A stretch of DNA of 64,000 nucleotides from assembly GCA_945949085.1 (NCBI GenBank), contig CAMFDJ010000005.1, positions 1-64,000 of the forward strand. Direction: 5' to 3'. Shown one piece after another: positions 1 through 64,000 of the stretch. Origin of the DNA: an uncultured Lachnospiraceae bacterium (GTDB taxonomy: Bacteria > Bacillota > Clostridia > Lachnospirales > Lachnospiraceae). Within the stretch, counting starts at the first letter, position 1. Every line of letters starts with the position of its first letter. Position numbers and translations under genes: made by a program. The notes beneath the pieces are model-generated. The model ran no database searches and was not told the origin of the DNA. It saw nothing but the letters and a program-made list of their open reading frames with translations.

Positions 1-84
1 GATAATTCCAGAAAACGAAAAAATGGTACAGAATGTATTCTTTGTTTTGAGTGTGTTAAGAATTGTCCCAAGGATGCATTGTAA
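1..84 (+). CDS. 4Fe-4S binding protein, C-terminal end (cut by window edge)
   Basis: An open frame enters from the left edge and ends at TAA 82-84, giving 27 residues. It carries one ferredoxin cluster signature, C-x2-C-x2-C-x3-C-P (ECILCFECVKNCPKDAL), and stops two residues after the ligand block. The same arrangement ends the NapH-like polyferredoxin at 1383-2204, so this may be the tail of a related iron-sulfur membrane protein or of a small ferredoxin. Only the C-terminal end is visible, so the family cannot be fixed. Confidence 0.65.
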   Translation, partial: DNSRKRKNGTECILCFECVKNCPKDAL

Positions 85-101
85 ATTGGTAGTATTGCCC
101 C

Positions 102-145
102 AGGGGACGGAGTTAGGGGTTCATGAATCAAGGGGACGAAGTTTG
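102..145. repeat. Two short GGGGACG repeats
   Basis: AGGGGACGGAGTT (102-114) and AGGGGACGAAGTTTG (131-145) lie 29 bases apart. They resemble the start of the AGGGACG elements at 36176-36208 and 36331-36363. GGGGACG-type palindromic repeats are common between clostridial genes, often in genomes with RAYT-type IS200-like transposases. The match is short, so the link is an inference. Confidence 0.3.
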
Positions 146-247
146 ATTGGAAGCGGGCTACAGATTATGTACTTCAAGGAAAGGAAGAATATCTGAAACA
201 TTTGGCAAGATACATATACGTGTGTAGAAAATAAAGAGGGTTAGTAA

Positions 248-376
248 GTGGAATATAGATTAGCAAAAATATGTGATATTGATGATGTGCTTGCATTGAT
301 AAAAGCTGCCATTGTTCAAATGTGCATAGTATTACAGCGAGTCGTAGTTGCACTACATTGTGTCGGTATGTCATAA
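248..376 (+). pseudogene. GNAT acetyltransferase remnant, N-terminus only
   Basis: A GTG start at 248, with GAGGG about 7 bases upstream, opens 42 codons to TAA 374-376. The first 24 residues (EYRLAKICDIDDVLALIKAA then IVQM) look like the N-terminus of a small GNAT acetyltransferase. The next residues (CIVLQRVVVALHCVG) no longer fit that fold and the frame stops well short of the usual 140-170 residues. The acetyl-CoA motif is absent. It reads as a gene broken by deletion or rearrangement near 320. The family call rests on the resemblance of the first 24 residues only. Confidence 0.4.
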
Positions 377-510
377 TAAAGGAGCGATTTTCGATTCGCT
401 TTTTTGGGGAGGATGAAGAGAAAATATTGTATCATATAGTTTGTGATCAATAGGCAAGCAACAATGAGAGTGGGTTGGAAAAGAGAGAAAATAACAGGAA
501 AGGGATTACG
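377..510. other. Intergenic stretch with a weak terminator-like hairpin
   Basis: Between the acetyltransferase stub and the lipoprotein gene there is no convincing coding sequence. A short dyad (AGCGA at 383-387 and TCGCT at 396-400) is followed by six T, which could end transcription from the left. The rest is AT-rich and probably contains the promoter of the downstream redox genes, but no clear -35/-10 pair could be chosen. Confidence 0.3.
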
Positions 511-1209
511 ATGAAAAGCAGAAAAAGGATTTGTATTTTAGCCGCCTTGGTTATGGCAGGCAGTCTTATGGCATGTGGAAATGGCTCTGATTTAGGCAAT
601 GGAGATGGTGTAGAAAATACTCAAATAAATAACCAAGACCAATCAGATGCAGCAGAAACACTAGGGACAGAAACGACAGATACAGATACAGCAGATACAA
701 CAGATATAGAAACAACAGACACAGAGTCAATTGATACAGCAAATACGGTCAATCCGGAAACAGAACAGTCGGATAGCGAAGCGACAGACAAGCTCACGTT
801 TTCCGCCGCCGATTTGAATGGACATCCGATAAGCTCATCTGATATCAATGGAGCAAAGGTGATCATGGTAAATTTCTGGGAACCGTGGTGTGGTCCCTGT
901 GTAGGAGAAATGCCGGATTTGCAGGATTTATATGAGAAATACAGTGAGCAGGGACTTATGCTCTTGGGCGTTTTTTACAGCACATCCAGCGAGGATGCGG
1001 CCAAGACATTTGTGTCTGATAACCAGATCACATATCCCATTCTCATTGGAAATGATGACTTTACTCCGTTTACCACAGAGTATGTGCCTACGACAGTCTT
1101 TTTTGACGGAGACGGCAATTTGCTTAGTGAAAATCCAATCGTTGGAGCACAAAGCTATGAGGATTGGGAAAAATTGATCGAGGAATACTTAGATTCCGTG
1201 GAAAAGTAG
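511..1209 (+). CDS. TlpA/ResA-type thioredoxin-like lipoprotein
   Basis: Predicted extracytoplasmic thiol-disulfide oxidoreductase, 232 residues. The start is ATG 511, with AGGAAAGGG just upstream. An in-frame TTG at 475 would add 12 charged residues before the signal peptide and is less likely. Residues 1-22 form a lipoprotein signal ending MAGSLMAC, with Cys22 as the lipid anchor. Residues about 30-95 are a low-complexity Thr/Asp/Glu spacer with many DT and TT pairs. A thioredoxin fold follows with the active site WCGPC (Cys127, Cys130) and a cis-proline segment (YVPTTVFFDGDG). It heads a close row with the small CXXC protein at 1253 and the polyferredoxin at 1383, suggesting that electrons or thiols pass between them across the membrane. 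The substrate is unknown. Confidence 0.85.
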   Translation: MKSRKRICILAALVMAGSLMACGNGSDLGNGDGVENTQINNQDQSDAAETLGTETTDTDTADTTDIETTDTESIDTANTVNPETEQSDSEATDKLTFSAADLNGHPISSSDINGAKVIMVNFWEPWCGPCVGEMPDLQDLYEKYSEQGLMLLGVFYSTSSEDAAKTFVSDNQITYPILIGNDDFTPFTTEYVPTTVFFDGDGNLLSENPIVGAQSYEDWEKLIEEYLDSVEK

Positions 1210-1252
1210 AAAATTGGAAAAGAAGTGCTTGCAGAAAAGTGGAGCGGTGTCT

Positions 1253-1390
1253 ATGAAGAAATGGTATAAAACGATCGGTTGCATTTTGCTTTCTGCAATA
1301 TGGATTGCGATCGGTATTCGTAACGGACAGAACGAACAGGTATTTATGAAGGCAATTAAAATATGTCTGGAGTGTGTAGGACTTGGATGA
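1253..1390 (+). CDS. CD1871A-type small CXXC membrane protein
   Basis: A 45-residue protein easily missed because of its size. ATG 1253 is preceded by GTGGAG. It has a short basic N-terminus, one hydrophobic segment (about residues 7-23) and a C-terminal block AIKICLECVGLG with the C-x2-C pair. Clostridial genomes carry a family of this size and ending, annotated as CD1871A family CXXC motif-containing proteins, next to a thioredoxin-like protein and a 4Fe-4S protein, as here. The stop TGA 1388-1390 overlaps the TTG start of the polyferredoxin, so translation is probably coupled. The biochemical role is not known to me. The cysteines could relay electrons between the lipoprotein and the iron-sulfur protein (inference). 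Confidence 0.8.
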   Translation: MKKWYKTIGCILLSAIWIAIGIRNGQNEQVFMKAIKICLECVGLG

Positions 1391-2204
1391 TAAAAAAAGG
1401 ATGAAATGGCAGGCGATTGCCACGCTTGTGCAAAATGCAAATCTAAAGGGCTTTTTTACCGGAAAAATCTATCAGGGCAAAGTCAAAAATGTATGCGTGC
1501 CCGGTTTGAATTGCTATTCCTGTCCGGGGGCGGTTGGCGCATGTCCGATTGGCTCGTTGCAGAATGCATTATCAGAATACAAATTCAAAATTCCTTATTA
1601 TGTTCTGGGACTGATGCTTTTCTTTGGAGCACTTTTGGGAAGGATTGTCTGTGGGTTTCTGTGTCCTTTTGGTTTTTTACAAGATCTTTTGCATAAAATC
1701 CCTTTTCCGATAAAGGTCAGAACCTTCAGGGGGGATAGGACTTTGCGCAAACTGAAATATGTTGTATTGCTTCTTATGGTAGTGGTTCTTCCTGTGGCAT
1801 ACAAGTTTACGCCGTTTTTTTGTAAGTACATATGCCCATCCGGGACATTGTCAGGAATCATTTTGTCGTTTACAAATACCGCATTATTCGCAGTATTGGG
1901 AAAGCTGTTTACCTGGAAGACCAGTATCCTGATTCTGATTCTGGTAGCCGGTATGATGATTTACCGTCCGTTTTGCAAATATCTGTGTCCGCTTGGGGCT
2001 TTTTATGCACCGTTTAATCGGATTGCAATCGTTCGACTGTCTGTTGACAGAGAAAAGTGCACAAAATGTCATGCTTGCAGTCAAGTATGTGGGATGTGCG
2101 TGGATCCTGTTGAGAACCCGGATGATGGAGAGTGTATCAGATGTGGTCTTTGTGCATCCGGCTGTCCGGAAAAGGCTTTGAAATTAACTGTGAAAAGAGA
2201 ATAG
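1383..2204 (+). CDS. NapH/CcdA-like 4Fe-4S membrane polyferredoxin
   Basis: An integral membrane electron carrier of 273 residues if TTG 1383 is the start. ATG 1401 is an alternative six codons in. The TTG overlaps the stop of the small CXXC gene. The N-terminal part has a cysteine cluster (CVPGLNCYSCPGAVGACP), and several hydrophobic segments carry the paired C-x3-CP signatures of the NapH family: CGFLCPFG, CKYICPSG and CKYLCPLG. The C-terminus has two 4Fe-4S sites, CTKCHACSQVC and CIRCGLCASGCP. NapH-like proteins pass electrons across the membrane. With a thioredoxin-like lipoprotein upstream, a role in reducing extracytoplasmic thiols is plausible but unproven. Confidence 0.85.
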   Translation: MDDKKRMKWQAIATLVQNANLKGFFTGKIYQGKVKNVCVPGLNCYSCPGAVGACPIGSLQNALSEYKFKIPYYVLGLMLFFGALLGRIVCGFLCPFGFLQDLLHKIPFPIKVRTFRGDRTLRKLKYVVLLLMVVVLPVAYKFTPFFCKYICPSGTLSGIILSFTNTALFAVLGKLFTWKTSILILILVAGMMIYRPFCKYLCPLGAFYAPFNRIAIVRLSVDREKCTKCHACSQVCGMCVDPVENPDDGECIRCGLCASGCPEKALKLTVKRE

Positions 2205-2222
2205 AAAGCGCGGAGAGATAAA

Positions 2223-2783
2223 ATGGAAGTATTTGATGTAGTAGATCAATATGGGAATCCCACAGGGGAAATTGTGGAGCGGAATGAGGCACATGAAAAG
2301 GGAATCAGGCATCGTACTGCACATATCTGGATTGTGAGAGAAAGAGAAGGCAGAAGAGACGTACTTTTGCAAAAGAGGGCACAAAATAAAGATTCTTTTC
2401 CGGGCAGGTATGACACTTCTTCGGCAGGACATGTTCAGGCAGGAGACGAGCCGCTCACTTCGGCATGCAGAGAGCTTAAGGAAGAGCTTGGGATTGTTGC
2501 AGAGCCGATAGACCTGAATTTTGCCGGGACATTTCATGTGCAATATGAGAAAGAGTTTCATGGAAAACTGTTTCGGGATGAAGAAATTGCTTTTGTCTAT
2601 GTGTATCAGAAACCGGTAGATATTGATGCGCTGACGTTGCAAAAGGAAGAACTTGATTGTGTCGAATGGTTTGACCTTGAGGAGACGCTTGCGCAGTGCA
2701 GGCTGCATAATCAGAAATTTTGTGTTCCGGTTAAGGGGTTGGAAACGGCAAAAGCGTATTTGGATAAAGGAGAAAGAAAATGA
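2223..2783 (+). CDS. NUDIX hydrolase, isopentenyl-diphosphate isomerase-like
   Basis: 186 residues from ATG 2223, with a GGAGA ribosome site. The N-terminus (FDVVDQYGNPTGEIVERNEAH) and the later REGRRDVLLQKRA are typical of the YfcD/Idi-like branch of NUDIX proteins. The Nudix box reads GHVQAGDEPLTSACRELKEE followed by LGI. The metal-binding REL-KEEL core is intact, while the first acidic position of the consensus GX5E is Asp here. Family members hydrolyse nucleoside diphosphate-linked compounds or isomerise isopentenyl diphosphate. The substrate cannot be read from sequence. The stop overlaps the next gene by four bases (ATGA), implying translational coupling with the methyltransferase. Confidence 0.85.
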   Translation: MEVFDVVDQYGNPTGEIVERNEAHEKGIRHRTAHIWIVREREGRRDVLLQKRAQNKDSFPGRYDTSSAGHVQAGDEPLTSACRELKEELGIVAEPIDLNFAGTFHVQYEKEFHGKLFRDEEIAFVYVYQKPVDIDALTLQKEELDCVEWFDLEETLAQCRLHNQKFCVPVKGLETAKAYLDKGERK

Positions 2784-3979
2784 GTGCAATCGTAACCTTA
2801 AAAAAGGGAGAAGGTCGTCTGATCAAAGCGGGCGGTATGTGGATTTTTGATAATGAAATTGATACCATTACGGGTTCCTGGGAGAACGGGGAAATCGTAA
2901 ATATACATGATTTTGACGGTTATCCGATGGGGCGAGGATTTATCAATGAAAATTCCAAAATTCGAATCCGCTTGATGACGCGTCATATAGAGCAGGAAAT
3001 TGATGAGGCTTTTTTGCGTATGCGAATCCAAAATGCATGGGACTACAGAAAGACTACTGTTGATACTTCTTCTTGCCGTGTGATCTTTGGTGAGGCTGAT
3101 TTTCTGCCCGGATTTATCGTAGACAAATACGAGGATGTGCTGGTGGTGCAATGTCTGGCACTTGGCATGGAACAGTTTAAGGAGCAGATCGTTTGTATCT
3201 TGAAGGAAGTGCTGGCGGCAGATGGCATCTTGGTCCGCGGCGTTTATGAGCGTAGTGATGCGAACGAGCGTAAAAAAGAAGGGCTTCCCAAGGTCAAGGA
3301 TTTTATCGGAGAGCCGTTTGACACGAATGTGGAGATTGTGGAGAATGGCGTGCACTATCTGGTGGATGTGGTGAACGGACAGAAAACAGGATTTTTCCTA
3401 GACCAGAAATATAATCGCCTTGCGATGCAGCGTATCTGCAAAGGAAAGCGGGTACTTGACTGCTTTACGCATATGGGCACTTTTGCGTTAAATGCCGGCA
3501 TCGCCGGTGCAAAAGAAGTAACAGGACTTGATATTTCCGAATTTGCAATCGAGCAGGCGCGCGCCAATGCTAGGCTCAATCATTTGGAAGATATCGTACA
3601 TTTCAAATGTGCTAATGTTCTCGATGAGCTTCCCAGACTTGCAGCGGAGGGTGAGAAATATGATGTAGTCATTTTGGACCCGCCGGCTTTTACCAAGTCG
3701 AGAGAAGCAACAAAAAACGCAATCAAGGGATATCGGGAAATCAATATAAAAGGGCTGAAGCTGGTAAAGGACGGCGGATACCTTGCAACCTGTTCATGCT
3801 CGCATTTTATGACGCAGGAGCTGCTTGCCAAAACAGTGAAAGAAGCCGCAAAAAGTGCGCATAAGAGACTCAGACAGGTAGAGTTTCGTACGCAGTCTGC
3901 CGATCACCCGATTCTTTGGGCTGCAGATGAGAGTTATTATCTGAAGTTTTATATCTTTCAGGTGGTGGAGGAGAAATAG
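2780..3979 (+). CDS. RlmI/YwbD-type 23S rRNA cytosine-C5 methyltransferase
   Basis: 399 residues. An N-terminal PUA domain (about residues 1-75, opening IVTLKKGEGRLIKAGGMWIF) precedes a Rossmann methyltransferase. The SAM-binding strand is RVLDCFTHMGTFALNAG with the acidic GLDIS after it. Motif IV is DVVILDPPAFTKS, and a cysteine motif TCSCSHF lies near residue 340. This is the layout of the COG1092 family, whose E. coli member RlmI modifies C1962 of 23S rRNA. Which rRNA base is used here is inferred by family only. It starts inside the end of the NUDIX gene. Confidence 0.85.
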   Translation: MSAIVTLKKGEGRLIKAGGMWIFDNEIDTITGSWENGEIVNIHDFDGYPMGRGFINENSKIRIRLMTRHIEQEIDEAFLRMRIQNAWDYRKTTVDTSSCRVIFGEADFLPGFIVDKYEDVLVVQCLALGMEQFKEQIVCILKEVLAADGILVRGVYERSDANERKKEGLPKVKDFIGEPFDTNVEIVENGVHYLVDVVNGQKTGFFLDQKYNRLAMQRICKGKRVLDCFTHMGTFALNAGIAGAKEVTGLDISEFAIEQARANARLNHLEDIVHFKCANVLDELPRLAAEGEKYDVVILDPPAFTKSREATKNAIKGYREINIKGLKLVKDGGYLATCSCSHFMTQELLAKTVKEAAKSAHKRLRQVEFRTQSADHPILWAADESYYLKFYIFQVVEEK

Positions 3980-4082
3980 GACGTGGAGTCTTTGGCTCTC
4001 AGGTGGTGGATGAAAAATGTCCGGAGCTTCTCATCGCCGGATGGCGGGATAATAATCATATCGAAAGGAAGAAAGTATAGGA

Positions 4083-4808
4083 ATGAATCCCATATTTGTA
4101 AAACAGCTGGCAATTGATTTTTGCTGCAGTGAAGAAATGGTTTTGAGCGGGGAAAATATATTCACGGAATATCAGCCGCGGGAAGGCAGGCGCATCTTTC
4201 GGGAATCGGAATGTTTTCTGAAGGTGGCCTCTGTGAATGGAAAGATACTGGCCAGCGGGAAAGCCGAAATCATCAGATGTGTCAGGCAGCAATACCAAAA
4301 TGGCAGCGGCGCATGGTTCATGGATTTTGACAATTTGCGCAGGCTTGATGAGAAAATGAAAGAATTTGGCTGTCATATCGGGCAAGCCCATCCCTTCTAT
4401 ATCGCGACAGAAAAAACTGTCGTGGATACAAAGGGATATGAGATCAAAAAATACGTGGGAGACGAGCTTTTGCAGTTTCGCGGAGACGACAGATTTGACG
4501 AGGCGTTTCTGTTTGATAAACTGCCAAAGGATGAAATCGGAATTGCAGCAATCAAAGATGGGGAAATCTTAGGAATGGCAGGTGCGTCGAGCGACAGTGA
4601 TCTGATGTGGCAGATCGGTATCAATGTGATGAGAGGGGCCGAAGGAGCGGGGATTGGTTCCATGCTTGTCGCATTACTGAAAAATGAGATACTGGATCTT
4701 GGCAGAATTCCGTTTTATGGAACAGCGATGTCCCATATCGCATCACAGAGAGTAGCCCTGCATGCCGGTTTCTACCCTGCATGGGCGGAGCTATACTGTG
4801 AAAAATAA
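4083..4808 (+). CDS. GNAT family N-acetyltransferase
   Basis: 241 residues from ATG 4083, with a GGAAG-rich leader. The C-terminal half is a GNAT fold: the acetyl-CoA loop is in MRGAEGAGIGSMLVALLKNE (about residues 181-200), and a terminal strand-helix HIASQRVALHAGFYPAWAE follows. The N-terminal 120 residues are less conserved and may bind the acceptor. Proteins of this two-part form are common in Lachnospiraceae without known substrates. It stands alone in its orientation, with 103 bases before it and 183 bases without a recognisable gene after it. Confidence 0.75.
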   Translation: MNPIFVKQLAIDFCCSEEMVLSGENIFTEYQPREGRRIFRESECFLKVASVNGKILASGKAEIIRCVRQQYQNGSGAWFMDFDNLRRLDEKMKEFGCHIGQAHPFYIATEKTVVDTKGYEIKKYVGDELLQFRGDDRFDEAFLFDKLPKDEIGIAAIKDGEILGMAGASSDSDLMWQIGINVMRGAEGAGIGSMLVALLKNEILDLGRIPFYGTAMSHIASQRVALHAGFYPAWAELYCEK

Positions 4809-4991
4809 TTTTGGGATTTGCGACATGAACAGATATGGTCAAAAAATGATACGCCAAAGAGTAAATCTATGTATTATGAATGATTAAAGAACGGAAGCTA
4901 TCATGACGAAATATAGGATAACTCCTAATTTGCAAATGGATTTGCGAAGGACGATGCAAGGAAGAACAGATACGAAAGGAAGGGGTAAAGT

Positions 4992-5975
4992 ATGGCAATC
5001 GTGATATATGCAGGTGATAGTCAGCAGACGCATATAAATAACATGCAAAAAAAGGCAGAAGCCGGAAGCCGAGAGACCAAATCGATCAATGCGCAGGATT
5101 TACATGCCTTTTCTCAGGCGGGCAGTGCAATGGATGCAAAGAAAGGGTTTGCCAGAAAGCAGGCCTTGAAATTAGTGGGAGATGCATGGGACCGTGATCA
5201 AAAGGTTTCAAAGTCGATTGCGGACATGGTCAGCGAGAAAAAGAGCAAGACGGATGAACTTTTGCAGTTGAAAAGTAAAATGAACGATATTGACTCCATG
5301 AAAAGCAAATACATGGAGGACTATCAGATCGACCCGGATTCACAGGAGCAAAAAGATCTCGAATTATTGGAAAAATATCAGAACAACAAGTATGGTGCGT
5401 TTTCGGACAAGTTTTCTGAGGAAGAAATCGAGAGATTAAAGGAATTGCAGGAGCAGCCGCTCACGGAATATCAGGAGAAGGTCCTTGCGGCAAACTATGC
5501 AAAGGATGGTTTGTCCGTTGCGTATGAAAGGCTTGCAAATGAGATAAAAGGACTTGCGCAGTCGATTGGAGACGCGAAGGTTGAGCAGGAAAAATCGCAG
5601 GATATGTTAAAGGCGCAGGACGCGGCCGGGCAGATTCTGGATGCTGCCGATCAGGAAATTCTTGGCATGCTGTATGAGGAAGGCAAAGAGCATATCGAGG
5701 AGGAGACCGAGAAGGAAGAAGAAAAGGCCGAAAAGATTGCGCAGGAAAAGGAAGAGAAGGAAGAAAGACTCGAAGAGCAAAAAGAGCAGCGGAAAGAACA
5801 GGAGGAAATTCTGGATGCGGGAGAGAAGGCTGCCAAGATGAGGCTGGATGTCCGGTCAGAAAAGATAACGGATTCACAGGTGGAGGAAGCACAAAAGAGT
5901 ATTCAGAAATTATTAGAGGAAAATCATTTGATCAATGAGGATATCAAGGGGATTGAAATTGATCTGAGATTTTAA
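4992..5975 (+). CDS. Coiled-coil hypothetical protein
   Basis: 327 residues from ATG 4992, with GGAAGGGG 9 bases upstream. I do not recognise the family. There is no signal peptide or membrane segment. Residues about 75-120 and 130-215 are charged and likely helical. Residues about 225-275 are almost entirely Glu/Lys/Arg/Gln (EEETEKEEEKAEKIAQEKEE), typical of a long single helix or coiled coil. The C-terminus ends with a short hydrophobic strand (GIEIDLRF). The bacteriohemerythrin gene begins 26 bases after its stop, so the two are probably co-transcribed. A cytoplasmic scaffold is possible but not shown. Confidence 0.7.
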   Translation: MAIVIYAGDSQQTHINNMQKKAEAGSRETKSINAQDLHAFSQAGSAMDAKKGFARKQALKLVGDAWDRDQKVSKSIADMVSEKKSKTDELLQLKSKMNDIDSMKSKYMEDYQIDPDSQEQKDLELLEKYQNNKYGAFSDKFSEEEIERLKELQEQPLTEYQEKVLAANYAKDGLSVAYERLANEIKGLAQSIGDAKVEQEKSQDMLKAQDAAGQILDAADQEILGMLYEEGKEHIEEETEKEEEKAEKIAQEKEEKEERLEEQKEQRKEQEEILDAGEKAAKMRLDVRSEKITDSQVEEAQKSIQKLLEENHLINEDIKGIEIDLRF

Positions 5976-6001
5976 AAGATAGGAAGGAAAGGTATCACAT
6001 A

Positions 6002-6823
6002 ATGTTTCAATTTACGAAAGACTGTATGATTGGAATAGAACAAATTGATGCGGAGCATCAACACTTGTTTGAATTGATCAATAAAGGAATTGCAATCCTG
6101 CATAATGAATATGTGCAAGATCATTACAGTCAGATTAAGGAAATGATGGTTGCGTTAGAGGAATATGCGGAGGAACATTTTTTGCATGAGGAAGCTTATA
6201 TGGAAAGTCTGCGCGATCCGGAACTGATTTTACAGAGGACGCAGCATATGTTTTTCCGGGAGAAGGTCAGGGAATGGGCGTTCTGTAACATCGATGCGGA
6301 AGAAAGCCAACGACAAGTTCTCGACGAGTTGTTGCAATTTTTGGCGAAATGGCTGTATCATCATATTTTGGGGAGTGACATGATGATTGGTAAGCTTCCG
6401 CCGCTGGAAGAGTGGATGATCCGTGAAAATCCCTGTGAATTCGCGCAGGAGTATTGGACAGGCATCGATCTGATTGACAAAGAACATCAGGTTTTGTTTG
6501 AAATCATAGATAAGGCAAACAGGCTGGTGAAGGATTATGCGGTCGGAGATGCCTATGATGCGATCATGGAAATATTGCAGGAGCTTAGGGAATATACAAT
6601 CCGCCATTTTGCGGATGAAGAAGAGTATATGGAAAGCATTCATTATAGTGGAATAGAAGCGCAAAAAAGGGCACATGCAGCTTTTATCCATAAGATTGAA
6701 GACATTCGGGAGGATGACATTGATAAAAATCCACGGGAATATCTGGAGAGCCTGATGGAGTTTCTTTTAGGCTGGTTGATCAATCATATTTTGCATATGG
6801 ACAAGAAAATTGCACAAGGCTAG
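6002..6823 (+). CDS. Double-domain bacteriohemerythrin
   Basis: Predicted soluble diiron oxygen-binding protein of 273 residues, about twice the size of a single-domain bacteriohemerythrin. Each half keeps the ligand pattern. Half one has DAEHQHLF, HFLHEEAYME (H-x3-E), QHMFF and a terminal YHHILGSD. Half two has DKEHQVLF, RHFADEEEYME, AHAAFIHK and NHILHMD. The spacing in the last motif of half one differs slightly (H-x4-D or H-x3-S), so its site could be modified. In anaerobes such proteins are thought to bind or sense O2 for protection. The gene follows the coiled-coil protein closely and starts at ATG 6002 behind GGAAAGG. Confidence 0.85.
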   Translation: MFQFTKDCMIGIEQIDAEHQHLFELINKGIAILHNEYVQDHYSQIKEMMVALEEYAEEHFLHEEAYMESLRDPELILQRTQHMFFREKVREWAFCNIDAEESQRQVLDELLQFLAKWLYHHILGSDMMIGKLPPLEEWMIRENPCEFAQEYWTGIDLIDKEHQVLFEIIDKANRLVKDYAVGDAYDAIMEILQELREYTIRHFADEEEYMESIHYSGIEAQKRAHAAFIHKIEDIREDDIDKNPREYLESLMEFLLGWLINHILHMDKKIAQG

Positions 6824-6837
6824 AGAGAAACAGGGGG

Positions 6838-7121
6838 ATGTTTGGCGAGCTGATGAATGCCAGTCATGTATCCTTAAGTAAGGATTACGAGGTGACAGGA
6901 ATTGAACTGGATACCATGGTGGAGGCAGCATGGAAGCAGGATGGTGTGATTGGTGCGAGAATGACGGGCGCGGGCTTTGGCGGATGTACGGTCAGCATTG
7001 TGGAGGATGCCTGTGTCGACAGTTTTATCCGTAATGTCGGGAAGGAATATCAGAAAAAATCGGATATGCTGCCGATTTTTATATTGTGGACATTGGAGAT
7101 GGACCGTCAAAGAATTTCTGA
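6838..7121 (+). pseudogene. galK: galK (galactokinase) C-terminal remnant with frameshift
   Basis: The translation FGELMNASHVSLSKDYEVTG, then the substrate-loop segment GVIGARMTGAGFGGCTVSIV, is the C-terminal third of galactokinase (GHMP kinase motif 3). The N-terminal 300 residues, including the galactose and ATP motifs, are absent; the preceding 15 bases adjoin the hemerythrin stop. After KEYQKK the frame changes at an A6 run near 7055. Reading the other frame restores IGYAADFYIVDIGDGPSKNF and a TGA at 7119-7121. The open frame itself runs on to TAG 7194. It is therefore truncated and frameshifted and should be non-functional. It lies tail to tail with the AraC regulator. Confidence 0.85.
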
Positions 7122-7130
7122 TCAATCAAA

Positions 7131-8108
7131 TCATTTCCTGCGATATTCTTTTGGCGAGATGCCGTTGATCTTCCGAAAGGTTTCCGCAAAGTAGCTGGCA
7201 CTCTGAAAACCACATTCCAGAGCAATCTCGATAATTGGAAGCTGTGTGTGTTCCAGTAGATAGATGCCACGCTGGATGCGGTAATTTTGTAAATAGGCAA
7301 TCGGTGATTGTCGCAGGTTTTCGCGAAACAGGCGGCAACATTTGGATTGGCACATTGCGCCCGTCTGGGCAATTTCCTGTAGTGTAATCTGATTTTGATA
7401 GTTCTCCTGAATAAAGGAGAGCATTTTTTTGAGTGGACTCATAGGATCTGTATCTGCGTAGTCGTAACCGTTTTGCGCTATGGAGTGGATATAGAGCAGT
7501 TGCCACAGCGCAAAGAACTGACTTTGAGCGGTCAGTTCAAAGCAAGGCTCTTTATCCATGACAGCATGAAAAATAGAGAGAATCTGATCGATGGCAGGTT
7601 TATGCCATTTTTCAGAGCCGCATAAGTAAAATACATCACTATTTTTGTCAAACAGAAGAGGATTGATGTATTTTTCTTCCATTTTCCGGTTAAAACGAAG
7701 ACTGTCCGGCTGCAAAAGCAGAACCGCATAGGCGCAGTCCTGCGGCTCACACAGAATGGTGGAAGAAGCTGTCTCTTCAGCAGTCTGCAAGCAGGCCGGA
7801 CCACCTAAATGCAGACGGTTGGAATTGACGATCAGCCCCTGCCCGGGCTGCAGAGGATAGGTCTTGTCATTGACATAGTAATGCAGCGTGCCACTGAGGA
7901 CAACAATGCACTCAAGCTCCTTGTGCCAGTGACAGGGCATAATACCGCCTGCAAAATCAGACAGATGGGAAATGGCTGCCTTGATCGGTGTGGTAGGCGA
8001 ATTATATTCGATTGTCTCCAGCAGATTGTCGCCGATCATCATAAAGCCGTCCGGCGAAACGATGCGTGTATCCTGTTCTTTTTGAAAAGGGGTGTTTGGG
8101 GACTTCAT
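7131..8108 (-). CDS. AraC family regulator with N-terminal cupin
   Basis: 325 residues, starting at ATG 8108-8106 with GGAAAG upstream on its strand. Residues about 45-110 form a cupin sensor (MPCHWHKELECIVVLSGTLH; the His/Glu set is typical). Residues about 225-325 hold two helix-turn-helix motifs of the AraC/XylS type (QITLQEIAQTGAMCQSKCCR and IIEIALECGFQSASYFAETF). Regulators of this form usually sense sugars and activate nearby catabolic genes. It is divergent from the acetyltransferase and GH3 glucosidase genes, its probable targets. Its 3' end faces the galK remnant. Confidence 0.88.
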   Translation of the reverse strand: MKSPNTPFQKEQDTRIVSPDGFMMIGDNLLETIEYNSPTTPIKAAISHLSDFAGGIMPCHWHKELECIVVLSGTLHYYVNDKTYPLQPGQGLIVNSNRLHLGGPACLQTAEETASSTILCEPQDCAYAVLLLQPDSLRFNRKMEEKYINPLLFDKNSDVFYLCGSEKWHKPAIDQILSIFHAVMDKEPCFELTAQSQFFALWQLLYIHSIAQNGYDYADTDPMSPLKKMLSFIQENYQNQITLQEIAQTGAMCQSKCCRLFRENLRQSPIAYLQNYRIQRGIYLLEHTQLPIIEIALECGFQSASYFAETFRKINGISPKEYRRK

Positions 8109-8226
8109 TTATGCGCTTTCCTTTCATGCGATTCTTTTCTGTCAGTCTCGGATATCTGCAATACGAATGAAATATTTACTGATGCAGGATTGTTATAAAA
8201 TCATATCAGAAAATGATAGAATAAAC

Positions 8227-8246
8227 AAGAATAGTACAGTATTCTT
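8227..8246. promoter_or_regulatory. 20-bp dyad in the AraC/acetyltransferase divergent region
   Basis: AAGAATA (8227-8233) and TATTCTT (8240-8246) form a near-perfect palindrome with six central bases. It lies in the 263-base region between the AraC gene and the acetyltransferase-GH3 pair. A TATAAA follows directly. Position and symmetry fit an operator, perhaps for the AraC protein, although AraC sites are often direct repeats. Confidence 0.35.
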
Positions 8247-8371
8247 ATAAATAAGAGAAGGCAAAACTAAGTTTATGATATAAGAAAGATTATATATGGC
8301 TTAATCCGATAAAAAGATAGAAAGCTGACTCGTTTGTATGTTTGTGGATAGGAATAAAGAAAGGAGCAGTT

Positions 8372-8983
8372 ATGACGGAGAAAGAGAAAATGTTAGCAGG
8401 TCAGATCTATGACCCGAGTGACAAAGAGCTGGCAGACCGAAGGGCATTGGCACACAGACTCAGCAAGTTATACAATGATACTTTTGAAGAGGAAGAGCAA
8501 AAGAGAAAAGAATTGCTCGACAGGCTCATTCCGATGCAGGAGGAAGGCGTCTATATCCAGGGACCACTCCAAGTGGATTATGGGTGCTTCACACATCTTG
8601 GCAGAAATTTTTATGCAAATTTTAATCTGACAATTTTGGATATCTGTCCGGTGGAAATTGGAGATAATGTGTTATTTGGACCGAATGTATCCGTTTTGAC
8701 GCCCATGCATCCGTTATGCCATGAGGAACGAAATATGCGCAAACGTCCAAACGGGGAGGTATATGATTACGAGTATGGAAAACCGGTCACGATTGGCGAC
8801 AATTGTTGGATAGCCGGTAATGTCACAATCTGTGGCGGTGTGACAATCGGTAGCGGCTGTGTGGTCGGAGCGGGAAGTGTTGTTACGAGGGACATTCCAC
8901 CGGGTACTCTGGCAGCCGGAAATCCCTGCAGGGTGATACGCCGGATTACGGAAGAAGATATGATGAACTTTGGAAGAGAATGA
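8372..8983 (+). CDS. Maltose/galactoside O-acetyltransferase-type hexapeptide enzyme
   Basis: 203 residues. ATG 8372 is chosen because AAAGGAG lies 5 bases before it; an upstream in-frame TTG at 8342 has no such site. The N-terminus (MTEKEKMLAGQIYDPSDKEL) matches the Maa/LacA family. A left-handed beta-helix of hexapeptide repeats follows (from about residue 95: ILDICPVEIGDNVLFGPNVS), with the active-site loop LTPMHPL and the closing GSGCVVGAGSVVTRDIPPGT and AGNPCRVIRRI. Members transfer acetyl from acetyl-CoA to sugar hydroxyls. It is 24 bases upstream of the GH3 gene and likely in its operon. Confidence 0.9.
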   Translation: MTEKEKMLAGQIYDPSDKELADRRALAHRLSKLYNDTFEEEEQKRKELLDRLIPMQEEGVYIQGPLQVDYGCFTHLGRNFYANFNLTILDICPVEIGDNVLFGPNVSVLTPMHPLCHEERNMRKRPNGEVYDYEYGKPVTIGDNCWIAGNVTICGGVTIGSGCVVGAGSVVTRDIPPGTLAAGNPCRVIRRITEEDMMNFGRE

Positions 8984-9007
8984 TCAAATAAAAGGAGGTT
9001 ATAAGCT

Positions 9008-11296
9008 ATGAAAATGGAACAAATTAAGGAACTTGTGGGAAAAATGACGCTGGAGGAGAAAGCGGGTCTATGCTCAGGAAGTGATTTCTGGCACACAGAG
9101 GCGGTAGAAAGACTTGGTATTCCAAGTGTTATGGTGTCAGACGGTCCTCACGGACTGCGCAAGCAGGATCAGAACGGAGACCATCTGGGCGTCAACGACA
9201 GTATCAAGGCTGTCTGTTTCCCGACCGGCTGTGGCGCTGCTACATCCTTTAACAGAGAACTGATCGGCAAAATGGGTCAGACGCTCGGCAATGAGTGTCA
9301 GGCAGAGGATGTCAGTGTCATCTTAGGACCGGCAGTCAATATCAAGCGTTCCCCACTCTGCGGACGGAATTTTGAATATTATTCGGAAGATCCGTATCTG
9401 GCAAGCGAGATTGCTACAGCACATATCAATGGCGTGCAGAGTAAACATGTGGGAACCAGCATCAAGCATTTTATGGGCAATAATCAGGAAACAAGGAGAA
9501 TGTCTGTGGATGCGCAGATTGACGAGCGTGCGCTGCATGAAATCTATCTCGGTGCTTTTGAAGGTGCGGTGAGAAATGCAAAGCCATGGACGGTGATGAG
9601 CTCTTATAATAAGGTGAACGGACAGTATGTGGGTGAAAACAAGGAACTGCTCTCAGACATTCTGCGTGACACCTGGGGATTTGACGGCATTGTTGTCAGT
9701 GACTGGGGCGCAGTCAATGACCGCGTGGCAGCACTTGCGGCAGGTATGGATCTGGAAATGCCGGCATCCGGCGGTGTGCGCGATGCACAGATCAAGAGAG
9801 CGGTAGAGACCGGCGTGATTTCTGAGGAGGTGCTTGACGAGGCTTGTGCGCGTATTCTGGATATTGTTTACCGTTACATCGAAAATCGTGATGAGAAGGC
9901 AGTGTTTGATCTTGACGCAGATCATGAGATCGCCAGAGAGATTGCGCATGAATCCATTGTTCTTCTGAAAAATGAAGATGATATCCTGCCGCTTACCAAA
10001 GGAGCGAAAGTCGCATTTATCGGAAAATATGCGCAAAAACCAAGATTCCAGGGAGGCGGAAGCTCTCATATCAATTGTCAGAAAGTAACCTCTGCGCTGG
10101 ATGCCATCGCACAGGCAGGGATTACGAATGTCACATTTGCACAGGGATATGATGATAAGTTTGATGAGATTGATGAGACATTAGAGAAAGAGGCAATTGC
10201 GGCAGCAGTCGCAGCGGATATCGCAGTCGTTTTCGCAGGTCTTCCCGATGCATTTGAGTCAGAAGGCTTTGACAGGGAGCACATGCGTATGCCGGATTGT
10301 CAGAACCATCTGATTGATGAGATAGTAAAGGTGCAGCCCAACACAGTTGTCGTATTGCATAACGGATCCCCCATTGAAATGCCATGGGTCAATGAGGTAA
10401 AGGGTATTGTGGAAGCCTATCTTGGCGGAGAAGCCGTAGGTGGTGCAGTGGTAGATATCCTGTATGGCGATGTAAATCCCAGTGCAAAGCTTGCAGAGTC
10501 TTTCCCTTATCAGCTTGAGGACAACCCATCCTTTTTGAGCGGATTTGGCAGCGGCGATACTGTAAGCTACAGCGAAGGCATTTTTGTCGGATATCGCTAT
10601 TATGATAAGAAGAATATGCCTGTCATGTTCCCGTTTGGATTCGGACTTTCCTATACTACTTTTGATTACAGCAACCTGAAGGTGGATAAGAAAGAACTGA
10701 CAGACAAGGAATGTCTGACAGTCAGCGTAGATGTGACAAACACAGGAAGAGTAGCCGGAAAAGAAGTGGTGGAGCTTTATGTCGCAGACAGGGAGAGTAC
10801 GGTGATCAGACCGATCAAAGAACTCAAAGGCTTTGAAAAGGTTATGCTTCAGCCCGGCGAGACAAAGACTGTGACTTTTACACTGGACAGTCGTGCATTT
10901 GCCTACTACGAGCCGAAAATGAAGGACTGGCATGTGGAATCCGGAGAGTTTGACATTCTGATCGGCAAATCCTCAGAGGATATCGTGCTTTCCGAAACCG
11001 TTGTGGTAAACGGCACAAAGAAGCTGCCTATGTATTATACTGCAAATACCACAATCGGCGATCTGCCACAGACGAGAGAGGTCAAAGAAGCGGTAAAAAC
11101 TGTTCTTGATATATTCAGGCTTGGTGATATCTCTTCCGATGATGAGAATTCGGCTTCTTCCGAAGCAATCACAGAGGAGATGAATGCTGCAATGGAGAAA
11201 TATATGCCACTGCGCGCTGTGATCTCCTTCACGGAAGGGAAAGTGACACCGGATATGGTGGACGAGACTGTCGAGAAATTAAATAAGCTGTCATAA
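9008..11296 (+). CDS. Glycoside hydrolase family 3 beta-glucosidase
   Basis: 762 residues from ATG 9008 behind a strong AAAGGAGG site. No signal peptide is seen, so it should act on sugars brought into the cytoplasm. The GH3 N-terminal barrel includes SDGPHGLRKQ, the substrate-binding SIKHFMGNNQE (K-H pair) and the nucleophile loop GIVVSDWGAV, with Asp232 as predicted nucleophile. The GH3 C-terminal domain (from about residue 310, IVLLKNEDDILPL) follows, then a fibronectin type III-like domain (about 580-650, FPFGFGLSYTTF onwards). About 90 further residues at the C-terminus end TPDMVDETVEKLNKLS. A hairpin terminator follows at 11353. Confidence 0.92.
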   Translation: MKMEQIKELVGKMTLEEKAGLCSGSDFWHTEAVERLGIPSVMVSDGPHGLRKQDQNGDHLGVNDSIKAVCFPTGCGAATSFNRELIGKMGQTLGNECQAEDVSVILGPAVNIKRSPLCGRNFEYYSEDPYLASEIATAHINGVQSKHVGTSIKHFMGNNQETRRMSVDAQIDERALHEIYLGAFEGAVRNAKPWTVMSSYNKVNGQYVGENKELLSDILRDTWGFDGIVVSDWGAVNDRVAALAAGMDLEMPASGGVRDAQIKRAVETGVISEEVLDEACARILDIVYRYIENRDEKAVFDLDADHEIAREIAHESIVLLKNEDDILPLTKGAKVAFIGKYAQKPRFQGGGSSHINCQKVTSALDAIAQAGITNVTFAQGYDDKFDEIDETLEKEAIAAAVAADIAVVFAGLPDAFESEGFDREHMRMPDCQNHLIDEIVKVQPNTVVVLHNGSPIEMPWVNEVKGIVEAYLGGEAVGGAVVDILYGDVNPSAKLAESFPYQLEDNPSFLSGFGSGDTVSYSEGIFVGYRYYDKKNMPVMFPFGFGLSYTTFDYSNLKVDKKELTDKECLTVSVDVTNTGRVAGKEVVELYVADRESTVIRPIKELKGFEKVMLQPGETKTVTFTLDSRAFAYYEPKMKDWHVESGEFDILIGKSSEDIVLSETVVVNGTKKLPMYYTANTTIGDLPQTREVKEAVKTVLDIFRLGDISSDDENSASSEAITEEMNAAMEKYMPLRAVISFTEGKVTPDMVDETVEKLNKLS

Positions 11297-11352
11297 GAGG
11301 TAACATCTTGCAAACAGGATGCATGTGTTGTATGATGATACAAATGCAAAGG

Positions 11353-11388
11353 CGCAGTACTGAAGGAAGGTTTTTGGTACTGCGTTTT
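11353..11388 (+). terminator. Rho-independent terminator after the GH3 gene
   Basis: CGCAGTAC (11353-11360) pairs perfectly with GTACTGCG (11377-11384) and is followed by TTTT. It lies between the glucosidase and the first GGDEF gene, only 25 bases before the latter's start, so that gene must use read-through or a promoter inside this hairpin region. Confidence 0.75.
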
Positions 11389-11412
11389 CCTTGTGGAAAG
11401 GAGAATGGTAAG

Positions 11413-12597
11413 ATGGACCTGGATTTTTATGATCTCTATTATATCCAGACAAATGTCATGTGTATCCTTTTATTGGCTTTTGTGCTGGTAGCTTATGTCA
11501 GAGAAATGCGCGGTGCAGCAGAAGCAGTATATTATAGGGCAGAAATTGTCGGCATCATGATCTACTGCCTGTCAGACATGGCGGCGGCCATTTGCAAGGG
11601 AGAAAACTTTCCGGGAGTCAGACATATTCTTTGGCTGGCTAACACAGTCTATATAGCATTTCCGGCGCTTCTGGTAGTGCTTTGGGGGCACTATATCATT
11701 GCGCATATGAAGAAATATGGATTTTGCAAGAGTTCTTTTGATCGAATATTCAGGGTGCTGGTAATGATTGGTTTTGTAGTAACCATGACGAGTCCTGTGA
11801 CACATTTTGCATTTTATCTGGATGAGAGTAATATGTACCATAGAAATTTTGGTGTATTTCTGGTGCCGGTTCTCAGTTATGTGTATATGATCTATGATAC
11901 GGTCAAGCTGGTTGTGCTCAGTCGAAAAATTGAATCGCTGGAGGGCAGAAGGGAGGCGATAACACTCTCTGTTTTTGTGATCCCCTGTATTCTGTTATCG
12001 CTTCTGCAAATGTTTGTCTACGGATGCACAACCGCACAGGTTGGATTTACACTTGGGTTTATGATCGTTTATCTGGTTGGGCAGCAGAATAAAATCTCCA
12101 AAGATGCACTGACGGGACTGAATAACAGAAGAGAATTTGAACATCAGTTTGATAATATGGTCAAAGGTGCTGAGAAGATTTTGATCTGTATGATTGACGT
12201 TGATTATTTTAAGAGTATCAACGATACGTTCGGTCATGTCGAGGGTGATTCTGCGATAAAGAGCATTGCACTCGTATTGTCCAAAGCCTGTGCAAAGTGT
12301 AAGGGGGAAGGAGACTTTTTTCTATCCCGTTACGGCGGAGATGAATTTGTGATAGTATCGAAAGATTTTAGTGACGGGGCCGATCAAATGCTATCGGATG
12401 CCGTTTTGACTGAACTGAATACATGCAATCTGACAAATGAAAAATCGTATTTGTTGCAGCTTAGTATTGGAACAGCTTATGGGGCGGTAAGTGGCAGGAA
12501 GGATGCAGTTGAGATTATGAAAAAGGCAGATAAAGAGATGTACAGGCAAAAGAAAGCAAAACATTCCAAGCGTGTTTCCGGTGTTCAGATAAGATAA
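11413..12597 (+). CDS. Membrane diguanylate cyclase (GGDEF), copy 1
   Basis: 394 residues. ATG 11413 is chosen because AAGGAG lies 10 bases upstream and because the N-terminus then matches its neighbour (MDLDFYDLYYIQTNVMCILL against [20 protein letters not shown]). Residues 1-235 contain about seven hydrophobic segments forming a membrane sensor. The GGDEF domain begins at [20 protein letters not shown], and its active site RYGGDEF is intact, so synthesis of c-di-GMP is expected. The usual RxxD inhibitory site five residues before the motif is replaced by GEGD, so feedback inhibition by product is probably lost. It is paralogous to the gene at 12798. Confidence 0.88.
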   Translation: MDLDFYDLYYIQTNVMCILLLAFVLVAYVREMRGAAEAVYYRAEIVGIMIYCLSDMAAAICKGENFPGVRHILWLANTVYIAFPALLVVLWGHYIIAHMKKYGFCKSSFDRIFRVLVMIGFVVTMTSPVTHFAFYLDESNMYHRNFGVFLVPVLSYVYMIYDTVKLVVLSRKIESLEGRREAITLSVFVIPCILLSLLQMFVYGCTTAQVGFTLGFMIVYLVGQQNKISKDALTGLNNRREFEHQFDNMVKGAEKILICMIDVDYFKSINDTFGHVEGDSAIKSIALVLSKACAKCKGEGDFFLSRYGGDEFVIVSKDFSDGADQMLSDAVLTELNTCNLTNEKSYLLQLSIGTAYGAVSGRKDAVEIMKKADKEMYRQKKAKHSKRVSGVQIR

Positions 12598-12797
12598 AAA
12601 CTGCTTTTCAGGGAACTTCCCGCTTGGATGAAAGTGTTTTTGTCGAAGCCTGTTATATCTTGCAACATGATAGCCGATATAATAATATAAGGGTAATTGG
12701 CAGAGAACACAGGGAAAGTCTGTGGCAAAATTGTGAGAACTAAGATAAACTAAGGTGAGTGTAGCATAAGGAATCAGACGGGAGATGAGGGCGAAAA

Positions 12798-13964
12798 ATG
12801 AGTCTTGATATTTATGATACCTATTATATCTATTATATTGAAACAAATTTCATTTGTATTCTGTTACTGTCGTTTATTCTGGTGGCATATATCAAAGAGA
12901 TGCGCGCAGCAGCAGAAACCATTTACTATAATGCTGTAATCATGGAAACCATTCTGTATTGTCTGGCGGATATGCTGACGGCTATTTTCAGCGGACAGAA
13001 TCTGCCCGGAGCCAGATTGATCTTATGGTTGTCAAACGCAATCTACATTGCATTTCCGGCACTTTTGGTAGTGACATGGGGACAATACATTGTCATACAT
13101 ATGAAAAGATACGGATTTCAGAAGAGTGTCTTTGAGCGGATTTTCAGAATTTTAGTAATGGCAGGTTTCGTGATCACGCTGTCCAGTCCGGTCACGCACT
13201 TTGCATTTTATCTGGATGCAGGCAATTTTTACCACAGAAATCCGGGCGCTTATGTGGTGCCGATCCTCAGTTATGTATATATGATTTATGATACGGGCAG
13301 ACTTCTGTTGCTCGGTCGGAAGATAGATTCTCTGGAAGGCAGAAGAGAGGCAAAGACATTTTCCATCTTTATTGTGCCGTGTCTTCTTTTCTCGCTGGTG
13401 CAGATGTTTGTTTATGGTTGTACAACGGCTCAGGTGGGCTTTACAATAGGATTTATCATTGTATACATTATCGGGCAGCAAAATAAGATCTCAAAGGATG
13501 CGCTGACGGGACTGAACAACAGAAGAGAATTTGAAAATCAGTTTGACAACATGGCAAAAAATGCAGAGAAGCTTTTGGTGGGTATGATTGATATCGATTT
13601 TTTCAAGAGCATCAATGATACCTACGGTCATGTGGAGGGAGATCAGGCAATCAAAAAAATTTCGCTGGTTCTGGCCAGATCCTGTGCAGCCTGCAAAAAC
13701 GAAGGTGGTTTTTTCCTTTCCCGATACGGTGGCGATGAATTTGTGATTCTGTCAAAGGAATTTAATGAGGGGGCGGATCAGGCACTGATGGATGCGATCA
13801 ATGCCGAGCTTGCTATGGTCAATGAGACAAAGGATACGCCGTATGCGCTATGCGTCAGTATCGGGACTGCGTGTGGACCGGTCACATGCAGGGAGGATGC
13901 GATTGCGATCATGGATAAGGCTGACAGCGAGATGTACAGGGAGAAAAAAGCAAAACATCTGTAA
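12798..13964 (+). CDS. Membrane diguanylate cyclase (GGDEF), copy 2
   Basis: 388 residues from ATG 12798. It is collinear with copy 1 across the whole length, including the membrane part ([20 protein letters not shown]) and the linker [20 protein letters not shown]. The active site RYGGDEF is kept, and the RxxD position reads NEGG. The two genes are a clear tandem duplication separated by 200 bases with a TATAAT at 12678-12683, so each could have its own promoter. The ligand of the membrane part is unknown. Divergence is greatest in the first 60 and last 70 residues. Confidence 0.88.
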
Positions 13965-14050
13965 ATCCCTTAAATCATCTGATACACTTTATCGGAATTT
14001 GTGCTATAATATATCCGAAAAACGTGCACAGGATAAAGGGAGGTATTGCG

Positions 14051-16165
14051 ATGGATCATTTACCGCTTACAGTCAGAGTTCCGATAGAAGAGGACAATCC
14101 CAGCATATGCAGGGATGAAGCAAAATGTATCAAATGTGGCATGTGTAAGGAGGTCTGTACCACACAGATCGGCGTGCATGGGACATACACGCTGGAAGAG
14201 ACGGATGGCAAAGCAGTGTGTATCAACTGTGGGCAGTGTGCAAATGTATGTCCGGTGGGCAGCATAACCGAAAAATACGAATATCAGAATGTGAGAGAGG
14301 CAGTGCAAAATCCGGATCAGATTGTTATTGTCAGCACATCGCCGTCTGTCAGAGCGGCGCTTGGTGAGGAGTTCGGCATGTCGGACGGAGGATTTGTGCA
14401 GGGAAAGATGGTCGCACTTTTGAGAGCGTTGGGGGTCGATTATGTACTTGATACAAATTTTGCTGCCGATCTTACCATTGTGGAGGAGGCGAGTGAGCTC
14501 ATTGAGCGCATCACAAAGCAGACCGCACCGCTTCCACAGTTTACCAGCTGCTGTCCGGCATGGATCAGATATGCGGAGACCTACCACCCGGAGATACTGC
14601 CGCATATTTCTTCTGCAAAGAGCCCGATCGGGATGCAGGGACCGACGATCAAGACTTATTTTGCAAAGAAAGCGGGGATTGACCCCAAAAAGATCGTAAA
14701 TGTGGCGCTGACACCCTGTACGGCCAAGAAATTTGAGATCCGCAGGGATGAGATGTGCGATGCCGGTAAGTATTATGGTGATGATACTATGCGGGATATG
14801 GATATGGTCATCACGACAAGAGAGCTTGCAATGTGGGCAAGGGAAGAAGGCATTGACTTTGCATCTCTTGCAGACAGCGATTATGATAATCTGATGGGAG
14901 AGGCATCGGGAGCTGCCGTAATCTTCGGCAACACAGGTGGTGTCATGGAGGCTGCCCTCAGAACAGCGTATGAATATATCACCGGAGAGAGTGCGCCGGA
15001 TGTGCTTTTCAATCTCACACCGGTCAGAGGCTATGACGGCATCAAGGAGGCAACTGTCAAGGTCGGAGATCTGGATGTCAGTGTTGCAGTGGTATACGGC
15101 ACTGCCAATGCCGAGAGAGTCATCCGGCAGATTCAAAGCGGAGAGAAGCAGTATCATTTTGTGGAAGTCATGACGTGTCCGGGCGGATGTATCGGCGGCG
15201 GTGGTCAGCCAAAGGATATCATGAAGGATAAGGATGCGGTCAGAAAGGCGAGAATCGCAAGCCTGTATACAAAGGATGAGGCAATGACACTCAGGAAGAG
15301 CCATGAAAATCCTGATGTGAAGAGGGTATATGAAGAGTTTTACGGTAAGCCACTGAGTGAGATGGCAGAAAAGATGTTGCATACAGCCTATGAAGATAAA
15401 AGCGGCATTTTCCGAAAAGGCGATCCGGATAAAGCTGTAGAGCAGGAAGGCAAAGAAGAAAGTAAAGAAATTAATAAAGAAGAAAGAACAGGAGACAAAA
15501 AAATGAAGACATGGAAATGTAAGATTTGTGGCTATATTTATGAAGGAGACACCTTACCGGCTGATTTTACCTGTCCGATTTGCAAGCAACCGGCATCTGC
15601 ATTTGAGCCGGTAGGAGGAGCAGAGCCTGCCAACAAATATGCCGGGACACAGACAGAGAAAAATCTGGAGGCAGCCTTTTCCGGAGAGTCAGAGGCCAGA
15701 AATAAATATACCTATTTTGCGTCAGTTGCCAAGAAAGAAGGGTATGAACAGATTGCGGCTCTTTTCTTAAAGACGGCTGAAAATGAGAGAGAACATGCAA
15801 AGATGTGGTTTAAGGAGTTAAACGGAATCGGTGATACGCCTGCAAATCTTGCGGCAGCAGCCGACGGAGAAAATTATGAGTGGACAGATATGTATGAAGG
15901 CTTTGCAAAGACTGCGGAGGCAGAGGGCTTCACAGAACTTGCAGCAAAATTCAGGGCAGTTGGGGAAATTGAGAAACATCATGAGGAGAGATACCGTGCA
16001 CTTTTGAAGAATATTGAGACGTCTCAGGTTTTCAAGAAGAGTGAGGTCAAGGTGTGGGAGTGCCGCAATTGTGGTCATATCGTAGTCGGAACAAAGGCGC
16101 CGGAGGTTTGTCCGGTATGTAATCATCCGCAGAGCTATTTTGAAGTACATGAGGAGAACTATTAA
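14051..16165 (+). CDS. [FeFe]-hydrogenase fused to rubredoxin-rubrerythrin
   Basis: One 704-residue frame joins two enzymes. ATG 14051 follows GGGAGG; GTG 14024 lacks a site. Residues 20-70 carry two 4Fe-4S sites ([23 protein letters not shown]). The H-cluster motifs are L1 TSCCPAW (165-171), L2 TPCTAKKFE (from 221; Thr instead of the usual Met) and L3 [13 protein letters not shown] (Cys376 and Cys380). The hydrogenase ends near residue 460. A Glu/Lys linker leads to a rubredoxin (from 485, [16 protein letters not shown]), a rubrerythrin four-helix diiron domain ([33 protein letters not shown]) and a C-terminal rubredoxin-like knot (CRNCG, CPVC). The likely role is hydrogen metabolism coupled to peroxide reduction. 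An internal ribosome site may also give rubrerythrin alone. Confidence 0.9.
15490..15505 (+). promoter_or_regulatory. Internal ribosome binding site and ATG inside the fusion gene
   Basis: AGGAG (15490-15494), eight bases and ATG (15503-15505) form an ideal start inside the long frame, exactly where the rubredoxin domain begins ([13 protein letters not shown]). A free rubrerythrin of about 220 residues could be made from it. The preceding linker reads like a former intergenic spacer, with TAATAA in another frame. Confidence 0.6.
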
Positions 16166-16181
16166 TTTAGTAGAGCAAGGG

Positions 16182-16208
16182 AAAGGGATGCGATTTTGCA
16201 TCCCTTTT
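16182..16208 (+). terminator. Rho-independent terminator after the hydrogenase fusion
   Basis: AAAGGGATGC (16182-16191) pairs with GCATCCCTTT (16198-16207), with a six-base loop and a short T run. It lies 17 bases after the stop. Confidence 0.85.
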
Positions 16209-16327
16209 CGATATTTGTGCACACCAGTGCAAAAAGAAAAATGAATCTGTGCGAAAAGAAAAAATGCATCTTGAAATCACATAGAAAATATGCTACACTA
16301 AATTTCGGCTGTAAAAGTCATACATAT

Positions 16328-16410
16328 GCCGGTGTGTCGGAATGGCAGACGATGCAGACTCAAAATCTGTTGGGCGTACGCCCGTGTGGGTTCAAGTCCC
16401 ACCACCGGCA
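16328..16410 (+). tRNA. tRNA-Leu (anticodon CAA)
   Basis: An 83-base cloverleaf. The acceptor stem GCCGGTG pairs with CACCGGC, with discriminator A at 16410. The D stem is GTC/GAC. The anticodon arm GCAGA-CTCAAAA-TCTGT gives anticodon CAA, reading UUG. There is a long class II variable arm (GGGCGTACGCCC) and a T arm GTGGG-TTCAAGT-CCCAC. The 3' CCA is not encoded. A terminator hairpin follows. Confidence 0.95.
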
Positions 16411-16420
16411 GTTCTTCATG

Positions 16421-16454
16421 AAGTCCTGGAACGTAATGTTTCAGGACTTTTTTG
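16421..16454 (+). terminator. Terminator after tRNA-Leu
   Basis: AAGTCCTGGAAC (16421-16432) pairs with GTTTCAGGACTT (16438-16449), one G-T pair in a 12-bp stem, followed by TTTTTT. Confidence 0.88.
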
Positions 16455-16589
16455 TTGTGCGTTTTGCGGCTGGGTATTCTGAATAGCTGCAAGAAACTGA
16501 CCATAAAAAAATATATCAAATTGAATATACACATAATACCAGATGCGGATTATGCTACCAATGAAATATAAATGAGAAAGGATGAAGGA

Positions 16590-17117
16590 ATGATGGAAAA
16601 GACAAAAAAAGCAGGGATAGCGACAACAGATGTAAAGAAACTGACAATAGGAGCGGTAAGTATAGCGCTCACCTATATCGCAACCGCATTTATCAATGTG
16701 CGTCTGCCAATACAGGCAAATGGCGGTCTGATTCACTTGGGAAACACCGTTTTGTTTATTGTGGCAGTGTTATATGGAAAGAAAATCGGAGCACTTGCCG
16801 GCGGAGTGGGAATGGCACTCTTTGATCTGACAAGCGGCTGGACAATGTGGGCACCGTTCACACTTGTTATCGTGGCATTTATGGGTTATGTAGTCGGTCT
16901 GGTCACACAGAAGAGTAAAAAAGTAGGATGGATTCTGCTTGGTATTGCGTTGGCACTTGTCATCAAGGTGGTCGGATATTATATTGCAGAAGTTATTTTG
17001 TATGGGAACTGGGTCGCTCCTGTGACATCTATTCCGGGAAATATCGTGCAGGTTGTCGTTGGCGGTGCGATTGCGCTTCCTGTAATCGGCGCTTTGAAGC
17101 ATGTGGTCAGAGAATAG
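16590..17117 (+). CDS. ECF transporter S component, possibly for vitamin B6
   Basis: A substrate-binding membrane subunit of an energy-coupling factor importer, 175 residues with about six hydrophobic segments. ATG 16590 has AAAGGA 7 bases before it; the earlier ATG 16572 has a poorer site. Family features include LTIGAVSIALTYIATAFINV at the N-terminus (helix 1, AxxxA-type contact region), the loop QANGGLIHLGNTVLFIVAVL and GALAGGVGMALFDL. The shared EcfA/EcfT energy module is not in this window. The substrate is not readable from sequence. The next genes encode two PLP-type proteins, one a MocR regulator, which favours a pyridoxine-like vitamin (inference). Confidence 0.8.
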   Translation: MMEKTKKAGIATTDVKKLTIGAVSIALTYIATAFINVRLPIQANGGLIHLGNTVLFIVAVLYGKKIGALAGGVGMALFDLTSGWTMWAPFTLVIVAFMGYVVGLVTQKSKKVGWILLGIALALVIKVVGYYIAEVILYGNWVAPVTSIPGNIVQVVVGGAIALPVIGALKHVVRE

Positions 17118-17127
17118 GAGAAAAGAA

Positions 17128-18207
17128 ATGAATTATAAACTCATGACACCGGGACCGACGCAGGTGAGAGAAAACGTCAGACTGGCAAGAAGTCTGGAAT
17201 GTACGAATCCGGATCTGGACCCTGGATTTGTGGAATTTTATCATGAGACATGTCAGCTCATCAGCAGACTGTTACATACAAAGAATGAGGCATTTATCCT
17301 GGATGGGGAAGGAATACTGGGATTGGAGGCTGCCTGTGCCTCCCTGACAGAGCCGGGCGATCAGGTGCTCGTACTTGACAACGGAATCTATGGAAAAGGT
17401 TTTGCCGATTTTGTAACTATGTATGGCGGAGAGGTGACTTATTTTTCGACGCCTTATGATGAAGCCTTGTCAGTGGATAAACTGGAGGCATTTTTGAAAG
17501 AACATCATGACTTTAAGTACGCGACGATGGTGCACTGTGATACACCGAGCGGCATGTTGAATCCGGTTGAGCAGCTGAGCAGGCTCTTGCATGACTATGG
17601 TATTTTGACGGTGGTGGATTCGGTATCTGCCATGTTTGGAGAACCTTTGGATGTTGATAACGGAATGATCGATATTGTATGCGGTGGGTCTCAAAAGGCA
17701 CTTTCGGCACCCCCGGGACTTACCTTTGTGACGGTAAGTGACAAGGCAAAGGAATGTATGCACAGTAGAAAAACAAAGATTGCATCCTTTTATGCGAATA
17801 TCATGGTATTTGAAGAATATTACGAACAAAAGTGGTTTCCGTATACCATGCCGATCAGTGATATCTACGGACTGCGTCAGGCACTCGACAATATTGCAGC
17901 CGATCCGCAGATTTATGACAGGCATGCAAAGCTTGCAAAGCTGACAAGAGACACGCTTACGGAAATGGGGCTGCAGCTTTACGGAAAGAACGGATATGCT
18001 AATACGGTGACAGCATTTTGTGTGCCGGAAGGCTTTGCTGCGCAGGATATTCTTGGAAGAATGCTTGATAAATACGGTATTATGCTCGCCGGGAGTTTTG
18101 ATGTGTTTGCCGGAAAGCTGATTCGCATCGGTCATATGGGAGAAAACGCAAATGAGGCGGATGTGATGGAGACATTACAGGCGCTTAGGCAGATCTTGCA
18201 GGCGTAG
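17128..18207 (+). CDS. Class V aminotransferase, alanine-glyoxylate type
   Basis: 359 residues. ATG 17128 follows AGGAGAAAAGAA, ten bases after the stop of the ECF gene. The first 27 codons of the longer open frame belong to the upstream gene's region. The N-terminus NYKLMTPGPTQVRENV is the hallmark of the SerC/AGT family. The PLP-aspartate region is VVDSVSAMFGEP, and the Schiff-base lysine lies in CGGSQKALSAPPGL. Substrates of the family include serine, alanine, glyoxylate and 2-aminoethylphosphonate; the choice here is open. A strong hairpin follows the gene. Confidence 0.88.
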   Translation: MNYKLMTPGPTQVRENVRLARSLECTNPDLDPGFVEFYHETCQLISRLLHTKNEAFILDGEGILGLEAACASLTEPGDQVLVLDNGIYGKGFADFVTMYGGEVTYFSTPYDEALSVDKLEAFLKEHHDFKYATMVHCDTPSGMLNPVEQLSRLLHDYGILTVVDSVSAMFGEPLDVDNGMIDIVCGGSQKALSAPPGLTFVTVSDKAKECMHSRKTKIASFYANIMVFEEYYEQKWFPYTMPISDIYGLRQALDNIAADPQIYDRHAKLAKLTRDTLTEMGLQLYGKNGYANTVTAFCVPEGFAAQDILGRMLDKYGIMLAGSFDVFAGKLIRIGHMGENANEADVMETLQALRQILQA

Positions 18208-18242
18208 TGAATAAGATATTGCAAAAGATAGGAAAGAAAGAG

Positions 18243-18275
18243 AATGGCGCAGATTCAAGTTGGATCTGCGCCATT
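18243..18275 (+). terminator. Hairpin terminator after the aminotransferase
   Basis: A perfect 12-bp stem, AATGGCGCAGAT (18243-18254) with ATCTGCGCCATT (18264-18275), and a nine-base loop. The T run is short (TTTCTTG), so termination may be partial. Confidence 0.7.
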
Positions 18276-18374
18276 TCTTGACGCAAGAACCGATTATTGT
18301 TATAGTGAATAAAACTGGTAATAAAGAAATTGTTGAAAAGAGTAGAATCTATATGCCAGAGAAAGGAAATGGAT

Positions 18375-19781
18375 ATGTTGACCTATGACCTAAGTCAGGC
18401 GAAAGGGCCGCTGTATTTATATATTTACAAATGTATCAAAAGGGATATTGTCGATGGTAAATTGAAACTTCACGATAAAATGCCATCAAAACGTGCTTTT
18501 GCCGGAAATTTGGGTGTCAGTACGATCACGGTAGAGAATGCATATGAACAGTTGGTCGGAGAAGGATATCTTTATACGATTCCGAAAAAGGGATATTATA
18601 TATCGGACATTTCGGAGATGAGAAATGGTAATGTCCCTGCGGTAAAATCGCTCCATATTGAAAAGAATCGCTTTGCCAGAGAAAACTATTATGATTTTTC
18701 TTCCAATCGAACGGCGAGTGAAGATTTTCCGTTTTCTATCTGGGCAAAGCTTGTTCGTGAAACCATGTCGCAAAAGGAAAGGGAGCTTTTGGAGAGTACT
18801 CCGTGTGAAGGTGTCAGACAGCTTCGTGAGGCAATCGCACATCATCTTTCGTCCTTTCGTGGGATGGCTGTCGATCCGGATCAGATTATCATAGGAGCGG
18901 GAACAGAATATTTATACAGTCTTTTGATCAAGCTCCTTGGAACGCAAAAGCTGTATTGCATTGAAAATCCGGGCTATAAAAAGCTGATGAAAATATATGA
19001 GAGTAGTCATGCGGATTGTATTTTTGTGGGAATGGATCAGGATGGGATTGTGATAAATGAGCTGAAACAGTCAGGCGCGGATATTGTACATATCAGCCCG
19101 ACACATCATTTCCCAACCGGAATCACCATGCCGATTGCAAGAAGAGCAGAGCTTTTGGCGTGGGCAAATGAAAAAGAGGGCAGGTATATCATAGAAGACG
19201 ACTACGACAGTGAATTCAGGCTAAAAGGGAAACCGATTCCTCCTCTGCAAAGCATTGATTGCGGTGAAAAGGTCATTTACATGAATACGTTTTCAAAATC
19301 ACTTACATCTACCATTCGTATCAGTTACATGGTTTTGCCGAGGCATCTTGCAAATCTTTTTTTTGAGAAATTGTCTTTTTATTCCAATACGGTTTCTTCG
19401 TTTGAACAATATACTTTGGCTGCATTTATCAGCCGCGGTTATTTTGAAAAACATATTAACCGAATGCGGCTCCGTTATGGACGAAAGAGGGCAAAGGTAC
19501 TTGAGAGTATTCGGATTTGTTTCGGAGAAGAGAAATGCAAAGTAATCGAAAATGATTCCGGTCTTCATTTTTTGCTTGAATTTCGGACCAGGCTGCCGGA
19601 TATGGTACTGAAGGAGAGGCTGCTGGAGCAGGGGATTCATATCGAGACGATTACAGAATACTATATGGATGGGAAAAAACGAAATAAGCATCGCTTTATT
19701 CTGAACTACTCGAGCATTGATATGGATGGCCTCGATCAGGCACTGCTTACAATGAAAAAAGTGATAGAAGAGAGCAGATAA
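18375..19781 (+). CDS. MocR/PdxR-type GntR regulator with aminotransferase domain
   Basis: 468 residues from ATG 18375, which has AAAGGA 8 bases upstream; ATG 18369 lies too close to that site. Residues about 8-75 are a GntR winged helix (PLYLYIYKCIKRDIVDGKLK, SKRAFAGNLGVSTITVENAY). The rest is a fold-type I aminotransferase domain: ISPTHHFPTGITMP, the PLP Asp/Tyr region EDDYDSEFRLKGKPIPPL and the PLP lysine in NTFSKSLTSTIRIS. MocR proteins use PLP as a cofactor or signal, and several control vitamin B6 genes. Its place next to an ECF S component fits that. Its last codons and TAA overlap the 3' end of the opposite-strand tRNA-Gly gene. Confidence 0.9.
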   Translation: MLTYDLSQAKGPLYLYIYKCIKRDIVDGKLKLHDKMPSKRAFAGNLGVSTITVENAYEQLVGEGYLYTIPKKGYYISDISEMRNGNVPAVKSLHIEKNRFARENYYDFSSNRTASEDFPFSIWAKLVRETMSQKERELLESTPCEGVRQLREAIAHHLSSFRGMAVDPDQIIIGAGTEYLYSLLIKLLGTQKLYCIENPGYKKLMKIYESSHADCIFVGMDQDGIVINELKQSGADIVHISPTHHFPTGITMPIARRAELLAWANEKEGRYIIEDDYDSEFRLKGKPIPPLQSIDCGEKVIYMNTFSKSLTSTIRISYMVLPRHLANLFFEKLSFYSNTVSSFEQYTLAAFISRGYFEKHINRMRLRYGRKRAKVLESIRICFGEEKCKVIENDSGLHFLLEFRTRLPDMVLKERLLEQGIHIETITEYYMDGKKRNKHRFILNYSSIDMDGLDQALLTMKKVIEESR

Positions 19782-19843
19782 CGGGAGTCGAACCCGCCTT
19801 TCCAGCTTGGGAAGCTAGCGTTCTACCGATGAACCATATCTGC
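19773..19843 (-). tRNA. tRNA-Gly (anticodon CCC)
   Basis: A 71-base cloverleaf on the minus strand. The acceptor GCAGATA (from 19843) pairs with TATCTGC, with discriminator T. The D arm is GTTC-ATCGGTA-GAAC. The anticodon arm CTAGC-TTCCCAA-GCTGG gives anticodon CCC. The T arm is CGGGT-TCGACTC-CCG-type. CCA is not encoded. The first nine bases on the plus strand also encode the end of the MocR regulator, including its stop codon. Confidence 0.93.
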
Positions 19844-20037
19844 AAAGCATCCATAATCCCGCAATCTGAGAAAAAGGAGAAAAACTTCGCCTTATGATGC
19901 GGAACATGATATATTAGAATTATAACACGAAAGGCGCATATTGCAAGTCACAATTTATTGATTGATTGGGTCGGAGGGTTACCGGAGAGGCGGATCAATC
20001 TACCGGAGCAGAATGTATGGGAAAGGAAGAACATAAA

Positions 20038-21087
20038 ATGGAGAATAACGGACACAAAAGGCGGGTCCGCTATAAAGGGACGCATCCGCGGACCTATGAA
20101 GAAAAATATAAGGAGCATCAGCCCGAGAAATATGCCGATACCGTGGCAAAGGTCATCAGTAAGGGCAGTACGCCGGCAGGGATGCATATTTCCATCATGG
20201 TGCAGGAAATATTGGATTTTCTGCAGATACAGCCGGGACAGAAGGGGCTTGATGCCACACTCGGCTATGGCGGTCATACCCGCAGGATGCTGGAGCAGCT
20301 TCAGGGAAGCGGGCATATGTTTGCGCTGGATGTAGACCCGATTGAGATTGTAAAGACAAAGGAGCGTTTGCAATATGCCGGATTTGGCGAGGAAATCCTG
20401 ACCATCCTGCAGGAGAATTTTGCAAATCTTGACCGGGTGGCAGAAAAGTATGGACCGTTTGATTTTATGATGGCGGATCTCGGAGTTTCCTCTATGCAGA
20501 TTGACAATCCAAAGCGCGGATTCTCCTATAAGACGGAGGGACCGCTGGATCTTCGGCTCAATCCCGAAAAGGGACAGTCCGGGGCGGAGCGTCTGCGGAG
20601 TCTTGGCAGGGATGAGATTGCGGGAATGCTTGTGGAGAATGCGGATGAGCCCTATGCCGGGGAGATTGCGGAGGAGATCATCAGAAGCTACCGAAGAGGC
20701 ATGCAGATCGAGACGACTACGCAGTTTAAGGAGGCGATAGAACGGGCGCTTGCCTTCTTACCTGAAAACAGAGAAAAGAAGGATATTGTGAAAAAAACCT
20801 GCCAGAGGTGCTTTCAGGCGCTGCGCATTGATGTCAACAGTGAATTTGAGGTGCTGCAGGCATTTTTAGAGCATCTGCCGGATGCGCTCTCACCCGGTGG
20901 ACGCGTCGCTATCCTGACCTTTCATTCGGGAGAGGACAGACTGGTGAAAAAAGCCTTTGCCAGGTTCTATAAAGAGGGGATTTTTTCCGAGATTTCCAAG
21001 GATGTGATCAGACCCTCCGCGCAGGAGTGTGCACAGAACGGACGTGCCAGATCGACCAAGATGCGCTGGGCTGTCAGAGCTGATTAA
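20038..21087 (+). CDS. rsmH: RsmH-like 16S rRNA m4C1402 methyltransferase
   Basis: 349 residues from ATG 20038, which has GGAAAGGAAG in front; two earlier in-frame starts lack good sites. RsmH makes the N4-methyl of C1402 in the ribosomal P site. Motifs seen are LDATLGYGGHTRRML (SAM loop), FALDVDPIEI, FDFMMADLGVSSMQID, RGFSYKTEGPLDLRLNP and the C-terminal GGRVAILTFHSGEDRLVKKA. The N-terminus carries about 55 extra basic residues (HKRRVRYKGTHPRTYEEKYK), longer than the usual family start. It is not next to ftsL, pbp or mraZ as in the division cluster, so it may be a second paralogue. Confidence 0.8.
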   Translation: MENNGHKRRVRYKGTHPRTYEEKYKEHQPEKYADTVAKVISKGSTPAGMHISIMVQEILDFLQIQPGQKGLDATLGYGGHTRRMLEQLQGSGHMFALDVDPIEIVKTKERLQYAGFGEEILTILQENFANLDRVAEKYGPFDFMMADLGVSSMQIDNPKRGFSYKTEGPLDLRLNPEKGQSGAERLRSLGRDEIAGMLVENADEPYAGEIAEEIIRSYRRGMQIETTTQFKEAIERALAFLPENREKKDIVKKTCQRCFQALRIDVNSEFEVLQAFLEHLPDALSPGGRVAILTFHSGEDRLVKKAFARFYKEGIFSEISKDVIRPSAQECAQNGRARSTKMRWAVRAD

Positions 21088-21113
21088 GCAGGTGGAAAAA
21101 TAACCAAATCCAC

Positions 21114-21142
21114 TTGACAATAACTGTGAAATAGTGCTAACT
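21114..21142 (+). promoter_or_regulatory. Candidate promoter for purC
   Basis: A consensus -35 TTGACA (21114-21119) is followed after 18 bases by a weak TAACTG. A TATAGA lies further on with poor spacing. It is the only -35-like match in the 156-base gap between rsmH and purC. Confidence 0.28.
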
Positions 21143-21243
21143 GTATAGATGGAAACGGTGCACAAAAAGAAAACGGAACTTTCCGTGTTTTCAGTTGTGA
21201 CGGAAGATATGAGAATATCATAAAAAGAAAGGAAGAGCGAAAC

Positions 21244-22110
21244 ATGCAGGAGTTAAAACCGATTAAAGAAGGTAAAGTACGTGAGATTTATGACAATGGC
21301 GACAGCCTGATCATGGTTGCAACTGACAGAATCAGTTGTTTTGATGTGATCTTAAAGAACGAGGTGACAAAAAAAGGAACTGTCCTTACACAGATGTCAA
21401 AATTCTGGTTTGAGATGACGCAGGACATTCTTCCTAATCATATGATCAGTGTCGATGTCAGGGATATGCCGGAGTTTTTCAGACAGGAGAAGTTTGACGG
21501 TAACAGCATGTTGTGCAAGAAACTGGAGATGCTCCCGGTTGAGTGTATTGTGCGCGGCTATATTACCGGAAGCGGCTGGGCAAGCTACCAGAAGGATGGC
21601 ACGGTGTGCGGTATTCGTCTGCCGGAGGGACTGAAAGAGTCTGATAAGCTTCCTGAACCGATTTATACACCTTCTACAAAGGCAGAGATTGGTGACCATG
21701 ATGAGAATATCTCCTTCGAGCAGAGTGTGGAATATCTGGAAAAGAGATTTCCGGGCAAGGGTGAGGAATATGCATGTAAGCTCCGTGATTATACCATTGC
21801 ATTATATAAGAAATGTGCAGAGTATGCACTGACAAAGGGCATTATTATTGCAGATACCAAATTTGAGTTTGGTCTGGATGAGGATGGCAATATCGTCATT
21901 GGTGATGAGATGCTGACACCGGACAGCTCTAGATTCTGGTCGGCAGAGGGGTATGAACCGGGACACGGACAGCCGTCTTTTGACAAGCAGTTTGCCCGCG
22001 ACTGGCTTAAGAGCAACGAGCATGACTGGAAACTGCCGGAGGATATCGTGGAGAAGACAATTGACAAGTATCTGCAGGCATACAAGCTGTTGACAGGGAA
22101 AGATCTGTAG
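21244..22110 (+). CDS. purC: SAICAR synthetase (purC)
   Basis: 288 residues from ATG 21244, with GGAAGAG upstream. It joins aspartate to CAIR with ATP in purine synthesis. The characteristic start is KPIKEGKVREIYDNGD. The ATP and product-binding stretches include ATDRISCFDVIL, ECIVRGYITGSGWASYQKDG, DTKFEFGLDEDGNIVIGDEM and TPDSSRFW. Full length for the long bacterial form. No other pur gene is adjacent and no purine riboswitch could be recognised upstream. A terminator follows at 22174. Confidence 0.95.
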   Translation: MQELKPIKEGKVREIYDNGDSLIMVATDRISCFDVILKNEVTKKGTVLTQMSKFWFEMTQDILPNHMISVDVRDMPEFFRQEKFDGNSMLCKKLEMLPVECIVRGYITGSGWASYQKDGTVCGIRLPEGLKESDKLPEPIYTPSTKAEIGDHDENISFEQSVEYLEKRFPGKGEEYACKLRDYTIALYKKCAEYALTKGIIIADTKFEFGLDEDGNIVIGDEMLTPDSSRFWSAEGYEPGHGQPSFDKQFARDWLKSNEHDWKLPEDIVEKTIDKYLQAYKLLTGKDL

Positions 22111-22173
22111 AACCGGCATAGATATTCAGAAGATACAGACATAGATAATTGTAGAAAACATAGAAGTAAAAGG

Positions 22174-22217
22174 AAGGACCCCGCTTATGGAAAATAGATT
22201 CACAAGCAGGGTCCTTT
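22174..22217 (+). terminator. Terminator after purC
   Basis: AAGGACCCCGCTT (22174-22186) pairs with AAGCAGGGTCCTT (22204-22216) with one mismatch and a 17-base loop; only three Ts follow. Confidence 0.7.
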
Positions 22218-22394
22218 GTAGTGGCATAGAAAACGTGGTGTTGCGAAACAACTGCTAAAAAAAGTGACATTTGTCACGGCAGATACAGCCTACTTTGTGA
22301 CAGATGACATCTCCCACAAATAGCTCCTTTGGAATAGGATAGAGTCAAGAAAACAAACAAGGGAACCATGAATGTGAAAGAAAGAGGTGTTTTT

Positions 22395-23597
22395 ATGGAA
22401 ACAAAGGAAAAGAAACAAAGTCTGGGAACTATTTTACTGCTGGTCGTGGGGAGCATTTTTATTGCGGTGGCGGCATGTATCTTTGTCTATAAGGCATGGG
22501 GACATCTGTCAGAGACGACCAAGAAGCTGTTGATCGCAGCGGCAGCTGCTTCCTTCTTTGGATTGTCCCACTTGGCTGAAAAAAAACTACGGATCAAGGG
22601 AAGTGCAACGGCACTCTATTATCTGGGCACCATCATGACCGGGCTTTCTGCAGCAATTTTGGCAGACGACAAGATGTTAGAGGCACTTTTGCCGATTTGC
22701 TTCAGTCAGGCACAGGATTTGTGTGCACTGTTTACCATGACAGCCATGCTGATTCCGATTGCAATCAGGCTGATGCAAAAGAGGGCGGCATGGGACTGTA
22801 TCTTCACCGTCGCTCTGGCAGAGGGTGTGATCGGTGTATGGTTATCCTTCTTTGATGCGGATTATTCCGTTATTTCTCTGACAGCACTTATTGTGCAGTC
22901 CATCATACTGTTTCTCTATGACAGAGTGAAGCAGAATGAGGAAGAAAAATCTCTGCAGATTGGTATGAAGATTGTATGCATGACACAGGCAGTCGTTTAT
23001 TTTGCGGCAATTGTGTTTGTCAACATGTTCTTAGTATGCTGGAGTGACGGATTTGAGGAAGTGTGTGGTATATTGGTGCTACTACTCAGCTTTGGCAGCA
23101 TGTATGCATATTATGTGAGAGATCGGAAACTGCCGGCGCTTGTCAATGTGACAGCAGATCTGCTCTGTCTGGTGATCGGTCTTGCAGGGGCACCTGCCGA
23201 TTTTATCCCGGATCAGATCTTTTTTGAGAAGGGCATTCTGATAGCAGCAATCGGTGTATGGCTTTTGGGTGGCATTTTCAAGGTGAAAAATATAGAGGTG
23301 AAAATTGTACAATTTGTTTTGAACTGTTTGCTTATGGCGGCATTGTTATGGCATAATATAGAGGACGGAGAACTTGTCAATGTGCTGATTCTGGGTGGTG
23401 TGGCATTTGGAATGCTTCTCCTTTCAGTATGGAAGAATCAAAAGGGATATATCATTTTGGGATCTGTCACGTTGATTTTGCTTGTGCTTTATGTGACAAG
23501 AAAATTCTGGCTTGCAGTCAGTTGGTGGGTTTACCTTCTGATTGCCGGTGTGATCATGATCACAGTTGCTGTTTACAGAGAAAGAAGGAACAAATAA
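22395..23597 (+). CDS. Multi-pass membrane protein, DUF2157-like
   Basis: 400 residues from ATG 22395, which has AGAGGTG in front; ATG 22368 is an alternative nine codons earlier. The protein has about 11-12 hydrophobic segments (first GTILLLVVGSIFIAVAACIF, last WWVYLLIAGVIMITVAVY). The opening, with a basic loop after a first hairpin (WGHLSETTKKLLIAAAAASF), resembles DUF2157-type membrane proteins, but I am not certain of the family. Its TAA overlaps the ATG of the histidine kinase by one base, so the two and the response regulator form an operon. It may sense a membrane signal with them. Confidence 0.7.
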   Translation: METKEKKQSLGTILLLVVGSIFIAVAACIFVYKAWGHLSETTKKLLIAAAAASFFGLSHLAEKKLRIKGSATALYYLGTIMTGLSAAILADDKMLEALLPICFSQAQDLCALFTMTAMLIPIAIRLMQKRAAWDCIFTVALAEGVIGVWLSFFDADYSVISLTALIVQSIILFLYDRVKQNEEEKSLQIGMKIVCMTQAVVYFAAIVFVNMFLVCWSDGFEEVCGILVLLLSFGSMYAYYVRDRKLPALVNVTADLLCLVIGLAGAPADFIPDQIFFEKGILIAAIGVWLLGGIFKVKNIEVKIVQFVLNCLLMAALLWHNIEDGELVNVLILGGVAFGMLLLSVWKNQKGYIILGSVTLILLVLYVTRKFWLAVSWWVYLLIAGVIMITVAVYRERRNK

Positions 23598-25144
23598 TGG
23601 AGATGTTGTTAGGATCGTTTTACCTGATTGTCATAGGGTGCGTGATTGTCAGTATGGCCGTCCTTATCTTGAAAGGACGGCGCACAGGCTACAATCGGTT
23701 CTGGGCAGGATGCCAGGCTTGTACAATCTTGTGGTGTTTTTCACAGCTGCTCTTATTGCTTGGCAGAACGGTAGCACAGCAACGGATTGCGTATCTGATT
23801 GGCAACAGTGGTATTTGTTTCATCGGGTGTCTGTGGCTGATGTTTGCTTACAGCTATAGCAGTCCTTCGCATAAACTTCCAAAATGGTGGCCGGTACTTG
23901 CCACCATTTCGGTATTTCATCTTTTGTGTATGGCAACGAATCCGCTGCATCATCTGTATTACAGCGAGTTTGCATGGAGACAGGTTGTGCATGGTCTGTT
24001 TTTCTATACGAACGTGATCTATAGTTATATCTGTGTGGTGACCGGAGCGGTAATGCTTTGTCTCAGTGAAGAGATTAACCGGGACAAAAACAGTGGCAGG
24101 GCAAAGGGAATGATCGCGCTGGCTGCGGTTGTGCCGCTTGTGATGAATCTGATCCAGCTTAGCGGTATTTTGCCAAGCAGCTACGATATTACGGCACTGG
24201 GTTTTGGGGTATCAACAATCCTGGTGCTTCTGGCAACGATTCGTTATCGTTTTTTAGATGTCAATATTCTTGCTTTTGAATCCATCATCCATGCGCTTGC
24301 CGATGGCGTGGCGGTTTTCGTGGCTGATAAGATGACCTATTCCAATCCGGCTTTTTGGGAAATATTGCAGCGTAAGGAGCAGCAGATGAGCCGGGAAGAC
24401 TGGGAAACACTCTTAGGGGAGCTGCCGGATCAAATGGGAGACAGAATCCCACATTTGGAGATTCAGACCTACGAGCCCGGAGATAAAATGACGATCTATG
24501 TCTTAAAGGATGTCAGCGAATATTACGCACTTTTAAAGAAGGAAAAAGAGCTTTCCGTATCCAGGGAGCAGTATGCACTTGCCAGGGATCGCAACCGGAT
24601 CGCACAGCAGGTACATGACACGACAGGTCACACGCTGGTCATGATTCAGTCACTACTCAAATTGGCGCTTTTGGAGGGTGGCAGAGAGCATATTGAGCAG
24701 GCAAGAGTCCTTGCACAGTCAGGCTTAAAAGAATTGCGGGAGTCTATCAATCAGCTGAGGGAGGAGGAAAAGGCACCCCTCATCACACAGGCAATCATGC
24801 AACTCACCGGTCAGGTGAAGGAAATTGAAGTAGAGGTGACTGTGCAGGGGGAGGATGCGGAAAAATATTCCTATCTTACCAGGGTGATCTATGATACACT
24901 GAGAGAAACCATCACAAACTGCTTAAAGTATGCAGATGCGCACAGACTTGAAGTTGTGGTGCGTTTTTTGCCGGATAAGCTGGAACTGATGATGGCGGAT
25001 GACGGCATCGGCTGTGGCCGGATTGCGGAAAACAATGGGCTAAGGGGCATTCGAGAGAGAATTGAAGCGGCAAACGGTACGGTGAGATTCCTTTCCGGAG
25101 AAGGGGAAGGTTTTATGACAAGAGTTATCCTGCCTCTCACATAA
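23597..25144 (+). CDS. NarL-type sensor histidine kinase with 7TM N-terminus
   Basis: 515 residues. ATG 23597 overlaps the stop of the membrane protein (TAATG). Residues 1-230 contain seven hydrophobic segments, like the HisKA_7TM sensor module. A PAS-like stretch follows (about 235-325, VAVFVADKMTYSNPAFWEIL). The HisKA_3 dimer region is NRIAQQVHDTTGHTLVMIQS, with His340 as phosphorylation site. The ATPase domain shows DTLRETITNCLKYADAHRLE and the G boxes DDGIGCG and GLRGIRERIE. It should phosphorylate the regulator at 25229. The signal is unknown. Confidence 0.9.
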   Translation: MEMLLGSFYLIVIGCVIVSMAVLILKGRRTGYNRFWAGCQACTILWCFSQLLLLLGRTVAQQRIAYLIGNSGICFIGCLWLMFAYSYSSPSHKLPKWWPVLATISVFHLLCMATNPLHHLYYSEFAWRQVVHGLFFYTNVIYSYICVVTGAVMLCLSEEINRDKNSGRAKGMIALAAVVPLVMNLIQLSGILPSSYDITALGFGVSTILVLLATIRYRFLDVNILAFESIIHALADGVAVFVADKMTYSNPAFWEILQRKEQQMSREDWETLLGELPDQMGDRIPHLEIQTYEPGDKMTIYVLKDVSEYYALLKKEKELSVSREQYALARDRNRIAQQVHDTTGHTLVMIQSLLKLALLEGGREHIEQARVLAQSGLKELRESINQLREEEKAPLITQAIMQLTGQVKEIEVEVTVQGEDAEKYSYLTRVIYDTLRETITNCLKYADAHRLEVVVRFLPDKLELMMADDGIGCGRIAENNGLRGIRERIEAANGTVRFLSGEGEGFMTRVILPLT

Positions 25145-25228
25145 TTGGAAATGTACTTCCGGATTTTTGTGATGTTGAAAATGCAGCGGCTAAGAGCAGA
25201 TAGGCAATCATTGAGGAGGCGTATTCCG

Positions 25229-25930
25229 GTGGAAAAGATTAAAGTATTGATTGCCGATGATGTGCAGATCATTCGGCAGGGATTGAAAGCGATATTGAAT
25301 CAGGATGCAGCAATCGAAGTGGTGGCATCGGCATCAAACGGGAAAGAGGCATTTGAAAAGTGCAGAGTGTATCAGCCGGATGTGGTGCTTATGGATATGC
25401 GTATGCCGGAGTATGATGGCGCATATGGGATTGCGGCAATCAAAAGAGAGTGGAAACAGATCAAGGTACTCGTGCTCACGACGTTTGATGACGAGGAGAC
25501 GGTTTCCGCTGCCATTGAGAAAGGGGCAGACGGATATCTGCTCAAGGAAATGGAGGATGAGCAGGTGATTGCTGCAATCAGGCAGGTTGCAGACGGTCTT
25601 TCTGTGTTTGGCACAAAGGTTTTTCAGAATATCAGGGCACAGATAACAGGAGAAAGTAAGGGAATCGGCATGGAGCCGGATGGTCTGCTGCCGGGCACAG
25701 AGATTACATATTGCAGTATGATCAACCGTGAGGAGATCTCCTTTTCCGAGAAGGAGAAAAAGCTGTTAAAACTTGTTGCGGAAGGGTATGATAATAAGGA
25801 AATTGCAAAACTTCTGTTTTTGGCGGAAGGCACCACCAGAAATCAGATTTCAAGGCTGCTTGAGAAGGTGGAAGCGAAGGATCGCACACAGCTTGCGGTG
25901 TATGCGGTCAAAAACGGATTGGATCTTTGA
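25229..25930 (+). CDS. NarL/FixJ-type response regulator
   Basis: 233 residues. GTG 25229 is chosen because AGGAGG sits nine bases before it and the receiver fold starts at once (EKIKVLIADDVQIIRQGLKA). The phospho-acceptor is Asp56 in DVVLMDMRMPEYDG, and the switch Thr and Lys lie in VLVLTTFDDEE and GYLLKEME. The C-terminal LuxR-type helix-turn-helix is LKLVAEGYDNKEIAKLLFLA followed by EGTTRNQISRLLEKVEAKDR. The pairing with the upstream kinase is clear from the gene order. Targets are unknown; the operon itself is a common one. Confidence 0.9.
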   Translation: MEKIKVLIADDVQIIRQGLKAILNQDAAIEVVASASNGKEAFEKCRVYQPDVVLMDMRMPEYDGAYGIAAIKREWKQIKVLVLTTFDDEETVSAAIEKGADGYLLKEMEDEQVIAAIRQVADGLSVFGTKVFQNIRAQITGESKGIGMEPDGLLPGTEITYCSMINREEISFSEKEKKLLKLVAEGYDNKEIAKLLFLAEGTTRNQISRLLEKVEAKDRTQLAVYAVKNGLDL

Positions 25931-26028
25931 TCTGAGAAAGATAGGAAGTGGTATCCTATCAGATGAATGGATAGGTAACAGATGATAGAGTCTGGATCAT
26001 TGATAAGAAGTGGATGAGGTAAGAGTGC

Positions 26029-26913
26029 ATGATAAAGGAAAAGATCAAACTGACAAATGGACTTGTGATTCCGGCAATCGGATTTGGCACGTACAACCCG
26101 GATTGCAGGGAGGAAGAGGAGCAGGTTGCAATCATCAGGCAGGCCATAGAATGCGGCTATCGGTATTTTGATACGGCATCGCGCTATGGTACGGAGCGTG
26201 CGCTGGGACGGGCAATCCGCGAGAGTGGTATAGACCGCAGTGAATTTATCGTGGCTACGAAGGTCTGGATAGACGAGATGGGGCAGGAAGAGACAAGAAA
26301 TGCGTTTTTCCGTTCTATGGAGAGAGCAGATATTGGTTATTTTGACTACTATCTGATCCATTGGCCGAGGAGAGCAGAGAATGATACGGACTGGAAGGCA
26401 AGGGATCTTGAGACGTATCGCGCCATGGAGCAGCTTGTCCGGCAGGGGTATATCAGCGGCATTGGACTGAGCAATTTCCTGCCGCATCACCTGGACAGTA
26501 TTTTATGCGAGTGTGAGATCAGACCGGTTATGGATCAGCTTGAAATGCATCCCGGGTATCTGCAGACGACGGTCAATTCCTATTGCAGAAAAAATGATAT
26601 TCTGGTACAGGCATGGAGCCCTCTTGGAAGGGGCAGAGTCCTTGCGCATCCCTATATTATGAGAAGGGCGGAGAAATATCAGAAGACTCCTGCCCAGGTG
26701 TGTCTGCGCTTTTTGATCCAGAAGGGGATCATGCCAATCGTCAAGGCGTCAAGCAGAGAGCGCATGTTACAGAATCTGGAGGTATTTGACTTTACGTTAA
26801 ATGATGAGGAAATGTCTATCATAGGCTGTATGCCGCAGACCGGATGGTCGGGAGAACACCCTGATTTTGCCATCCCGAAGGCAAAATCACATTCCGGGGA
26901 ATTGTCACAGTGA
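26029..26913 (+). CDS. Aldo/keto reductase
   Basis: 294 residues, NADPH-dependent carbonyl reductase fold, from ATG 26029 behind GAGGT. The opening is LTNGLVIPAIGFGTYNPD. The catalytic tetrad is Asp in YFDTASRYGTE with its Tyr, Lys in VATKVW and His in YLIHWPRR. The cofactor end shows LIQKGIMPIVKASSRERMLQ. The last residues (SGELSQ) and stop are supplied by a sequence resembling the GTGTCCCT half of the repeats at 36176 and 36331. The physiological substrate is unknown. It is probably transcribed with the esterase that follows 140 bases later. Confidence 0.9.
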   Translation: MIKEKIKLTNGLVIPAIGFGTYNPDCREEEEQVAIIRQAIECGYRYFDTASRYGTERALGRAIRESGIDRSEFIVATKVWIDEMGQEETRNAFFRSMERADIGYFDYYLIHWPRRAENDTDWKARDLETYRAMEQLVRQGYISGIGLSNFLPHHLDSILCECEIRPVMDQLEMHPGYLQTTVNSYCRKNDILVQAWSPLGRGRVLAHPYIMRRAEKYQKTPAQVCLRFLIQKGIMPIVKASSRERMLQNLEVFDFTLNDEEMSIIGCMPQTGWSGEHPDFAIPKAKSHSGELSQ

Positions 26914-26921
26914 GTGTCCCT
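26893..26921. repeat. Half copy of the AGGGACG/GTGTCCCT repeat over the reductase stop
   Basis: TTGTCACAGTGAGTGTCCCT (26902-26921) matches 17 of 20 positions in the inner half of the inverted element at 36331-36363 read on the minus strand. GGGG at 26897-26900 could be its worn outer end. It covers the last codons and TGA of the aldo/keto reductase gene. Confidence 0.45.
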
Positions 26922-27053
26922 TATCTCGTTTCGGATGGATGCAATGACGACGGATTGCGATAGGGTATGGTAAGAAAACAAAGTAACGAAAAAAGTAACG
27001 AAACAGTATCTGGCAAGGTAGCCGGATTCTCACCCGGCAGGAGGGAGAATATT

Positions 27054-27902
27054 ATGATACGGAAATTGGAGGTAAAGGTGGACGCGCCGCAGTATGTTGT
27101 GACAACAGATGTGGCATTTGCGCAGGTGGATGCATGGTACGGACATACCAGAAGAGATCTGAAGCTGGATCTGATCTATCCAGAGGATATGACAGGAAAG
27201 AAATATCCCTGTATTGTATGGATTTGCGGGGGAGCGTGGCTGACATTGGACAAATCTGCGCATCTGGCGTATCTGGCGCAGCTCGCCAGAGCCGGGTTTG
27301 CAGTAGCCAGCGTGGAATACCGCACATCAAATGAAGCTGTGTTTCCGGCACAATTGCATGATGTGAAAGCAGCGATCCGATATTTGAGAGCGCATGCGGA
27401 CAGATACCGGATTGATCCAAACAGATTTGGCGTAATGGGCGAGTCGGCAGGCGGATACCTCTCTGCTATGGCGGCTCTGGTCGATGATCCGGTTTATGAT
27501 GTGGGCGATTATACAGATTTTGGCAGCAGTGTGCAGGCGGCATGTCTGTGGTATCCGCCTACTGACCCGGAAGGGTTTACGCGCGTGTCTCCCGAGGAGG
27601 CAGCGGGTGCTCCGGAATCTTTATTGCTGGGGAAAAACATTGCCCGTCACAAGGAGGATGCCATCAGGATTTCACCTCTTTCTTATGTGACGCAGGGGGC
27701 TCCGCCATTTCTGATCCTTCATGGAACGCAGGATCACACAGTGCCGTTTGCACAAGGGAAAGTCTTATATGAGAGACTGCAGGAGAAAGGCTGTGATGCG
27801 GCCTTTTTGGAACTGACAGGCGCGGAGCATGCGGATATCCGTTTCTTCCAGCAGGAAGTTTGGGATGAAATCATTTCATTTTTTCATGAAAAGCTCTCTT
27901 AA
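27054..27902 (+). CDS. Alpha/beta hydrolase, BD-FAE/esterase type
   Basis: 282 residues from ATG 27054, with GGAGGGAG before it; an ATG at 26967 would add a basic leader and lacks a good site. The order of motifs is an oxyanion loop with WICGGAW (the usual HGGAW carries Cys for His), the nucleophile elbow GVMGESAGGYLS, Asp in LILHGTQDHTVPF and His in LTGAEHADI. Relatives include bifunctional feruloyl/acetyl-xylan esterases and kynurenine formamidase-like enzymes. No signal peptide is present, so it is cytoplasmic. With glycosidases elsewhere in the window, a deacetylase of plant oligosaccharides is possible but not shown. Confidence 0.82.
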   Translation: MIRKLEVKVDAPQYVVTTDVAFAQVDAWYGHTRRDLKLDLIYPEDMTGKKYPCIVWICGGAWLTLDKSAHLAYLAQLARAGFAVASVEYRTSNEAVFPAQLHDVKAAIRYLRAHADRYRIDPNRFGVMGESAGGYLSAMAALVDDPVYDVGDYTDFGSSVQAACLWYPPTDPEGFTRVSPEEAAGAPESLLLGKNIARHKEDAIRISPLSYVTQGAPPFLILHGTQDHTVPFAQGKVLYERLQEKGCDAAFLELTGAEHADIRFFQQEVWDEIISFFHEKLS

Positions 27903-28141
27903 AGGCTTCTCTAAAATAATGGCCAAGACTATACTTTCGTCTAGTTCTATTTTGGCTCTGTGTATGTTATTATGGTTCGGATAAGACGAGATTTCTGTGA
28001 AAGTGCTTTCTTATATTCGGCAGGGTCATATAATCTGCATCCGAGAGTTGCACCTTACGCAGATATCTCATGGAACTGAAAAAATTTGGATGACATGGCT
28101 TTTTTCGTAAGCAGAAGAGAAGGACACAGAAGGAACACAGG

Positions 28142-31100
28142 ATGAAGCGGAAAAAAGATTTTGAAATCAGTTTTTTTATTGTGGGATGCATTCTCATGAA
28201 TTATGTGGGAAAGATGGTGGCTGAAAAACTGGCATTGCCTATCTGGCTGGATTCGGTCGGAACCGTTTTTACGGCATATGTGTTTGGACCGGTATGTGGC
28301 GCGATTGTGGGGACGACTGCCAATATCATTTACAGCCTGCACGCTCCGATTGCGTTGTTATACTGCCTTACCAATATTGCTGTCGGTGTCACGGTAGGAA
28401 TTTGTGCAAGAAAAGGGTTTCTGCGGAGCGTTTTTGGGGTGCTATCCACTGCATTTGTTGTCACTGTGCTTTCGGTTGCAATTTCCACACCCCTAAATTA
28501 TATCCTTGCAGACGGCATGACCGGGAATATATGGGGAGACGGCGTGTCAAAAATGCTGCAGGAGATGGGATGTCATACTGTGATCAGCAATATCGTGGGA
28601 GAGTTTTATACGGATTTTTTGGATAAGGTGCTAACGCTCCTTTTATTATTTTTTACGGTTCGCTTGATTAGAGTGAGAAAGCGCAAGGGCGAGACGGATA
28701 CGGAAAAAGGGCATAAGAGTAGCGCTGATGGGACGGAAAAAAGTGTTGCAAGGCTGTTACTTTTACTGCCTGCATTTTTGATGTTTTTGACAAGTACTAC
28801 GGCTTATGCCGAGAACAGTGATTTAGACGAGAAAACAGTGCAGTCTGATTTCAGTCGTTATATCCAGACTGTTTACAATGGGGAAAACGGACTGCCAGGC
28901 GGCGCGTCCAATGATATTGCGCAGACAAAGGATGGTGTTCTGTGGATCGGTACCTATGGTGGTCTGTATCGTTACAGCGGAAACGACTTTAAGTGGATGA
29001 ACGAATTTGAGGCAGTAAAGACAGTGAATTGTCTCTATACGGATGAAGCAGGGAGATTATGGATTGGGACGAATGACAACGGAATTGCCATCTGCACCAA
29101 CCAGAAGATTGTCAATGTGGTCGGTCGCAAGGAAGGGCTTCCTTCAGATTCTGTCCGTTGTATCACGGAAAGCTCGGAGGGGTATTACTATGTCGGCACA
29201 ACAGACAGTCTTGTCGTCATGACGCTGCTCGGCGGTTTGAAGGTGTATGAGACGATACCGGAAATTGTGTATGCTGACAGTATCAGCGCCGATCAAAGCG
29301 GTAATGTTGCGGCGGTTACAAACGAGGGTGACTTCTATCTTTTGCACGGTACGCAGATTGTCACATGCATGACGGCCGAAAAAGCGGGAGAATTCTACAA
29401 CTGTTGTGCTTTTGACGAAGAGGGAAGGCTGTACCTTGGTACTTCTTCAAACCGGATAGAGGTCTACGAGATTGCTGAAAACAGAATAGAAAAACAGACA
29501 ACGTTGGTATGCGGCAAGCTGAAGGATATCAATTCCATTACCATATCGGAAGATCATGTCATCTTTGTCTGCGCGGATAACGGTATCGGGTATCTTCGGA
29601 CAAGGGGAAATTACTGTTCCATTGATTCGGACAGCTTTAACAGCTCTATTGACCATATGCTGATTGATTATCAGGGCAATCTGTGGTTTACTTCCTCCAG
29701 ACTTGGGCTGCTTCGTATGTGTCCGTCTGTTTTTTCGGAGATATATGAAGAAGCCGGGCTTGAAGAGAATGTGGTCAACACGATTACCAAATGGCAGGGA
29801 GATTTGTATTTTGGAACAGATAGCGGGCTGGATGCAATGAGCGCAAAGTTTCTGATTGCAAAGAAGAATGCGATCACACAGATGCTCTCCGGTGTCAGAA
29901 TACGTTGTCTGATGGTGGATTCTGCAAACCATTTGTGGATTTGTACCTCGGGTAAGGGAATTTGTGAAGTGTCTGAGGATGGAGAGGTAAAAATCTATGA
30001 CAGCAAAACAGGTCTGCGGGGAGACAAAATGCGTTCTGCCATGGAGACTGCGGACGGAACCATTGTTGTGGCAGGAGATTCCGGAATTTCATTTATCAAA
30101 GACGGTGTTGTGACAGATACGATCGGCTCTGCGGAAGGGCTTGCAAATCCAAAGGTACTGACACTGTATGAGTGTGCGGACGGCAGTATTCTGGCGGGAA
30201 CGGATGGGAACGGCGTTGCAGTGATCAAGGATGGTCGTGTGACAGATACAATCAGGCAGGAGGACGGGCTCAGTTCAGATATCATTTTGAAGATTGTCCC
30301 CAATTCTGATGATAACGGTTTGTTTATTGTAACATCGAACGGATTGTGCTACGTGCAGGAGGATGGTAGCATCCGTATTTTGGACAATTTTCCGTATTAC
30401 AATAACTTTGATGTCATTGAGGGAAACAACGGTGAATTGTTTGTGCTCAGTTCTGCAGGAATCTATGTGGTTGACAAGGAGGAACTCCTGGCGGGCGGTC
30501 AGCTCAGCTACGAACTGTTGGATGCCAGAAAAGGTCTGCGTCTCGGATTGACACCAAATTCCTTTCCGTATATGGATGAGGAGGACGAACTGTATCTGTG
30601 TGGTGACAGAGGAGTGGTTTGCATTAATCTGAACCAGTATGATATCACCGAGAGATCCTATCGCATGCTGCTTACGCAGATTAAGGTGGATGGGGAAGTC
30701 TATCCCGTGGAAAAGGGAGAGGCCATCCATATTCCACGAGGTGCGGAGAAGATTGATATAACGCCCGAGATTATTAATTTCTCGATTCATGATCCTGAAA
30801 TCCGCATCTATCTGGAAGGGTTTGACAAAATGGGGAGCAGTATGCTGCAGAGCGAAATGAATCACATCATTTACACGAATCTGCCTTCCGGGGAGTACCG
30901 GTTCCACATTGCGGTGCTTGACAGTAAGACAGGTGGTGTGATCGCAGAAAACTCTTATCAGATTATTAAGGAAAAAGAAATCTACGATAACTGGTGGTTC
31001 CGTCTCTACGTGGGCTGCGTGGCCGTATTGTTCATAGCGTATCTGACATGGCTGTTTTTCCGGACACAGATCCAGAAAACGCTCCGTATGCAGCGGATGG

Positions 31101-31744
31101 AACTGGAGTGGACAAAGCGCCAGGTGCAGATGGGCAATGAGACGATTATGACTATCGCGCAGGCGGTCGATGCAAAGGACGAAAATACCAGCCAGCATTC
31201 CGTCCGCGTATCGGAATACTCAGTGATGATCGCGCGCAGGCTCGGCTATGACGATGAGGCGTGTGAGCAGCTGCGACGGACGGCAATCCTGCATGATATC
31301 GGAAAGATCGGAATACCGGACCGCGTACTGAATAAACCGGGAAAACTGACGGATGAGGAATATGTCATCATGAAATCACATGTGGAAAGAGGCGCGGAGA
31401 TCCTTAAAAACTTTACGCTGATCGACCATGTAGAGGAGGGTGTCCTATACCACCATGAGCGGTATGACGGTCGAGGTTATACGCATGGCCTCAAGGGTGA
31501 AGAAATTCCTATAAATGCGCGGATTATCGGAATTGCCGATGCATTTGATGCGATGACTGCTAACCGTGTTTACCGCAAAAAGCTTGATTTTTCGCATGTG
31601 CTTTCTGAAATGGAAAAGGGAAAAGGAACACAGTTTGATCCAAAGCTTGTGGATATTTTGCTCGGACTGATTGAGGATGGCACAATTGATGTCAAACGCA
31701 TGTATCAGACAAGTGACAGTAGGGAGACGAAAGATGAAGGCTGA
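28142..31744 (+). CDS. ECF-S-like / beta-propeller / HD-GYP receptor
   Basis: 1200 residues from ATG 28142, with AAGGA 7 bases upstream. Residues 1-180 are a six-helix membrane domain resembling ECF S components (PIWLDSVGTVFTAYVFGPVC). Residues 201-223 form a second signal-like segment ending TTAYAEN. Residues about 235-840 hold eleven or more propeller repeats with LWIGT-type strands. A Y_Y_Y domain runs to 945, with a membrane helix near 951-975. The C-terminal HD-GYP domain has LHDIGKIGIPD, HHERYDGRGY and DAFDAMTANRVY. The GYP position reads GYTHG. It should degrade c-di-GMP in response to an outside ligand. It overlaps the BMP gene by 11 bases. Confidence 0.88.
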   Translation: MKRKKDFEISFFIVGCILMNYVGKMVAEKLALPIWLDSVGTVFTAYVFGPVCGAIVGTTANIIYSLHAPIALLYCLTNIAVGVTVGICARKGFLRSVFGVLSTAFVVTVLSVAISTPLNYILADGMTGNIWGDGVSKMLQEMGCHTVISNIVGEFYTDFLDKVLTLLLLFFTVRLIRVRKRKGETDTEKGHKSSADGTEKSVARLLLLLPAFLMFLTSTTAYAENSDLDEKTVQSDFSRYIQTVYNGENGLPGGASNDIAQTKDGVLWIGTYGGLYRYSGNDFKWMNEFEAVKTVNCLYTDEAGRLWIGTNDNGIAICTNQKIVNVVGRKEGLPSDSVRCITESSEGYYYVGTTDSLVVMTLLGGLKVYETIPEIVYADSISADQSGNVAAVTNEGDFYLLHGTQIVTCMTAEKAGEFYNCCAFDEEGRLYLGTSSNRIEVYEIAENRIEKQTTLVCGKLKDINSITISEDHVIFVCADNGIGYLRTRGNYCSIDSDSFNSSIDHMLIDYQGNLWFTSSRLGLLRMCPSVFSEIYEEAGLEENVVNTITKWQGDLYFGTDSGLDAMSAKFLIAKKNAITQMLSGVRIRCLMVDSANHLWICTSGKGICEVSEDGEVKIYDSKTGLRGDKMRSAMETADGTIVVAGDSGISFIKDGVVTDTIGSAEGLANPKVLTLYECADGSILAGTDGNGVAVIKDGRVTDTIRQEDGLSSDIILKIVPNSDDNGLFIVTSNGLCYVQEDGSIRILDNFPYYNNFDVIEGNNGELFVLSSAGIYVVDKEELLAGGQLSYELLDARKGLRLGLTPNSFPYMDEEDELYLCGDRGVVCINLNQYDITERSYRMLLTQIKVDGEVYPVEKGEAIHIPRGAEKIDITPEIINFSIHDPEIRIYLEGFDKMGSSMLQSEMNHIIYTNLPSGEYRFHIAVLDSKTGGVIAENSYQIIKEKEIYDNWWFRLYVGCVAVLFIAYLTWLFFRTQIQKTLRMQRMELEWTKRQVQMGNETIMTIAQAVDAKDENTSQHSVRVSEYSVMIARRLGYDDEACEQLRRTAILHDIGKIGIPDRVLNKPGKLTDEEYVIMKSHVERGAEILKNFTLIDHVEEGVLYHHERYDGRGYTHGLKGEEIPINARIIGIADAFDAMTANRVYRKKLDFSHVLSEMEKGKGTQFDPKLVDILLGLIEDGTIDVKRMYQTSDSRETKDEG

Positions 31745-32939
31745 GAATAAACGAAACTATGTAATTACAATAATGAGTGCAGTCGTTGTCATTTTATTTG
31801 CATTTGTGCTCCATTATTTCCTACATGACAGGGATGAAGGGAAGACTGTCAAGGTCGGATTTATCTACGTGGGTGATACCAGCACCGGCTATACCAACAA
31901 TTTTGTCAATGCGCAGAACGCAGTAGAAAAAGCATATGAGGGACGCGTGGAGACTGTTTCCAAATTCAATGTGCCGGAGGATGAGGTGGAAGGCTACTTG
32001 CAGGAGCTGGTTGACGCAGACTGTGATATTATTTTCACAACGAGCTACGGATACGGCGTAAAGGCAAAGGAATATGCCGCGAAATATCCGGATATCCAGT
32101 TTTGTCAGGCAACCTGCAGCAATGCCAATGAAGAGCCGCACCTTGCCAATTATCATACCTATATGGGGAAAATATATCAGGGGAGATATATCAGCGGTGT
32201 TGTTGCGGGTATGAAACTTCAGGAGCTTATCGATACAGGAAAAATTACGCCCAAGCAGGCAAAAATCGGATATGTCGGTGCATATCCGTATGCGGAAGTG
32301 ATTTCGGGGTATACGGCCTTCTTTCTTGGTGTCCGGTCTGTAGTGTCGGAGGCTACCATGACAGTGAAGTATACAAATTCCTGGGAGGATTTTCATCTCG
32401 AGAAGCAGTGTGCGAAGCAGCTGATCGAGGAGGGGTGTATCATTATTTCGCAGCATTCCGATACGGCAGGTCCGGCGATGGCCTGCGAGGAGACGGAACG
32501 TACACAAATCGTCTATTATGTCAGCTACAATGAAAGTATGCGGGATATCGCTCCCACTACCTATCTGACAGGTTCAAAGATTGACTGGGAACCCTATTTC
32601 ATGCAGGCGACAGAGGCTGTTCTTTCGGATAAAGCGATTGAGAAGTGCGTAGGGGCAACGATTAACGGAAATGACGCCGGAGCAGGCTTTGAGCAGGGAT
32701 GGGTACAGATGCTTGAGCTGAATGAATTCGTGGCTGCAAAGGGATCAGCGCAGCGGATCGAGGAACTGATACATGACTTTCGGCAGAACAAGATCACCGT
32801 CTTTCAGGGAGACTATATCGGTGTAGACCCGGAGCATCCGGATGACAGGATTGATCTGAGCGAAGGATATGTTGAGAATGAAACAAGCTCGGCTCCAACC
32901 TTTCACTATATTTTGCAGGATGTGATCACGATCGAGTAG
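31734..32939 (+). CDS. Membrane-anchored BMP-type substrate-binding protein
   Basis: 401 residues from ATG 31734 behind AGGGAG, starting inside the end of the HD-GYP gene. The N-terminus is a single membrane anchor (NYVITIMSAVVVILFAFVLH) without a lipobox cysteine. The rest is a periplasmic-binding fold of the BMP/Med family: VKVGFIYVGDTSTGYTNN, DIIFTTSYGYG, KIGYVGAYPYAEVISGYTAF and ATINGNDAGAGFEQGW. Known members bind purine nucleosides for ABC importers. No permease or ATPase gene is near. Coupling to a receptor and a regulator suggests a sensing partner rather than an importer part (inference). Confidence 0.85.
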   Translation: MKAENKRNYVITIMSAVVVILFAFVLHYFLHDRDEGKTVKVGFIYVGDTSTGYTNNFVNAQNAVEKAYEGRVETVSKFNVPEDEVEGYLQELVDADCDIIFTTSYGYGVKAKEYAAKYPDIQFCQATCSNANEEPHLANYHTYMGKIYQGRYISGVVAGMKLQELIDTGKITPKQAKIGYVGAYPYAEVISGYTAFFLGVRSVVSEATMTVKYTNSWEDFHLEKQCAKQLIEEGCIIISQHSDTAGPAMACEETERTQIVYYVSYNESMRDIAPTTYLTGSKIDWEPYFMQATEAVLSDKAIEKCVGATINGNDAGAGFEQGWVQMLELNEFVAAKGSAQRIEELIHDFRQNKITVFQGDYIGVDPEHPDDRIDLSEGYVENETSSAPTFHYILQDVITIE

Positions 32940-33099
32940 GCGACTTGGGGCATGCGGAGAATAACAGGGCTGCAAATCTGACTGCAAAGGTTGTACATTG
33001 TTCGCAAGGCATAGCTGGGTATGGGGTCTTGTGAGAACAGAAAAATGGAAACAATAGCTGTGATAACAAAAAATATCTTAAAAAGAAAAAGGTGGCAGG

Positions 33100-35520
33100 A
33101 TGCACGTTTCAAGACAAGAACGGATGGAGAGCTTTGACAAAAAACATTATGTGAGACCGCATCTGGCTTACAGTAAGATGAAGCTGGCGGAAGAGAGCGG
33201 GAAAACTGTATGGCTGTATGGCGCGGCCAGTTATGGAAAGACCAGCTTCATCAATTCCTATTTTGGGAACCGTCATATCACATATTTTTCGGCAAATCAG
33301 TTGCAGGAGGCAGATCTGATCACTTCGGAGGAGTTGCGTGGTACCATTGTGATCGACGATCTGCAGACCTTGCTGTGTCCGGATATCTGTCAGGATATCT
33401 GGAAAGCCATAGAAAAGCTTGTCATGAAAGAAGATGCATGGCTTATTTTAATTTCGCGAGGAAAAATCCCGAAGTGGTTGCATGGCACTTTTATCAAGCA
33501 TCCTTTTACGGTCATTGAGGAGAAGGATCTGGAATTATCCGATGCCGAAATTGAGAAGCTGATTCAGAAGTGGGAAGTCCATCTTACAAAGGAGCAGGTG
33601 ACAGCGCTTAGTGTAAGTGCGTTGCACAATGCTTATTTTATCAGTCTGACACTGGCGCATCTGTCAAAGGGAGAGGAATATAAGACGTCGCTTCTGAAGG
33701 TGGTGCAGCAGCAGTTTTGGGATTATCTGGAGCTGCATGTCTATGAACAGTGGGAGCCGCAGATGCAGGATTTTCTGCTCAGGCTTTCGATCGTGGAGCG
33801 CTTTACAGTTCCGATGGCCAGAATGATTACAGGAAAGAATGATGCGGAATATCTGCTGCGTCAAGCTATGGAGATCGGCAATTTTTTGATTGAGCATGTG
33901 GAGGGCGGTATTTGTGAAAACGATCCTGCATCAGTCTCTTACGAAATGCGAAGGACATTGCTTTTATCCCTGCGCAGATGGATGTATAAAAAATATGATG
34001 AAGAAAGAATCAGAACGCTGTATTGTAATGCCGGTTTGTACTATGAGATGAACAATGAACCGCTTAGGGCGCTTGAGATGTATCAGAAGGGGCAGGCAAA
34101 TGATCGAATACTTTGTCTGCTGGTCGAAAATGCAAGAATTGATCCGGGGTCAGGGCATTACTTTGAACTGCGCAAGTTTTATCTGGCATTGCCAAGGGAG
34201 GATATCAGAAAAAATCCCGATCTGATGTGCGGAATGAGTATGCTCAATTCTCTGCTCCTCAATCAGGAGGAGAGTGAGTATTGGTATGGGGAATTGAAAG
34301 CATTTGCCCAGCAGCAGACGGGCAGCCTGTTGCGATATACAAAATCCTTGATTCTCTATTTGGATATCGCACTGCCTCATCGCGGCACTTTTGATTTGAT
34401 TGAGATAATCAAGCATGCCGGAACGCTCCTGGAATGCAGAAAGGTTGTACTACCGGAGTTTTCGGTGACCTCCAATCTGCCCTCGATGATGAACGGTGGC
34501 AAGGATTTTTGTGAGTGGTCCAAAAGTGATGTACAGCTTGCTCGCAGCATCGGTAAGGTTGTGTCTTTCGTGCTCGGAAAATACGGCAAGGGACTTGTGA
34601 ATCTGGCACTGGCGGAGAGCTTTTTTGAAAAGGGAGCAGACCGCTATGAGGTGGCTGCGCTGCTTGCGAACGGCAGAATGCAGGCTGACAGCGGGGGAAA
34701 GCTGGAGCAGGTCTTTGTGGCGGACGGTCTGATGGCATGGCAGTCTGTTTTTGATGGAAAACTGACATTCGCGAAAGACCGATTGGAGAGTTTCTATAAA
34801 AAGGCTGAGGCAGAACGTGAGGAAAAGCTGATTCCGAATATTGAAACGTTTCTGGTACGACTTGAACTTTACAGCGGTAATATCGCGGTCGCACTTCGCT
34901 GGATGGAAAGTGCTCCCGACGAAAATGTAGAGTTTATATCCATTTACCGGTTCCATTATTTGACAAAGGTACGTATCTATCTGTGCACCGGCAAATATGA
35001 GCTTGCGGTGGATCTTTTGCAAAAGCTTTTGTATTATACGGAAGTCATGAAGCGCACCTTCGTCAGGATGGAGTGCGAGCTGTTGCTCGCCATCACGCAG
35101 CAGAGAATGGGTTATGACGGATGGGATGAAACATTGCAAAGGTGTCTTGATGAGGCACAGGAGTATCATTTTGTGCGGCTTGTCACAAGGGAGGCCGGAG
35201 CAGCTTATAAGCTGCTCAAGATGACTGCATGGAAGCCGCAGGATAAGACCTTTTATAAGGAGCTTTTGGAGGAAGCAGGGCGTATGGAGAAATTCTATCC
35301 CGCTTATCTGAAGACCGGAGTGAAGGAAGTGGTGCTCGGTGAGAATGCACTGGCAATCCTAAAGCTCCAGGCAGAGGGATTATCTGTGGCACAGATTGCC
35401 AAACGGCTCCACATTCAGGAGGGAACTGTCAAATACCACAGCTCTCAGACCTACCAGAAGCTCGGCGTCAAGGACAAATCCGGCGCTGTAGCGGAAGCCT
35501 ACCGGAGAGGGCTGATATAG
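33100..35520 (+). CDS. MalT-like STAND/LuxR transcriptional regulator
   Basis: 806 residues from ATG 33100, with AGGTGG in front. Residues about 35-55 hold a P-loop, WLYGAASYGKTSFINS, and a Walker B-like TIVIDDLQTLL lies near 85. A middle region of helical repeats (about 290-720) resembles the TPR-like sensor of MalT. The C-terminus is a LuxR helix-turn-helix (LKLQAEGLSVAQIAKRLHIQ, EGTVKYHSSQTYQKLGVKDK). Such regulators switch on with ATP and an inducer. It follows the BMP gene by 160 bases and may control the receptor module or its targets. No inducer can be named. Confidence 0.85.
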   Translation: MHVSRQERMESFDKKHYVRPHLAYSKMKLAEESGKTVWLYGAASYGKTSFINSYFGNRHITYFSANQLQEADLITSEELRGTIVIDDLQTLLCPDICQDIWKAIEKLVMKEDAWLILISRGKIPKWLHGTFIKHPFTVIEEKDLELSDAEIEKLIQKWEVHLTKEQVTALSVSALHNAYFISLTLAHLSKGEEYKTSLLKVVQQQFWDYLELHVYEQWEPQMQDFLLRLSIVERFTVPMARMITGKNDAEYLLRQAMEIGNFLIEHVEGGICENDPASVSYEMRRTLLLSLRRWMYKKYDEERIRTLYCNAGLYYEMNNEPLRALEMYQKGQANDRILCLLVENARIDPGSGHYFELRKFYLALPREDIRKNPDLMCGMSMLNSLLLNQEESEYWYGELKAFAQQQTGSLLRYTKSLILYLDIALPHRGTFDLIEIIKHAGTLLECRKVVLPEFSVTSNLPSMMNGGKDFCEWSKSDVQLARSIGKVVSFVLGKYGKGLVNLALAESFFEKGADRYEVAALLANGRMQADSGGKLEQVFVADGLMAWQSVFDGKLTFAKDRLESFYKKAEAEREEKLIPNIETFLVRLELYSGNIAVALRWMESAPDENVEFISIYRFHYLTKVRIYLCTGKYELAVDLLQKLLYYTEVMKRTFVRMECELLLAITQQRMGYDGWDETLQRCLDEAQEYHFVRLVTREAGAAYKLLKMTAWKPQDKTFYKELLEEAGRMEKFYPAYLKTGVKEVVLGENALAILKLQAEGLSVAQIAKRLHIQEGTVKYHSSQTYQKLGVKDKSGAVAEAYRRGLI

Positions 35521-35530
35521 GTTCAAACTT

Positions 35531-35549
35531 TAGGGGCGCTTCTTTAAGG
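35531..35549. repeat. Half copy of the AGGGACG repeat
   Basis: TAGGGGCGCTTCTTTAAGGG (35531-35550) resembles the left end of the element at 36176-36208 (AGGGACGCTTCTTTTGTCCC). It abuts the start of the leucine-rich-repeat remnant. Confidence 0.4.
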
Positions 35550-35630
35550 GAATTTACCAAGAGTACCACCATCAAAGTGCCAAAGAAGAAGCTTGCCGCA
35601 TATAAGAAGTTATTTAAGCAAAAGGACTTT
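35550..35630 (+). pseudogene. C-terminal scrap of a BspA-type leucine-rich repeat surface protein
   Basis: The frame reads EFTKSTTIKVPKKKLAAYKK then LFKQKDF. This is the recurrent last segment of LRR_5/BspA surface proteins in Lachnospiraceae (IKVPKKKL-AYKKLFKKKGF). No repeats precede it, and after residue 27 the frame continues to TAA 35703-35705 with unrelated sequence. It looks like debris of a deleted surface protein gene joined to a short repeat. Confidence 0.4.
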
Positions 35631-35709
35631 CTTCCGATGACTGGAATCAGTATGGCGGTTTTTTATCTTTTGACATTTGAAAATGTGAACAGAAAGAGAG
35701 TTTAACAAT

Positions 35710-36177
35710 ATGGAGCAAAGACAATATATAGCACCCGATGCGGATGTGATAGGAGATGTGCAGCTTGCAGAGCAGGTAAGCATCTGGTATCATGCGACGA
35801 TCCGGGCGGACAGTGACAGGATCACAATCGGGAGAGGCAGTAATATACAGGATAATTGTGTGCTGCATGTGGATGCGGGCTTTCCGATTTCCATAGGTGA
35901 GTATGTCACAGTGGGACACGGCGCGATTCTGCACGGATGCACTGTGGGAGATCGGACGGTGATCGGCATGGGCGCAATTCTACTGAATGGGTGCACAATA
36001 GGAGAAAACTGTATCATCGGAGCCGGTACGCTCATCACGCAGGGGATGCACATTCCGGCGGGCAGCGTTGTCATGGGAAATCCCGGCAGGGTGAAAAGAC
36101 AGGTTACCGAGGAGGAAAAGATACACAATATGGAAAATGCCAAGGTGTATATCAGGCATGCTGCCAAGCAACTTTAG
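35710..36177 (+). CDS. Gamma-carbonic anhydrase family protein
   Basis: 155 residues from ATG 35710; the ribosome site is weak (AGAGAG). It is a left-handed beta-helix with hexapeptide repeats (YIAPDADVIGDVQLAEQVSI, NCVLHVDAGFPISIGEYVTV). The metal ligands of the Cam/YrdA/PaaY family are in place: His in VLHVD and the pair in VGHGAILHG. Length matches YrdA-like members. Reversible CO2 hydration is the family activity, but many members have other or unknown roles. The stop TAG overlaps the first base of the AGGGACG repeat at 36176. Confidence 0.85.
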   Translation: MEQRQYIAPDADVIGDVQLAEQVSIWYHATIRADSDRITIGRGSNIQDNCVLHVDAGFPISIGEYVTVGHGAILHGCTVGDRTVIGMGAILLNGCTIGENCIIGAGTLITQGMHIPAGSVVMGNPGRVKRQVTEEEKIHNMENAKVYIRHAAKQL

Positions 36178-36208
36178 GGACGCTTCTTTTGTCCCGGTGA
36201 GTGTCCCT
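36176..36208 (+). repeat. AGGGACG element, left arm
   Basis: A 33-base unit beginning AGGGACGCTTC and ending GTGAGTGTCCCT. Its own ends are complementary (AGGGAC/GTCCCT). It matches 28 of 33 positions with the reverse complement of 36331-36363. Together they flank a hairpin at 36272, as in a small palindromic or REP/MITE-like element. Confidence 0.65.
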
Positions 36209-36271
36209 TGTCATAATTTGTGATGGCTGATGACGCTTTTTGAACTGTCGTTTAGATGTATAAAATAACGA

Positions 36272-36313
36272 GAGAAAATGCCTTTTTCGTGCAAGCGAAG
36301 AAGGCATTTTCTC
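36272..36313. terminator. Bidirectional hairpin between carbonic anhydrase and amylase
   Basis: GAGAAAATGCC (36272-36282) with part of CTTTTTCG pairs with CGAAGAAGGCATTTTCTC (36296-36313), about 17 bp with a six-base loop. It stands between convergent genes, and AT-rich sequence lies on both sides. Confidence 0.7.
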
Positions 36314-36330
36314 ATTTTGGCTTATAACAG

Positions 36331-36363
36331 AGGGACACTCGTTGTGACAAAAGAAACGTCCCT
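36331..36363 (-). repeat. AGGGACG element, right arm
   Basis: Read on the minus strand it begins AGGGACGTTTC and ends CGAGTGTCCCT, 28 of 33 identical to 36176-36208. It ends four bases short of the amylase stop codon. Confidence 0.65.
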
Positions 36364-36367
36364 CATG

Positions 36368-38152
36368 TTAGCGGAAGCTCTTGACCCAGTTGATGAGAGA
36401 GTCGTGGTAAACGTTGTTGTAGACATCATTTCGCATCTGGTCGGTCACATAGCCGTTCTTTTCCATGATGGCAAGGATGGCCTCCTGCAGGCCGGCAATC
36501 TTGCCCTTCTCAAAGCCTTCCTGGAAAGCGGCCTCTTGCTCGCTGAGCTTGAGCGACGGCTGCGCGGGAGCAACTTCCTGTATTGATTCCAGCTTGGAAA
36601 CTTCGGGTTCCGGTTCGGATGCAGTTTCCTGCACCTCAGAGGATGCGGTCGAAGCGCAGATCTTCGCTTCGGAATCTGTCGGGATATCTGCTGAGGCATC
36701 AGCTACAGTGTCCTGCTTTTTCGTGTCAGTTACGACCTGTTCATTTTTTGCTTCTGTTGTCTCTGCAGCATTGTCACTGTCGGCGAAGAAATCTGCCGTC
36801 TGATCGGTGACGGGCATCCAGATGTCACCGCCGTTAGCTTTGACATTGACACAGATCTGACCGTTATTAACCGATACTTTTTGTCCGGAGAGTGCGCCGA
36901 CATATTCACTGCAGTTTCCGGCAGGAAGTGTCATGACAAAATCACTGTCATCATTGTTGACAGTGACGATGACGGACTGCCCATCCAGATTGCGGGAGAA
37001 TGCGTACTGGCGGTTCGTAAGCTGTAGCTGCCTGTAATCGCCGTAGGAGAGCGGCGGGCAGGCAGCTCTTGCACGTCCGAGCGCGGCAATCAGCTTTGTA
37101 TAGGGATTATGATGTACTGCATCCTGATAATCCTCGTATCTCAGTGCCGGACGGATGGAATCGTCTGAGAATTTTTCCTTCCTACCCTCGATGCCGAATT
37201 CGGAACCGTAGTAGATGGAAGGAACGCCCGGAAGCGTATACAGCAGGATATGAACCGGCGTGAAATGCGCCTTGTTGTTTAGTTTTGTGTAAATGCGTTC
37301 CACGTCATGGTTGTCCACAAAATTGTAGAGCTTCAGTCCCTCCGGACGGTTGCCGCCCATCTCATACAGACGCTTTACAGTGTGCGCGATCTCAAAGAAA
37401 TTGTGATCGTTGTGACCGGAGTAAAGTGCCTTGTGGAGCTGATAGTTGGTGACGGAGTGGAGCGTCCCCTCGTTGACCCAGCGCGTGTAATCGCCGTGGA
37501 TGACTTCTCCCATCAACCAGAAATCCGGCTTGACTTCATTGGCAACGCCGCGCAGCGCCTTCATATAGTCAAAATCAAGCACATCAGCAGCATCTAAGCG
37601 GATGCCGTCAATATCAAATTCGCTGACCCAGAAGCGGATGACATCGCAGATGAAATCGCGGACAGCGGGATTTCTCTGGTTGAGCTTGACCAGAAGATTA
37701 TAGCCGCCCCAGTTTTCATAAGAAAAGCCATCGTTATATTCATTGTTGCCGTAGAAATTGACATTGCAGAACCAGTCTCTGTAAAGGGAATGCTCACGAT
37801 TTGCCTGCAAATCCTTGAAGGCGAAGAAATCACGTCCCACGTGGTTGAAAACACCGTCGAGAATGACTTTGACGTCCTGCGCGTGGCATTCTTTGACGAA
37901 ATTTGTCAGATCGCGGTTATCGCCGAGACGGCTGTCAAGCTTTTTGTAGTCGGTTGTCTCGTAGCCATGGCCTACCGATTCAAATAATGGACCTATGTAG
38001 AGCGCATTACAACCAATCTGTCTGATATGACCGATCCATGGGATAAGGTCATTCAGTCTGTGAACCGGCTGTCCGTAATCGTTTTGCTTGGGTGCACCGG
38101 TCATCCCCAGCGGATAAATATGATAAAATCTTGCTTCGTCGTACCATGCCAT
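36368..38152 (-). CDS. GH13 alpha-amylase family protein with unusual C-terminal tail
   Basis: 594 residues. ATG 38152 (reading MAWYDEARFYHIYPLGMTGA) has AAAGGAGG 7-8 bases ahead; ATG 38179 is poorer. The GH13 barrel shows region I DGVFNHVGRDF, the nucleophile in DIDGIRLDAADVL, the general acid in WLMGEVIHGD and region IV NFVDNHDVERI. No signal peptide is seen, so it is an intracellular maltodextrin enzyme. After the C-terminal beta domain (to about residue 440), a 90-residue Glu/Thr/Ala-rich spacer leads to a helical tail, QEGFEKGKIAGLQEAILAIM and VYHDSLINWVKSF. That tail is not part of ordinary amylases. Confidence 0.9.
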   Translation of the reverse strand: MAWYDEARFYHIYPLGMTGAPKQNDYGQPVHRLNDLIPWIGHIRQIGCNALYIGPLFESVGHGYETTDYKKLDSRLGDNRDLTNFVKECHAQDVKVILDGVFNHVGRDFFAFKDLQANREHSLYRDWFCNVNFYGNNEYNDGFSYENWGGYNLLVKLNQRNPAVRDFICDVIRFWVSEFDIDGIRLDAADVLDFDYMKALRGVANEVKPDFWLMGEVIHGDYTRWVNEGTLHSVTNYQLHKALYSGHNDHNFFEIAHTVKRLYEMGGNRPEGLKLYNFVDNHDVERIYTKLNNKAHFTPVHILLYTLPGVPSIYYGSEFGIEGRKEKFSDDSIRPALRYEDYQDAVHHNPYTKLIAALGRARAACPPLSYGDYRQLQLTNRQYAFSRNLDGQSVIVTVNNDDSDFVMTLPAGNCSEYVGALSGQKVSVNNGQICVNVKANGGDIWMPVTDQTADFFADSDNAAETTEAKNEQVVTDTKKQDTVADASADIPTDSEAKICASTASSEVQETASEPEPEVSKLESIQEVAPAQPSLKLSEQEAAFQEGFEKGKIAGLQEAILAIMEKNGYVTDQMRNDVYNNVYHDSLINWVKSFR

Positions 38153-38188
38153 ATGATAGCCTCCTTTGTCAGTATGCATGTTGATTAT

Positions 38189-38220
38189 GATTGGTAAAGA
38201 TAACTTTTATCTTAGCAATC
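38189..38220. promoter_or_regulatory. 32-bp dyad upstream of the amylase gene
   Basis: GATTGGTAAAGATAA (38189-38203) and TTATCTTAGCAATC (38207-38220) form an imperfect palindrome 37 bases before the amylase start. The symmetry and position suit a repressor site such as a LacI-type operator. No protein is identified. Confidence 0.45.
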
Positions 38221-38372
38221 ATACCATGATATGGCTTTTGGCGCAAGAAAGTCCTGCAAGAGCAGTAGATACAGAAAAATGGGGGATGATAGAAGAAATG
38301 ATAGATAACAGGCCTAGATTGTGGTACAATAAAAAAGAATGTCAAGGTGACAGTCTATACGAGGGATAAAAG

Positions 38373-41180
38373 ATGGAGCAAAAGGAAAGTAAGCTTTCGG
38401 TTGTATTGAAAAGAATATTCAAAGTCATGACGGTTCTGATCCTTCTTTATCTGCTGTTTGGAGAGTCTTTTTTTCCGGATGGATATGGGGAAAATAATAT
38501 CACGGCAGAGCCGTTTGCGATTGCGTGGGAGCGGATTTTACCGGACGGAGAGCGGCAGCAGGTGACATTGCCGGCTGATTTTGGCAATCCGGGTGACCAG
38601 CCGATCGTGCTTTCTGCAACCCTGCCAAAGGATCTTTCCGACAATCTTTGGATCGGATATACGGCAAACAGGCAGAGTGTGACTGTGACGATAGACGGGC
38701 GCATGGTGGCATCGTACCAGCCGGAAGACAAACGGTTTTTCGGCACGCTGAGTGCGAACTATGTTGTGATGATACCGCTCTGTTCTGACGATAGCGGAAA
38801 AGAAATCAGAATGACACTGACAGGAAATTCATCGCTTTCCGGTTATGTGGCTGAAATGTCGATCGGGGATAGATTTGCGCTGTGGGGGCATTATATCTGG
38901 GTACACGGCAGAAATCTCCCGGTTGCCTGCGTTCTGCTTATTTTTGGCTTATCCTGCATTATATTCAGCGCGGTTTTGTTTTTTACATTCAAAAGATCAA
39001 TCGCGCTCGGCTATCTTGGCTGGGGCATGATTTTAGTGGCAATATGGATCACGTTTGAAAACAAAATAAGACAGCTTTATATGCCAAATGTTTCCATTTC
39101 GTCCGATGTCTCTTATTTTGCTGCAATGCTGATGACATTTCCGTTTATGTGCTACGTGGATCAGATTCAGAACAGACGTTATCACAAAGTGTATACCACA
39201 ATGGAAACGATTGTGATGACCAATTTTGTCTGCTGCACAACCCTGCACATAACAGGGCTTGTTGAACTGTCCAATATGCTGCGAGAGATTCAGGTTCTCA
39301 TAGGCTGCTCGTTTGCGTTATTTGTAATCACTTTTATCCTGGATGTGTGCCGCGGATATATTAAGGAATATCTGTGGGTCGGAATCGGTTTCTTCATTTT
39401 GTTCCTGGCTGCAGTGGATGAAATTGTGCGCATTATCGGCCATACGAGCGGGAATGGCGGTCTTGTGGTTGGCACGGCAGTGATTTTTATCATGGCCATT
39501 GTCAAGACGGGACAGGATCTTTTGCAGATTGAGGGAGAGAAGCAGAAGGCAATCCTTGAGAGAGATGCCAAAGTTAAGTTTCTTGCCAATATGTCTCATG
39601 AGATCAGGACGCCGATCAATGCAATCATCGGCATGAATGAGATGGTGTTGCGGGAAAATAAGGATCCGAATCTGGAGGGCTATATCAGTGATATTGAGAG
39701 CGCCGGGAAGATGCTCCTGTCGCTGGTCAACGACATTCTGGATCTGTCCAAGATTGAAGCGGATAAAATGACGCTCGTAAGCCAGCCTTATGAATTGTCG
39801 TCTATGCTCAACGATGTGATTCAGGGAATCCGTCCGCGCATGGAGAAGAAACACCTGGAGCTTTTGGTGCGGATTGATGAGTCGTTGCCTTCCATGTATC
39901 TGGGAGATGAAGTCAGAATCAAGCAGGTCATTAATAATTTATTGACAAATGCGGTAAAATATACGGATCGGGGAAGTGTGACACTGGAGGTTGGCGGCAA
40001 CCTTCTGGACGAGAAGCACATGATGCTTTGTGTTACTGTTTCCGATACCGGTCAGGGCATCAAAAAGGAAAATCTTGATGTATTGTTTGACAGCTTTACC
40101 AGACTCGAACAGGAGAAGAATGCTTCGATTGAAGGTACCGGTCTGGGACTCCATATCACACAGCTGATCGTCAGACAGATGAACGGCACGATTGCGGTTG
40201 AGAGTGAGTACGGTAAAGGTTCTGTCTTTACGGTACGTTTTCCGCAGGTGATAGAAAAGGAGACACCGGTAGGGAATATTGCCGTGCATCACGGGGAGCA
40301 CAGAACCGTCAGGCAGGAGCAGTTCCATGCGCCCGATGCAGTTGTGCTCATCGTAGATGACAATGAGATGAATCTGCATGTGGCATGTTCTCTGCTAAAA
40401 TGGACCCGCATACAGACGGAAACAGCGCAAAGCGGTGCAATCGCTTTGGAAATGTGCCGGAAAAAGAAATATGATGTGATCTTTATGGATCATATGATGC
40501 CGCAGATGGACGGCGTGGAGGCTTTGCAACAGCTGCGCTCTGACCCGGAGGGAAAAAATCAGACTACGACCGTGATCGTTCTGACTGCGAATGCCATCTC
40601 CGGCATGAAGGAATGGTATTTCAGTCAGGGCTTTGATGATTACTTGTCAAAACCAATCGATATCAGACATCTGGAACGTATGCTTGCAAAATATCTTCCA
40701 AAGGAGAAGATTTTGCCGGTAGAGACGCTCCGGGAGCAAGAGAATCCGCATCCGGCAAAAGACCGGCAGCTGGATATCCGTAGCGAAGAAGAAACAGAAG
40801 CGTCGCAGCAAGCTGCCGCAGGGCAGGTGATGCCTTCGGCAGATACGCAGAAATATGCCAGGCTGCTGCTTGACCACAAAGAGCAGACGCAGCTTGAGCG
40901 GCAGTATCTGCAACAATTTGCGGAATGTGAGAATGCGGAGAACTTTGCAAAGATGATTCGCAGCGAAGAATGGAAACAGTTTCGTCTCTATCTGCATCGC
41001 ATGAAGTGTATTGCGTTTGGATTGGCGGATGACGCACTTTTGACAGCTGCAAGAGCAGCGGAAGAAGCATCGCGCAATGTTTCCGGGCAGACAACGGAAA
41101 ATCTGAGCGGTGTTTTAGAGGCTTTTGAGAAACTGACTGCCTGCTGCAGACAGTGGGAGGAAGAGACAAATGGATTGTAA
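38373..41180 (+). CDS. Hybrid sensor histidine kinase with receiver and HPt
   Basis: 935 residues from ATG 38373 behind GAGGGA. One N-terminal helix (about 12-27), an extracellular domain to about 175 (carbohydrate-binding or 7TMR-DISM-like beta-rich) and seven helices (about 180-380) make up the sensor. HisKA follows with NMSHEIRTPINAIIGMNEM (His409), then HATPase (VINNLLTNAVKYTDRG, DTGQGIK, GTGLGLHITQ), a receiver domain (Asp706 in DVIFMDHMMPQMDG) and a C-terminal phosphotransfer-like helix with His875 (LHRMKCIAFGLADDAL). No partner regulator is adjacent, so the output protein is elsewhere. It overlaps the zinc-finger gene by 11 bases. Confidence 0.88.
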   Translation: MEQKESKLSVVLKRIFKVMTVLILLYLLFGESFFPDGYGENNITAEPFAIAWERILPDGERQQVTLPADFGNPGDQPIVLSATLPKDLSDNLWIGYTANRQSVTVTIDGRMVASYQPEDKRFFGTLSANYVVMIPLCSDDSGKEIRMTLTGNSSLSGYVAEMSIGDRFALWGHYIWVHGRNLPVACVLLIFGLSCIIFSAVLFFTFKRSIALGYLGWGMILVAIWITFENKIRQLYMPNVSISSDVSYFAAMLMTFPFMCYVDQIQNRRYHKVYTTMETIVMTNFVCCTTLHITGLVELSNMLREIQVLIGCSFALFVITFILDVCRGYIKEYLWVGIGFFILFLAAVDEIVRIIGHTSGNGGLVVGTAVIFIMAIVKTGQDLLQIEGEKQKAILERDAKVKFLANMSHEIRTPINAIIGMNEMVLRENKDPNLEGYISDIESAGKMLLSLVNDILDLSKIEADKMTLVSQPYELSSMLNDVIQGIRPRMEKKHLELLVRIDESLPSMYLGDEVRIKQVINNLLTNAVKYTDRGSVTLEVGGNLLDEKHMMLCVTVSDTGQGIKKENLDVLFDSFTRLEQEKNASIEGTGLGLHITQLIVRQMNGTIAVESEYGKGSVFTVRFPQVIEKETPVGNIAVHHGEHRTVRQEQFHAPDAVVLIVDDNEMNLHVACSLLKWTRIQTETAQSGAIALEMCRKKKYDVIFMDHMMPQMDGVEALQQLRSDPEGKNQTTTVIVLTANAISGMKEWYFSQGFDDYLSKPIDIRHLERMLAKYLPKEKILPVETLREQENPHPAKDRQLDIRSEEETEASQQAAAGQVMPSADTQKYARLLLDHKEQTQLERQYLQQFAECENAENFAKMIRSEEWKQFRLYLHRMKCIAFGLADDALLTAARAAEEASRNVSGQTTENLSGVLEAFEKLTACCRQWEEETNGL

Positions 41181-41490
41181 GAATGCACAGAGACTGATTC
41201 TTCCTTTTCTGGAGGGGTCCCTGAAAGGGAAAACATTACTCCGATTTGCAACACATGTGGAGCAATGTGAGGAATGCAAGGAAGAACTGACCATTCAATA
41301 TCTTTCGTCAGAGGGAATTGCCAGACTTGAGGAAGGAAAGACTTTTGATCTTGAGAGAGAACTGAAGGAATACATGAATGGCGCGATTGCGAGACAAAAG
41401 CGCAGAAAGTATTGGATACTGGGTATTTGTCTGACGGAGATTCTCGCAATTATCGTGATCTTACTGATATTTGCGTATGCATTGTTGTAG
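41170..41490 (+). CDS. Zinc-finger (zf-HC2) single-pass membrane protein
   Basis: 106 residues from ATG 41170, inside the end of the hybrid kinase gene. The N-terminus has the zf-HC2 pattern of anti-sigma factors: Cys3, then H-x3-C-x2-C in HVEQCEEC. A charged linker leads to one C-terminal membrane helix (YWILGICLTEILAIIVILLI). No sigma factor gene is beside it, and the overlap with the kinase suggests a shared signal. Function beyond the fold is not known. Confidence 0.7.
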   Translation: MDCKNAQRLILPFLEGSLKGKTLLRFATHVEQCEECKEELTIQYLSSEGIARLEEGKTFDLERELKEYMNGAIARQKRRKYWILGICLTEILAIIVILLIFAYALL

Positions 41491-41504
41491 AAAAGAGGAA
41501 AAAA

Positions 41505-44195
41505 ATGGCTGAGAAACTTGTTTTGATAGACGGACACAGCATATTGAACAGGGCATTTTACGGTGTGCCGGATCTGACCAATGCAAAGGGACTGCATACC
41601 AATGCCATCTATGGATTTTTAAATATGATGTTTAAATTCCTGGAGGAAGAAAAGCCGGATTATCTTGCGGTGGCATTTGATTTAAAGGCACCCACTTTTC
41701 GGCATAAGATGTATGCGGCTTATAAGGGTACAAGAAAGCCGATGCCAAAGGAGCTTCACGAGCAGGTACCTGTGATGAAAGAAATTTTGAAGGCGATGGA
41801 CATTCTGACCATGGAGCAGGAAGGCTATGAAGCAGATGATATTTTAGGCACTATGGCCAAAAGAGCGGAGAAAAACGGCATAGAGGTATCTCTTGTATCG
41901 GGTGACAGGGATCTTCTGCAGATTGCATCCGATCATATTAAGATCAGGATTCCCAAGACGAAGGGAGCAAAGACAGAGGTAGAGGACTATTATGCAAAGG
42001 ATGTACAGGAAAAATATCATGTCTCTCCTTTGCAATTCATAGAGTTAAAGGCATTGATGGGAGATACCGCTGATAATATTCCGGGCGTGCCAAAGGTGGG
42101 AGAAAAGACTGCCTCTTCTCTGATGGAGACCTATGGCAGTATAGAAGGCATCTATGCACATCTTGATGAAATCAGCAAAAAAAGTATCAGGGAGTCGCTT
42201 GCGCAAAGCAGAGAGCTGGCCACGTTATCCAAGACGCTTGCGACCATTGATACGGATGCGCCTGTTTCCTACACCTTAGAGCAGGCCAGGATCGGGCAGC
42301 TCTATACGCCGGCGGCATACACATTGTTTCAGGAACTGGAATTTCGGAATATGCTCGGCAGATTTGAACATGCTGAGGAAAAAAACGCACTGCCCGAGTG
42401 CCGGATCATAACAGACATGCAGGAGGCGGAGTCACTTTTTGCAGAGCTTGCGCAAAAGCAGACCGTTGCTTTTTATCAGGCTGGTGAGGTCGGCATTGCT
42501 CTTTGCGGCGGAGACGAGAACGCCTATTTCTTACCGGCACAGGGCTTTATGACGATTGCGTATCTGGAAGGAAAGCTGGACGGACTGCGTGAATCATTTC
42601 AGCGCGATAATGATGCATGGGAGAAAGATGCGAACGGTCAGGATCATGTGCGGTCTGTGCGCAGGCAACTGGTCACATTTGATGTAAAAAAACAGCTGGG
42701 GGCATTTCAATGCCTGCTCTCCGGCATCCGGGAATTTTTTGACGTAAAGCTCGCTGCTTATCTGCTGAATCCACTGAGGAGTGAGTATCAGATAGAGGAT
42801 ATTGCGTCGGAATACGAAGGCTTTGTCTTACCGGAATACAAACAGCTTTTTGGCAAGCTGACCTGCCAGGAGGCATTTGCGCAGAAAGAGGAGGCATTTG
42901 TCACTTATTTTGGCAATATCGCTTCTGTGATATATAACAGTTTTCAGGTGCTGACGGATGCATTGCAAACGGAGCGTATGATGACGCTCTATGAAACGAT
43001 TGAAATGCCGCTTACTTATGTACTGTATCACATGGAAAAGGAAGGTGTGATTGTACGCGCGGATGAACTGAAAGCGTATTCGGATCTTCTTGCGGAAAAA
43101 ATCGAGAAGCTGCAGCAGCAGATTTATGAGACGGTGGGAGAGCAGTTTAATCTCAATTCACCGAAACAGCTTGGTGTTATTTTGTTTGAAAAATTGCAGC
43201 TGCCGGGCGGAAAAAAGACAAAGACCGGATATTCGACGGCAGCAGATGTACTGGAAAAGCTCGCGCCAACCTATCCGGTTGTCAGTGATATTCTGGAATA
43301 TCGCGCTCTCGCAAAGCTAAAATCCACTTATGCGGACGGACTTGTGGAGTATATCCGGGAGGATGGCAGAATTCACACGAATTTTAATCAGATGATCACA
43401 GCGACAGGGAGAATCTCTTCGACCGAACCGAATCTGCAGAATATTCCGATGCGAATGGAGCTTGGCAGGATGATCAGAAAGGTTTTTGTGCCAAAGGAAG
43501 GCTGCGTTTTTATGGATGCGGATTATTCCCAAATCGAACTGCGGATTCTGGCACATATGTCAGGGGATCAGGAGCTGATTGCAGCCTATCGGTCATCGCA
43601 GGATATTCACAGAAGTACGGCCTCCAAGGTGTTCCATGTGCCGTTTGAGGAGGTTACAGACCTGCAGAGAAGAAATGCAAAGGCAGTCAATTTCGGGATT
43701 GTGTACGGTATCAGTTCCTTCGGCCTTTCACAGGATCTGAGCATCAGTCGCAAGGAAGCGGAAGGCTATATCAATCAGTATTTTGAAACGTATCCCGGTA
43801 TTAAGCACTTTTTGGACGAGGCGGTTGCCGGTGCCAGACAGTCGGGGGAAAGCCGTACGCTGTACGATAGGAAAAGACCGATTCCGGAGCTTCACAGCTC
43901 CAATTTCATGCAGCGTCAGTTTGGAGAGCGTGTCGCAATGAATGCACCAATCCAGGGAACTGCGGCAGATATCATGAAGATTGCCATGATCCGCGTATTT
44001 GATGCGATGCAGAAAGCAAAGCTGAAGAGCAGGATTCTTCTGCAGGTGCATGATGAATTGCTGATAGAGGTATATGAAGACGAAATTGATGTGATGAAAC
44101 AGATCCTGACAGAGCACATGAAAGGCGCAGCGCAGCTTGCTGTTGAACTGGAGATTGATGTGCATACGGGAAGCAACTGGTACGAGGCAAAATAA
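41505..44195 (+). CDS. polA: DNA polymerase I
   Basis: 896 residues. ATG 41505 follows AAGAGGA; the longer open frame to 41412 overlaps the zinc-finger gene. The 5'-nuclease domain is at the N-terminus (LVLIDGHSILNRAFYG, AFDLKAPTFRHKMYAAYKGT, GDTADNIPGVPKVGEKTA). The middle 3'-5' exonuclease region lacks the catalytic acidic residues: the strand that reads FDTET in active enzymes is TVAFYQAGEVG here. The polymerase domain is complete: motif A DYSQIELRILAHMS, motif B RRNAKAVNFGIVYG, motif C VHDELLIE. It fills gaps in replication and repair without its own proofreading. coaE starts one base after its stop. Confidence 0.95.
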   Translation: MAEKLVLIDGHSILNRAFYGVPDLTNAKGLHTNAIYGFLNMMFKFLEEEKPDYLAVAFDLKAPTFRHKMYAAYKGTRKPMPKELHEQVPVMKEILKAMDILTMEQEGYEADDILGTMAKRAEKNGIEVSLVSGDRDLLQIASDHIKIRIPKTKGAKTEVEDYYAKDVQEKYHVSPLQFIELKALMGDTADNIPGVPKVGEKTASSLMETYGSIEGIYAHLDEISKKSIRESLAQSRELATLSKTLATIDTDAPVSYTLEQARIGQLYTPAAYTLFQELEFRNMLGRFEHAEEKNALPECRIITDMQEAESLFAELAQKQTVAFYQAGEVGIALCGGDENAYFLPAQGFMTIAYLEGKLDGLRESFQRDNDAWEKDANGQDHVRSVRRQLVTFDVKKQLGAFQCLLSGIREFFDVKLAAYLLNPLRSEYQIEDIASEYEGFVLPEYKQLFGKLTCQEAFAQKEEAFVTYFGNIASVIYNSFQVLTDALQTERMMTLYETIEMPLTYVLYHMEKEGVIVRADELKAYSDLLAEKIEKLQQQIYETVGEQFNLNSPKQLGVILFEKLQLPGGKKTKTGYSTAADVLEKLAPTYPVVSDILEYRALAKLKSTYADGLVEYIREDGRIHTNFNQMITATGRISSTEPNLQNIPMRMELGRMIRKVFVPKEGCVFMDADYSQIELRILAHMSGDQELIAAYRSSQDIHRSTASKVFHVPFEEVTDLQRRNAKAVNFGIVYGISSFGLSQDLSISRKEAEGYINQYFETYPGIKHFLDEAVAGARQSGESRTLYDRKRPIPELHSSNFMQRQFGERVAMNAPIQGTAADIMKIAMIRVFDAMQKAKLKSRILLQVHDELLIEVYEDEIDVMKQILTEHMKGAAQLAVELEIDVHTGSNWYEAK

Positions 44196-44196
44196 G

Positions 44197-44787
44197 ATGA
44201 AGATCATAGGCATTACAGGAGGGGTAGGTGCAGGAAAATCAGAGATCCTGTCCTACCTGCAAGCTACATATCATGCACGGGTTCTTTTGGCCGACGTGGT
44301 GGCAAATGAACTGAAAGCGCCTGGGCAGGCATGCTATGAGCCGATCATAGCGCTTCTTGGCAAGGAGATTCTTGCAGACGATGGCACCATTGATAACAGA
44401 AAAATGGCACAGGCGATGTTCGGAAACGAGGAGATGCGCGTAGCAGTGGGTAATATCATTCATCCGGCTGTCAGGCAGGTCATAGAGAGGCGCATAGAAG
44501 AGGCGAGGGCCGTCGACGCAGAACTGTTTTTTCTGGAGGCTGCGTTGCTGATCGAAGAGAAGTATGATGAAATTGTGGATGAGATGTGGTATATCTATAC
44601 TAGTGAAGCTGTCCGCAAGAAAAGATTGCGGGAAAGCAGAGGGTACAGCGATGAAAAAATTACTGCGATTATGGACAGTCAGTTATCCGAGGCTTCCTTT
44701 AGAGCCGCATGTGACTTTGTCATAGACAATTCCTATTCGCTGGAAGAAACAAAAAAACAGATTGACCGGAAAATGGGGGAACTGTAA
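44197..44787 (+). CDS. coaE: Dephospho-CoA kinase
   Basis: 196 residues, the last step of coenzyme A synthesis (3'-phosphorylation of dephospho-CoA). ATG 44197 has GAGG nine bases before it. The P-loop is GITGGVGAGKSEIL, followed by DVVANELKAPGQACYEPIIA and the lid HPAVRQVIERRI. It closely follows polA (one base gap) and its TAA is directly joined to the ATG of the FtsA-like gene. The polA-coaE pairing is common in Firmicutes. Confidence 0.93.
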   Translation: MKIIGITGGVGAGKSEILSYLQATYHARVLLADVVANELKAPGQACYEPIIALLGKEILADDGTIDNRKMAQAMFGNEEMRVAVGNIIHPAVRQVIERRIEEARAVDAELFFLEAALLIEEKYDEIVDEMWYIYTSEAVRKKRLRESRGYSDEKITAIMDSQLSEASFRAACDFVIDNSYSLEETKKQIDRKMGEL

Positions 44788-47301
44788 ATGCGCAAGGCAG
44801 ATACAAACAAGCAGAAATTAGTATATGGACTTGATATCGGAACCAGAAGTGTCGTCGGTACGGTCGGATATCTGGAAAAGGATCGTTTTGTGGTAGTGGC
44901 ACTCCGCTCGAAAGAACATGAGACAAGGGCAATGATAGACGGACAGATCCATGATATCGGGGCAGTCAGCGAAACAATCAGCGAGGTGACGGAGGCACTG
45001 GAGGCAGATATCGGGCAGCCGCTTCATCAGGTCTGCATCGCGGCTGCAGGACGTGTCCTTCGCACAGTGACAACACATGTGGATATTGATTTTGAGGGTG
45101 ACAAGATCATCACCAAGGAAGATATTTTTGCGCTTGATTCCTATGGTGTGGAGAAAGCCTATGAGGAATTTCAGCAGACAAATGATCTGGACATGAAGTT
45201 TTATTGTGTGGGATATACTGTCATGCGGTATTATATGAATGATTATCCAATGGGCAATCTGGAAAACCATAAGGCCAGGACAATTGCGGCAGATCTGATT
45301 GCAACATTTTTGCCTGATGATGTCGTAGACGGTTTGTACAAGGCTGTACAGCTGGCAGGGCTGGAGGTGGCAAACCTTACCCTGGAGCCTATCGCGGCAA
45401 TGGAAGTGGCGATTCCGCAGATGTATCGTATGCTGAATATTGCGCTGATCGATGTGGGGGCGGGAACAAGTGATATTTCGGTGACAAAGGATGGCAGTAT
45501 TGTGGCTTATGGTATGCTGCCGATTGCGGGAGACTGCATGACAGAGGATATTGCAAGGCATTGTCTTGTGGATTTTACAACGGCAGAGGCAATCAAGCGC
45601 GGTATTGAAACGCAGGAAGAAGTAGAATATAAGGATATCATGGGATTGCCTCAGACAATCACGAGGGAGCAGGTGCTTGCTGTGGTGGCAGAGCACCTTG
45701 ATTCCATGGCAAAGCAGGCTGCGGATAAGATTATGGAGCTGAACGGAGATAAGCCGGTCAGCGCAGTATTTGTTGTAGGTGGCGGCGGAAAAATTGCCGG
45801 TTACACGGATATTGTGGCAAAAAGTCTGGGTATCGTGAAGGAGCGATGTGCCGTGCGAGGGGAAGAGGTTATGCAGAAGATAGAGATTCTCCCGAACGAT
45901 GTACAGAAGGATTCGATGCTTGTCACACCAATCGGTATCTGTCTTAATTTCTATGAGCAGAGCAATAATTTTATGTTTGTGACCTTCAACGGACAGCGGA
46001 TCAAGCTGTACGACAATAATAAGCTTGCCATTGTGGATGCGGCGATCCAGGCGGAATTTTCCAATGAAGAGCTTTTTCCGAAAAGAGGCAAGGCGCTCAC
46101 CTTTACTTTCAATGGAAAACAGAAAATGATCCGCGGAGAAAGAGGCGAATCGGCACAGATTTTGCTCAATGGGAACCCTGCTGATATCCATACCCCAATT
46201 CGTGCCAATGATGTGATCTCTGTCACCAGCTCATCGGCCGGGGCGGATGCGCGCATGGAGCTTGGAAAGCTTCCGGAGTATCGTGATTCGATACGGATTT
46301 CTGTAAACGGAAAACAAATGGTGGTGCCGAAATTTGCAGCAGTAAACGGTAAGCTCGAGTCCCCTTACTATGAAATTCAGGAGGGCGACGAGGTTGAGAT
46401 GCTTGGCTACTATACTGTGGAGCAGGTAACGCAGGTGATGGATGTTCTCTTGGAAAAGGAAATGGAGATCTTAGTCAATCATGCGCCTGCCGATATGCAG
46501 ACAAAAGTGTATGATAATTTTTCTGTGGAATGGACTCTGGCTGCGCCAAAAAGCAGTGAACCGGAAGAGGAGCCTGCGGCGCAGGAGACGCAGGCTGCAA
46601 TGCAGGAAACAGAAGTGCAAAGGGAAACCGCACAGACAGATAACATGGCCACCGGCAGGCTGACTGATACGGAAAAACTTCTGGAGAAAGCCAAAGCATC
46701 GGCACAGCGCATAGCGGACGCACCTTTGACGCAGGAAGTGGAAGAAGAGTTCAAAAAAGCGAGGGCATATGAGGCTGCACAGCGCATCTCTGCCTTTGCG
46801 ACAGCGTATAATCAGACCGGACAGATGCCGCCCGTGCCCACGCAGAAGCTGCCGGGAAGACCTGCAGCAATGCCACAGATGAAGGAAAGCATGGCGGATA
46901 AAGAACCAAGGCAGCCTATGCAGGCAGCGACGAGGGGCGGTCGTGAGGAGGCATCGCAGGCGGATATGGAACGTCCGCAAGACAGTTTGCAAGAACAACC
47001 GGAAACGTCAGTTGTGCGTGCGCAGGAAAAAATAGCCGCAGCGGATACATCCGGGACAGATTCCATCGGAGCAAAGAAAGCCGGGACAGATGGGCAGACA
47101 GTGATTGTGACAGTCAACGGGGAAAAGGTAGTGCTTTCCGGCAAACCGGACTATATCTATGTGGATGTGTTTGATCATATTGATTTTGATCTGACGCGGC
47201 CGCAGGGGAAGACGGTAGAAACACTGATCAATGGAAGAAGTGCACAATATGTTGAACCGTTGAAAACGGGCGATGTACTGGAAATCTTCTGGAAGGAATA
47301 G
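44788..47301 (+). CDS. Long FtsA-like actin-fold protein
   Basis: 837 residues, about twice the length of FtsA. ATG 44788 directly follows the coaE stop. Residues 8-370 have the actin-like ATPase motifs: phosphate 1 YGLDIGTRSVVGTVG, phosphate 2 IALIDVGAGTSDISVTKDGS and adenosine FVVGGGGKIAG. Between 375 and 570 are beta-grasp-like repeats (FVTFNGQRIKLYD, FTFNGKQKMIRGERG, IRISVNGKQMVV). Residues about 575-765 are low-complexity Glu/Ala/Gln. A last beta-grasp unit (VTVNGEKVVLSGKPDYIYVD) ends the protein. The amphipathic C-terminal helix of true FtsA is absent. It may act in envelope assembly, but the role is unknown. Confidence 0.8.
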   Translation: MRKADTNKQKLVYGLDIGTRSVVGTVGYLEKDRFVVVALRSKEHETRAMIDGQIHDIGAVSETISEVTEALEADIGQPLHQVCIAAAGRVLRTVTTHVDIDFEGDKIITKEDIFALDSYGVEKAYEEFQQTNDLDMKFYCVGYTVMRYYMNDYPMGNLENHKARTIAADLIATFLPDDVVDGLYKAVQLAGLEVANLTLEPIAAMEVAIPQMYRMLNIALIDVGAGTSDISVTKDGSIVAYGMLPIAGDCMTEDIARHCLVDFTTAEAIKRGIETQEEVEYKDIMGLPQTITREQVLAVVAEHLDSMAKQAADKIMELNGDKPVSAVFVVGGGGKIAGYTDIVAKSLGIVKERCAVRGEEVMQKIEILPNDVQKDSMLVTPIGICLNFYEQSNNFMFVTFNGQRIKLYDNNKLAIVDAAIQAEFSNEELFPKRGKALTFTFNGKQKMIRGERGESAQILLNGNPADIHTPIRANDVISVTSSSAGADARMELGKLPEYRDSIRISVNGKQMVVPKFAAVNGKLESPYYEIQEGDEVEMLGYYTVEQVTQVMDVLLEKEMEILVNHAPADMQTKVYDNFSVEWTLAAPKSSEPEEEPAAQETQAAMQETEVQRETAQTDNMATGRLTDTEKLLEKAKASAQRIADAPLTQEVEEEFKKARAYEAAQRISAFATAYNQTGQMPPVPTQKLPGRPAAMPQMKESMADKEPRQPMQAATRGGREEASQADMERPQDSLQEQPETSVVRAQEKIAAADTSGTDSIGAKKAGTDGQTVIVTVNGEKVVLSGKPDYIYVDVFDHIDFDLTRPQGKTVETLINGRSAQYVEPLKTGDVLEIFWKE

Positions 47302-47304
47302 AGG

Positions 47305-48102
47305 ATGAGATTACTTTCGATAGCCAGCGGAAGCAGTGGAAACTGCATTTACGTCGGTGATGACACAACACATATTCTGATTGATGCGGGCATCAGCGGA
47401 AAACGTATTGAGGCAGGTCTGCAGAAAGCAGATATTTCCGGGAAGGATTTAGATGCCATATTTGTAACGCACGAACATATTGATCATATCAGCGGTCTGG
47501 GAGTCATGGCCAGAAAATATGATGTACCGATTTACGCAACACAGGGAACGCTAAACGGCATTTCCTGCTGCAAATCCGTGGGAGATGTTGATGAACAGTT
47601 ATATCAGTCTGTCCGCAGAAATGAAACAGTCGCAGTCGGATCGCTGGCAGTGCAGGCAATCCCCATTTCCCATGATGCAGCCGATCCGGTCTGCTACCGC
47701 GTTTCAAACGGGGAGAGCCGCATCGCTGTGGCAACAGACATGGGATGCTTTGACGAGACGATTGTTGAAAAACTAAGCGGTCTGAATGCCATTTTATTAG
47801 AAGCAAATCATGACATTAATATGCTGCAGGTAGGTCCATATCCCTATTACTTAAAGCAGCGTATTCTTGGAAACAGAGGACACTTGTCAAATGAGGCCGC
47901 CGGGAGACTCCTCGTCAGATTGTTGCATAATGATCTGAAACATATTCTGCTCGGACATCTGAGCAAGGAAAATAATATACCGGAGCTGGCCTTAGAGGCG
48001 GTCAGATTGGAAGTGACCATGGGAGATTGCGCGTATCAGGCCTCCGATTTTGATATTGCTGTGGCAAGGCGCAGTGAACCGTCAGAGCTGATCGTTGTAT
48101 AA
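47305..48102 (+). CDS. MBL-fold metallo-hydrolase, YycJ/WalJ type
   Basis: 265 residues from ATG 47305, three bases after the FtsA-like stop. The metallo-beta-lactamase core is plain: LLSIASGSSGNCIYVGDDTT at the start, the zinc motif THEHIDH, SHDAADP, TDMGCFDE and a late GHLSKENN. COG1235 members are single-domain hydrolases. YycJ in Bacillus is linked to the cell wall and to DNA repair in Bacillus anthracis. The substrate is unknown. The place at the end of the polA-coaE-FtsA-like row fits a housekeeping role. Confidence 0.85.
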   Translation: MRLLSIASGSSGNCIYVGDDTTHILIDAGISGKRIEAGLQKADISGKDLDAIFVTHEHIDHISGLGVMARKYDVPIYATQGTLNGISCCKSVGDVDEQLYQSVRRNETVAVGSLAVQAIPISHDAADPVCYRVSNGESRIAVATDMGCFDETIVEKLSGLNAILLEANHDINMLQVGPYPYYLKQRILGNRGHLSNEAAGRLLVRLLHNDLKHILLGHLSKENNIPELALEAVRLEVTMGDCAYQASDFDIAVARRSEPSELIVV

Positions 48103-48194
48103 ATGCTTGCATAAAAGCTTTAGAAAGTATATGATGATGCAAGAGTAAAGAAAAGAGAAAACTATTCAGAATGACAAGGAAAAGGAGCAGGACT

Positions 48195-48470
48195 ATGAAC
48201 AAAAGAACAATCATTACCGTTGTGGGAAAGGATACGGTAGGAATCATCGCAAAAGTATGTACTTATCTCGCTGATACAGGGGTTAATATTTTAGATATTT
48301 CGCAGACGATCGTGTCAGATTATTTTAACATGATGATGATCGTGGACAGAAGCGGGGCGCAGAAATCCTTCGATGATATGTCTGATGAGCTGACGCTCCT
48401 TGGAGAGCAGATAGGTGTTGTAATCAAGTGTCAGAGAGAAGAAATATTTGATATGATGCACAGAATCTAA
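48195..48470 (+). CDS. ACT domain protein (UPF0237)
   Basis: 91 residues. ATG 48195 has GGAGCAGGA before it; the longer reading starts upstream without a site. The sequence [20 protein letters not shown] followed by [13 protein letters not shown] is a single ACT domain, an amino-acid-binding fold. It is paired with the UPF0210 protein 25 bases downstream; the two families occur together in many Firmicutes and archaea. The ligand is unknown. Confidence 0.9.
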
Positions 48471-48495
48471 AAAAGTATACAGGCAGGTAAGAGAC

Positions 48496-49860
48496 ATGAT
48501 TAATATTCATGAAGTGTTAGAAACAAATGAGATGATCGAAAAAGAAAATCTGGATGTGCGTACCATAACAATTGGTATCAGCCTTTTGGATTGTATTGAT
48601 TCGGATTTACAAAAATGTTGTGAAAAGGTATACAACAAAATAACAACTGTAGCTGAGAATTTGGTTGAGACCGGTGAAGAAATCGAAAAAGAGTATGGCA
48701 TACCGATCGTCAATAAGCGTGTCAGTGTCACACCGATTGCGCTTGTGGGCGGTGCCTGCTGTAAGAGCCCGGAGGATTATGTGGAGCTGGCGAAGACGCT
48801 TGACCGGGCTGCGCACAAGGTAGGAGTCAACTTTATCGGTGGCTATTCGGCACTGGTTTCCAAGGGGATGACGAAGGCGGATGAACTTCTGATCAGATCG
48901 ATCCCGATGGCTCTTTCCCAGACTGAGATTGTCTGCAGTTCTGTGAATCTCGGTTCTACCAAAACAGGTATCAATATGGATGCGGTCAGACTGATGGGAG
49001 ATATCATCAAAGAAACCGCAGAATATACAAAGGAAAATGACTCCATGGGCTGTGCCAAGCTGGTGGTATTTTGTAATGCGCCGGACGACAACCCGTTTAT
49101 GGCAGGTGCTTTTCACGGTGTGACAGAGGCTGATGCCATCATCAATGTCGGTGTTTCCGGCCCCGGGGTTGTCAGGACAGCGCTGCAGAAGGTGCGCGGC
49201 GAGAGTTTTGAAGTATTGTGTGAGACGATTAAGAAAACGGCATTTAAGATCACACGTGTGGGTCAGCTTGTGGCAAAGAAGGCTTCCAAGATGCTGGGTA
49301 TTCCTTTCGGCATCATTGATCTTTCGCTGGCACCGACTCCGGCAATCGGTGATTCTGTGGCAGATATCCTGTGTGAAATCGGTCTTGAGTATGCCGGAGC
49401 ACCCGGAACGACAGCAGCGCTTGCACTTCTGAATGATCAGGTGAAAAAAGGTGGTGTGATGGCTTCTTCCTATGTAGGAGGATTGAGCGGTGCATTCATT
49501 CCCGTCAGTGAGGATCAGGGCATGATCAACGCCGTAGAAGCGGGAGCACTGACATTGGAAAAGCTTGAGGCCATGACTTGTGTGTGCAGTGTAGGACTTG
49601 ATATGATCGCGATTCCCGGTGATACAAAAGCAACCACGATTTCCGGCATCATTGCGGATGAGATGGCAATCGGAATGGTGAACCAGAAGACAACGGCAGT
49701 CAGAATCATTCCTGTCATCGGAAAGGGTGTCGGAGAGACTGTAGAGTTTGGCGGCCTTTTGGGATACGCACCGATTATGCCTGTTAATTCTTATGGTTGT
49801 GATGCTTTTGTAAACCGTGGTGGACGTATCCCTGCGCCGATTCACAGCTTTAAGAATTAG
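48496..49860 (+). CDS. PFL family protein (UPF0210)
   Basis: 454 residues from ATG 48496. The family is recognised by [20 protein letters not shown] at the N-terminus and by the glycine-rich stretch [20 protein letters not shown], plus [20 protein letters not shown]. Structures place it near the pyruvate-formate-lyase fold, but there is no glycyl radical motif and no activase gene nearby. Its function is unknown. Translation with the ACT protein as one operon is likely. Confidence 0.9.
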
Positions 49861-49870
49861 GGTCGGAAAC

Positions 49871-51217
49871 ATGAATTGCAATGTGATTTTGAACCAGACG
49901 GTTTTTCTTTTGCTGAGCTTTCTGACAGAGACGATCATTTTTTGTGACTGTATCCGGGGAAACAGGCGGTTAAAACATATCGTGTGCTATTTCGGAATCA
50001 AAATGTTCCTTTCCAACTGGCTGCTGGGGATTGTTCTTGTGCCGTGGCACCGGGACTCGGAAGTTCTGCAGTATGTGAATTTTCTGGTGGATATCGTCTT
50101 TGCCGTCTTTGGATTTGTCCTGTGCGCGCGGCTTTTGCAATTATCCGTTGTGAAGCTTTGCTACTTTTTTTGTACCGCGGAGCTTGTCGCAATGGCCTGT
50201 ACCTTTATTCCGGTCTATCTGATGCTGCTTGTCACAGGAAAGGATATGTTGCGATATCAACGGCAGAACCTCGGAAAGGAGACAGCTTTACATATCGGTC
50301 TTTCTCTTTGCATGTTGTTTCTGATAAGGAGATTGCTTCGCCCGTTTCTGGAGCGACTGAAAAGCAGAGAAATCAAGCATATGCGGGCAGGGTATGTGTT
50401 TGTGGCCTTATTTCTGACAATTGGAATCGTCATGACGATTCTGGGGTATCAGGGAGAGGAAGAAAAATTCATTTATCCGGGAGTCACAACAGCACTGGCG
50501 GTTGTTTTTCTGGTTCTGGGATATCTGTATCTGCAATACAGGCAGACACAATATCTGAAGCTACAGAATGAAAATCTGAAGCTCCAGAAGAATCTGATCA
50601 CGGAGCATTATCAGGCACTTTGCAATCAGATCGAACTGACCAGAAAATTCCGGCATGATATTGCCAATCATATGCAGACGATAGAAAGGCTCCTTTCGCA
50701 GCAAACGGAAAGAGATGAGCAGACGGATGCCTATGTCAGTGCATTGAAAATGCAGTATGACAGGATTACGGAAGTGGACTATTGCGACAATCCGATCATT
50801 GACGCAGCGGTGTCAAATAAGGTAAAAAGCTGTAAGGAGAAAGGCATTCCCATTCATATTTCTCTCAGGGCAATGGAACTTGGACAGATCAAAGAGATGG
50901 ATATGCTGGGGCTGGTTTTCAATCTGCTGGACAATGCGATAGAGAGCTGTCTGCTGATGCCTTGTGAGAAACGATATATTGATTTTTGCTGCGAAACCTG
51001 TAAGGGGCAGATGGTCATTACGTTATCAAACAGTGCATGTGATACGGGGGAAAAAGGACAGCTGTTTCGCACCAAAAAGAAAGACGGTCAGTATCATGGC
51101 ACCGGTATGACAATCGTTCGTGAAATTGTGAAAAAATACGACGGACAGATGAAGGTCAGTTTTCAGGAACCGGATTTCAGATTACAGATTATGATGAATC
51201 GTTTCGAATCCATATAA
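49871..51217 (+). CDS. GHKL sensor histidine kinase (AgrC/VirS-like)
   Basis: 448 residues from ATG 49871, ten bases after the UPF0210 stop. Residues 1-235 have six or seven hydrophobic segments (ILNQTVFLLLSFLTETIIFC, TALAVVFLVLGYLYLQY). The kinase core has TRKFRHDIANHMQTIERLLS (His262), the N box LVFNLLDNAIESCLLM and the G box GTGMTIVREIVKKYDG. This is the AgrC-like GHKL class, normally paired with a LytTR regulator, as here. No AgrB or peptide precursor gene is visible near it, so the signal is open. Confidence 0.9.
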   Translation: MNCNVILNQTVFLLLSFLTETIIFCDCIRGNRRLKHIVCYFGIKMFLSNWLLGIVLVPWHRDSEVLQYVNFLVDIVFAVFGFVLCARLLQLSVVKLCYFFCTAELVAMACTFIPVYLMLLVTGKDMLRYQRQNLGKETALHIGLSLCMLFLIRRLLRPFLERLKSREIKHMRAGYVFVALFLTIGIVMTILGYQGEEEKFIYPGVTTALAVVFLVLGYLYLQYRQTQYLKLQNENLKLQKNLITEHYQALCNQIELTRKFRHDIANHMQTIERLLSQQTERDEQTDAYVSALKMQYDRITEVDYCDNPIIDAAVSNKVKSCKEKGIPIHISLRAMELGQIKEMDMLGLVFNLLDNAIESCLLMPCEKRYIDFCCETCKGQMVITLSNSACDTGEKGQLFRTKKKDGQYHGTGMTIVREIVKKYDGQMKVSFQEPDFRLQIMMNRFESI

Positions 51218-51277
51218 GAGATGATGACAGATCGGATAGACGAATCAAAGGGAATAAAAGGGAAGAGGGGAAAACAA

Positions 51278-51973
51278 ATGAAAATAGTAATATGTGATGA
51301 TGAATGTACATTTTTGCAGAGTATGCAGGAGAAGCTGATACCCTATCTGAAAAAGGATGACCAGCTTCTCCTTTTTGACGGTGCAGATCAGCTTTTGGAG
51401 TATGTGCAGTACAGTAATATTGATATTCTGTTCATGGATATTGAACTGGGCGGGGAATCCGGGATTGCGCTGGTTAGTAAGGTGCTCGAAATCAGGCCGA
51501 AGTGTCAGGTGGTTTACATGACGAATCATGTGGAATATGTGTCGGATGTGTATACGACAAAACACTGCTATTATGTGTTGAAGGATCAGATAGACGGCAG
51601 GCTTGACAGCATCATGGAGATTGCCATGCAAAAGCTATATTACAGAAACCGCAAGCTGATCATTACAGACGGCAGTGCCAATATCATGATTCCCATGGAT
51701 GAGATCACCTATATTGAAAGAGTCAAGAGGGTCACTTATGTGTATACACTGGGAGCAACCTACAAAACGCGTGAACGAATAGAAACGATTGCAGACAGAA
51801 TGCCGGCGAGTTGTTTTGTGAGATGTCACAACAGTTACATTGTATCATTTGAGCATGTCAGAATGTACAGCAGAACAAAGATCATTATGGAAAACGGAGT
51901 CGGAATCACGATCAGCAGACGTTATGCCGATCAGGTGAGAGATTTGTTTCTGGCATGGGGCGGTCTGTCCTAA
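51278..51973 (+). CDS. LytTR response regulator (AgrA/ComE-like)
   Basis: 231 residues. ATG 51278 has AGAGGGG seven bases ahead. Receiver: MKIVICDDECTFLQSMQEKL with Asp54 in DILFMDIELGGESG. The LytTR DNA-binding domain at the C-terminus starts about residue 130 (ITDGSANIMIPMDEITYIER) and includes FVRCHNSYIVSFEHVRMY. It is the partner of the GHKL kinase 60 bases upstream. The target sites, usually paired direct repeats, were not found in the window. Confidence 0.9.
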   Translation: MKIVICDDECTFLQSMQEKLIPYLKKDDQLLLFDGADQLLEYVQYSNIDILFMDIELGGESGIALVSKVLEIRPKCQVVYMTNHVEYVSDVYTTKHCYYVLKDQIDGRLDSIMEIAMQKLYYRNRKLIITDGSANIMIPMDEITYIERVKRVTYVYTLGATYKTRERIETIADRMPASCFVRCHNSYIVSFEHVRMYSRTKIIMENGVGITISRRYADQVRDLFLAWGGLS

Positions 51974-52035
51974 ATGATCTGTTCTAAAATTTTTGCCATA
52001 AAATGAGACCTATTGTCTGACGAAGGCCATACAGC

Positions 52036-52062
52036 GATAGAACACGCTTTGCGAGTTCTATC
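52036..52062. repeat. Inverted repeat 1 after the LytTR gene
   Basis: GATAGAAC (52036-52043) and GTTCTATC (52055-52062), a perfect 8-bp stem with an eleven-base loop. It is one of three hairpins in the 170 bases between the LytTR and tmcAL genes. Confidence 0.5.
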
Positions 52063-52080
52063 AGCTGATTAACGGTCGTC

Positions 52081-52109
52081 AAATGCAATTATGCAAGCAT
52101 ATTGCATTT
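52081..52109. repeat. Inverted repeat 2 after the LytTR gene
   Basis: AAATGCAAT (52081-52089) and ATTGCATTT (52101-52109) pair fully and the inner TATGC/GCAT extends the stem with a bulge, giving about 13 bp. TCCTCG follows rather than a T run, so it is not a standard terminator. Confidence 0.5.
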
Positions 52110-52129
52110 TCCTCGTCGTTATAACATGA

Positions 52130-52159
52130 AAATCGTGAAGGGTTACACCTTCACGATTT
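52130..52159. terminator. Terminator hairpin over the tmcAL stop codon
   Basis: AAATCGTGAAGG (52130-52141) and CCTTCACGATTT (52148-52159) form a perfect 12-bp stem. The stop of tmcAL (TTA at 52143-52145 on the plus strand) lies in its loop. A short T-rich run follows for minus-strand transcripts; it may serve both strands. Confidence 0.75.
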
Positions 52160-53381
52160 GTCTTTCGTATTCATTTCTCATCCGCGTGCCATATTTATCA
52201 GCAGCTACGCTTTCGTAAATATGTGTGGCAAGCAGATCGCGCTCAAACTGTTTCTGGGCACATTCGCTTGTGAGCGATCTCCACTGTGATACCTGTGTGA
52301 TCAGGGGCAGGGTGGAAGCCTTGGCGATATGACTGAGAACATTGCGCTCATCATCTTTGAAACCGAGGACGCGCGCATAGAAAACGGTTCCGTTTTCTCG
52401 ATAAGACTCCATATCCGCCTTGCGAAGATTCAGCAGAATGTGGCACAAGAGCCTGCTGATGCGTGCATAGGTCATATTTTTGGATTTCAAGACCTCGCAC
52501 AGTTGTTCATAATCATAGGACTGATAGATGTTTTTTAAAATCCGGTCTGACAGATCATCGGTAATGTCAACAAAAGAGGTATATCCGTGAGATTCTTCGA
52601 CCAGAAGCTTGTATTTCAGCATGGAAGACAGATCCCGTGGGAAAATGGGGCAGTGACTGCCAAATTCCTCTTTTAAAATCTGATAGACATTCTCCGGTAT
52701 CTGGTCTCGTATCAAATCCAGATTGCCCTGCAGATCAACAGACTGGCGTAGTGCCATGGAAGAACTGAAGGCATTGTCGGCAAGCCGGTAGGAATGATAG
52801 TCTGCACCTGTACGCTGTATGGCATAAGGAACAATCCTGCTTTTCCGGCGAATGATGCTTTTCATATATTCAATACCGAGGATGTTATTGGGGCTGCCAA
52901 TGATGTTTTCTACTTCTGCGAAACCGGGAATACAGTGAGCAAGCGCCGTATTTCTGGACTGGGGATAGGTATGCCCGTTTTTCATCTCTTCCTGCAGAAT
53001 GATTTTGAATTCTTCCGGCTCGTTTGCAAGAAATTCCGCTATGGGCCGAAGCAGATTGATATCGCCGCATTCGGTGCCGAAACAGATACAATCGACCGTT
53101 CCAAGACCGTCAAGAAGTGCAATGGCGCCGTCTGCAAAATATTCCGCACTGCCACAGGCATAGCAGGAGGGAAGCTCGATGACAACATCGGCTCCGTTTA
53201 AAAGTGCCATTTTTGCACGTGCATATTTGTCCACAATAGCAGGTGTTCCGCGCTGGGTAAAATTTCCGCTCATGACAACAACCACGGAATCGGCACCTGT
53301 CACTCTTTTTGCCTGTTCAATATGATAAGCATGTCCCTTGTGGAACGGGTTGTATTCTGCAATGATACCTGCGACTTTCAT
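52143..53381 (-). CDS. tmcAL: tRNA(Met) cytidine acetate ligase TmcAL
   Basis: 412 residues on the minus strand, ATG 53381-53379 with GGGAGG before it. TmcAL (Bacillus YlbM) makes N4-acetylcytidine at the wobble base of elongator tRNA-Met using acetate and ATP. The nucleotidyltransferase signature is IIAEYNPFHKGHAYHIEQAK, with HKGH as the catalytic HxGH. VVVVMSGNFTQRGTPAIVDK and the later ELPSCYACGSAEYFADGAIA complete the core. The C-terminal part is the helical tRNA-binding half. It stands at the head of the pta block on the opposite strand. Confidence 0.9.
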   Translation of the reverse strand: MKVAGIIAEYNPFHKGHAYHIEQAKRVTGADSVVVVMSGNFTQRGTPAIVDKYARAKMALLNGADVVIELPSCYACGSAEYFADGAIALLDGLGTVDCICFGTECGDINLLRPIAEFLANEPEEFKIILQEEMKNGHTYPQSRNTALAHCIPGFAEVENIIGSPNNILGIEYMKSIIRRKSRIVPYAIQRTGADYHSYRLADNAFSSSMALRQSVDLQGNLDLIRDQIPENVYQILKEEFGSHCPIFPRDLSSMLKYKLLVEESHGYTSFVDITDDLSDRILKNIYQSYDYEQLCEVLKSKNMTYARISRLLCHILLNLRKADMESYRENGTVFYARVLGFKDDERNVLSHIAKASTLPLITQVSQWRSLTSECAQKQFERDLLATHIYESVAADKYGTRMRNEYERQIVKV

Positions 53382-53714
53382 CTGTAAATCCTCCCAGGGT
53401 ATTCTCTGTAATGCTGTGTCAGTGATAATCGGTGTAATATTTTTTTATCATATCATGTTTTTTCAGATGGCACAATGTTATCCTTTCCTCTTTTGAAGCT
53501 CTTTTGAAACTTTTTTGAAAAAAGGGAAGAAGATGGTGTTTTGTATTCGTTTTTGCACAAAAAAAGAAAGGGCAAATCTTGTTTTCATATGGAAAATCCA
53601 GTATACTGAAAAAGAGAACATGTGTTGTCTCGCACAGGGAGCCATCCCTTTTTTGTGGTGATGACAGCAGGTGATGTACGTATGGAAAAAGACAATGACA
53701 GGAGGAAGAAAGAC
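53382..53714. other. tmcAL-pta divergent intergenic region
   Basis: This 333-base stretch between divergent genes holds the promoters of both. A pta promoter is annotated at 53579. A run of Ts and As (53495-53530) is low complexity. An in-frame upstream ATG for pta (53682) lacks a good ribosome site. No other coding sequence or RNA gene was recognised. Confidence 0.5.
53579..53607 (+). promoter_or_regulatory. Sigma-A promoter for pta
   Basis: -35 TTGTTT (53579-53584), 17-base spacer and -10 TATACT (53602-53607), about 108 bases before the pta start codon. Confidence 0.5.
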
Positions 53715-54716
53715 GTGGCATACATAGACCTGATCAAGGAGAAAGCCAGAGCGGACAGAAAGACAATTGTTCTGCCTGAGACAAATGATAAAAGAACACT
53801 GATTGCGGCTTCCCATATCATTCAGGAGGGCATTGCAAATATCATCATGGTCGGTGATGAGGAAAAGATCATGGATGGTGCCGGCTGGCTGGAGGTGGAA
53901 CTTGACGGTGTTACAGTCGTGAATCCCCAGACGAGTGAATTGACAGAGAAATATGTGAATCTGTTGTATGAGACCAGGAAAGCAAAGGGAATGACGATAG
54001 AGAAAGCAAGAGAAGTTCTGCACAAGGATTACCTGACTTATGGTGTCATGATGGTAAAGGCAAATGATGCAGATGGTATGGTGGCAGGTGCCTGCCATGC
54101 GACAGCAGATACGCTGCGTCCGGCATTGCAGATTTTAAAGACGGCACCCGGCGTGAAGCTTGTATCCGGATTCTTCATTATGGATGTGCCGGATTGTAAC
54201 TATGGAGAGCATGGTACATTTCTGTTTGCAGATTGTGGACTGAATCAGGATCCGACCGCAGAGGAGCTGGCAGCCATCGCGGAATCCTCCGCAAAGAGCT
54301 TTCAGACACTCGTTGGTGCAAAGCCGATCATTGCCATGTTATCTCATTCTACCAAGGGAAGTGCAAAGCATCCGCTTGTAGATAAAGTGGTCGAAGCAAC
54401 CAGAATTGCCAAGGAGCAGTACCCTTATCTGTGTATCGATGGAGAATTGCAGACAGACGCGGCACTCGTTCCTTCCGTTGCCAAATCAAAGGCACCCGGC
54501 AGTGAGGTGGCAGGAAAGGCCAATGTGCTTGTCTTCCCGAATCTTGATTGCGGTAATATCGGTTATAAACTGGTGCAGAGACTCGGAAAAGCGGAAGCCT
54601 ACGGACCGATGCTGCAGGGCATTGCCAAGCCGGTCAACGACTTATCGCGCGGCTGCTCCTGGGAGGACATTGTCGGCGTTGTCGCACTGACGGCCGTGCA
54701 GGCACAGCTTGTGTGA
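53715..54716 (+). CDS. pta: Phosphate acetyltransferase
   Basis: 333 residues if GTG 53715 is used. It has AGGAGG nine bases before it and gives the normal family length; ATG 53682 is a weaker alternative. Pta interconverts acetyl-CoA and acetyl phosphate in acetate fermentation. Landmarks are DRKTIVLPETNDKRTLIAAS, MVAGACHATADTLRPALQIL, TKGSAKHPLVDKVVEATRIA and NVLVFPNLDCGNIGYKLVQR. In related clostridia ackA follows at once, but here the next gene is the opposite-strand membrane protein at 54757. Confidence 0.94.
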   Translation: MAYIDLIKEKARADRKTIVLPETNDKRTLIAASHIIQEGIANIIMVGDEEKIMDGAGWLEVELDGVTVVNPQTSELTEKYVNLLYETRKAKGMTIEKAREVLHKDYLTYGVMMVKANDADGMVAGACHATADTLRPALQILKTAPGVKLVSGFFIMDVPDCNYGEHGTFLFADCGLNQDPTAEELAAIAESSAKSFQTLVGAKPIIAMLSHSTKGSAKHPLVDKVVEATRIAKEQYPYLCIDGELQTDAALVPSVAKSKAPGSEVAGKANVLVFPNLDCGNIGYKLVQRLGKAEAYGPMLQGIAKPVNDLSRGCSWEDIVGVVALTAVQAQLV

Positions 54717-54756
54717 GTATAAAAAGGAACCTGTGCTTTTTGCGGGATCGGAGCGC

Positions 54757-56361
54757 TTAGCAGTCTTTTTTCTGCAAAAGCTCACAGATGCCGAGTGCCG
54801 TCAGAAAATAACCGCTTAAGTAGAAGCAGAAATAATACATGAAGAACATGGCCGGTGCCGTGAGGAAGATCAGAACAACCTGTGTGCTTTGGAGAATCAT
54901 CAAGAAAGCAAGCAGGTTGTTTTTTCGTATGCAGGCAGCCACAAATAGGATGAGCATACAGAAAACGACCGGAATACAGTTGTAAAAAACGGGCAGAAGG
55001 GGCGTGGTCTCTATGTCGCCCTGCCGGTAGGTGCGCTGCGCCAGAAATGAGATCGTCCGCTCGCGCAGAGCCTGCCCGAGCGGTGGCTGCATCATGACAA
55101 ACATTGCCTTATAATCCATGTCATAGTAGACAAGCCTGTTGATCGCATCGACGCACTCACCGCCGGGATGGTTGATATAGTTCGGATACAGCCCGTTCGT
55201 GTAGGCAAAGGTCTGCATTCTGTATTTCAGGAATTTATCGGGATTATAGATGATCAGACGCAGGGATGCGCGCATAAAGCGGGACAATTGTTCCTCGGGC
55301 AGCTTATCCTCAATGTTCCAGTACTGACTGATATTACGTACGGAAGCACACTGCTTTAGGAGCTGTACGTCCACCAGTTCGTTGATTGTCATGATGTCAT
55401 CATAGACACAGGGACCCTTCAGCGTCTCCGCCTCCGTAAACAGGTTGGCAAGCGGATTTAAGACCAGAGAAATCGGATATTTGTTGCTGCCGTCAAGTGC
55501 AATCTTATTGGGGACGTTGCAGCCTGTGTAGCAGAGGGCAATCAGGAGAAGCATGCAAACAAAACGCTTCAAATTGACCTGTCTGGTCAATAGAAAGAAA
55601 AGAGGCAGGAAAACAAGCAGATAAACATATTCACTTCTCCACGCAATGAGCAGACCGCTTAAGGCAGACAGCAGTATCAGATAACGAGGTGAAAACGTTT
55701 TTGTCTTTGTCAGGTAGAACAGCTTACCGATGAGAAAGAGAAAAATCCAGCCCACCAGTGTGGCGCGAAGGGTAAAGAGATTGCCGTCGATCACCGGAAG
55801 CAGGATAAATGGAAGATAGAGCAGATATCTGGCTTTTCCGGAAAACAGAGACATCATATCGTGCATGACAACGGCAAAGATCGTACAGATGATGAGAAGC
55901 TGGATCAGCACGATCGTGGCCATGGACGGAAAGAACAAAAGTGCAACAATATAAAAGATGCTTGTCAGACCGGACTGTGCACCGGATAGGGTAAACTGCA
56001 GGGCGGATTTTATCACATAAAATTCATCACCCTTGAAAATACCCGGCCAGGTGAGCAGCCAGAAGACAGACATAAAGCAAAAATACAGAAGGAAATATTT
56101 GAAATAAGAAAGAAACTGCCGGTTGCGCTGCAGGAGATTCACAACCACCATACCAAAAACAAAGTAAAAGGCGTAACAAAATACGATGGCGAGCCCTATG
56201 ATGCCATATACATACAGAGGCGTCGGCGTGGGCAGTGTAAAAGTTACCGTATCCCGCCCTTTGACAATCATGATATGCAAAATGCAGCACAGCAGCGCGG
56301 CCGGAAAACAAAATCGATATTTGTATAAGAAACATTTGGTTTGGTTGCGGGTGATGTTCAT
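54757..56361 (-). CDS. Multi-pass membrane protein of glycosyltransferase-like (DUF6020?) type
   Basis: 534 residues. The start is ATG 56361 with AGAAAGG in front; the longer frame adds a poorly formed N-terminus. About 12 hydrophobic segments are seen, with a large loop after the sixth (about residues 280-420, rich in charged residues). The segment LLTWPGIFKGDEFYVIKSAL, a Pro-Gly and acidic motif after the third or fourth helix, recalls GT-C-type or DUF6020 membrane proteins that act on lipid-linked sugars. The family call is tentative. It faces pta and DUF177, which flank it on the plus strand, and interrupts the normal pta-ackA order. Confidence 0.7.
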   Translation of the reverse strand: MNITRNQTKCFLYKYRFCFPAALLCCILHIMIVKGRDTVTFTLPTPTPLYVYGIIGLAIVFCYAFYFVFGMVVVNLLQRNRQFLSYFKYFLLYFCFMSVFWLLTWPGIFKGDEFYVIKSALQFTLSGAQSGLTSIFYIVALLFFPSMATIVLIQLLIICTIFAVVMHDMMSLFSGKARYLLYLPFILLPVIDGNLFTLRATLVGWIFLFLIGKLFYLTKTKTFSPRYLILLSALSGLLIAWRSEYVYLLVFLPLFFLLTRQVNLKRFVCMLLLIALCYTGCNVPNKIALDGSNKYPISLVLNPLANLFTEAETLKGPCVYDDIMTINELVDVQLLKQCASVRNISQYWNIEDKLPEEQLSRFMRASLRLIIYNPDKFLKYRMQTFAYTNGLYPNYINHPGGECVDAINRLVYYDMDYKAMFVMMQPPLGQALRERTISFLAQRTYRQGDIETTPLLPVFYNCIPVVFCMLILFVAACIRKNNLLAFLMILQSTQVVLIFLTAPAMFFMYYFCFYLSGYFLTALGICELLQKKDC

Positions 56362-56528
56362 GGCAGATACCTTTCTTTCTATCATAAAATAAAATACCGG
56401 ATATTGTAGCATTGCAATTTGTTTGATCCCTTTGTAATATATCATATGGAAAGGCTGTTGTGCAATTGCTGCGATCTGACCTGAAAAAAAACGTTGTAAA
56501 ACCTGATGTGAATCTTGAAAAAATGTTG

Positions 56529-56557
56529 TTGACAAACTACAGGCACCTATGTATAAT
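56529..56557 (+). promoter_or_regulatory. Consensus sigma-A promoter before DUF177
   Basis: Perfect TTGACA (56529-56534), a 17-base spacer and perfect TATAAT (56552-56557). It lies 27 bases before the DUF177 start and drives the DUF177-rpmF genes. Confidence 0.9.
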
Positions 56558-56583
56558 TGTTTGAGTGTGGATAGGAGTATGCT

Positions 56584-57093
56584 ATGTTATATAACCTGAC
56601 CGATATTTTTTCAAAAGAAGACAAGGCAATCACCATTGATGTTCCGTATGAACAGGATACGATCAGCAATGGACACGAAACCTATGCGATATTGGAGAAG
56701 ACCGATTTGCATCTGACGCTAACAAACGTAGCGAAGGGAGAGGTGCAGATAGAGGGAGAATGTCGTATCGTGTGTGAGATTCCCTGTGCGAGATGCCTGA
56801 AATCGGTGAATGTGCCGATGGAGCTTTCGGTGAAAGAATATGTGAAGGAATGTGAGATAGGGAATCCTGAAGCAACCGAGGAAATGCCTTATATGGATGG
56901 CTATCAGCTTGATATAGATGCGCTCCTTGGGAATGAAATCATGATAAACTGGCCGATGAAGGTTCTCTGCAAAGAGGATTGCAAAGGAATTTGCAAGGTT
57001 TGCGGTAAGGATCTGAATGAGGGGGATTGTGGATGCGACTCGTTCGTCCCAGACCCACGCATGGCAGTGTTGAAAGATATCTTTAACACGTGA
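56584..57093 (+). CDS. DUF177/YceD family protein
   Basis: 169 residues from ATG 56584, with GGAGT eight bases upstream. The family has a central cysteine pair in CEIPCARCLKSVNVPMELSV and an end rich in cysteine (CKEDCKGICKVCGKDLNEGD then CGCD), probably binding zinc. YceD is nearly always linked to rpmF, and has been connected with 23S rRNA processing in E. coli and plants. The rpmF gene starts 15 bases after it. Confidence 0.93.
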   Translation: MLYNLTDIFSKEDKAITIDVPYEQDTISNGHETYAILEKTDLHLTLTNVAKGEVQIEGECRIVCEIPCARCLKSVNVPMELSVKEYVKECEIGNPEATEEMPYMDGYQLDIDALLGNEIMINWPMKVLCKEDCKGICKVCGKDLNEGDCGCDSFVPDPRMAVLKDIFNT

Positions 57094-57108
57094 TAAGGAG
57101 GTGCAACG

Positions 57109-57291
57109 ATGTCTATCTGTCCAAAAAATAAATCTTCTAAAGGTAGAAGAGATAAGAGAAGAGCCAATTGGAAAATGAGTGCTCCTACATTGGTAAAATG
57201 TAGCAAATGTGGCGCTTTGATGATGCCGCACAGAGTATGTAAGGCTTGCGGAAGCTACAACAAGAAAGAAATCGTTTCTGTAGCAGAATAA
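57109..57291 (+). CDS. rpmF: Ribosomal protein L32
   Basis: 60 residues from ATG 57109 behind AAGGAGG. The N-terminus NKSSKGRRDKRRANWKMSAP is characteristic of L32. The zinc ribbon is complete: CSKC and CKAC, with MPHRVCK between. Part of the large ribosomal subunit. A strong terminator follows. Confidence 0.97.
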   Translation: MSICPKNKSSKGRRDKRRANWKMSAPTLVKCSKCGALMMPHRVCKACGSYNKKEIVSVAE

Positions 57292-57304
57292 GAAAATGCA
57301 TGAT

Positions 57305-57337
57305 AAGACTTCCTGTTTTGGGAAGTCTTGTTTTTTT
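57305..57337 (+). terminator. Rho-independent terminator after rpmF
   Basis: AAGACTTCC (57305-57313) and GGAAGTCTT (57321-57329), perfect, followed by G and seven Ts. Confidence 0.93.
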
Positions 57338-57351
57338 GCTTTTTCTTGCTT

Positions 57352-57379
57352 TTTACCTGTGTTTTTAGTAAACTATAAT
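57352..57379 (+). promoter_or_regulatory. Promoter for plsX
   Basis: TATAAT (57374-57379) with a -35-like TTTACC (57352-57357) and a 16-base spacer, 50 bases before the plsX start. Expected because rpmF ends in a terminator. Confidence 0.55.
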
Positions 57380-57429
57380 GTAGCGGTTTTATGGACAAAA
57401 GTAAAACTGATGGAACAGGAGGATGGAAC

Positions 57430-58452
57430 ATGGCAGAGCTTGTTAAGGTTGTTGTGGATGCAATGGGTGGAGACAACGCACCGGGTGTCACTGTACAGGG
57501 AGCGGTAGATGCTGTCAATGAAAATGAAAATATCTTTATTTATCTGGCTGGTCTGAAGGAAGCAGTCAGCGTCGAGCTTGCAAAATATACATATGATAAA
57601 AGCAGGATTGAAATAGTGGAGACAACGGAAGTGATTGAGATGGCCGAACCGCCCGTCAATGCCATCCGTACCAAGAAGGATTCTTCTATTGTAAAGGGAA
57701 TGATGATGGTCAGAAATGGGCAGGCAGACGCCTTTGTTTCTGCCGGAAGTACAGGCGCTGTCCTTGTAGGGGGACAGGTTCTTGTGGGACGTATTAAGGG
57801 CGTTGAGCGTCCGCCGCTGGCACCCCTTATTCCAACAGATAATGCAAAGGGCTGTTCTCTGCTGATTGATTGTGGTGCCAATGTGGATGCAAGACCATCC
57901 AATCTGGTTCAGTTCGCTAAAATGGGATCGATTTATATGGAAAGTGTCATGGGCATTAAAAATCCGAAGGTCGGCATTGTGAATATCGGTGCAGAGGAAG
58001 AAAAAGGGAATTCGCTTGTCAAGGAAACATTCCCATTATTAAAAGCATGCCCGGACATCAATTTTGTCGGCAGTGTGGAAGCGAGAGATATTCCCGCGGG
58101 TGTAGTAGACGTTGTAGTCTGTGAAGCATTTGTGGGTAACGTGATTTTGAAAACATATGAAGGTGTCGGAGCGACGCTGATCAGTAAGGTGAAGAAGGGT
58201 ATGATGTCTACGCTTCGCAGCAAGATAGGGGCACTTCTTGTAAAACCTGCATTGAAGGAGACTTTGAAAGCGTTTGATCTGGAGCAGTATGGAGGCGCAC
58301 CGATGCTTGGTCTGAACGGCCTTGTGGTAAAGACACACGGAAGCAGCAAGGCGATTGAGATCAAAAATTCCATTCTGCAGTGTCTGACCTTTCAGGAGCA
58401 GGGAATCAATGATAAGATCAGAGAACAGATCCAAAAAAGAGACGTGCAGTAG
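57430..58452 (+). CDS. plsX: Phosphate acyltransferase PlsX
   Basis: 340 residues. ATG 57430 has AGGAGG about nine bases ahead, so the 13 codons upstream are not used. PlsX turns acyl-ACP into acyl phosphate for phospholipid synthesis. The hallmark opening is VKVVVDAMGGDNAPGVTVQG. Other landmarks are SAGSTGAVLVGGQVLVGRIK, LIDCGANVDARPSNLVQFAK and EAFVGNVILKTYEGVGATLI. The next gene, 12 bases on, is acyl carrier protein. Confidence 0.95.
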   Translation: MAELVKVVVDAMGGDNAPGVTVQGAVDAVNENENIFIYLAGLKEAVSVELAKYTYDKSRIEIVETTEVIEMAEPPVNAIRTKKDSSIVKGMMMVRNGQADAFVSAGSTGAVLVGGQVLVGRIKGVERPPLAPLIPTDNAKGCSLLIDCGANVDARPSNLVQFAKMGSIYMESVMGIKNPKVGIVNIGAEEEKGNSLVKETFPLLKACPDINFVGSVEARDIPAGVVDVVVCEAFVGNVILKTYEGVGATLISKVKKGMMSTLRSKIGALLVKPALKETLKAFDLEQYGGAPMLGLNGLVVKTHGSSKAIEIKNSILQCLTFQEQGINDKIREQIQKRDVQ

Positions 58453-58464
58453 GAGAATGGATAC

Positions 58465-58701
58465 ATGGAACTTAATATATTAAAGAAGGTGCTTGTTGAA
58501 GTTCTATCCGTCGATGAGAGTGAAATCCATTTGGAGACAACATTTTTGGGTGATCTCGGTGCGGATTCGCTGGATATTTATCAGATTATCTTAAAGCTGG
58601 AGGATGCATTGCAGCTCCATTTTGAGGCGAAGGATGTGGAGAAGATCGAGACGGTCGGACAGGCACTGGCACTGATTGAAAGTATGGAGAAGGCTGTATA
58701 G
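58465..58701 (+). CDS. acpP: Acyl carrier protein
   Basis: 78 residues from ATG 58465 behind TAGGAG. The phosphopantetheine serine lies in LGADSLDIYQIILKLEDALQ. An acidic four-helix protein of normal length. It carries the acyl chains that PlsX uses. The RNase III gene starts one base after its TAG. Confidence 0.96.
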   Translation: MELNILKKVLVEVLSVDESEIHLETTFLGDLGADSLDIYQIILKLEDALQLHFEAKDVEKIETVGQALALIESMEKAV

Positions 58702-58702
58702 G

Positions 58703-59410
58703 ATGGAAATGCAAAAACTATGCGAACTGGAAGAAAAGATTGGATATCATTATCGGAATCAAAAGCTGCTTCGGCAGGCGATGACACATACTTCCTTTGT
58801 CAATGAGCAGAAAATCAATAAACTTGGCAGTTATGAGAGAATCGAATTTTTAGGGGATGCGGTGCTGGAGATGATCAGCAGCGAATTTTTCTATCACACT
58901 TATCCGGAAATGCCGGAGGGCAATCTGACAAAGCTGCGCGCAAGCAGTGTTTGTGAACAGGCACTTGCCATAACGGCAAGACAGCTTGACCTTGGCTCGT
59001 ATCTGCTGCTTGGAAAAGGGGAAGAAATGACCGGTGGCAGAGAACGGGATTCTATTATTGCGGACGGTGTGGAAGCAATCATCGGTTCCATCTATCTGGA
59101 TGGGGGATTTGAACCTGCCAAGGCATTTATTCTTCGTTTTGTATTAAATGATCTGGAGACAAAACAGCTTTTCTATGACGCAAAGTCTATTTTGCAGGAA
59201 ACGGTACAGACCGGGAAACTCGGAGAACTTTCTTATCAGCTCACGGGAGAAGAAGGACCGGATCATGATAAGGTATTTCAGACGCAGGCACTCATAGACG
59301 GTAAGGTGGTCGGAACAGGCACCGGCAGATCCAAAAAGCTTGCGGAGCAGCATGCAGCCTATGAGGCATTGCTTGGCATGAAGGGCATTGCTGCGAAAAG
59401 CGTGAAATGA
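58703..59410 (+). CDS. rnc: Ribonuclease III
   Basis: 235 residues. ATG 58703 is chosen because it gives the usual family start, one base after the acpP stop; the longer frame overlaps acpP. The RNase III signature is ERIEFLGDAVLEMISSEFFY, the metal site E-x6-D is present in DSIIADGVEAIIGSIYLDGG, and a double-stranded RNA-binding domain ends the protein (KKLAEQHAAYEALLGMKG). It cuts rRNA precursors and other duplex RNA. Confidence 0.96.
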   Translation: MEMQKLCELEEKIGYHYRNQKLLRQAMTHTSFVNEQKINKLGSYERIEFLGDAVLEMISSEFFYHTYPEMPEGNLTKLRASSVCEQALAITARQLDLGSYLLLGKGEEMTGGRERDSIIADGVEAIIGSIYLDGGFEPAKAFILRFVLNDLETKQLFYDAKSILQETVQTGKLGELSYQLTGEEGPDHDKVFQTQALIDGKVVGTGTGRSKKLAEQHAAYEALLGMKGIAAKSVK

Positions 59411-59429
59411 AAACAGAAGTAGGTGTAAG

Positions 59430-62400
59430 ATGTATTTAAAGAGCATTGAGGTACATGGATTTAAATCCTTTGCTAATAAAATATTGTTTGAATTCCACAA
59501 TGGAATCACAGGTATCGTGGGTCCAAACGGCAGCGGTAAGAGTAATGTGGCTGATGCGGTCAGATGGGTACTGGGGGAACAGAGCGTCAAGCAGCTGCGC
59601 GGCGCTTCCATGCAGGATGTTATTTTCTCCGGTACGCAGAACCGGAAACCGCTCGGGTATGCGTATGTGGCAATCACTCTTGACAATTCGGATCATTCGC
59701 TTGCCATAGATTATGAAGAGGTGACGGTTGCAAGACGTCTGTACAGGTCCGGCGACAGCGAGTATCTGATCAATGGCAGTGTCTGCCGTCTTAGGGACGT
59801 CCAGACATTATTTTATGATACCGGTATCGGCAAAGAGGGTTATTCTATCATCGGACAGGGGCAGATCGATAAGATCCTTTCCGGAAAACCGGAGGAGAGA
59901 CGCGAACTTTTCGATGAGGCAGCCGGCATTGTAAAGTTCAAAAAGAGAAAAATAGATGCGCAGAAAAAGCTGGCAAATGAGAAGCAGAATCTTTTGCGTG
60001 TCAATGATATACTGGCAGAGCTTGAGAAACAGACAGGACCGCTTGAAAAGCAGTCTGAAAAGGCAAAGATCTATCTTCGTAAAAAGGAAGAAATGAAGAT
60101 GCTGGATGTCAATGTGTTTCTTCTGGAAAACAAAGAATTACAGGAAAAGCTTGCCCGTGTTTCGGAGAATTATGAGATTGCGGAGGGCTCCCTTACAGAA
60201 AACAGGGAGAAACTAAGCCGTATCAAGGAGGAATATGACCGGATCGCTCTTTCTATAGAGAAATTGGAGGAAACCATCAACGAGGAGCGCATGCAGCTTT
60301 CTAATGCCTCCGAAATACGGACAAGGCTCGAGGCACAGATCAGCATTTTGAAGGAGCAGATCAAAGCGGCGAGTGAAAATGAAGAGCACTTCCAGACAAG
60401 AGTAAAGAATATACGTGATCAGATTGCTGCAAAAGAGGCAGAAAAGGAAGTCATTCTGCAGGAAAAGAAACAGTTTGATGATAAGATCAGCGAGCAGCAG
60501 GAGATTCTGCAAAAGGCAAAACAGGCGCTTGCTGAAATGCAGAAACAGATAGATACCTATCATGATGAGATTGAAACAGGGAAAGCAACGCTTTTGGATA
60601 CGCTCAATGAACGCGGCGGGATGAAAGCAAAGGCATCGAATCTGGATACCAGGCTGGAGCAGATTTCCATTCAAAAGGCAGAACTCAGTTCCAAATTATT
60701 GAAAGCAAAGTCCGATGAGGCGCAGCAGGATGAGGCACTTTTAAAACTGGAGGAGGAGTTTAACCGGCTGACCGGTCAGATCAGTGAAAATGACAGGCAG
60801 ATTAAGGAAATGGAGCAAAAATCAGGCACTTTTTCCGAACGTTTATCTGCAAAAGACAGAGAACTTCGTGATGCACAGACGAAGTATCACAATGCGAAGG
60901 CAAAGCTTGAGTCCATCTCCAATCTGACGGAGCGCTATGAGGGGTATGATCACAGTGTCCGCAAGGTTATGGAGCAGAAAGAAAAGAGCAAGGGTATTGT
61001 CGGCGTTGTGGCTGATATTATTTCGGTAGAGTCAAAATATGAGACGGCTATTGAGACAGCGCTTGGCGGCAATATCAAGAATATTGTCACAGAGGATGAA
61101 GAAACAGCCAAGAAGATGATCGGCTTTTTGAAACAGAATAAATTCGGGCGTGCAACGTTTCTGCCGCTGACCAGTATACAGAATCCACAGGAGTTTAAGA
61201 CACCTGAGGTTCTGGATGAGGAAGGTGTCATCGGGATGGCATGTGATCTTGTGAAGACCGAGAAGAGATACAGAAATGTCGCAAAGGCAATGCTGGGAAG
61301 AATCGTGGTTGTGGATCATATCGACCATGCCGTTAAAATTGCGCGCAAATTTGATTACGGCGTCCGTATGGTGACAATAGAAGGAGAACTGCTTGTACCG
61401 GGCGGTGCCATTTCCGGCGGTGCGTTCCGCAATAACAGCAATCTTCTCGGAAGACGGAGGGAATTGACGGAGCTTGAGGAGCAGGTGAAAAAATGCCTGC
61501 AGGAGATCGAAGCACTGGAAGGTGATATTGTTGCCATCAAGGAAGAACGTAACTGTCACAGAAGAGAAATGGAGACTTTGCGTCAGAAACAGCAGGAGAC
61601 GTTCCTTGCCCAGAACACGGCACGCATGAATGTGGCGCAGGCAAAGGAGAAAAGGAATCAGTCCGGAGCAGGGTTTGTGCAGCTAAAGGAACAGTCACAG
61701 GAGATCGAGAGACAATATCAGGAAATCAATAAGGAAAAAGAACGTATCCAGAAGGAACTTGAGCAGTCTTTTGCAATGGAAGAGAATATCAAGCAGCAGA
61801 TTGAGACCATGCAGAAGGAAATGGACGTGCTCAGAAACAAGGAGACAGAGGAAAGCGAGAAAGTTTCCGAGCTGAATATGAAGACCGAAATGGTTCTGCA
61901 AAAGCAGGGATTTTTGCAGGAAAATGTGGATCGTATCAATGGAGAGATCGGCAGAGTGCAGACAGAGCTTGATGAAATCCTTGCGACACTTCATATGTCA
62001 AAAGAAGAGGTAGAGAGAAAACAGCAGGAGATTAAGCAGCTTGAGGATACAATAGCAGCGTCTTATACCTCACAGGATGAAAATCAGGAAAAGCTGAACA
62101 GTGATATTGCCAGAAAACAGGAGCTTGCTGAAAAACAGCGTAATTTCTTTACGGAGAGAGAACAACTGACGGATAGCATCAGCAATCTGGATAAAGAAGT
62201 GTTTAAGCTGGCGGCCAGTCGTGACCGTCTGCAGGAATTTCTGGAAAATCAGATCAATTATATGTGGGATGAATATGAGATTACGCTCTCCGGCGCAGGA
62301 CAGATGCGTGATCCGCAGATGAATGATCTTCCGGGAATGAAAAAACGCATTCAGACGATCAAGGATGAGATCCGAAGACTCGGCGATGTCAATGTCAATG

Positions 62401-62990
62401 CCATTGAGCAGTATAAAGAGCTGATGGAACGCTACAGCTTTTTGAACAACCAGCAGAAGGATCTGGTAGGTGCCGAACAGACACTTCTCGGCATTATCGA
62501 TGAACTTGACGAATCGATGCGCAAACAATTTAATGAACGTTTTGCACAGATCAGTGTGGAATTTGATAAAGTATTTAAGGAATTGTTTGGCGGCGGAGCG
62601 GGCACACTGGAGCTGATGGAGGATGAGGATGTGCTGGAAGCAGGCATCAGGATCATCGCACAGCCGCCCGGAAAGAAACTGCAGAATATGATGCAGCTCT
62701 CCGGTGGAGAAAAGGCTTTGACAGCGATTGCGCTTTTATTTGCGATACAGAACTTAAAGCCTTCGCCGTTCTGTCTGCTGGATGAGATTGAGGCGGCGCT
62801 CGATGATTCCAACGTCGGACGATTTGCAAAATATCTACATAAGCTGACAAAGCATACACAGTTTATTGTCATAACACACAGACGAGGCACTATGGAACGT
62901 GCGGACAGACTGTATGGTATCACGATGCAGGAGAAGGGTGTTTCGACACTTGTCAGCGTAAATTTAATTGAAAAAGATTTGTCGCAGTAG
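59430..62990 (+). CDS. smc: Chromosome segregation protein SMC
   Basis: 1186 residues from ATG 59430. Condensin ATPase. Walker A GIVGPNGSGKSNVADAVRWV at the N-terminus, long coiled coil (about 170-500), hinge (about 510-680, VIGMACDLVKTEKRYRNVAK and GGAISGGAFRNNS), second coiled coil (to about 1000), signature QLSGGEKALTAIALLFAIQN and Walker B FCLLDEIEAALDD. The partner genes scpA and scpB are not in this window. Confidence 0.97.
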   Translation: MYLKSIEVHGFKSFANKILFEFHNGITGIVGPNGSGKSNVADAVRWVLGEQSVKQLRGASMQDVIFSGTQNRKPLGYAYVAITLDNSDHSLAIDYEEVTVARRLYRSGDSEYLINGSVCRLRDVQTLFYDTGIGKEGYSIIGQGQIDKILSGKPEERRELFDEAAGIVKFKKRKIDAQKKLANEKQNLLRVNDILAELEKQTGPLEKQSEKAKIYLRKKEEMKMLDVNVFLLENKELQEKLARVSENYEIAEGSLTENREKLSRIKEEYDRIALSIEKLEETINEERMQLSNASEIRTRLEAQISILKEQIKAASENEEHFQTRVKNIRDQIAAKEAEKEVILQEKKQFDDKISEQQEILQKAKQALAEMQKQIDTYHDEIETGKATLLDTLNERGGMKAKASNLDTRLEQISIQKAELSSKLLKAKSDEAQQDEALLKLEEEFNRLTGQISENDRQIKEMEQKSGTFSERLSAKDRELRDAQTKYHNAKAKLESISNLTERYEGYDHSVRKVMEQKEKSKGIVGVVADIISVESKYETAIETALGGNIKNIVTEDEETAKKMIGFLKQNKFGRATFLPLTSIQNPQEFKTPEVLDEEGVIGMACDLVKTEKRYRNVAKAMLGRIVVVDHIDHAVKIARKFDYGVRMVTIEGELLVPGGAISGGAFRNNSNLLGRRRELTELEEQVKKCLQEIEALEGDIVAIKEERNCHRREMETLRQKQQETFLAQNTARMNVAQAKEKRNQSGAGFVQLKEQSQEIERQYQEINKEKERIQKELEQSFAMEENIKQQIETMQKEMDVLRNKETEESEKVSELNMKTEMVLQKQGFLQENVDRINGEIGRVQTELDEILATLHMSKEEVERKQQEIKQLEDTIAASYTSQDENQEKLNSDIARKQELAEKQRNFFTEREQLTDSISNLDKEVFKLAASRDRLQEFLENQINYMWDEYEITLSGAGQMRDPQMNDLPGMKKRIQTIKDEIRRLGDVNVNAIEQYKELMERYSFLNNQQKDLVGAEQTLLGIIDELDESMRKQFNERFAQISVEFDKVFKELFGGGAGTLELMEDEDVLEAGIRIIAQPPGKKLQNMMQLSGGEKALTAIALLFAIQNLKPSPFCLLDEIEAALDDSNVGRFAKYLHKLTKHTQFIVITHRRGTMERADRLYGITMQEKGVSTLVSVNLIEKDLSQ

Positions 62991-63066
62991 ATGCATCCAT
63001 GCATAAAGCAGAGCAATGAAACAGGGATGGCCTGAAACGATGTAAGTAAAAATGTGAGGACAGCGC

Positions 63067-64000
63067 ATGAGTGAAGAAAAAAAAGGGTTTTTCAGCCGGC
63101 TGAAGGCTGGGCTTGAAAAGACAAGAAATAATATTGTCAGTGGTATTGATTCGGTATTTAACGGTTTTTCCAGTATTGACGATGATTTTTATGAGGAGCT
63201 GGAAGAAATCCTGGTAATGGGAGATATCGGAATCCATGCAACAAACGAGATTATTGAGCGCCTGAAACAGCAGGTAAAAGAACAGCATATCAAGCAGCCG
63301 TCAGACTGTAAGCATATCTTGATTGACAGTATCAAGCAGCAGATGCAGGTCGGAGAGATGGCTTATGAATTTGAACATACCCAGTCTGTTGTGCTTGTCA
63401 TTGGTGTGAATGGTGTTGGAAAAACGACGAGTGTCGGAAAGCTTGCCGGCAAGCTGAAGGATCAGGGGCGTAAGGTGCTTTTGGCGGCCGCGGATACCTT
63501 TCGTGCGGCAGCTGTGGAGCAGCTTGAGGAATGGGCGCATCGCGCCAGAGTTGATATCATTTCAGGGGCGGAAGGCGCAGATCCTGCCAGTGTGATCTAC
63601 GATGCGGTCAGTGCGGCAAAAGCACGAAAGGCAGATGTGCTTTTGTGTGATACGGCCGGCAGACTCCATAACAAAAAGAATCTTATGGAAGAACTGAAAA
63701 AGATCAACCGAATCATCGATAAGGAATTTCCCGATGCACACAGAGAAAATCTCGTTGTGCTGGACGGCACAACAGGACAGAATGCGCTTGCGCAGGCCCG
63801 CGAGTTTGGGGAAGTGGCAGATCTGACAGGCATTATCCTGACAAAGATGGACGGAACAGCCAAGGGTGGTATCGCAGTGGCAATTCAGTCAGAACTGAAG
63901 GTACCTGTGAAATACATTGGTGTGGGAGAAACAATCGATGATCTGCAGAAGTTTGATGCCGATCAGTTTGTGGATGCGCTTTTTGATGTGAAACATGAAG
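63067..64000 (+). CDS. ftsY: Signal recognition particle receptor FtsY (runs off the window)
   Basis: At least 311 residues from ATG 63067, behind GTGAGG. The short acidic N-terminus (SEEKKGFFSRLKAGLEKTRN) leads into the helical N domain and the GTPase: G1 LVIGVNGVGKTTSVGKLAGK, the DTFRAAAVEQLEEW loop, G3 DTAGRLHNKKNLMEELKKIN and G4 TKMDGTAKGGI. It binds the SRP to deliver ribosomes to the membrane. The C-terminal end is beyond base 64000. Confidence 0.96.
   Translation, partial: MSEEKKGFFSRLKAGLEKTRNNIVSGIDSVFNGFSSIDDDFYEELEEILVMGDIGIHATNEIIERLKQQVKEQHIKQPSDCKHILIDSIKQQMQVGEMAYEFEHTQSVVLVIGVNGVGKTTSVGKLAGKLKDQGRKVLLAAADTFRAAAVEQLEEWAHRARVDIISGAEGADPASVIYDAVSAAKARKADVLLCDTAGRLHNKKNLMEELKKINRIIDKEFPDAHRENLVVLDGTTGQNALAQAREFGEVADLTGIILTKMDGTAKGGIAVAIQSELKVPVKYIGVGETIDDLQKFDADQFVDALFDVKHE

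Follow-up and report, generated by a model that had tools for sequence, protein, structure and literature searches.

In the NspS-MbaA polyamine receptor system of Vibrio cholerae, a binding protein of the PotD type acts together with a membrane protein that has a GGDEF-EAL output. The binding protein, which is periplasmic, joins this c-di-GMP enzyme of the membrane and controls how active it is, as described in parts of PMC8967002, and the system is the closest analogue of the locus reported here. Receptors gated by binding proteins are already accepted as a class, with NspS-MbaA as the c-di-GMP enzyme so gated, and passages of PMC9602780 describe the activation of receptors by binding proteins, including that of c-di-GMP enzymes, as widespread. 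Purine sensors of the dCache type that alter c-di-GMP are also known (PMC11245519, in part), and two members of the GdpX series of Xanthomonas are listed as having Reg_prop with Y_Y_Y, of unknown function (PMC6637768, in part). The main text of a census of c-di-GMP sensing contains no mention of purine, propeller or ECF (PMC8846402), and a survey of gut receptors and their ligands contains no mention of solute-binding, xanthine or propeller (PMC12415202). Among the matches listed, no description of the receptor-BMP pair analysed below was found in the open-licence literature.

Here, we describe a locus of an uncultured Lachnospiraceae bacterium in which a gene for a large membrane receptor overlaps a gene for a BMP-family binding protein. 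We consider it fairly probable that this two-gene unit (positions 28142-32939) encodes a BMP protein that captures a purine base, likely docks on the propeller of the receptor and switches a predicted c-di-GMP phosphodiesterase.

Organization of the locus

The window, that is, the whole stretch of 64,000 nucleotides that was analysed, contains three consecutive genes that a sequence-only reading had taken for one sensing module. Open frames at the following coordinates bear out the places that it gave for the three genes and the overlap of 11 bases between the first two.

28142..31744, + strand: receptor gene, 1200 amino acids; open frame with S-component-like helices, propeller, Y_Y_Y domain, transmembrane segment and HD-GYP domain
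28187..28672, + strand: ECF S-component-like domain of the receptor, residues 16-177 (NF045596, 79.1 bits, cut-off 180)
28829..30631, + strand: beta-propeller region of Reg_prop repeats, about residues 230-830 (Reg_prop, 84 bits; limits set by eye)
30809..30931, + strand: Y_Y_Y domain, residues 890-930 (22.6 bits, under the cut-off of 26.6)
31004..31060, + strand: hydrophobic segment, residues 955-973; membrane helix predicted from hydropathy between ectodomain and output
31157..31648, + strand: HD-GYP output domain, residues 1006-1169 (PF13487, 144.7 bits)
31734..31744, + strand: overlap of the receptor and BMP genes, 11 bases; the BMP start codon is the ATG at 31734
31734..32939, + strand: BMP-family binding protein, 401 amino acids from the ATG at 31734 (PF02608)
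31758..31814, + strand: hydrophobic segment at the N-terminus of the BMP protein, residues 9-27; predicted to remain uncleaved as an anchor, without a lipobox-like motif
33100..35520, + strand: MalT-like LuxR regulator, 806 amino acids; lineage-specific neighbour outside the conserved pair

The BMP gene has a GGGAG of its own 7 bases before its ATG, and 160 bases separate it from the regulator gene. Neither the promoter scan (5 sites versus 12.1 in shuffled sequences) nor the terminator scan (6 versus 6.1) gave an excess of sites. Elsewhere in the window, at 14024-16165, a frame of 713 residues matches [FeFe] hydrogenase in its first part and rubrerythrin in its last.

Conservation of the receptor-BMP pair

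The family sample consisted of 120 genomes, one per genus, the genome of the window included. Receptors were counted as being of the window type if they were full-length and at least 45% identical, with at most about five candidates scored per genome. By this definition, and among the matches listed, such a receptor is present in 13 of the 120 genomes and the receptor-BMP pair in 12, that is, in 12 of the 13 carriers. In one pair genome (G112), contig ends truncate the BMP frame; in the remaining carrier (G009), no BMP gene adjoins the receptor gene.

When named genomes were scanned with the BMP alignment, at least 567 related stretches were found, of which the best 80 were kept. All of these 80 loci have a receptor frame directly upstream of the BMP gene and on the same strand; the gap between the longest frames ranges from -112 to +57 bases, with an overlap in 62 of the 80. 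The hosts named for these best 80 of at least 567 are Lachnospiraceae, other Clostridia and Treponema, including the isolate T. bryantii B25, although single host names may be wrong because many of the kept stretches come from metagenome assemblies. Thus, the gene order of the proposed module is conserved in its receptor-to-BMP part, with the two genes adjacent in the best 80 of at least 567 loci and in 12 of the 13 sample genomes. The conserved unit is the tightly coupled receptor and BMP gene, to the exclusion of the regulator, and it occurs in numerous bacteria of gut and rumen. Among distant receptors of the same build, none of the six that were read (L080-L085) has an adjoining BMP gene, and this type of ectodomain can therefore work without a BMP protein.

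The outputs of the receptors in the kept loci are HD-GYP domains in 78 cases and kinases in two (best 80 of at least 567). In these two loci (L113 and L136), an ectodomain of the window type is joined to an output of HisKA, HATPase and receiver domains, with the BMP gene directly behind. We built a FastTree phylogeny over 934 columns from 45 ectodomains, 38 from receptors of the clade and 7 from others, hand-chosen from the best 80 of at least 567 loci and from 13 other loci, five of which belong to sample genomes outside the 80, including G009. In this tree of 45 sequences, receptors of the window type group together with a support of 0.797, L113 joins L136 at 1.0, and both fall with the window into one node of 17 with a support of 0.997, that is, the kinase receptors are nested in the paired clade. 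The receptor of G009 is also nested there, as if its BMP gene had been lost. Since the BMP gene is kept behind the ectodomain when the output changes, it tracks the ectodomain and not the output, and this retention is the best sign of an input role for the BMP protein.

Domain architecture and output of the receptor

Pfam identifies HD_5 (144.7 bits), HD (86 bits) and Reg_prop (84 bits) in the receptor, along with a sub-threshold match to Y_Y_Y, and the receptor profile matches solved structures of HD-GYP proteins (5z7c, 4mcw and 4r8z) and of two-component propeller sensors (4a2l, 3v9f and 3ott). The description as a propeller/HD-GYP receptor therefore stands, but it overlooked the N-terminus, which resembles an ECF S-component. 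This part is present in 73 of the 80 kept loci, the frames of the remaining seven running into a contig end, and the propeller and the HD-GYP domain are each found in 78 of the 80 receptors (best 80 of at least 567). On contig C13 of the window's genome (L050, 3890-8770) lies a paralogue of the receptor, which has the S-component-like part and the propeller in its ectodomain as well. The output of this paralogue is a hybrid histidine kinase with Hpt, no BMP gene adjoins it, and it matches PF12822 and PF07155, both under the cut-off.

Eight residues of the HD-GYP domain (H1019, H1051, D1052, K1055, H1080, H1104, H1105 and D1133), which we take to be metal-binding or catalytic in HD-GYP enzymes, are identical in 73 of 73 receptors, a set formed from the best 80 of at least 567 loci by keeping receptors of more than 1000 residues and leaving out the two kinases. 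Within the GYP signature, G and Y are likewise present in all 73 receptors (best 80 of at least 567), whereas the third residue, a T in the window, varies: 24 receptors have V, 15 have A, 15 have P, 7 have T and 12 have another residue. The genome of the window yields 28 GGDEF and 21 HD matches, and c-di-GMP signalling is therefore likely to be present. The best solved relative of the domain, 5z7c, is by name a 3'3'-cGAMP-specific phosphodiesterase, which would fit an enzyme that acts on 3'3'-cGAMP rather than on c-di-GMP. However, the next relatives are by name a metal-dependent phosphohydrolase (4mcw) and a c-di-GMP phosphodiesterase (4r8z), and together with the numerous GGDEF matches they make 3'3'-cGAMP a quite improbable substrate. 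If c-di-GMP is the substrate, as we predict, a ligand that lowers its level represents one of two possible directions.

The MalT-like regulator

The product of the third gene matches a LuxR-type HTH domain (45.2 bits) and, below the threshold, the MalT TPR region in Pfam. Its score against the MalT equivalog NF003420 is 49.9 bits at a cut-off of 537, and it is thus MalT-like, not MalT. Relatives of the regulator were found in the flanks of at least 6 of the 80 kept loci (best 80 of at least 567), a lower bound because some loci end before the place of a possible downstream gene. In four of them (L089-L092), which contain the nearest relatives (88-98% identity), the gene lies downstream of the pair, whereas in L094 and L095 a relative with 36% identity is located upstream of the receptor gene. 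Across the family sample, 18 of the 120 genomes have a match to the regulator; among the 11 other pair genomes, G112 alone has one, on another contig.

The view that receptor, BMP protein and regulator act as one sensing system draws on the gene order kept in the four nearest loci, in one of which (L091) the BMP frame and the regulator are 57 bases apart, compared with 160 in the window, the middle part of the gap being missing; co-transcription is therefore likely in that locus. The 36% relatives directly upstream of the receptor gene, and a regulator paralogue with 42% identity about 4 kb from the second BMP gene of the window's genome (L049), are compatible with the same view. Against it, relatives flank few of the loci and are nearly absent from the other pair genomes, as detailed above, and two of them adjoin repeat-rich proteins of a surface type: in G082, a BspA-type repeat protein (L069, 2767-5136) comes after the relative, and in G017 a frame of 425 residues and then a Listeria-Bacteroides repeat protein. 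A joint three-gene system is, in our assessment, very improbable, and the module of the sequence-only reading has to be reduced to its first two genes. The regulator is better described as a lineage-specific neighbour, likely co-transcribed with the pair in close relatives of the window, and sensing itself would not require it. By eye, a short open stretch behind the regulator (window 35532-35706) resembles the C-terminal end of the BspA-type protein of G082 and may be the remnant of a surface-protein gene.

Binding pocket and likely ligand

The binding protein belongs to the Bmp family (PF02608, 89.6 bits, cut-off 24.1), as had been read from its resemblance to nucleoside-binding proteins, but its pocket matches binders of purine bases instead. 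The closest solved relatives of the paired BMP proteins are 3s99 and AtzT (6pi5); other structures, among them Med (2hqb) and an entry for a Borrelia BMP, rank far lower. According to parts of PMC6834077, AtzT holds guanine through Ser97, the backbone of Phe98, Glu165, Asn218 and Asn220, between Tyr45 and Trp194, and adenine was modelled in 3s99. In the BMP protein of the window, Y53, S104, Y105, E188, W217, H241 and D243 align with AtzT Tyr45, Ser97, Phe98, Glu165, Trp194, Asn218 and Asn220, respectively, and the residues of 3s99 at these seven positions are W, S, F, E, W, H and D. Of 81 paired sequences (scan best 80 of at least 567), 80 or all 81 retain Y53, S104, E188, W217, H241 and D243, and 70 have Y in the column of Phe98, a conservation that is partly forced because the scan patterns contain E188, H241 and D243. 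In an alignment of 11 sequences that were not found by these patterns (A1), Y53, E188, W217 and D243 are present in all 11, H241 in 10 and S104 in 9.

The six residues Y, S, E, W, H and D are shared by all 12 BMP proteins encoded with a transporter (this grouping omits L192, L193 and L187, the last of which has its transporter at a contig end, and it places L177, which has three BMP genes and an MCP-like frame on the opposite strand, with the MCP set). Directly upstream of five of these 12 genes (L067, L068, L185, L203 and L204) lies a gene for xanthine phosphoribosyltransferase, named by NCBIfam above the cut-off in four of the five cases, which occurs nowhere else among the 157 stretches read, some of them overlapping. 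No additional hint of the ligand came from the remaining genes beside the transporter-type loci. No purine riboswitch was detected at the gathering threshold in nine transporter-type loci or in the window, nor, up to an E-value of 0.1, in four loci with xanthine phosphoribosyltransferase. At the window locus itself, no purine gene adjoins, and the presence of purC 6 kb upstream is taken as chance.

Because the pocket residues match 3s99 and AtzT, and because transporter relatives with the same pocket adjoin xanthine phosphoribosyltransferase, a purine base is the likely class of ligand and a better guess than a nucleoside. The nucleoside of the sequence-only reading was set aside, given that the best solved relatives bind bases and that the phenylalanine pair of PnrA and BmpD differs from the Tyr/Trp pair seen here. 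It is also conceivable that the same pair works by the same mechanism with a ligand other than a purine base, such as a nucleoside, a sugar or another ring compound. The lack of an adjoining purine gene at the window locus would fit this, as would the sugar binding predicted for Bmp proteins by one survey (PMC9602780, in part) and the location of many propeller receptors of this build near sugar genes (GH16 in L080, GH94 in L083). However, adenine and guanine are held by the nearest solved relatives, and the pocket residues are common to the relatives beside xanthine phosphoribosyltransferase, so that we find such a ligand rather unlikely and retain a purine base as the predicted one.

Relationship to transporters

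Proteins of the BMP family are classically parts of transporters, and the paired protein might serve a purine ABC transporter encoded elsewhere, with its gene placed behind the receptor gene for co-regulation only. The pocket, which is the same in transporter BMP proteins, would permit this, and a BMP-type permease is present in 3 of the 12 pair genomes, with strong matches in G083 and G039 and a weak one in G079. However, the permease query found no match in the other 9 of the 12, including G008, G086 and G116 at 99-100% completeness, and in G039 and G083 the transporter comes with a BMP gene of its own. In G116 (99% complete) and G112, the single Bmp-family match is the paired BMP protein. 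At the window locus, the ATPase and the two BMP-type permeases are absent, and the query had no match in the assembly of the window either (G000, 84.7% complete), in line with the claim that the BMP protein stands without a transporter. An ABC permease operon elsewhere in this assembly that would use the BMP protein did not emerge, as each of the five PF02653 permease matches lies in an operon with another binding protein.

The predicted mode of anchoring also differs. A lipobox-like motif, scored with a pattern devised in this analysis, was found in 5 of 80 paired BMP proteins (best 80 of at least 567) versus 11 of 12 transporter BMP proteins; it is present in 5 of 6 BMP proteins with an MCP neighbour and in none of 14 encoded in tandem. 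By criteria devised here, no special surface distinguishes the paired proteins, as position 144 alone separates them from transporter BMP proteins, and the C-terminus carries no clear mark that sets the two groups apart. Considering also that the BMP gene stays with the ectodomain despite a changed output, we regard service to a distant transporter as decidedly unlikely and favour the role of the BMP protein as a partner of the receptor.

Other BMP genes without a permease

In six loci, BMP genes without a permease adjoin MCP-like genes (L049, in the genome of the window, L182, L188, L189, L190 and L191), the MCP domains being shown by Pfam for L049. In this locus (10636-13573; G000, contig C10), the second permease-less BMP gene of the genome lies beside genes for a chemoreceptor (sCache_3_3, MCPsignal) and for a PocR-MCP protein. 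The receptor-BMP pair of L095 and that of L098 are directly followed by another BMP gene and by an MCP gene, as identified by Pfam. Furthermore, tandem BMP genes are directly followed by a hybrid histidine kinase gene in 7 of 7 loci tested (L178-L181 and L194-L196). Both the BMP-MCP and the tandem-BMP/kinase arrangements are known as neighbour relations only. A gene with SBP_bac_3, GGDEF and EAL domains also lies nearby in L178. Three of the pair genomes (G008, G002 and G079) encode long proteins of 635-663 amino acids (L197, 4018-5952; L198, 3583-5574; L199, 3800-5707); in those of L197 and L199, Pfam places a Bmp domain in the C-terminal half, and the N-terminal part has no Pfam match.

A broader reading of these arrangements is tentative, and we hold it to be unlikely as a whole. 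Purine-base-binding BMP proteins of gut and rumen Clostridia would be exchangeable co-receptors for a single cue, feeding c-di-GMP hydrolysis when paired with HD-GYP receptors, phosphorelays through the kinase receptors and the tandem-BMP/hybrid-kinase loci, and chemotaxis through BMP-MCP pairs. In the HD-GYP branch, the BMP protein would hand the purine to a former transporter S-component, and this receptor part would report purine occupancy instead of importing the ligand.

Predicted mechanism and comparison with known systems

In the mechanism that we favour for the two-gene unit, the anchored BMP protein would capture an extracellular purine base and dock on the propeller of the receptor, and the docked protein would then switch the predicted HD-GYP phosphodiesterase. 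We infer the ligand, the docking, c-di-GMP as the substrate and the direction of the response from the genes and their relatives. If this is true, a BMP-family protein and an HD-GYP output join the class of binding-protein-gated receptors, a likely class of ligand is assigned to an uncharacterized receptor that is common in Lachnospiraceae and rumen Treponema, and extracellular purines are linked to c-di-GMP in major gut bacteria. The natural change of output, along with the BMP-MCP and tandem-BMP/kinase arrangements, opens the input role of BMP proteins to direct tests.

Parts of this architecture recur in described systems. The Bacteroides hybrid two-component systems (4a2l, 3v9f and 3ott) likewise have a Reg_prop/Y_Y_Y ectodomain before the membrane helix, but here the N-terminus is S-component-like, the output is HD-GYP and the binding protein is separate. 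Med (2hqb), named a transcriptional activator of the comK gene, is Bmp-related and regulatory by name, although its match is weak (E 1.2e-6), and we know of no receptor partner of this type for it. With AtzT and 3s99, the BMP protein of the window shares the sandwich of Tyr or Trp with Trp, the Ser and the Glu, and its H241 and D243, which take the place of AtzT Asn218 and Asn220, are the His and Asp of 3s99; it differs from both in being a predicted anchored receptor partner. PnrA and BmpD belong to the same Pfam family, PF02608, and rank lower or are absent among the solved relatives of the paired BMP proteins; their pocket sandwiches the base between a pair of phenylalanines and also holds the ribose (PMC7093131, in part). 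The dCache_1 purine sensors tie extracellular purine sensing to the turnover of a second messenger, as predicted here, but they bind the ligand through the receptor's own Cache domain, whereas in the present case a separate BMP protein is predicted to do so (PMC11245519, in part). As in NspS-MbaA, a binding-protein gene is paired with the gene of a membrane protein, here a predicted c-di-GMP enzyme. The output of NspS-MbaA both makes and degrades c-di-GMP (PMC8967002, in part), whereas that of the present receptor is an HD-GYP domain, combined with a Bmp-family protein and a propeller and S-component-like ectodomain.
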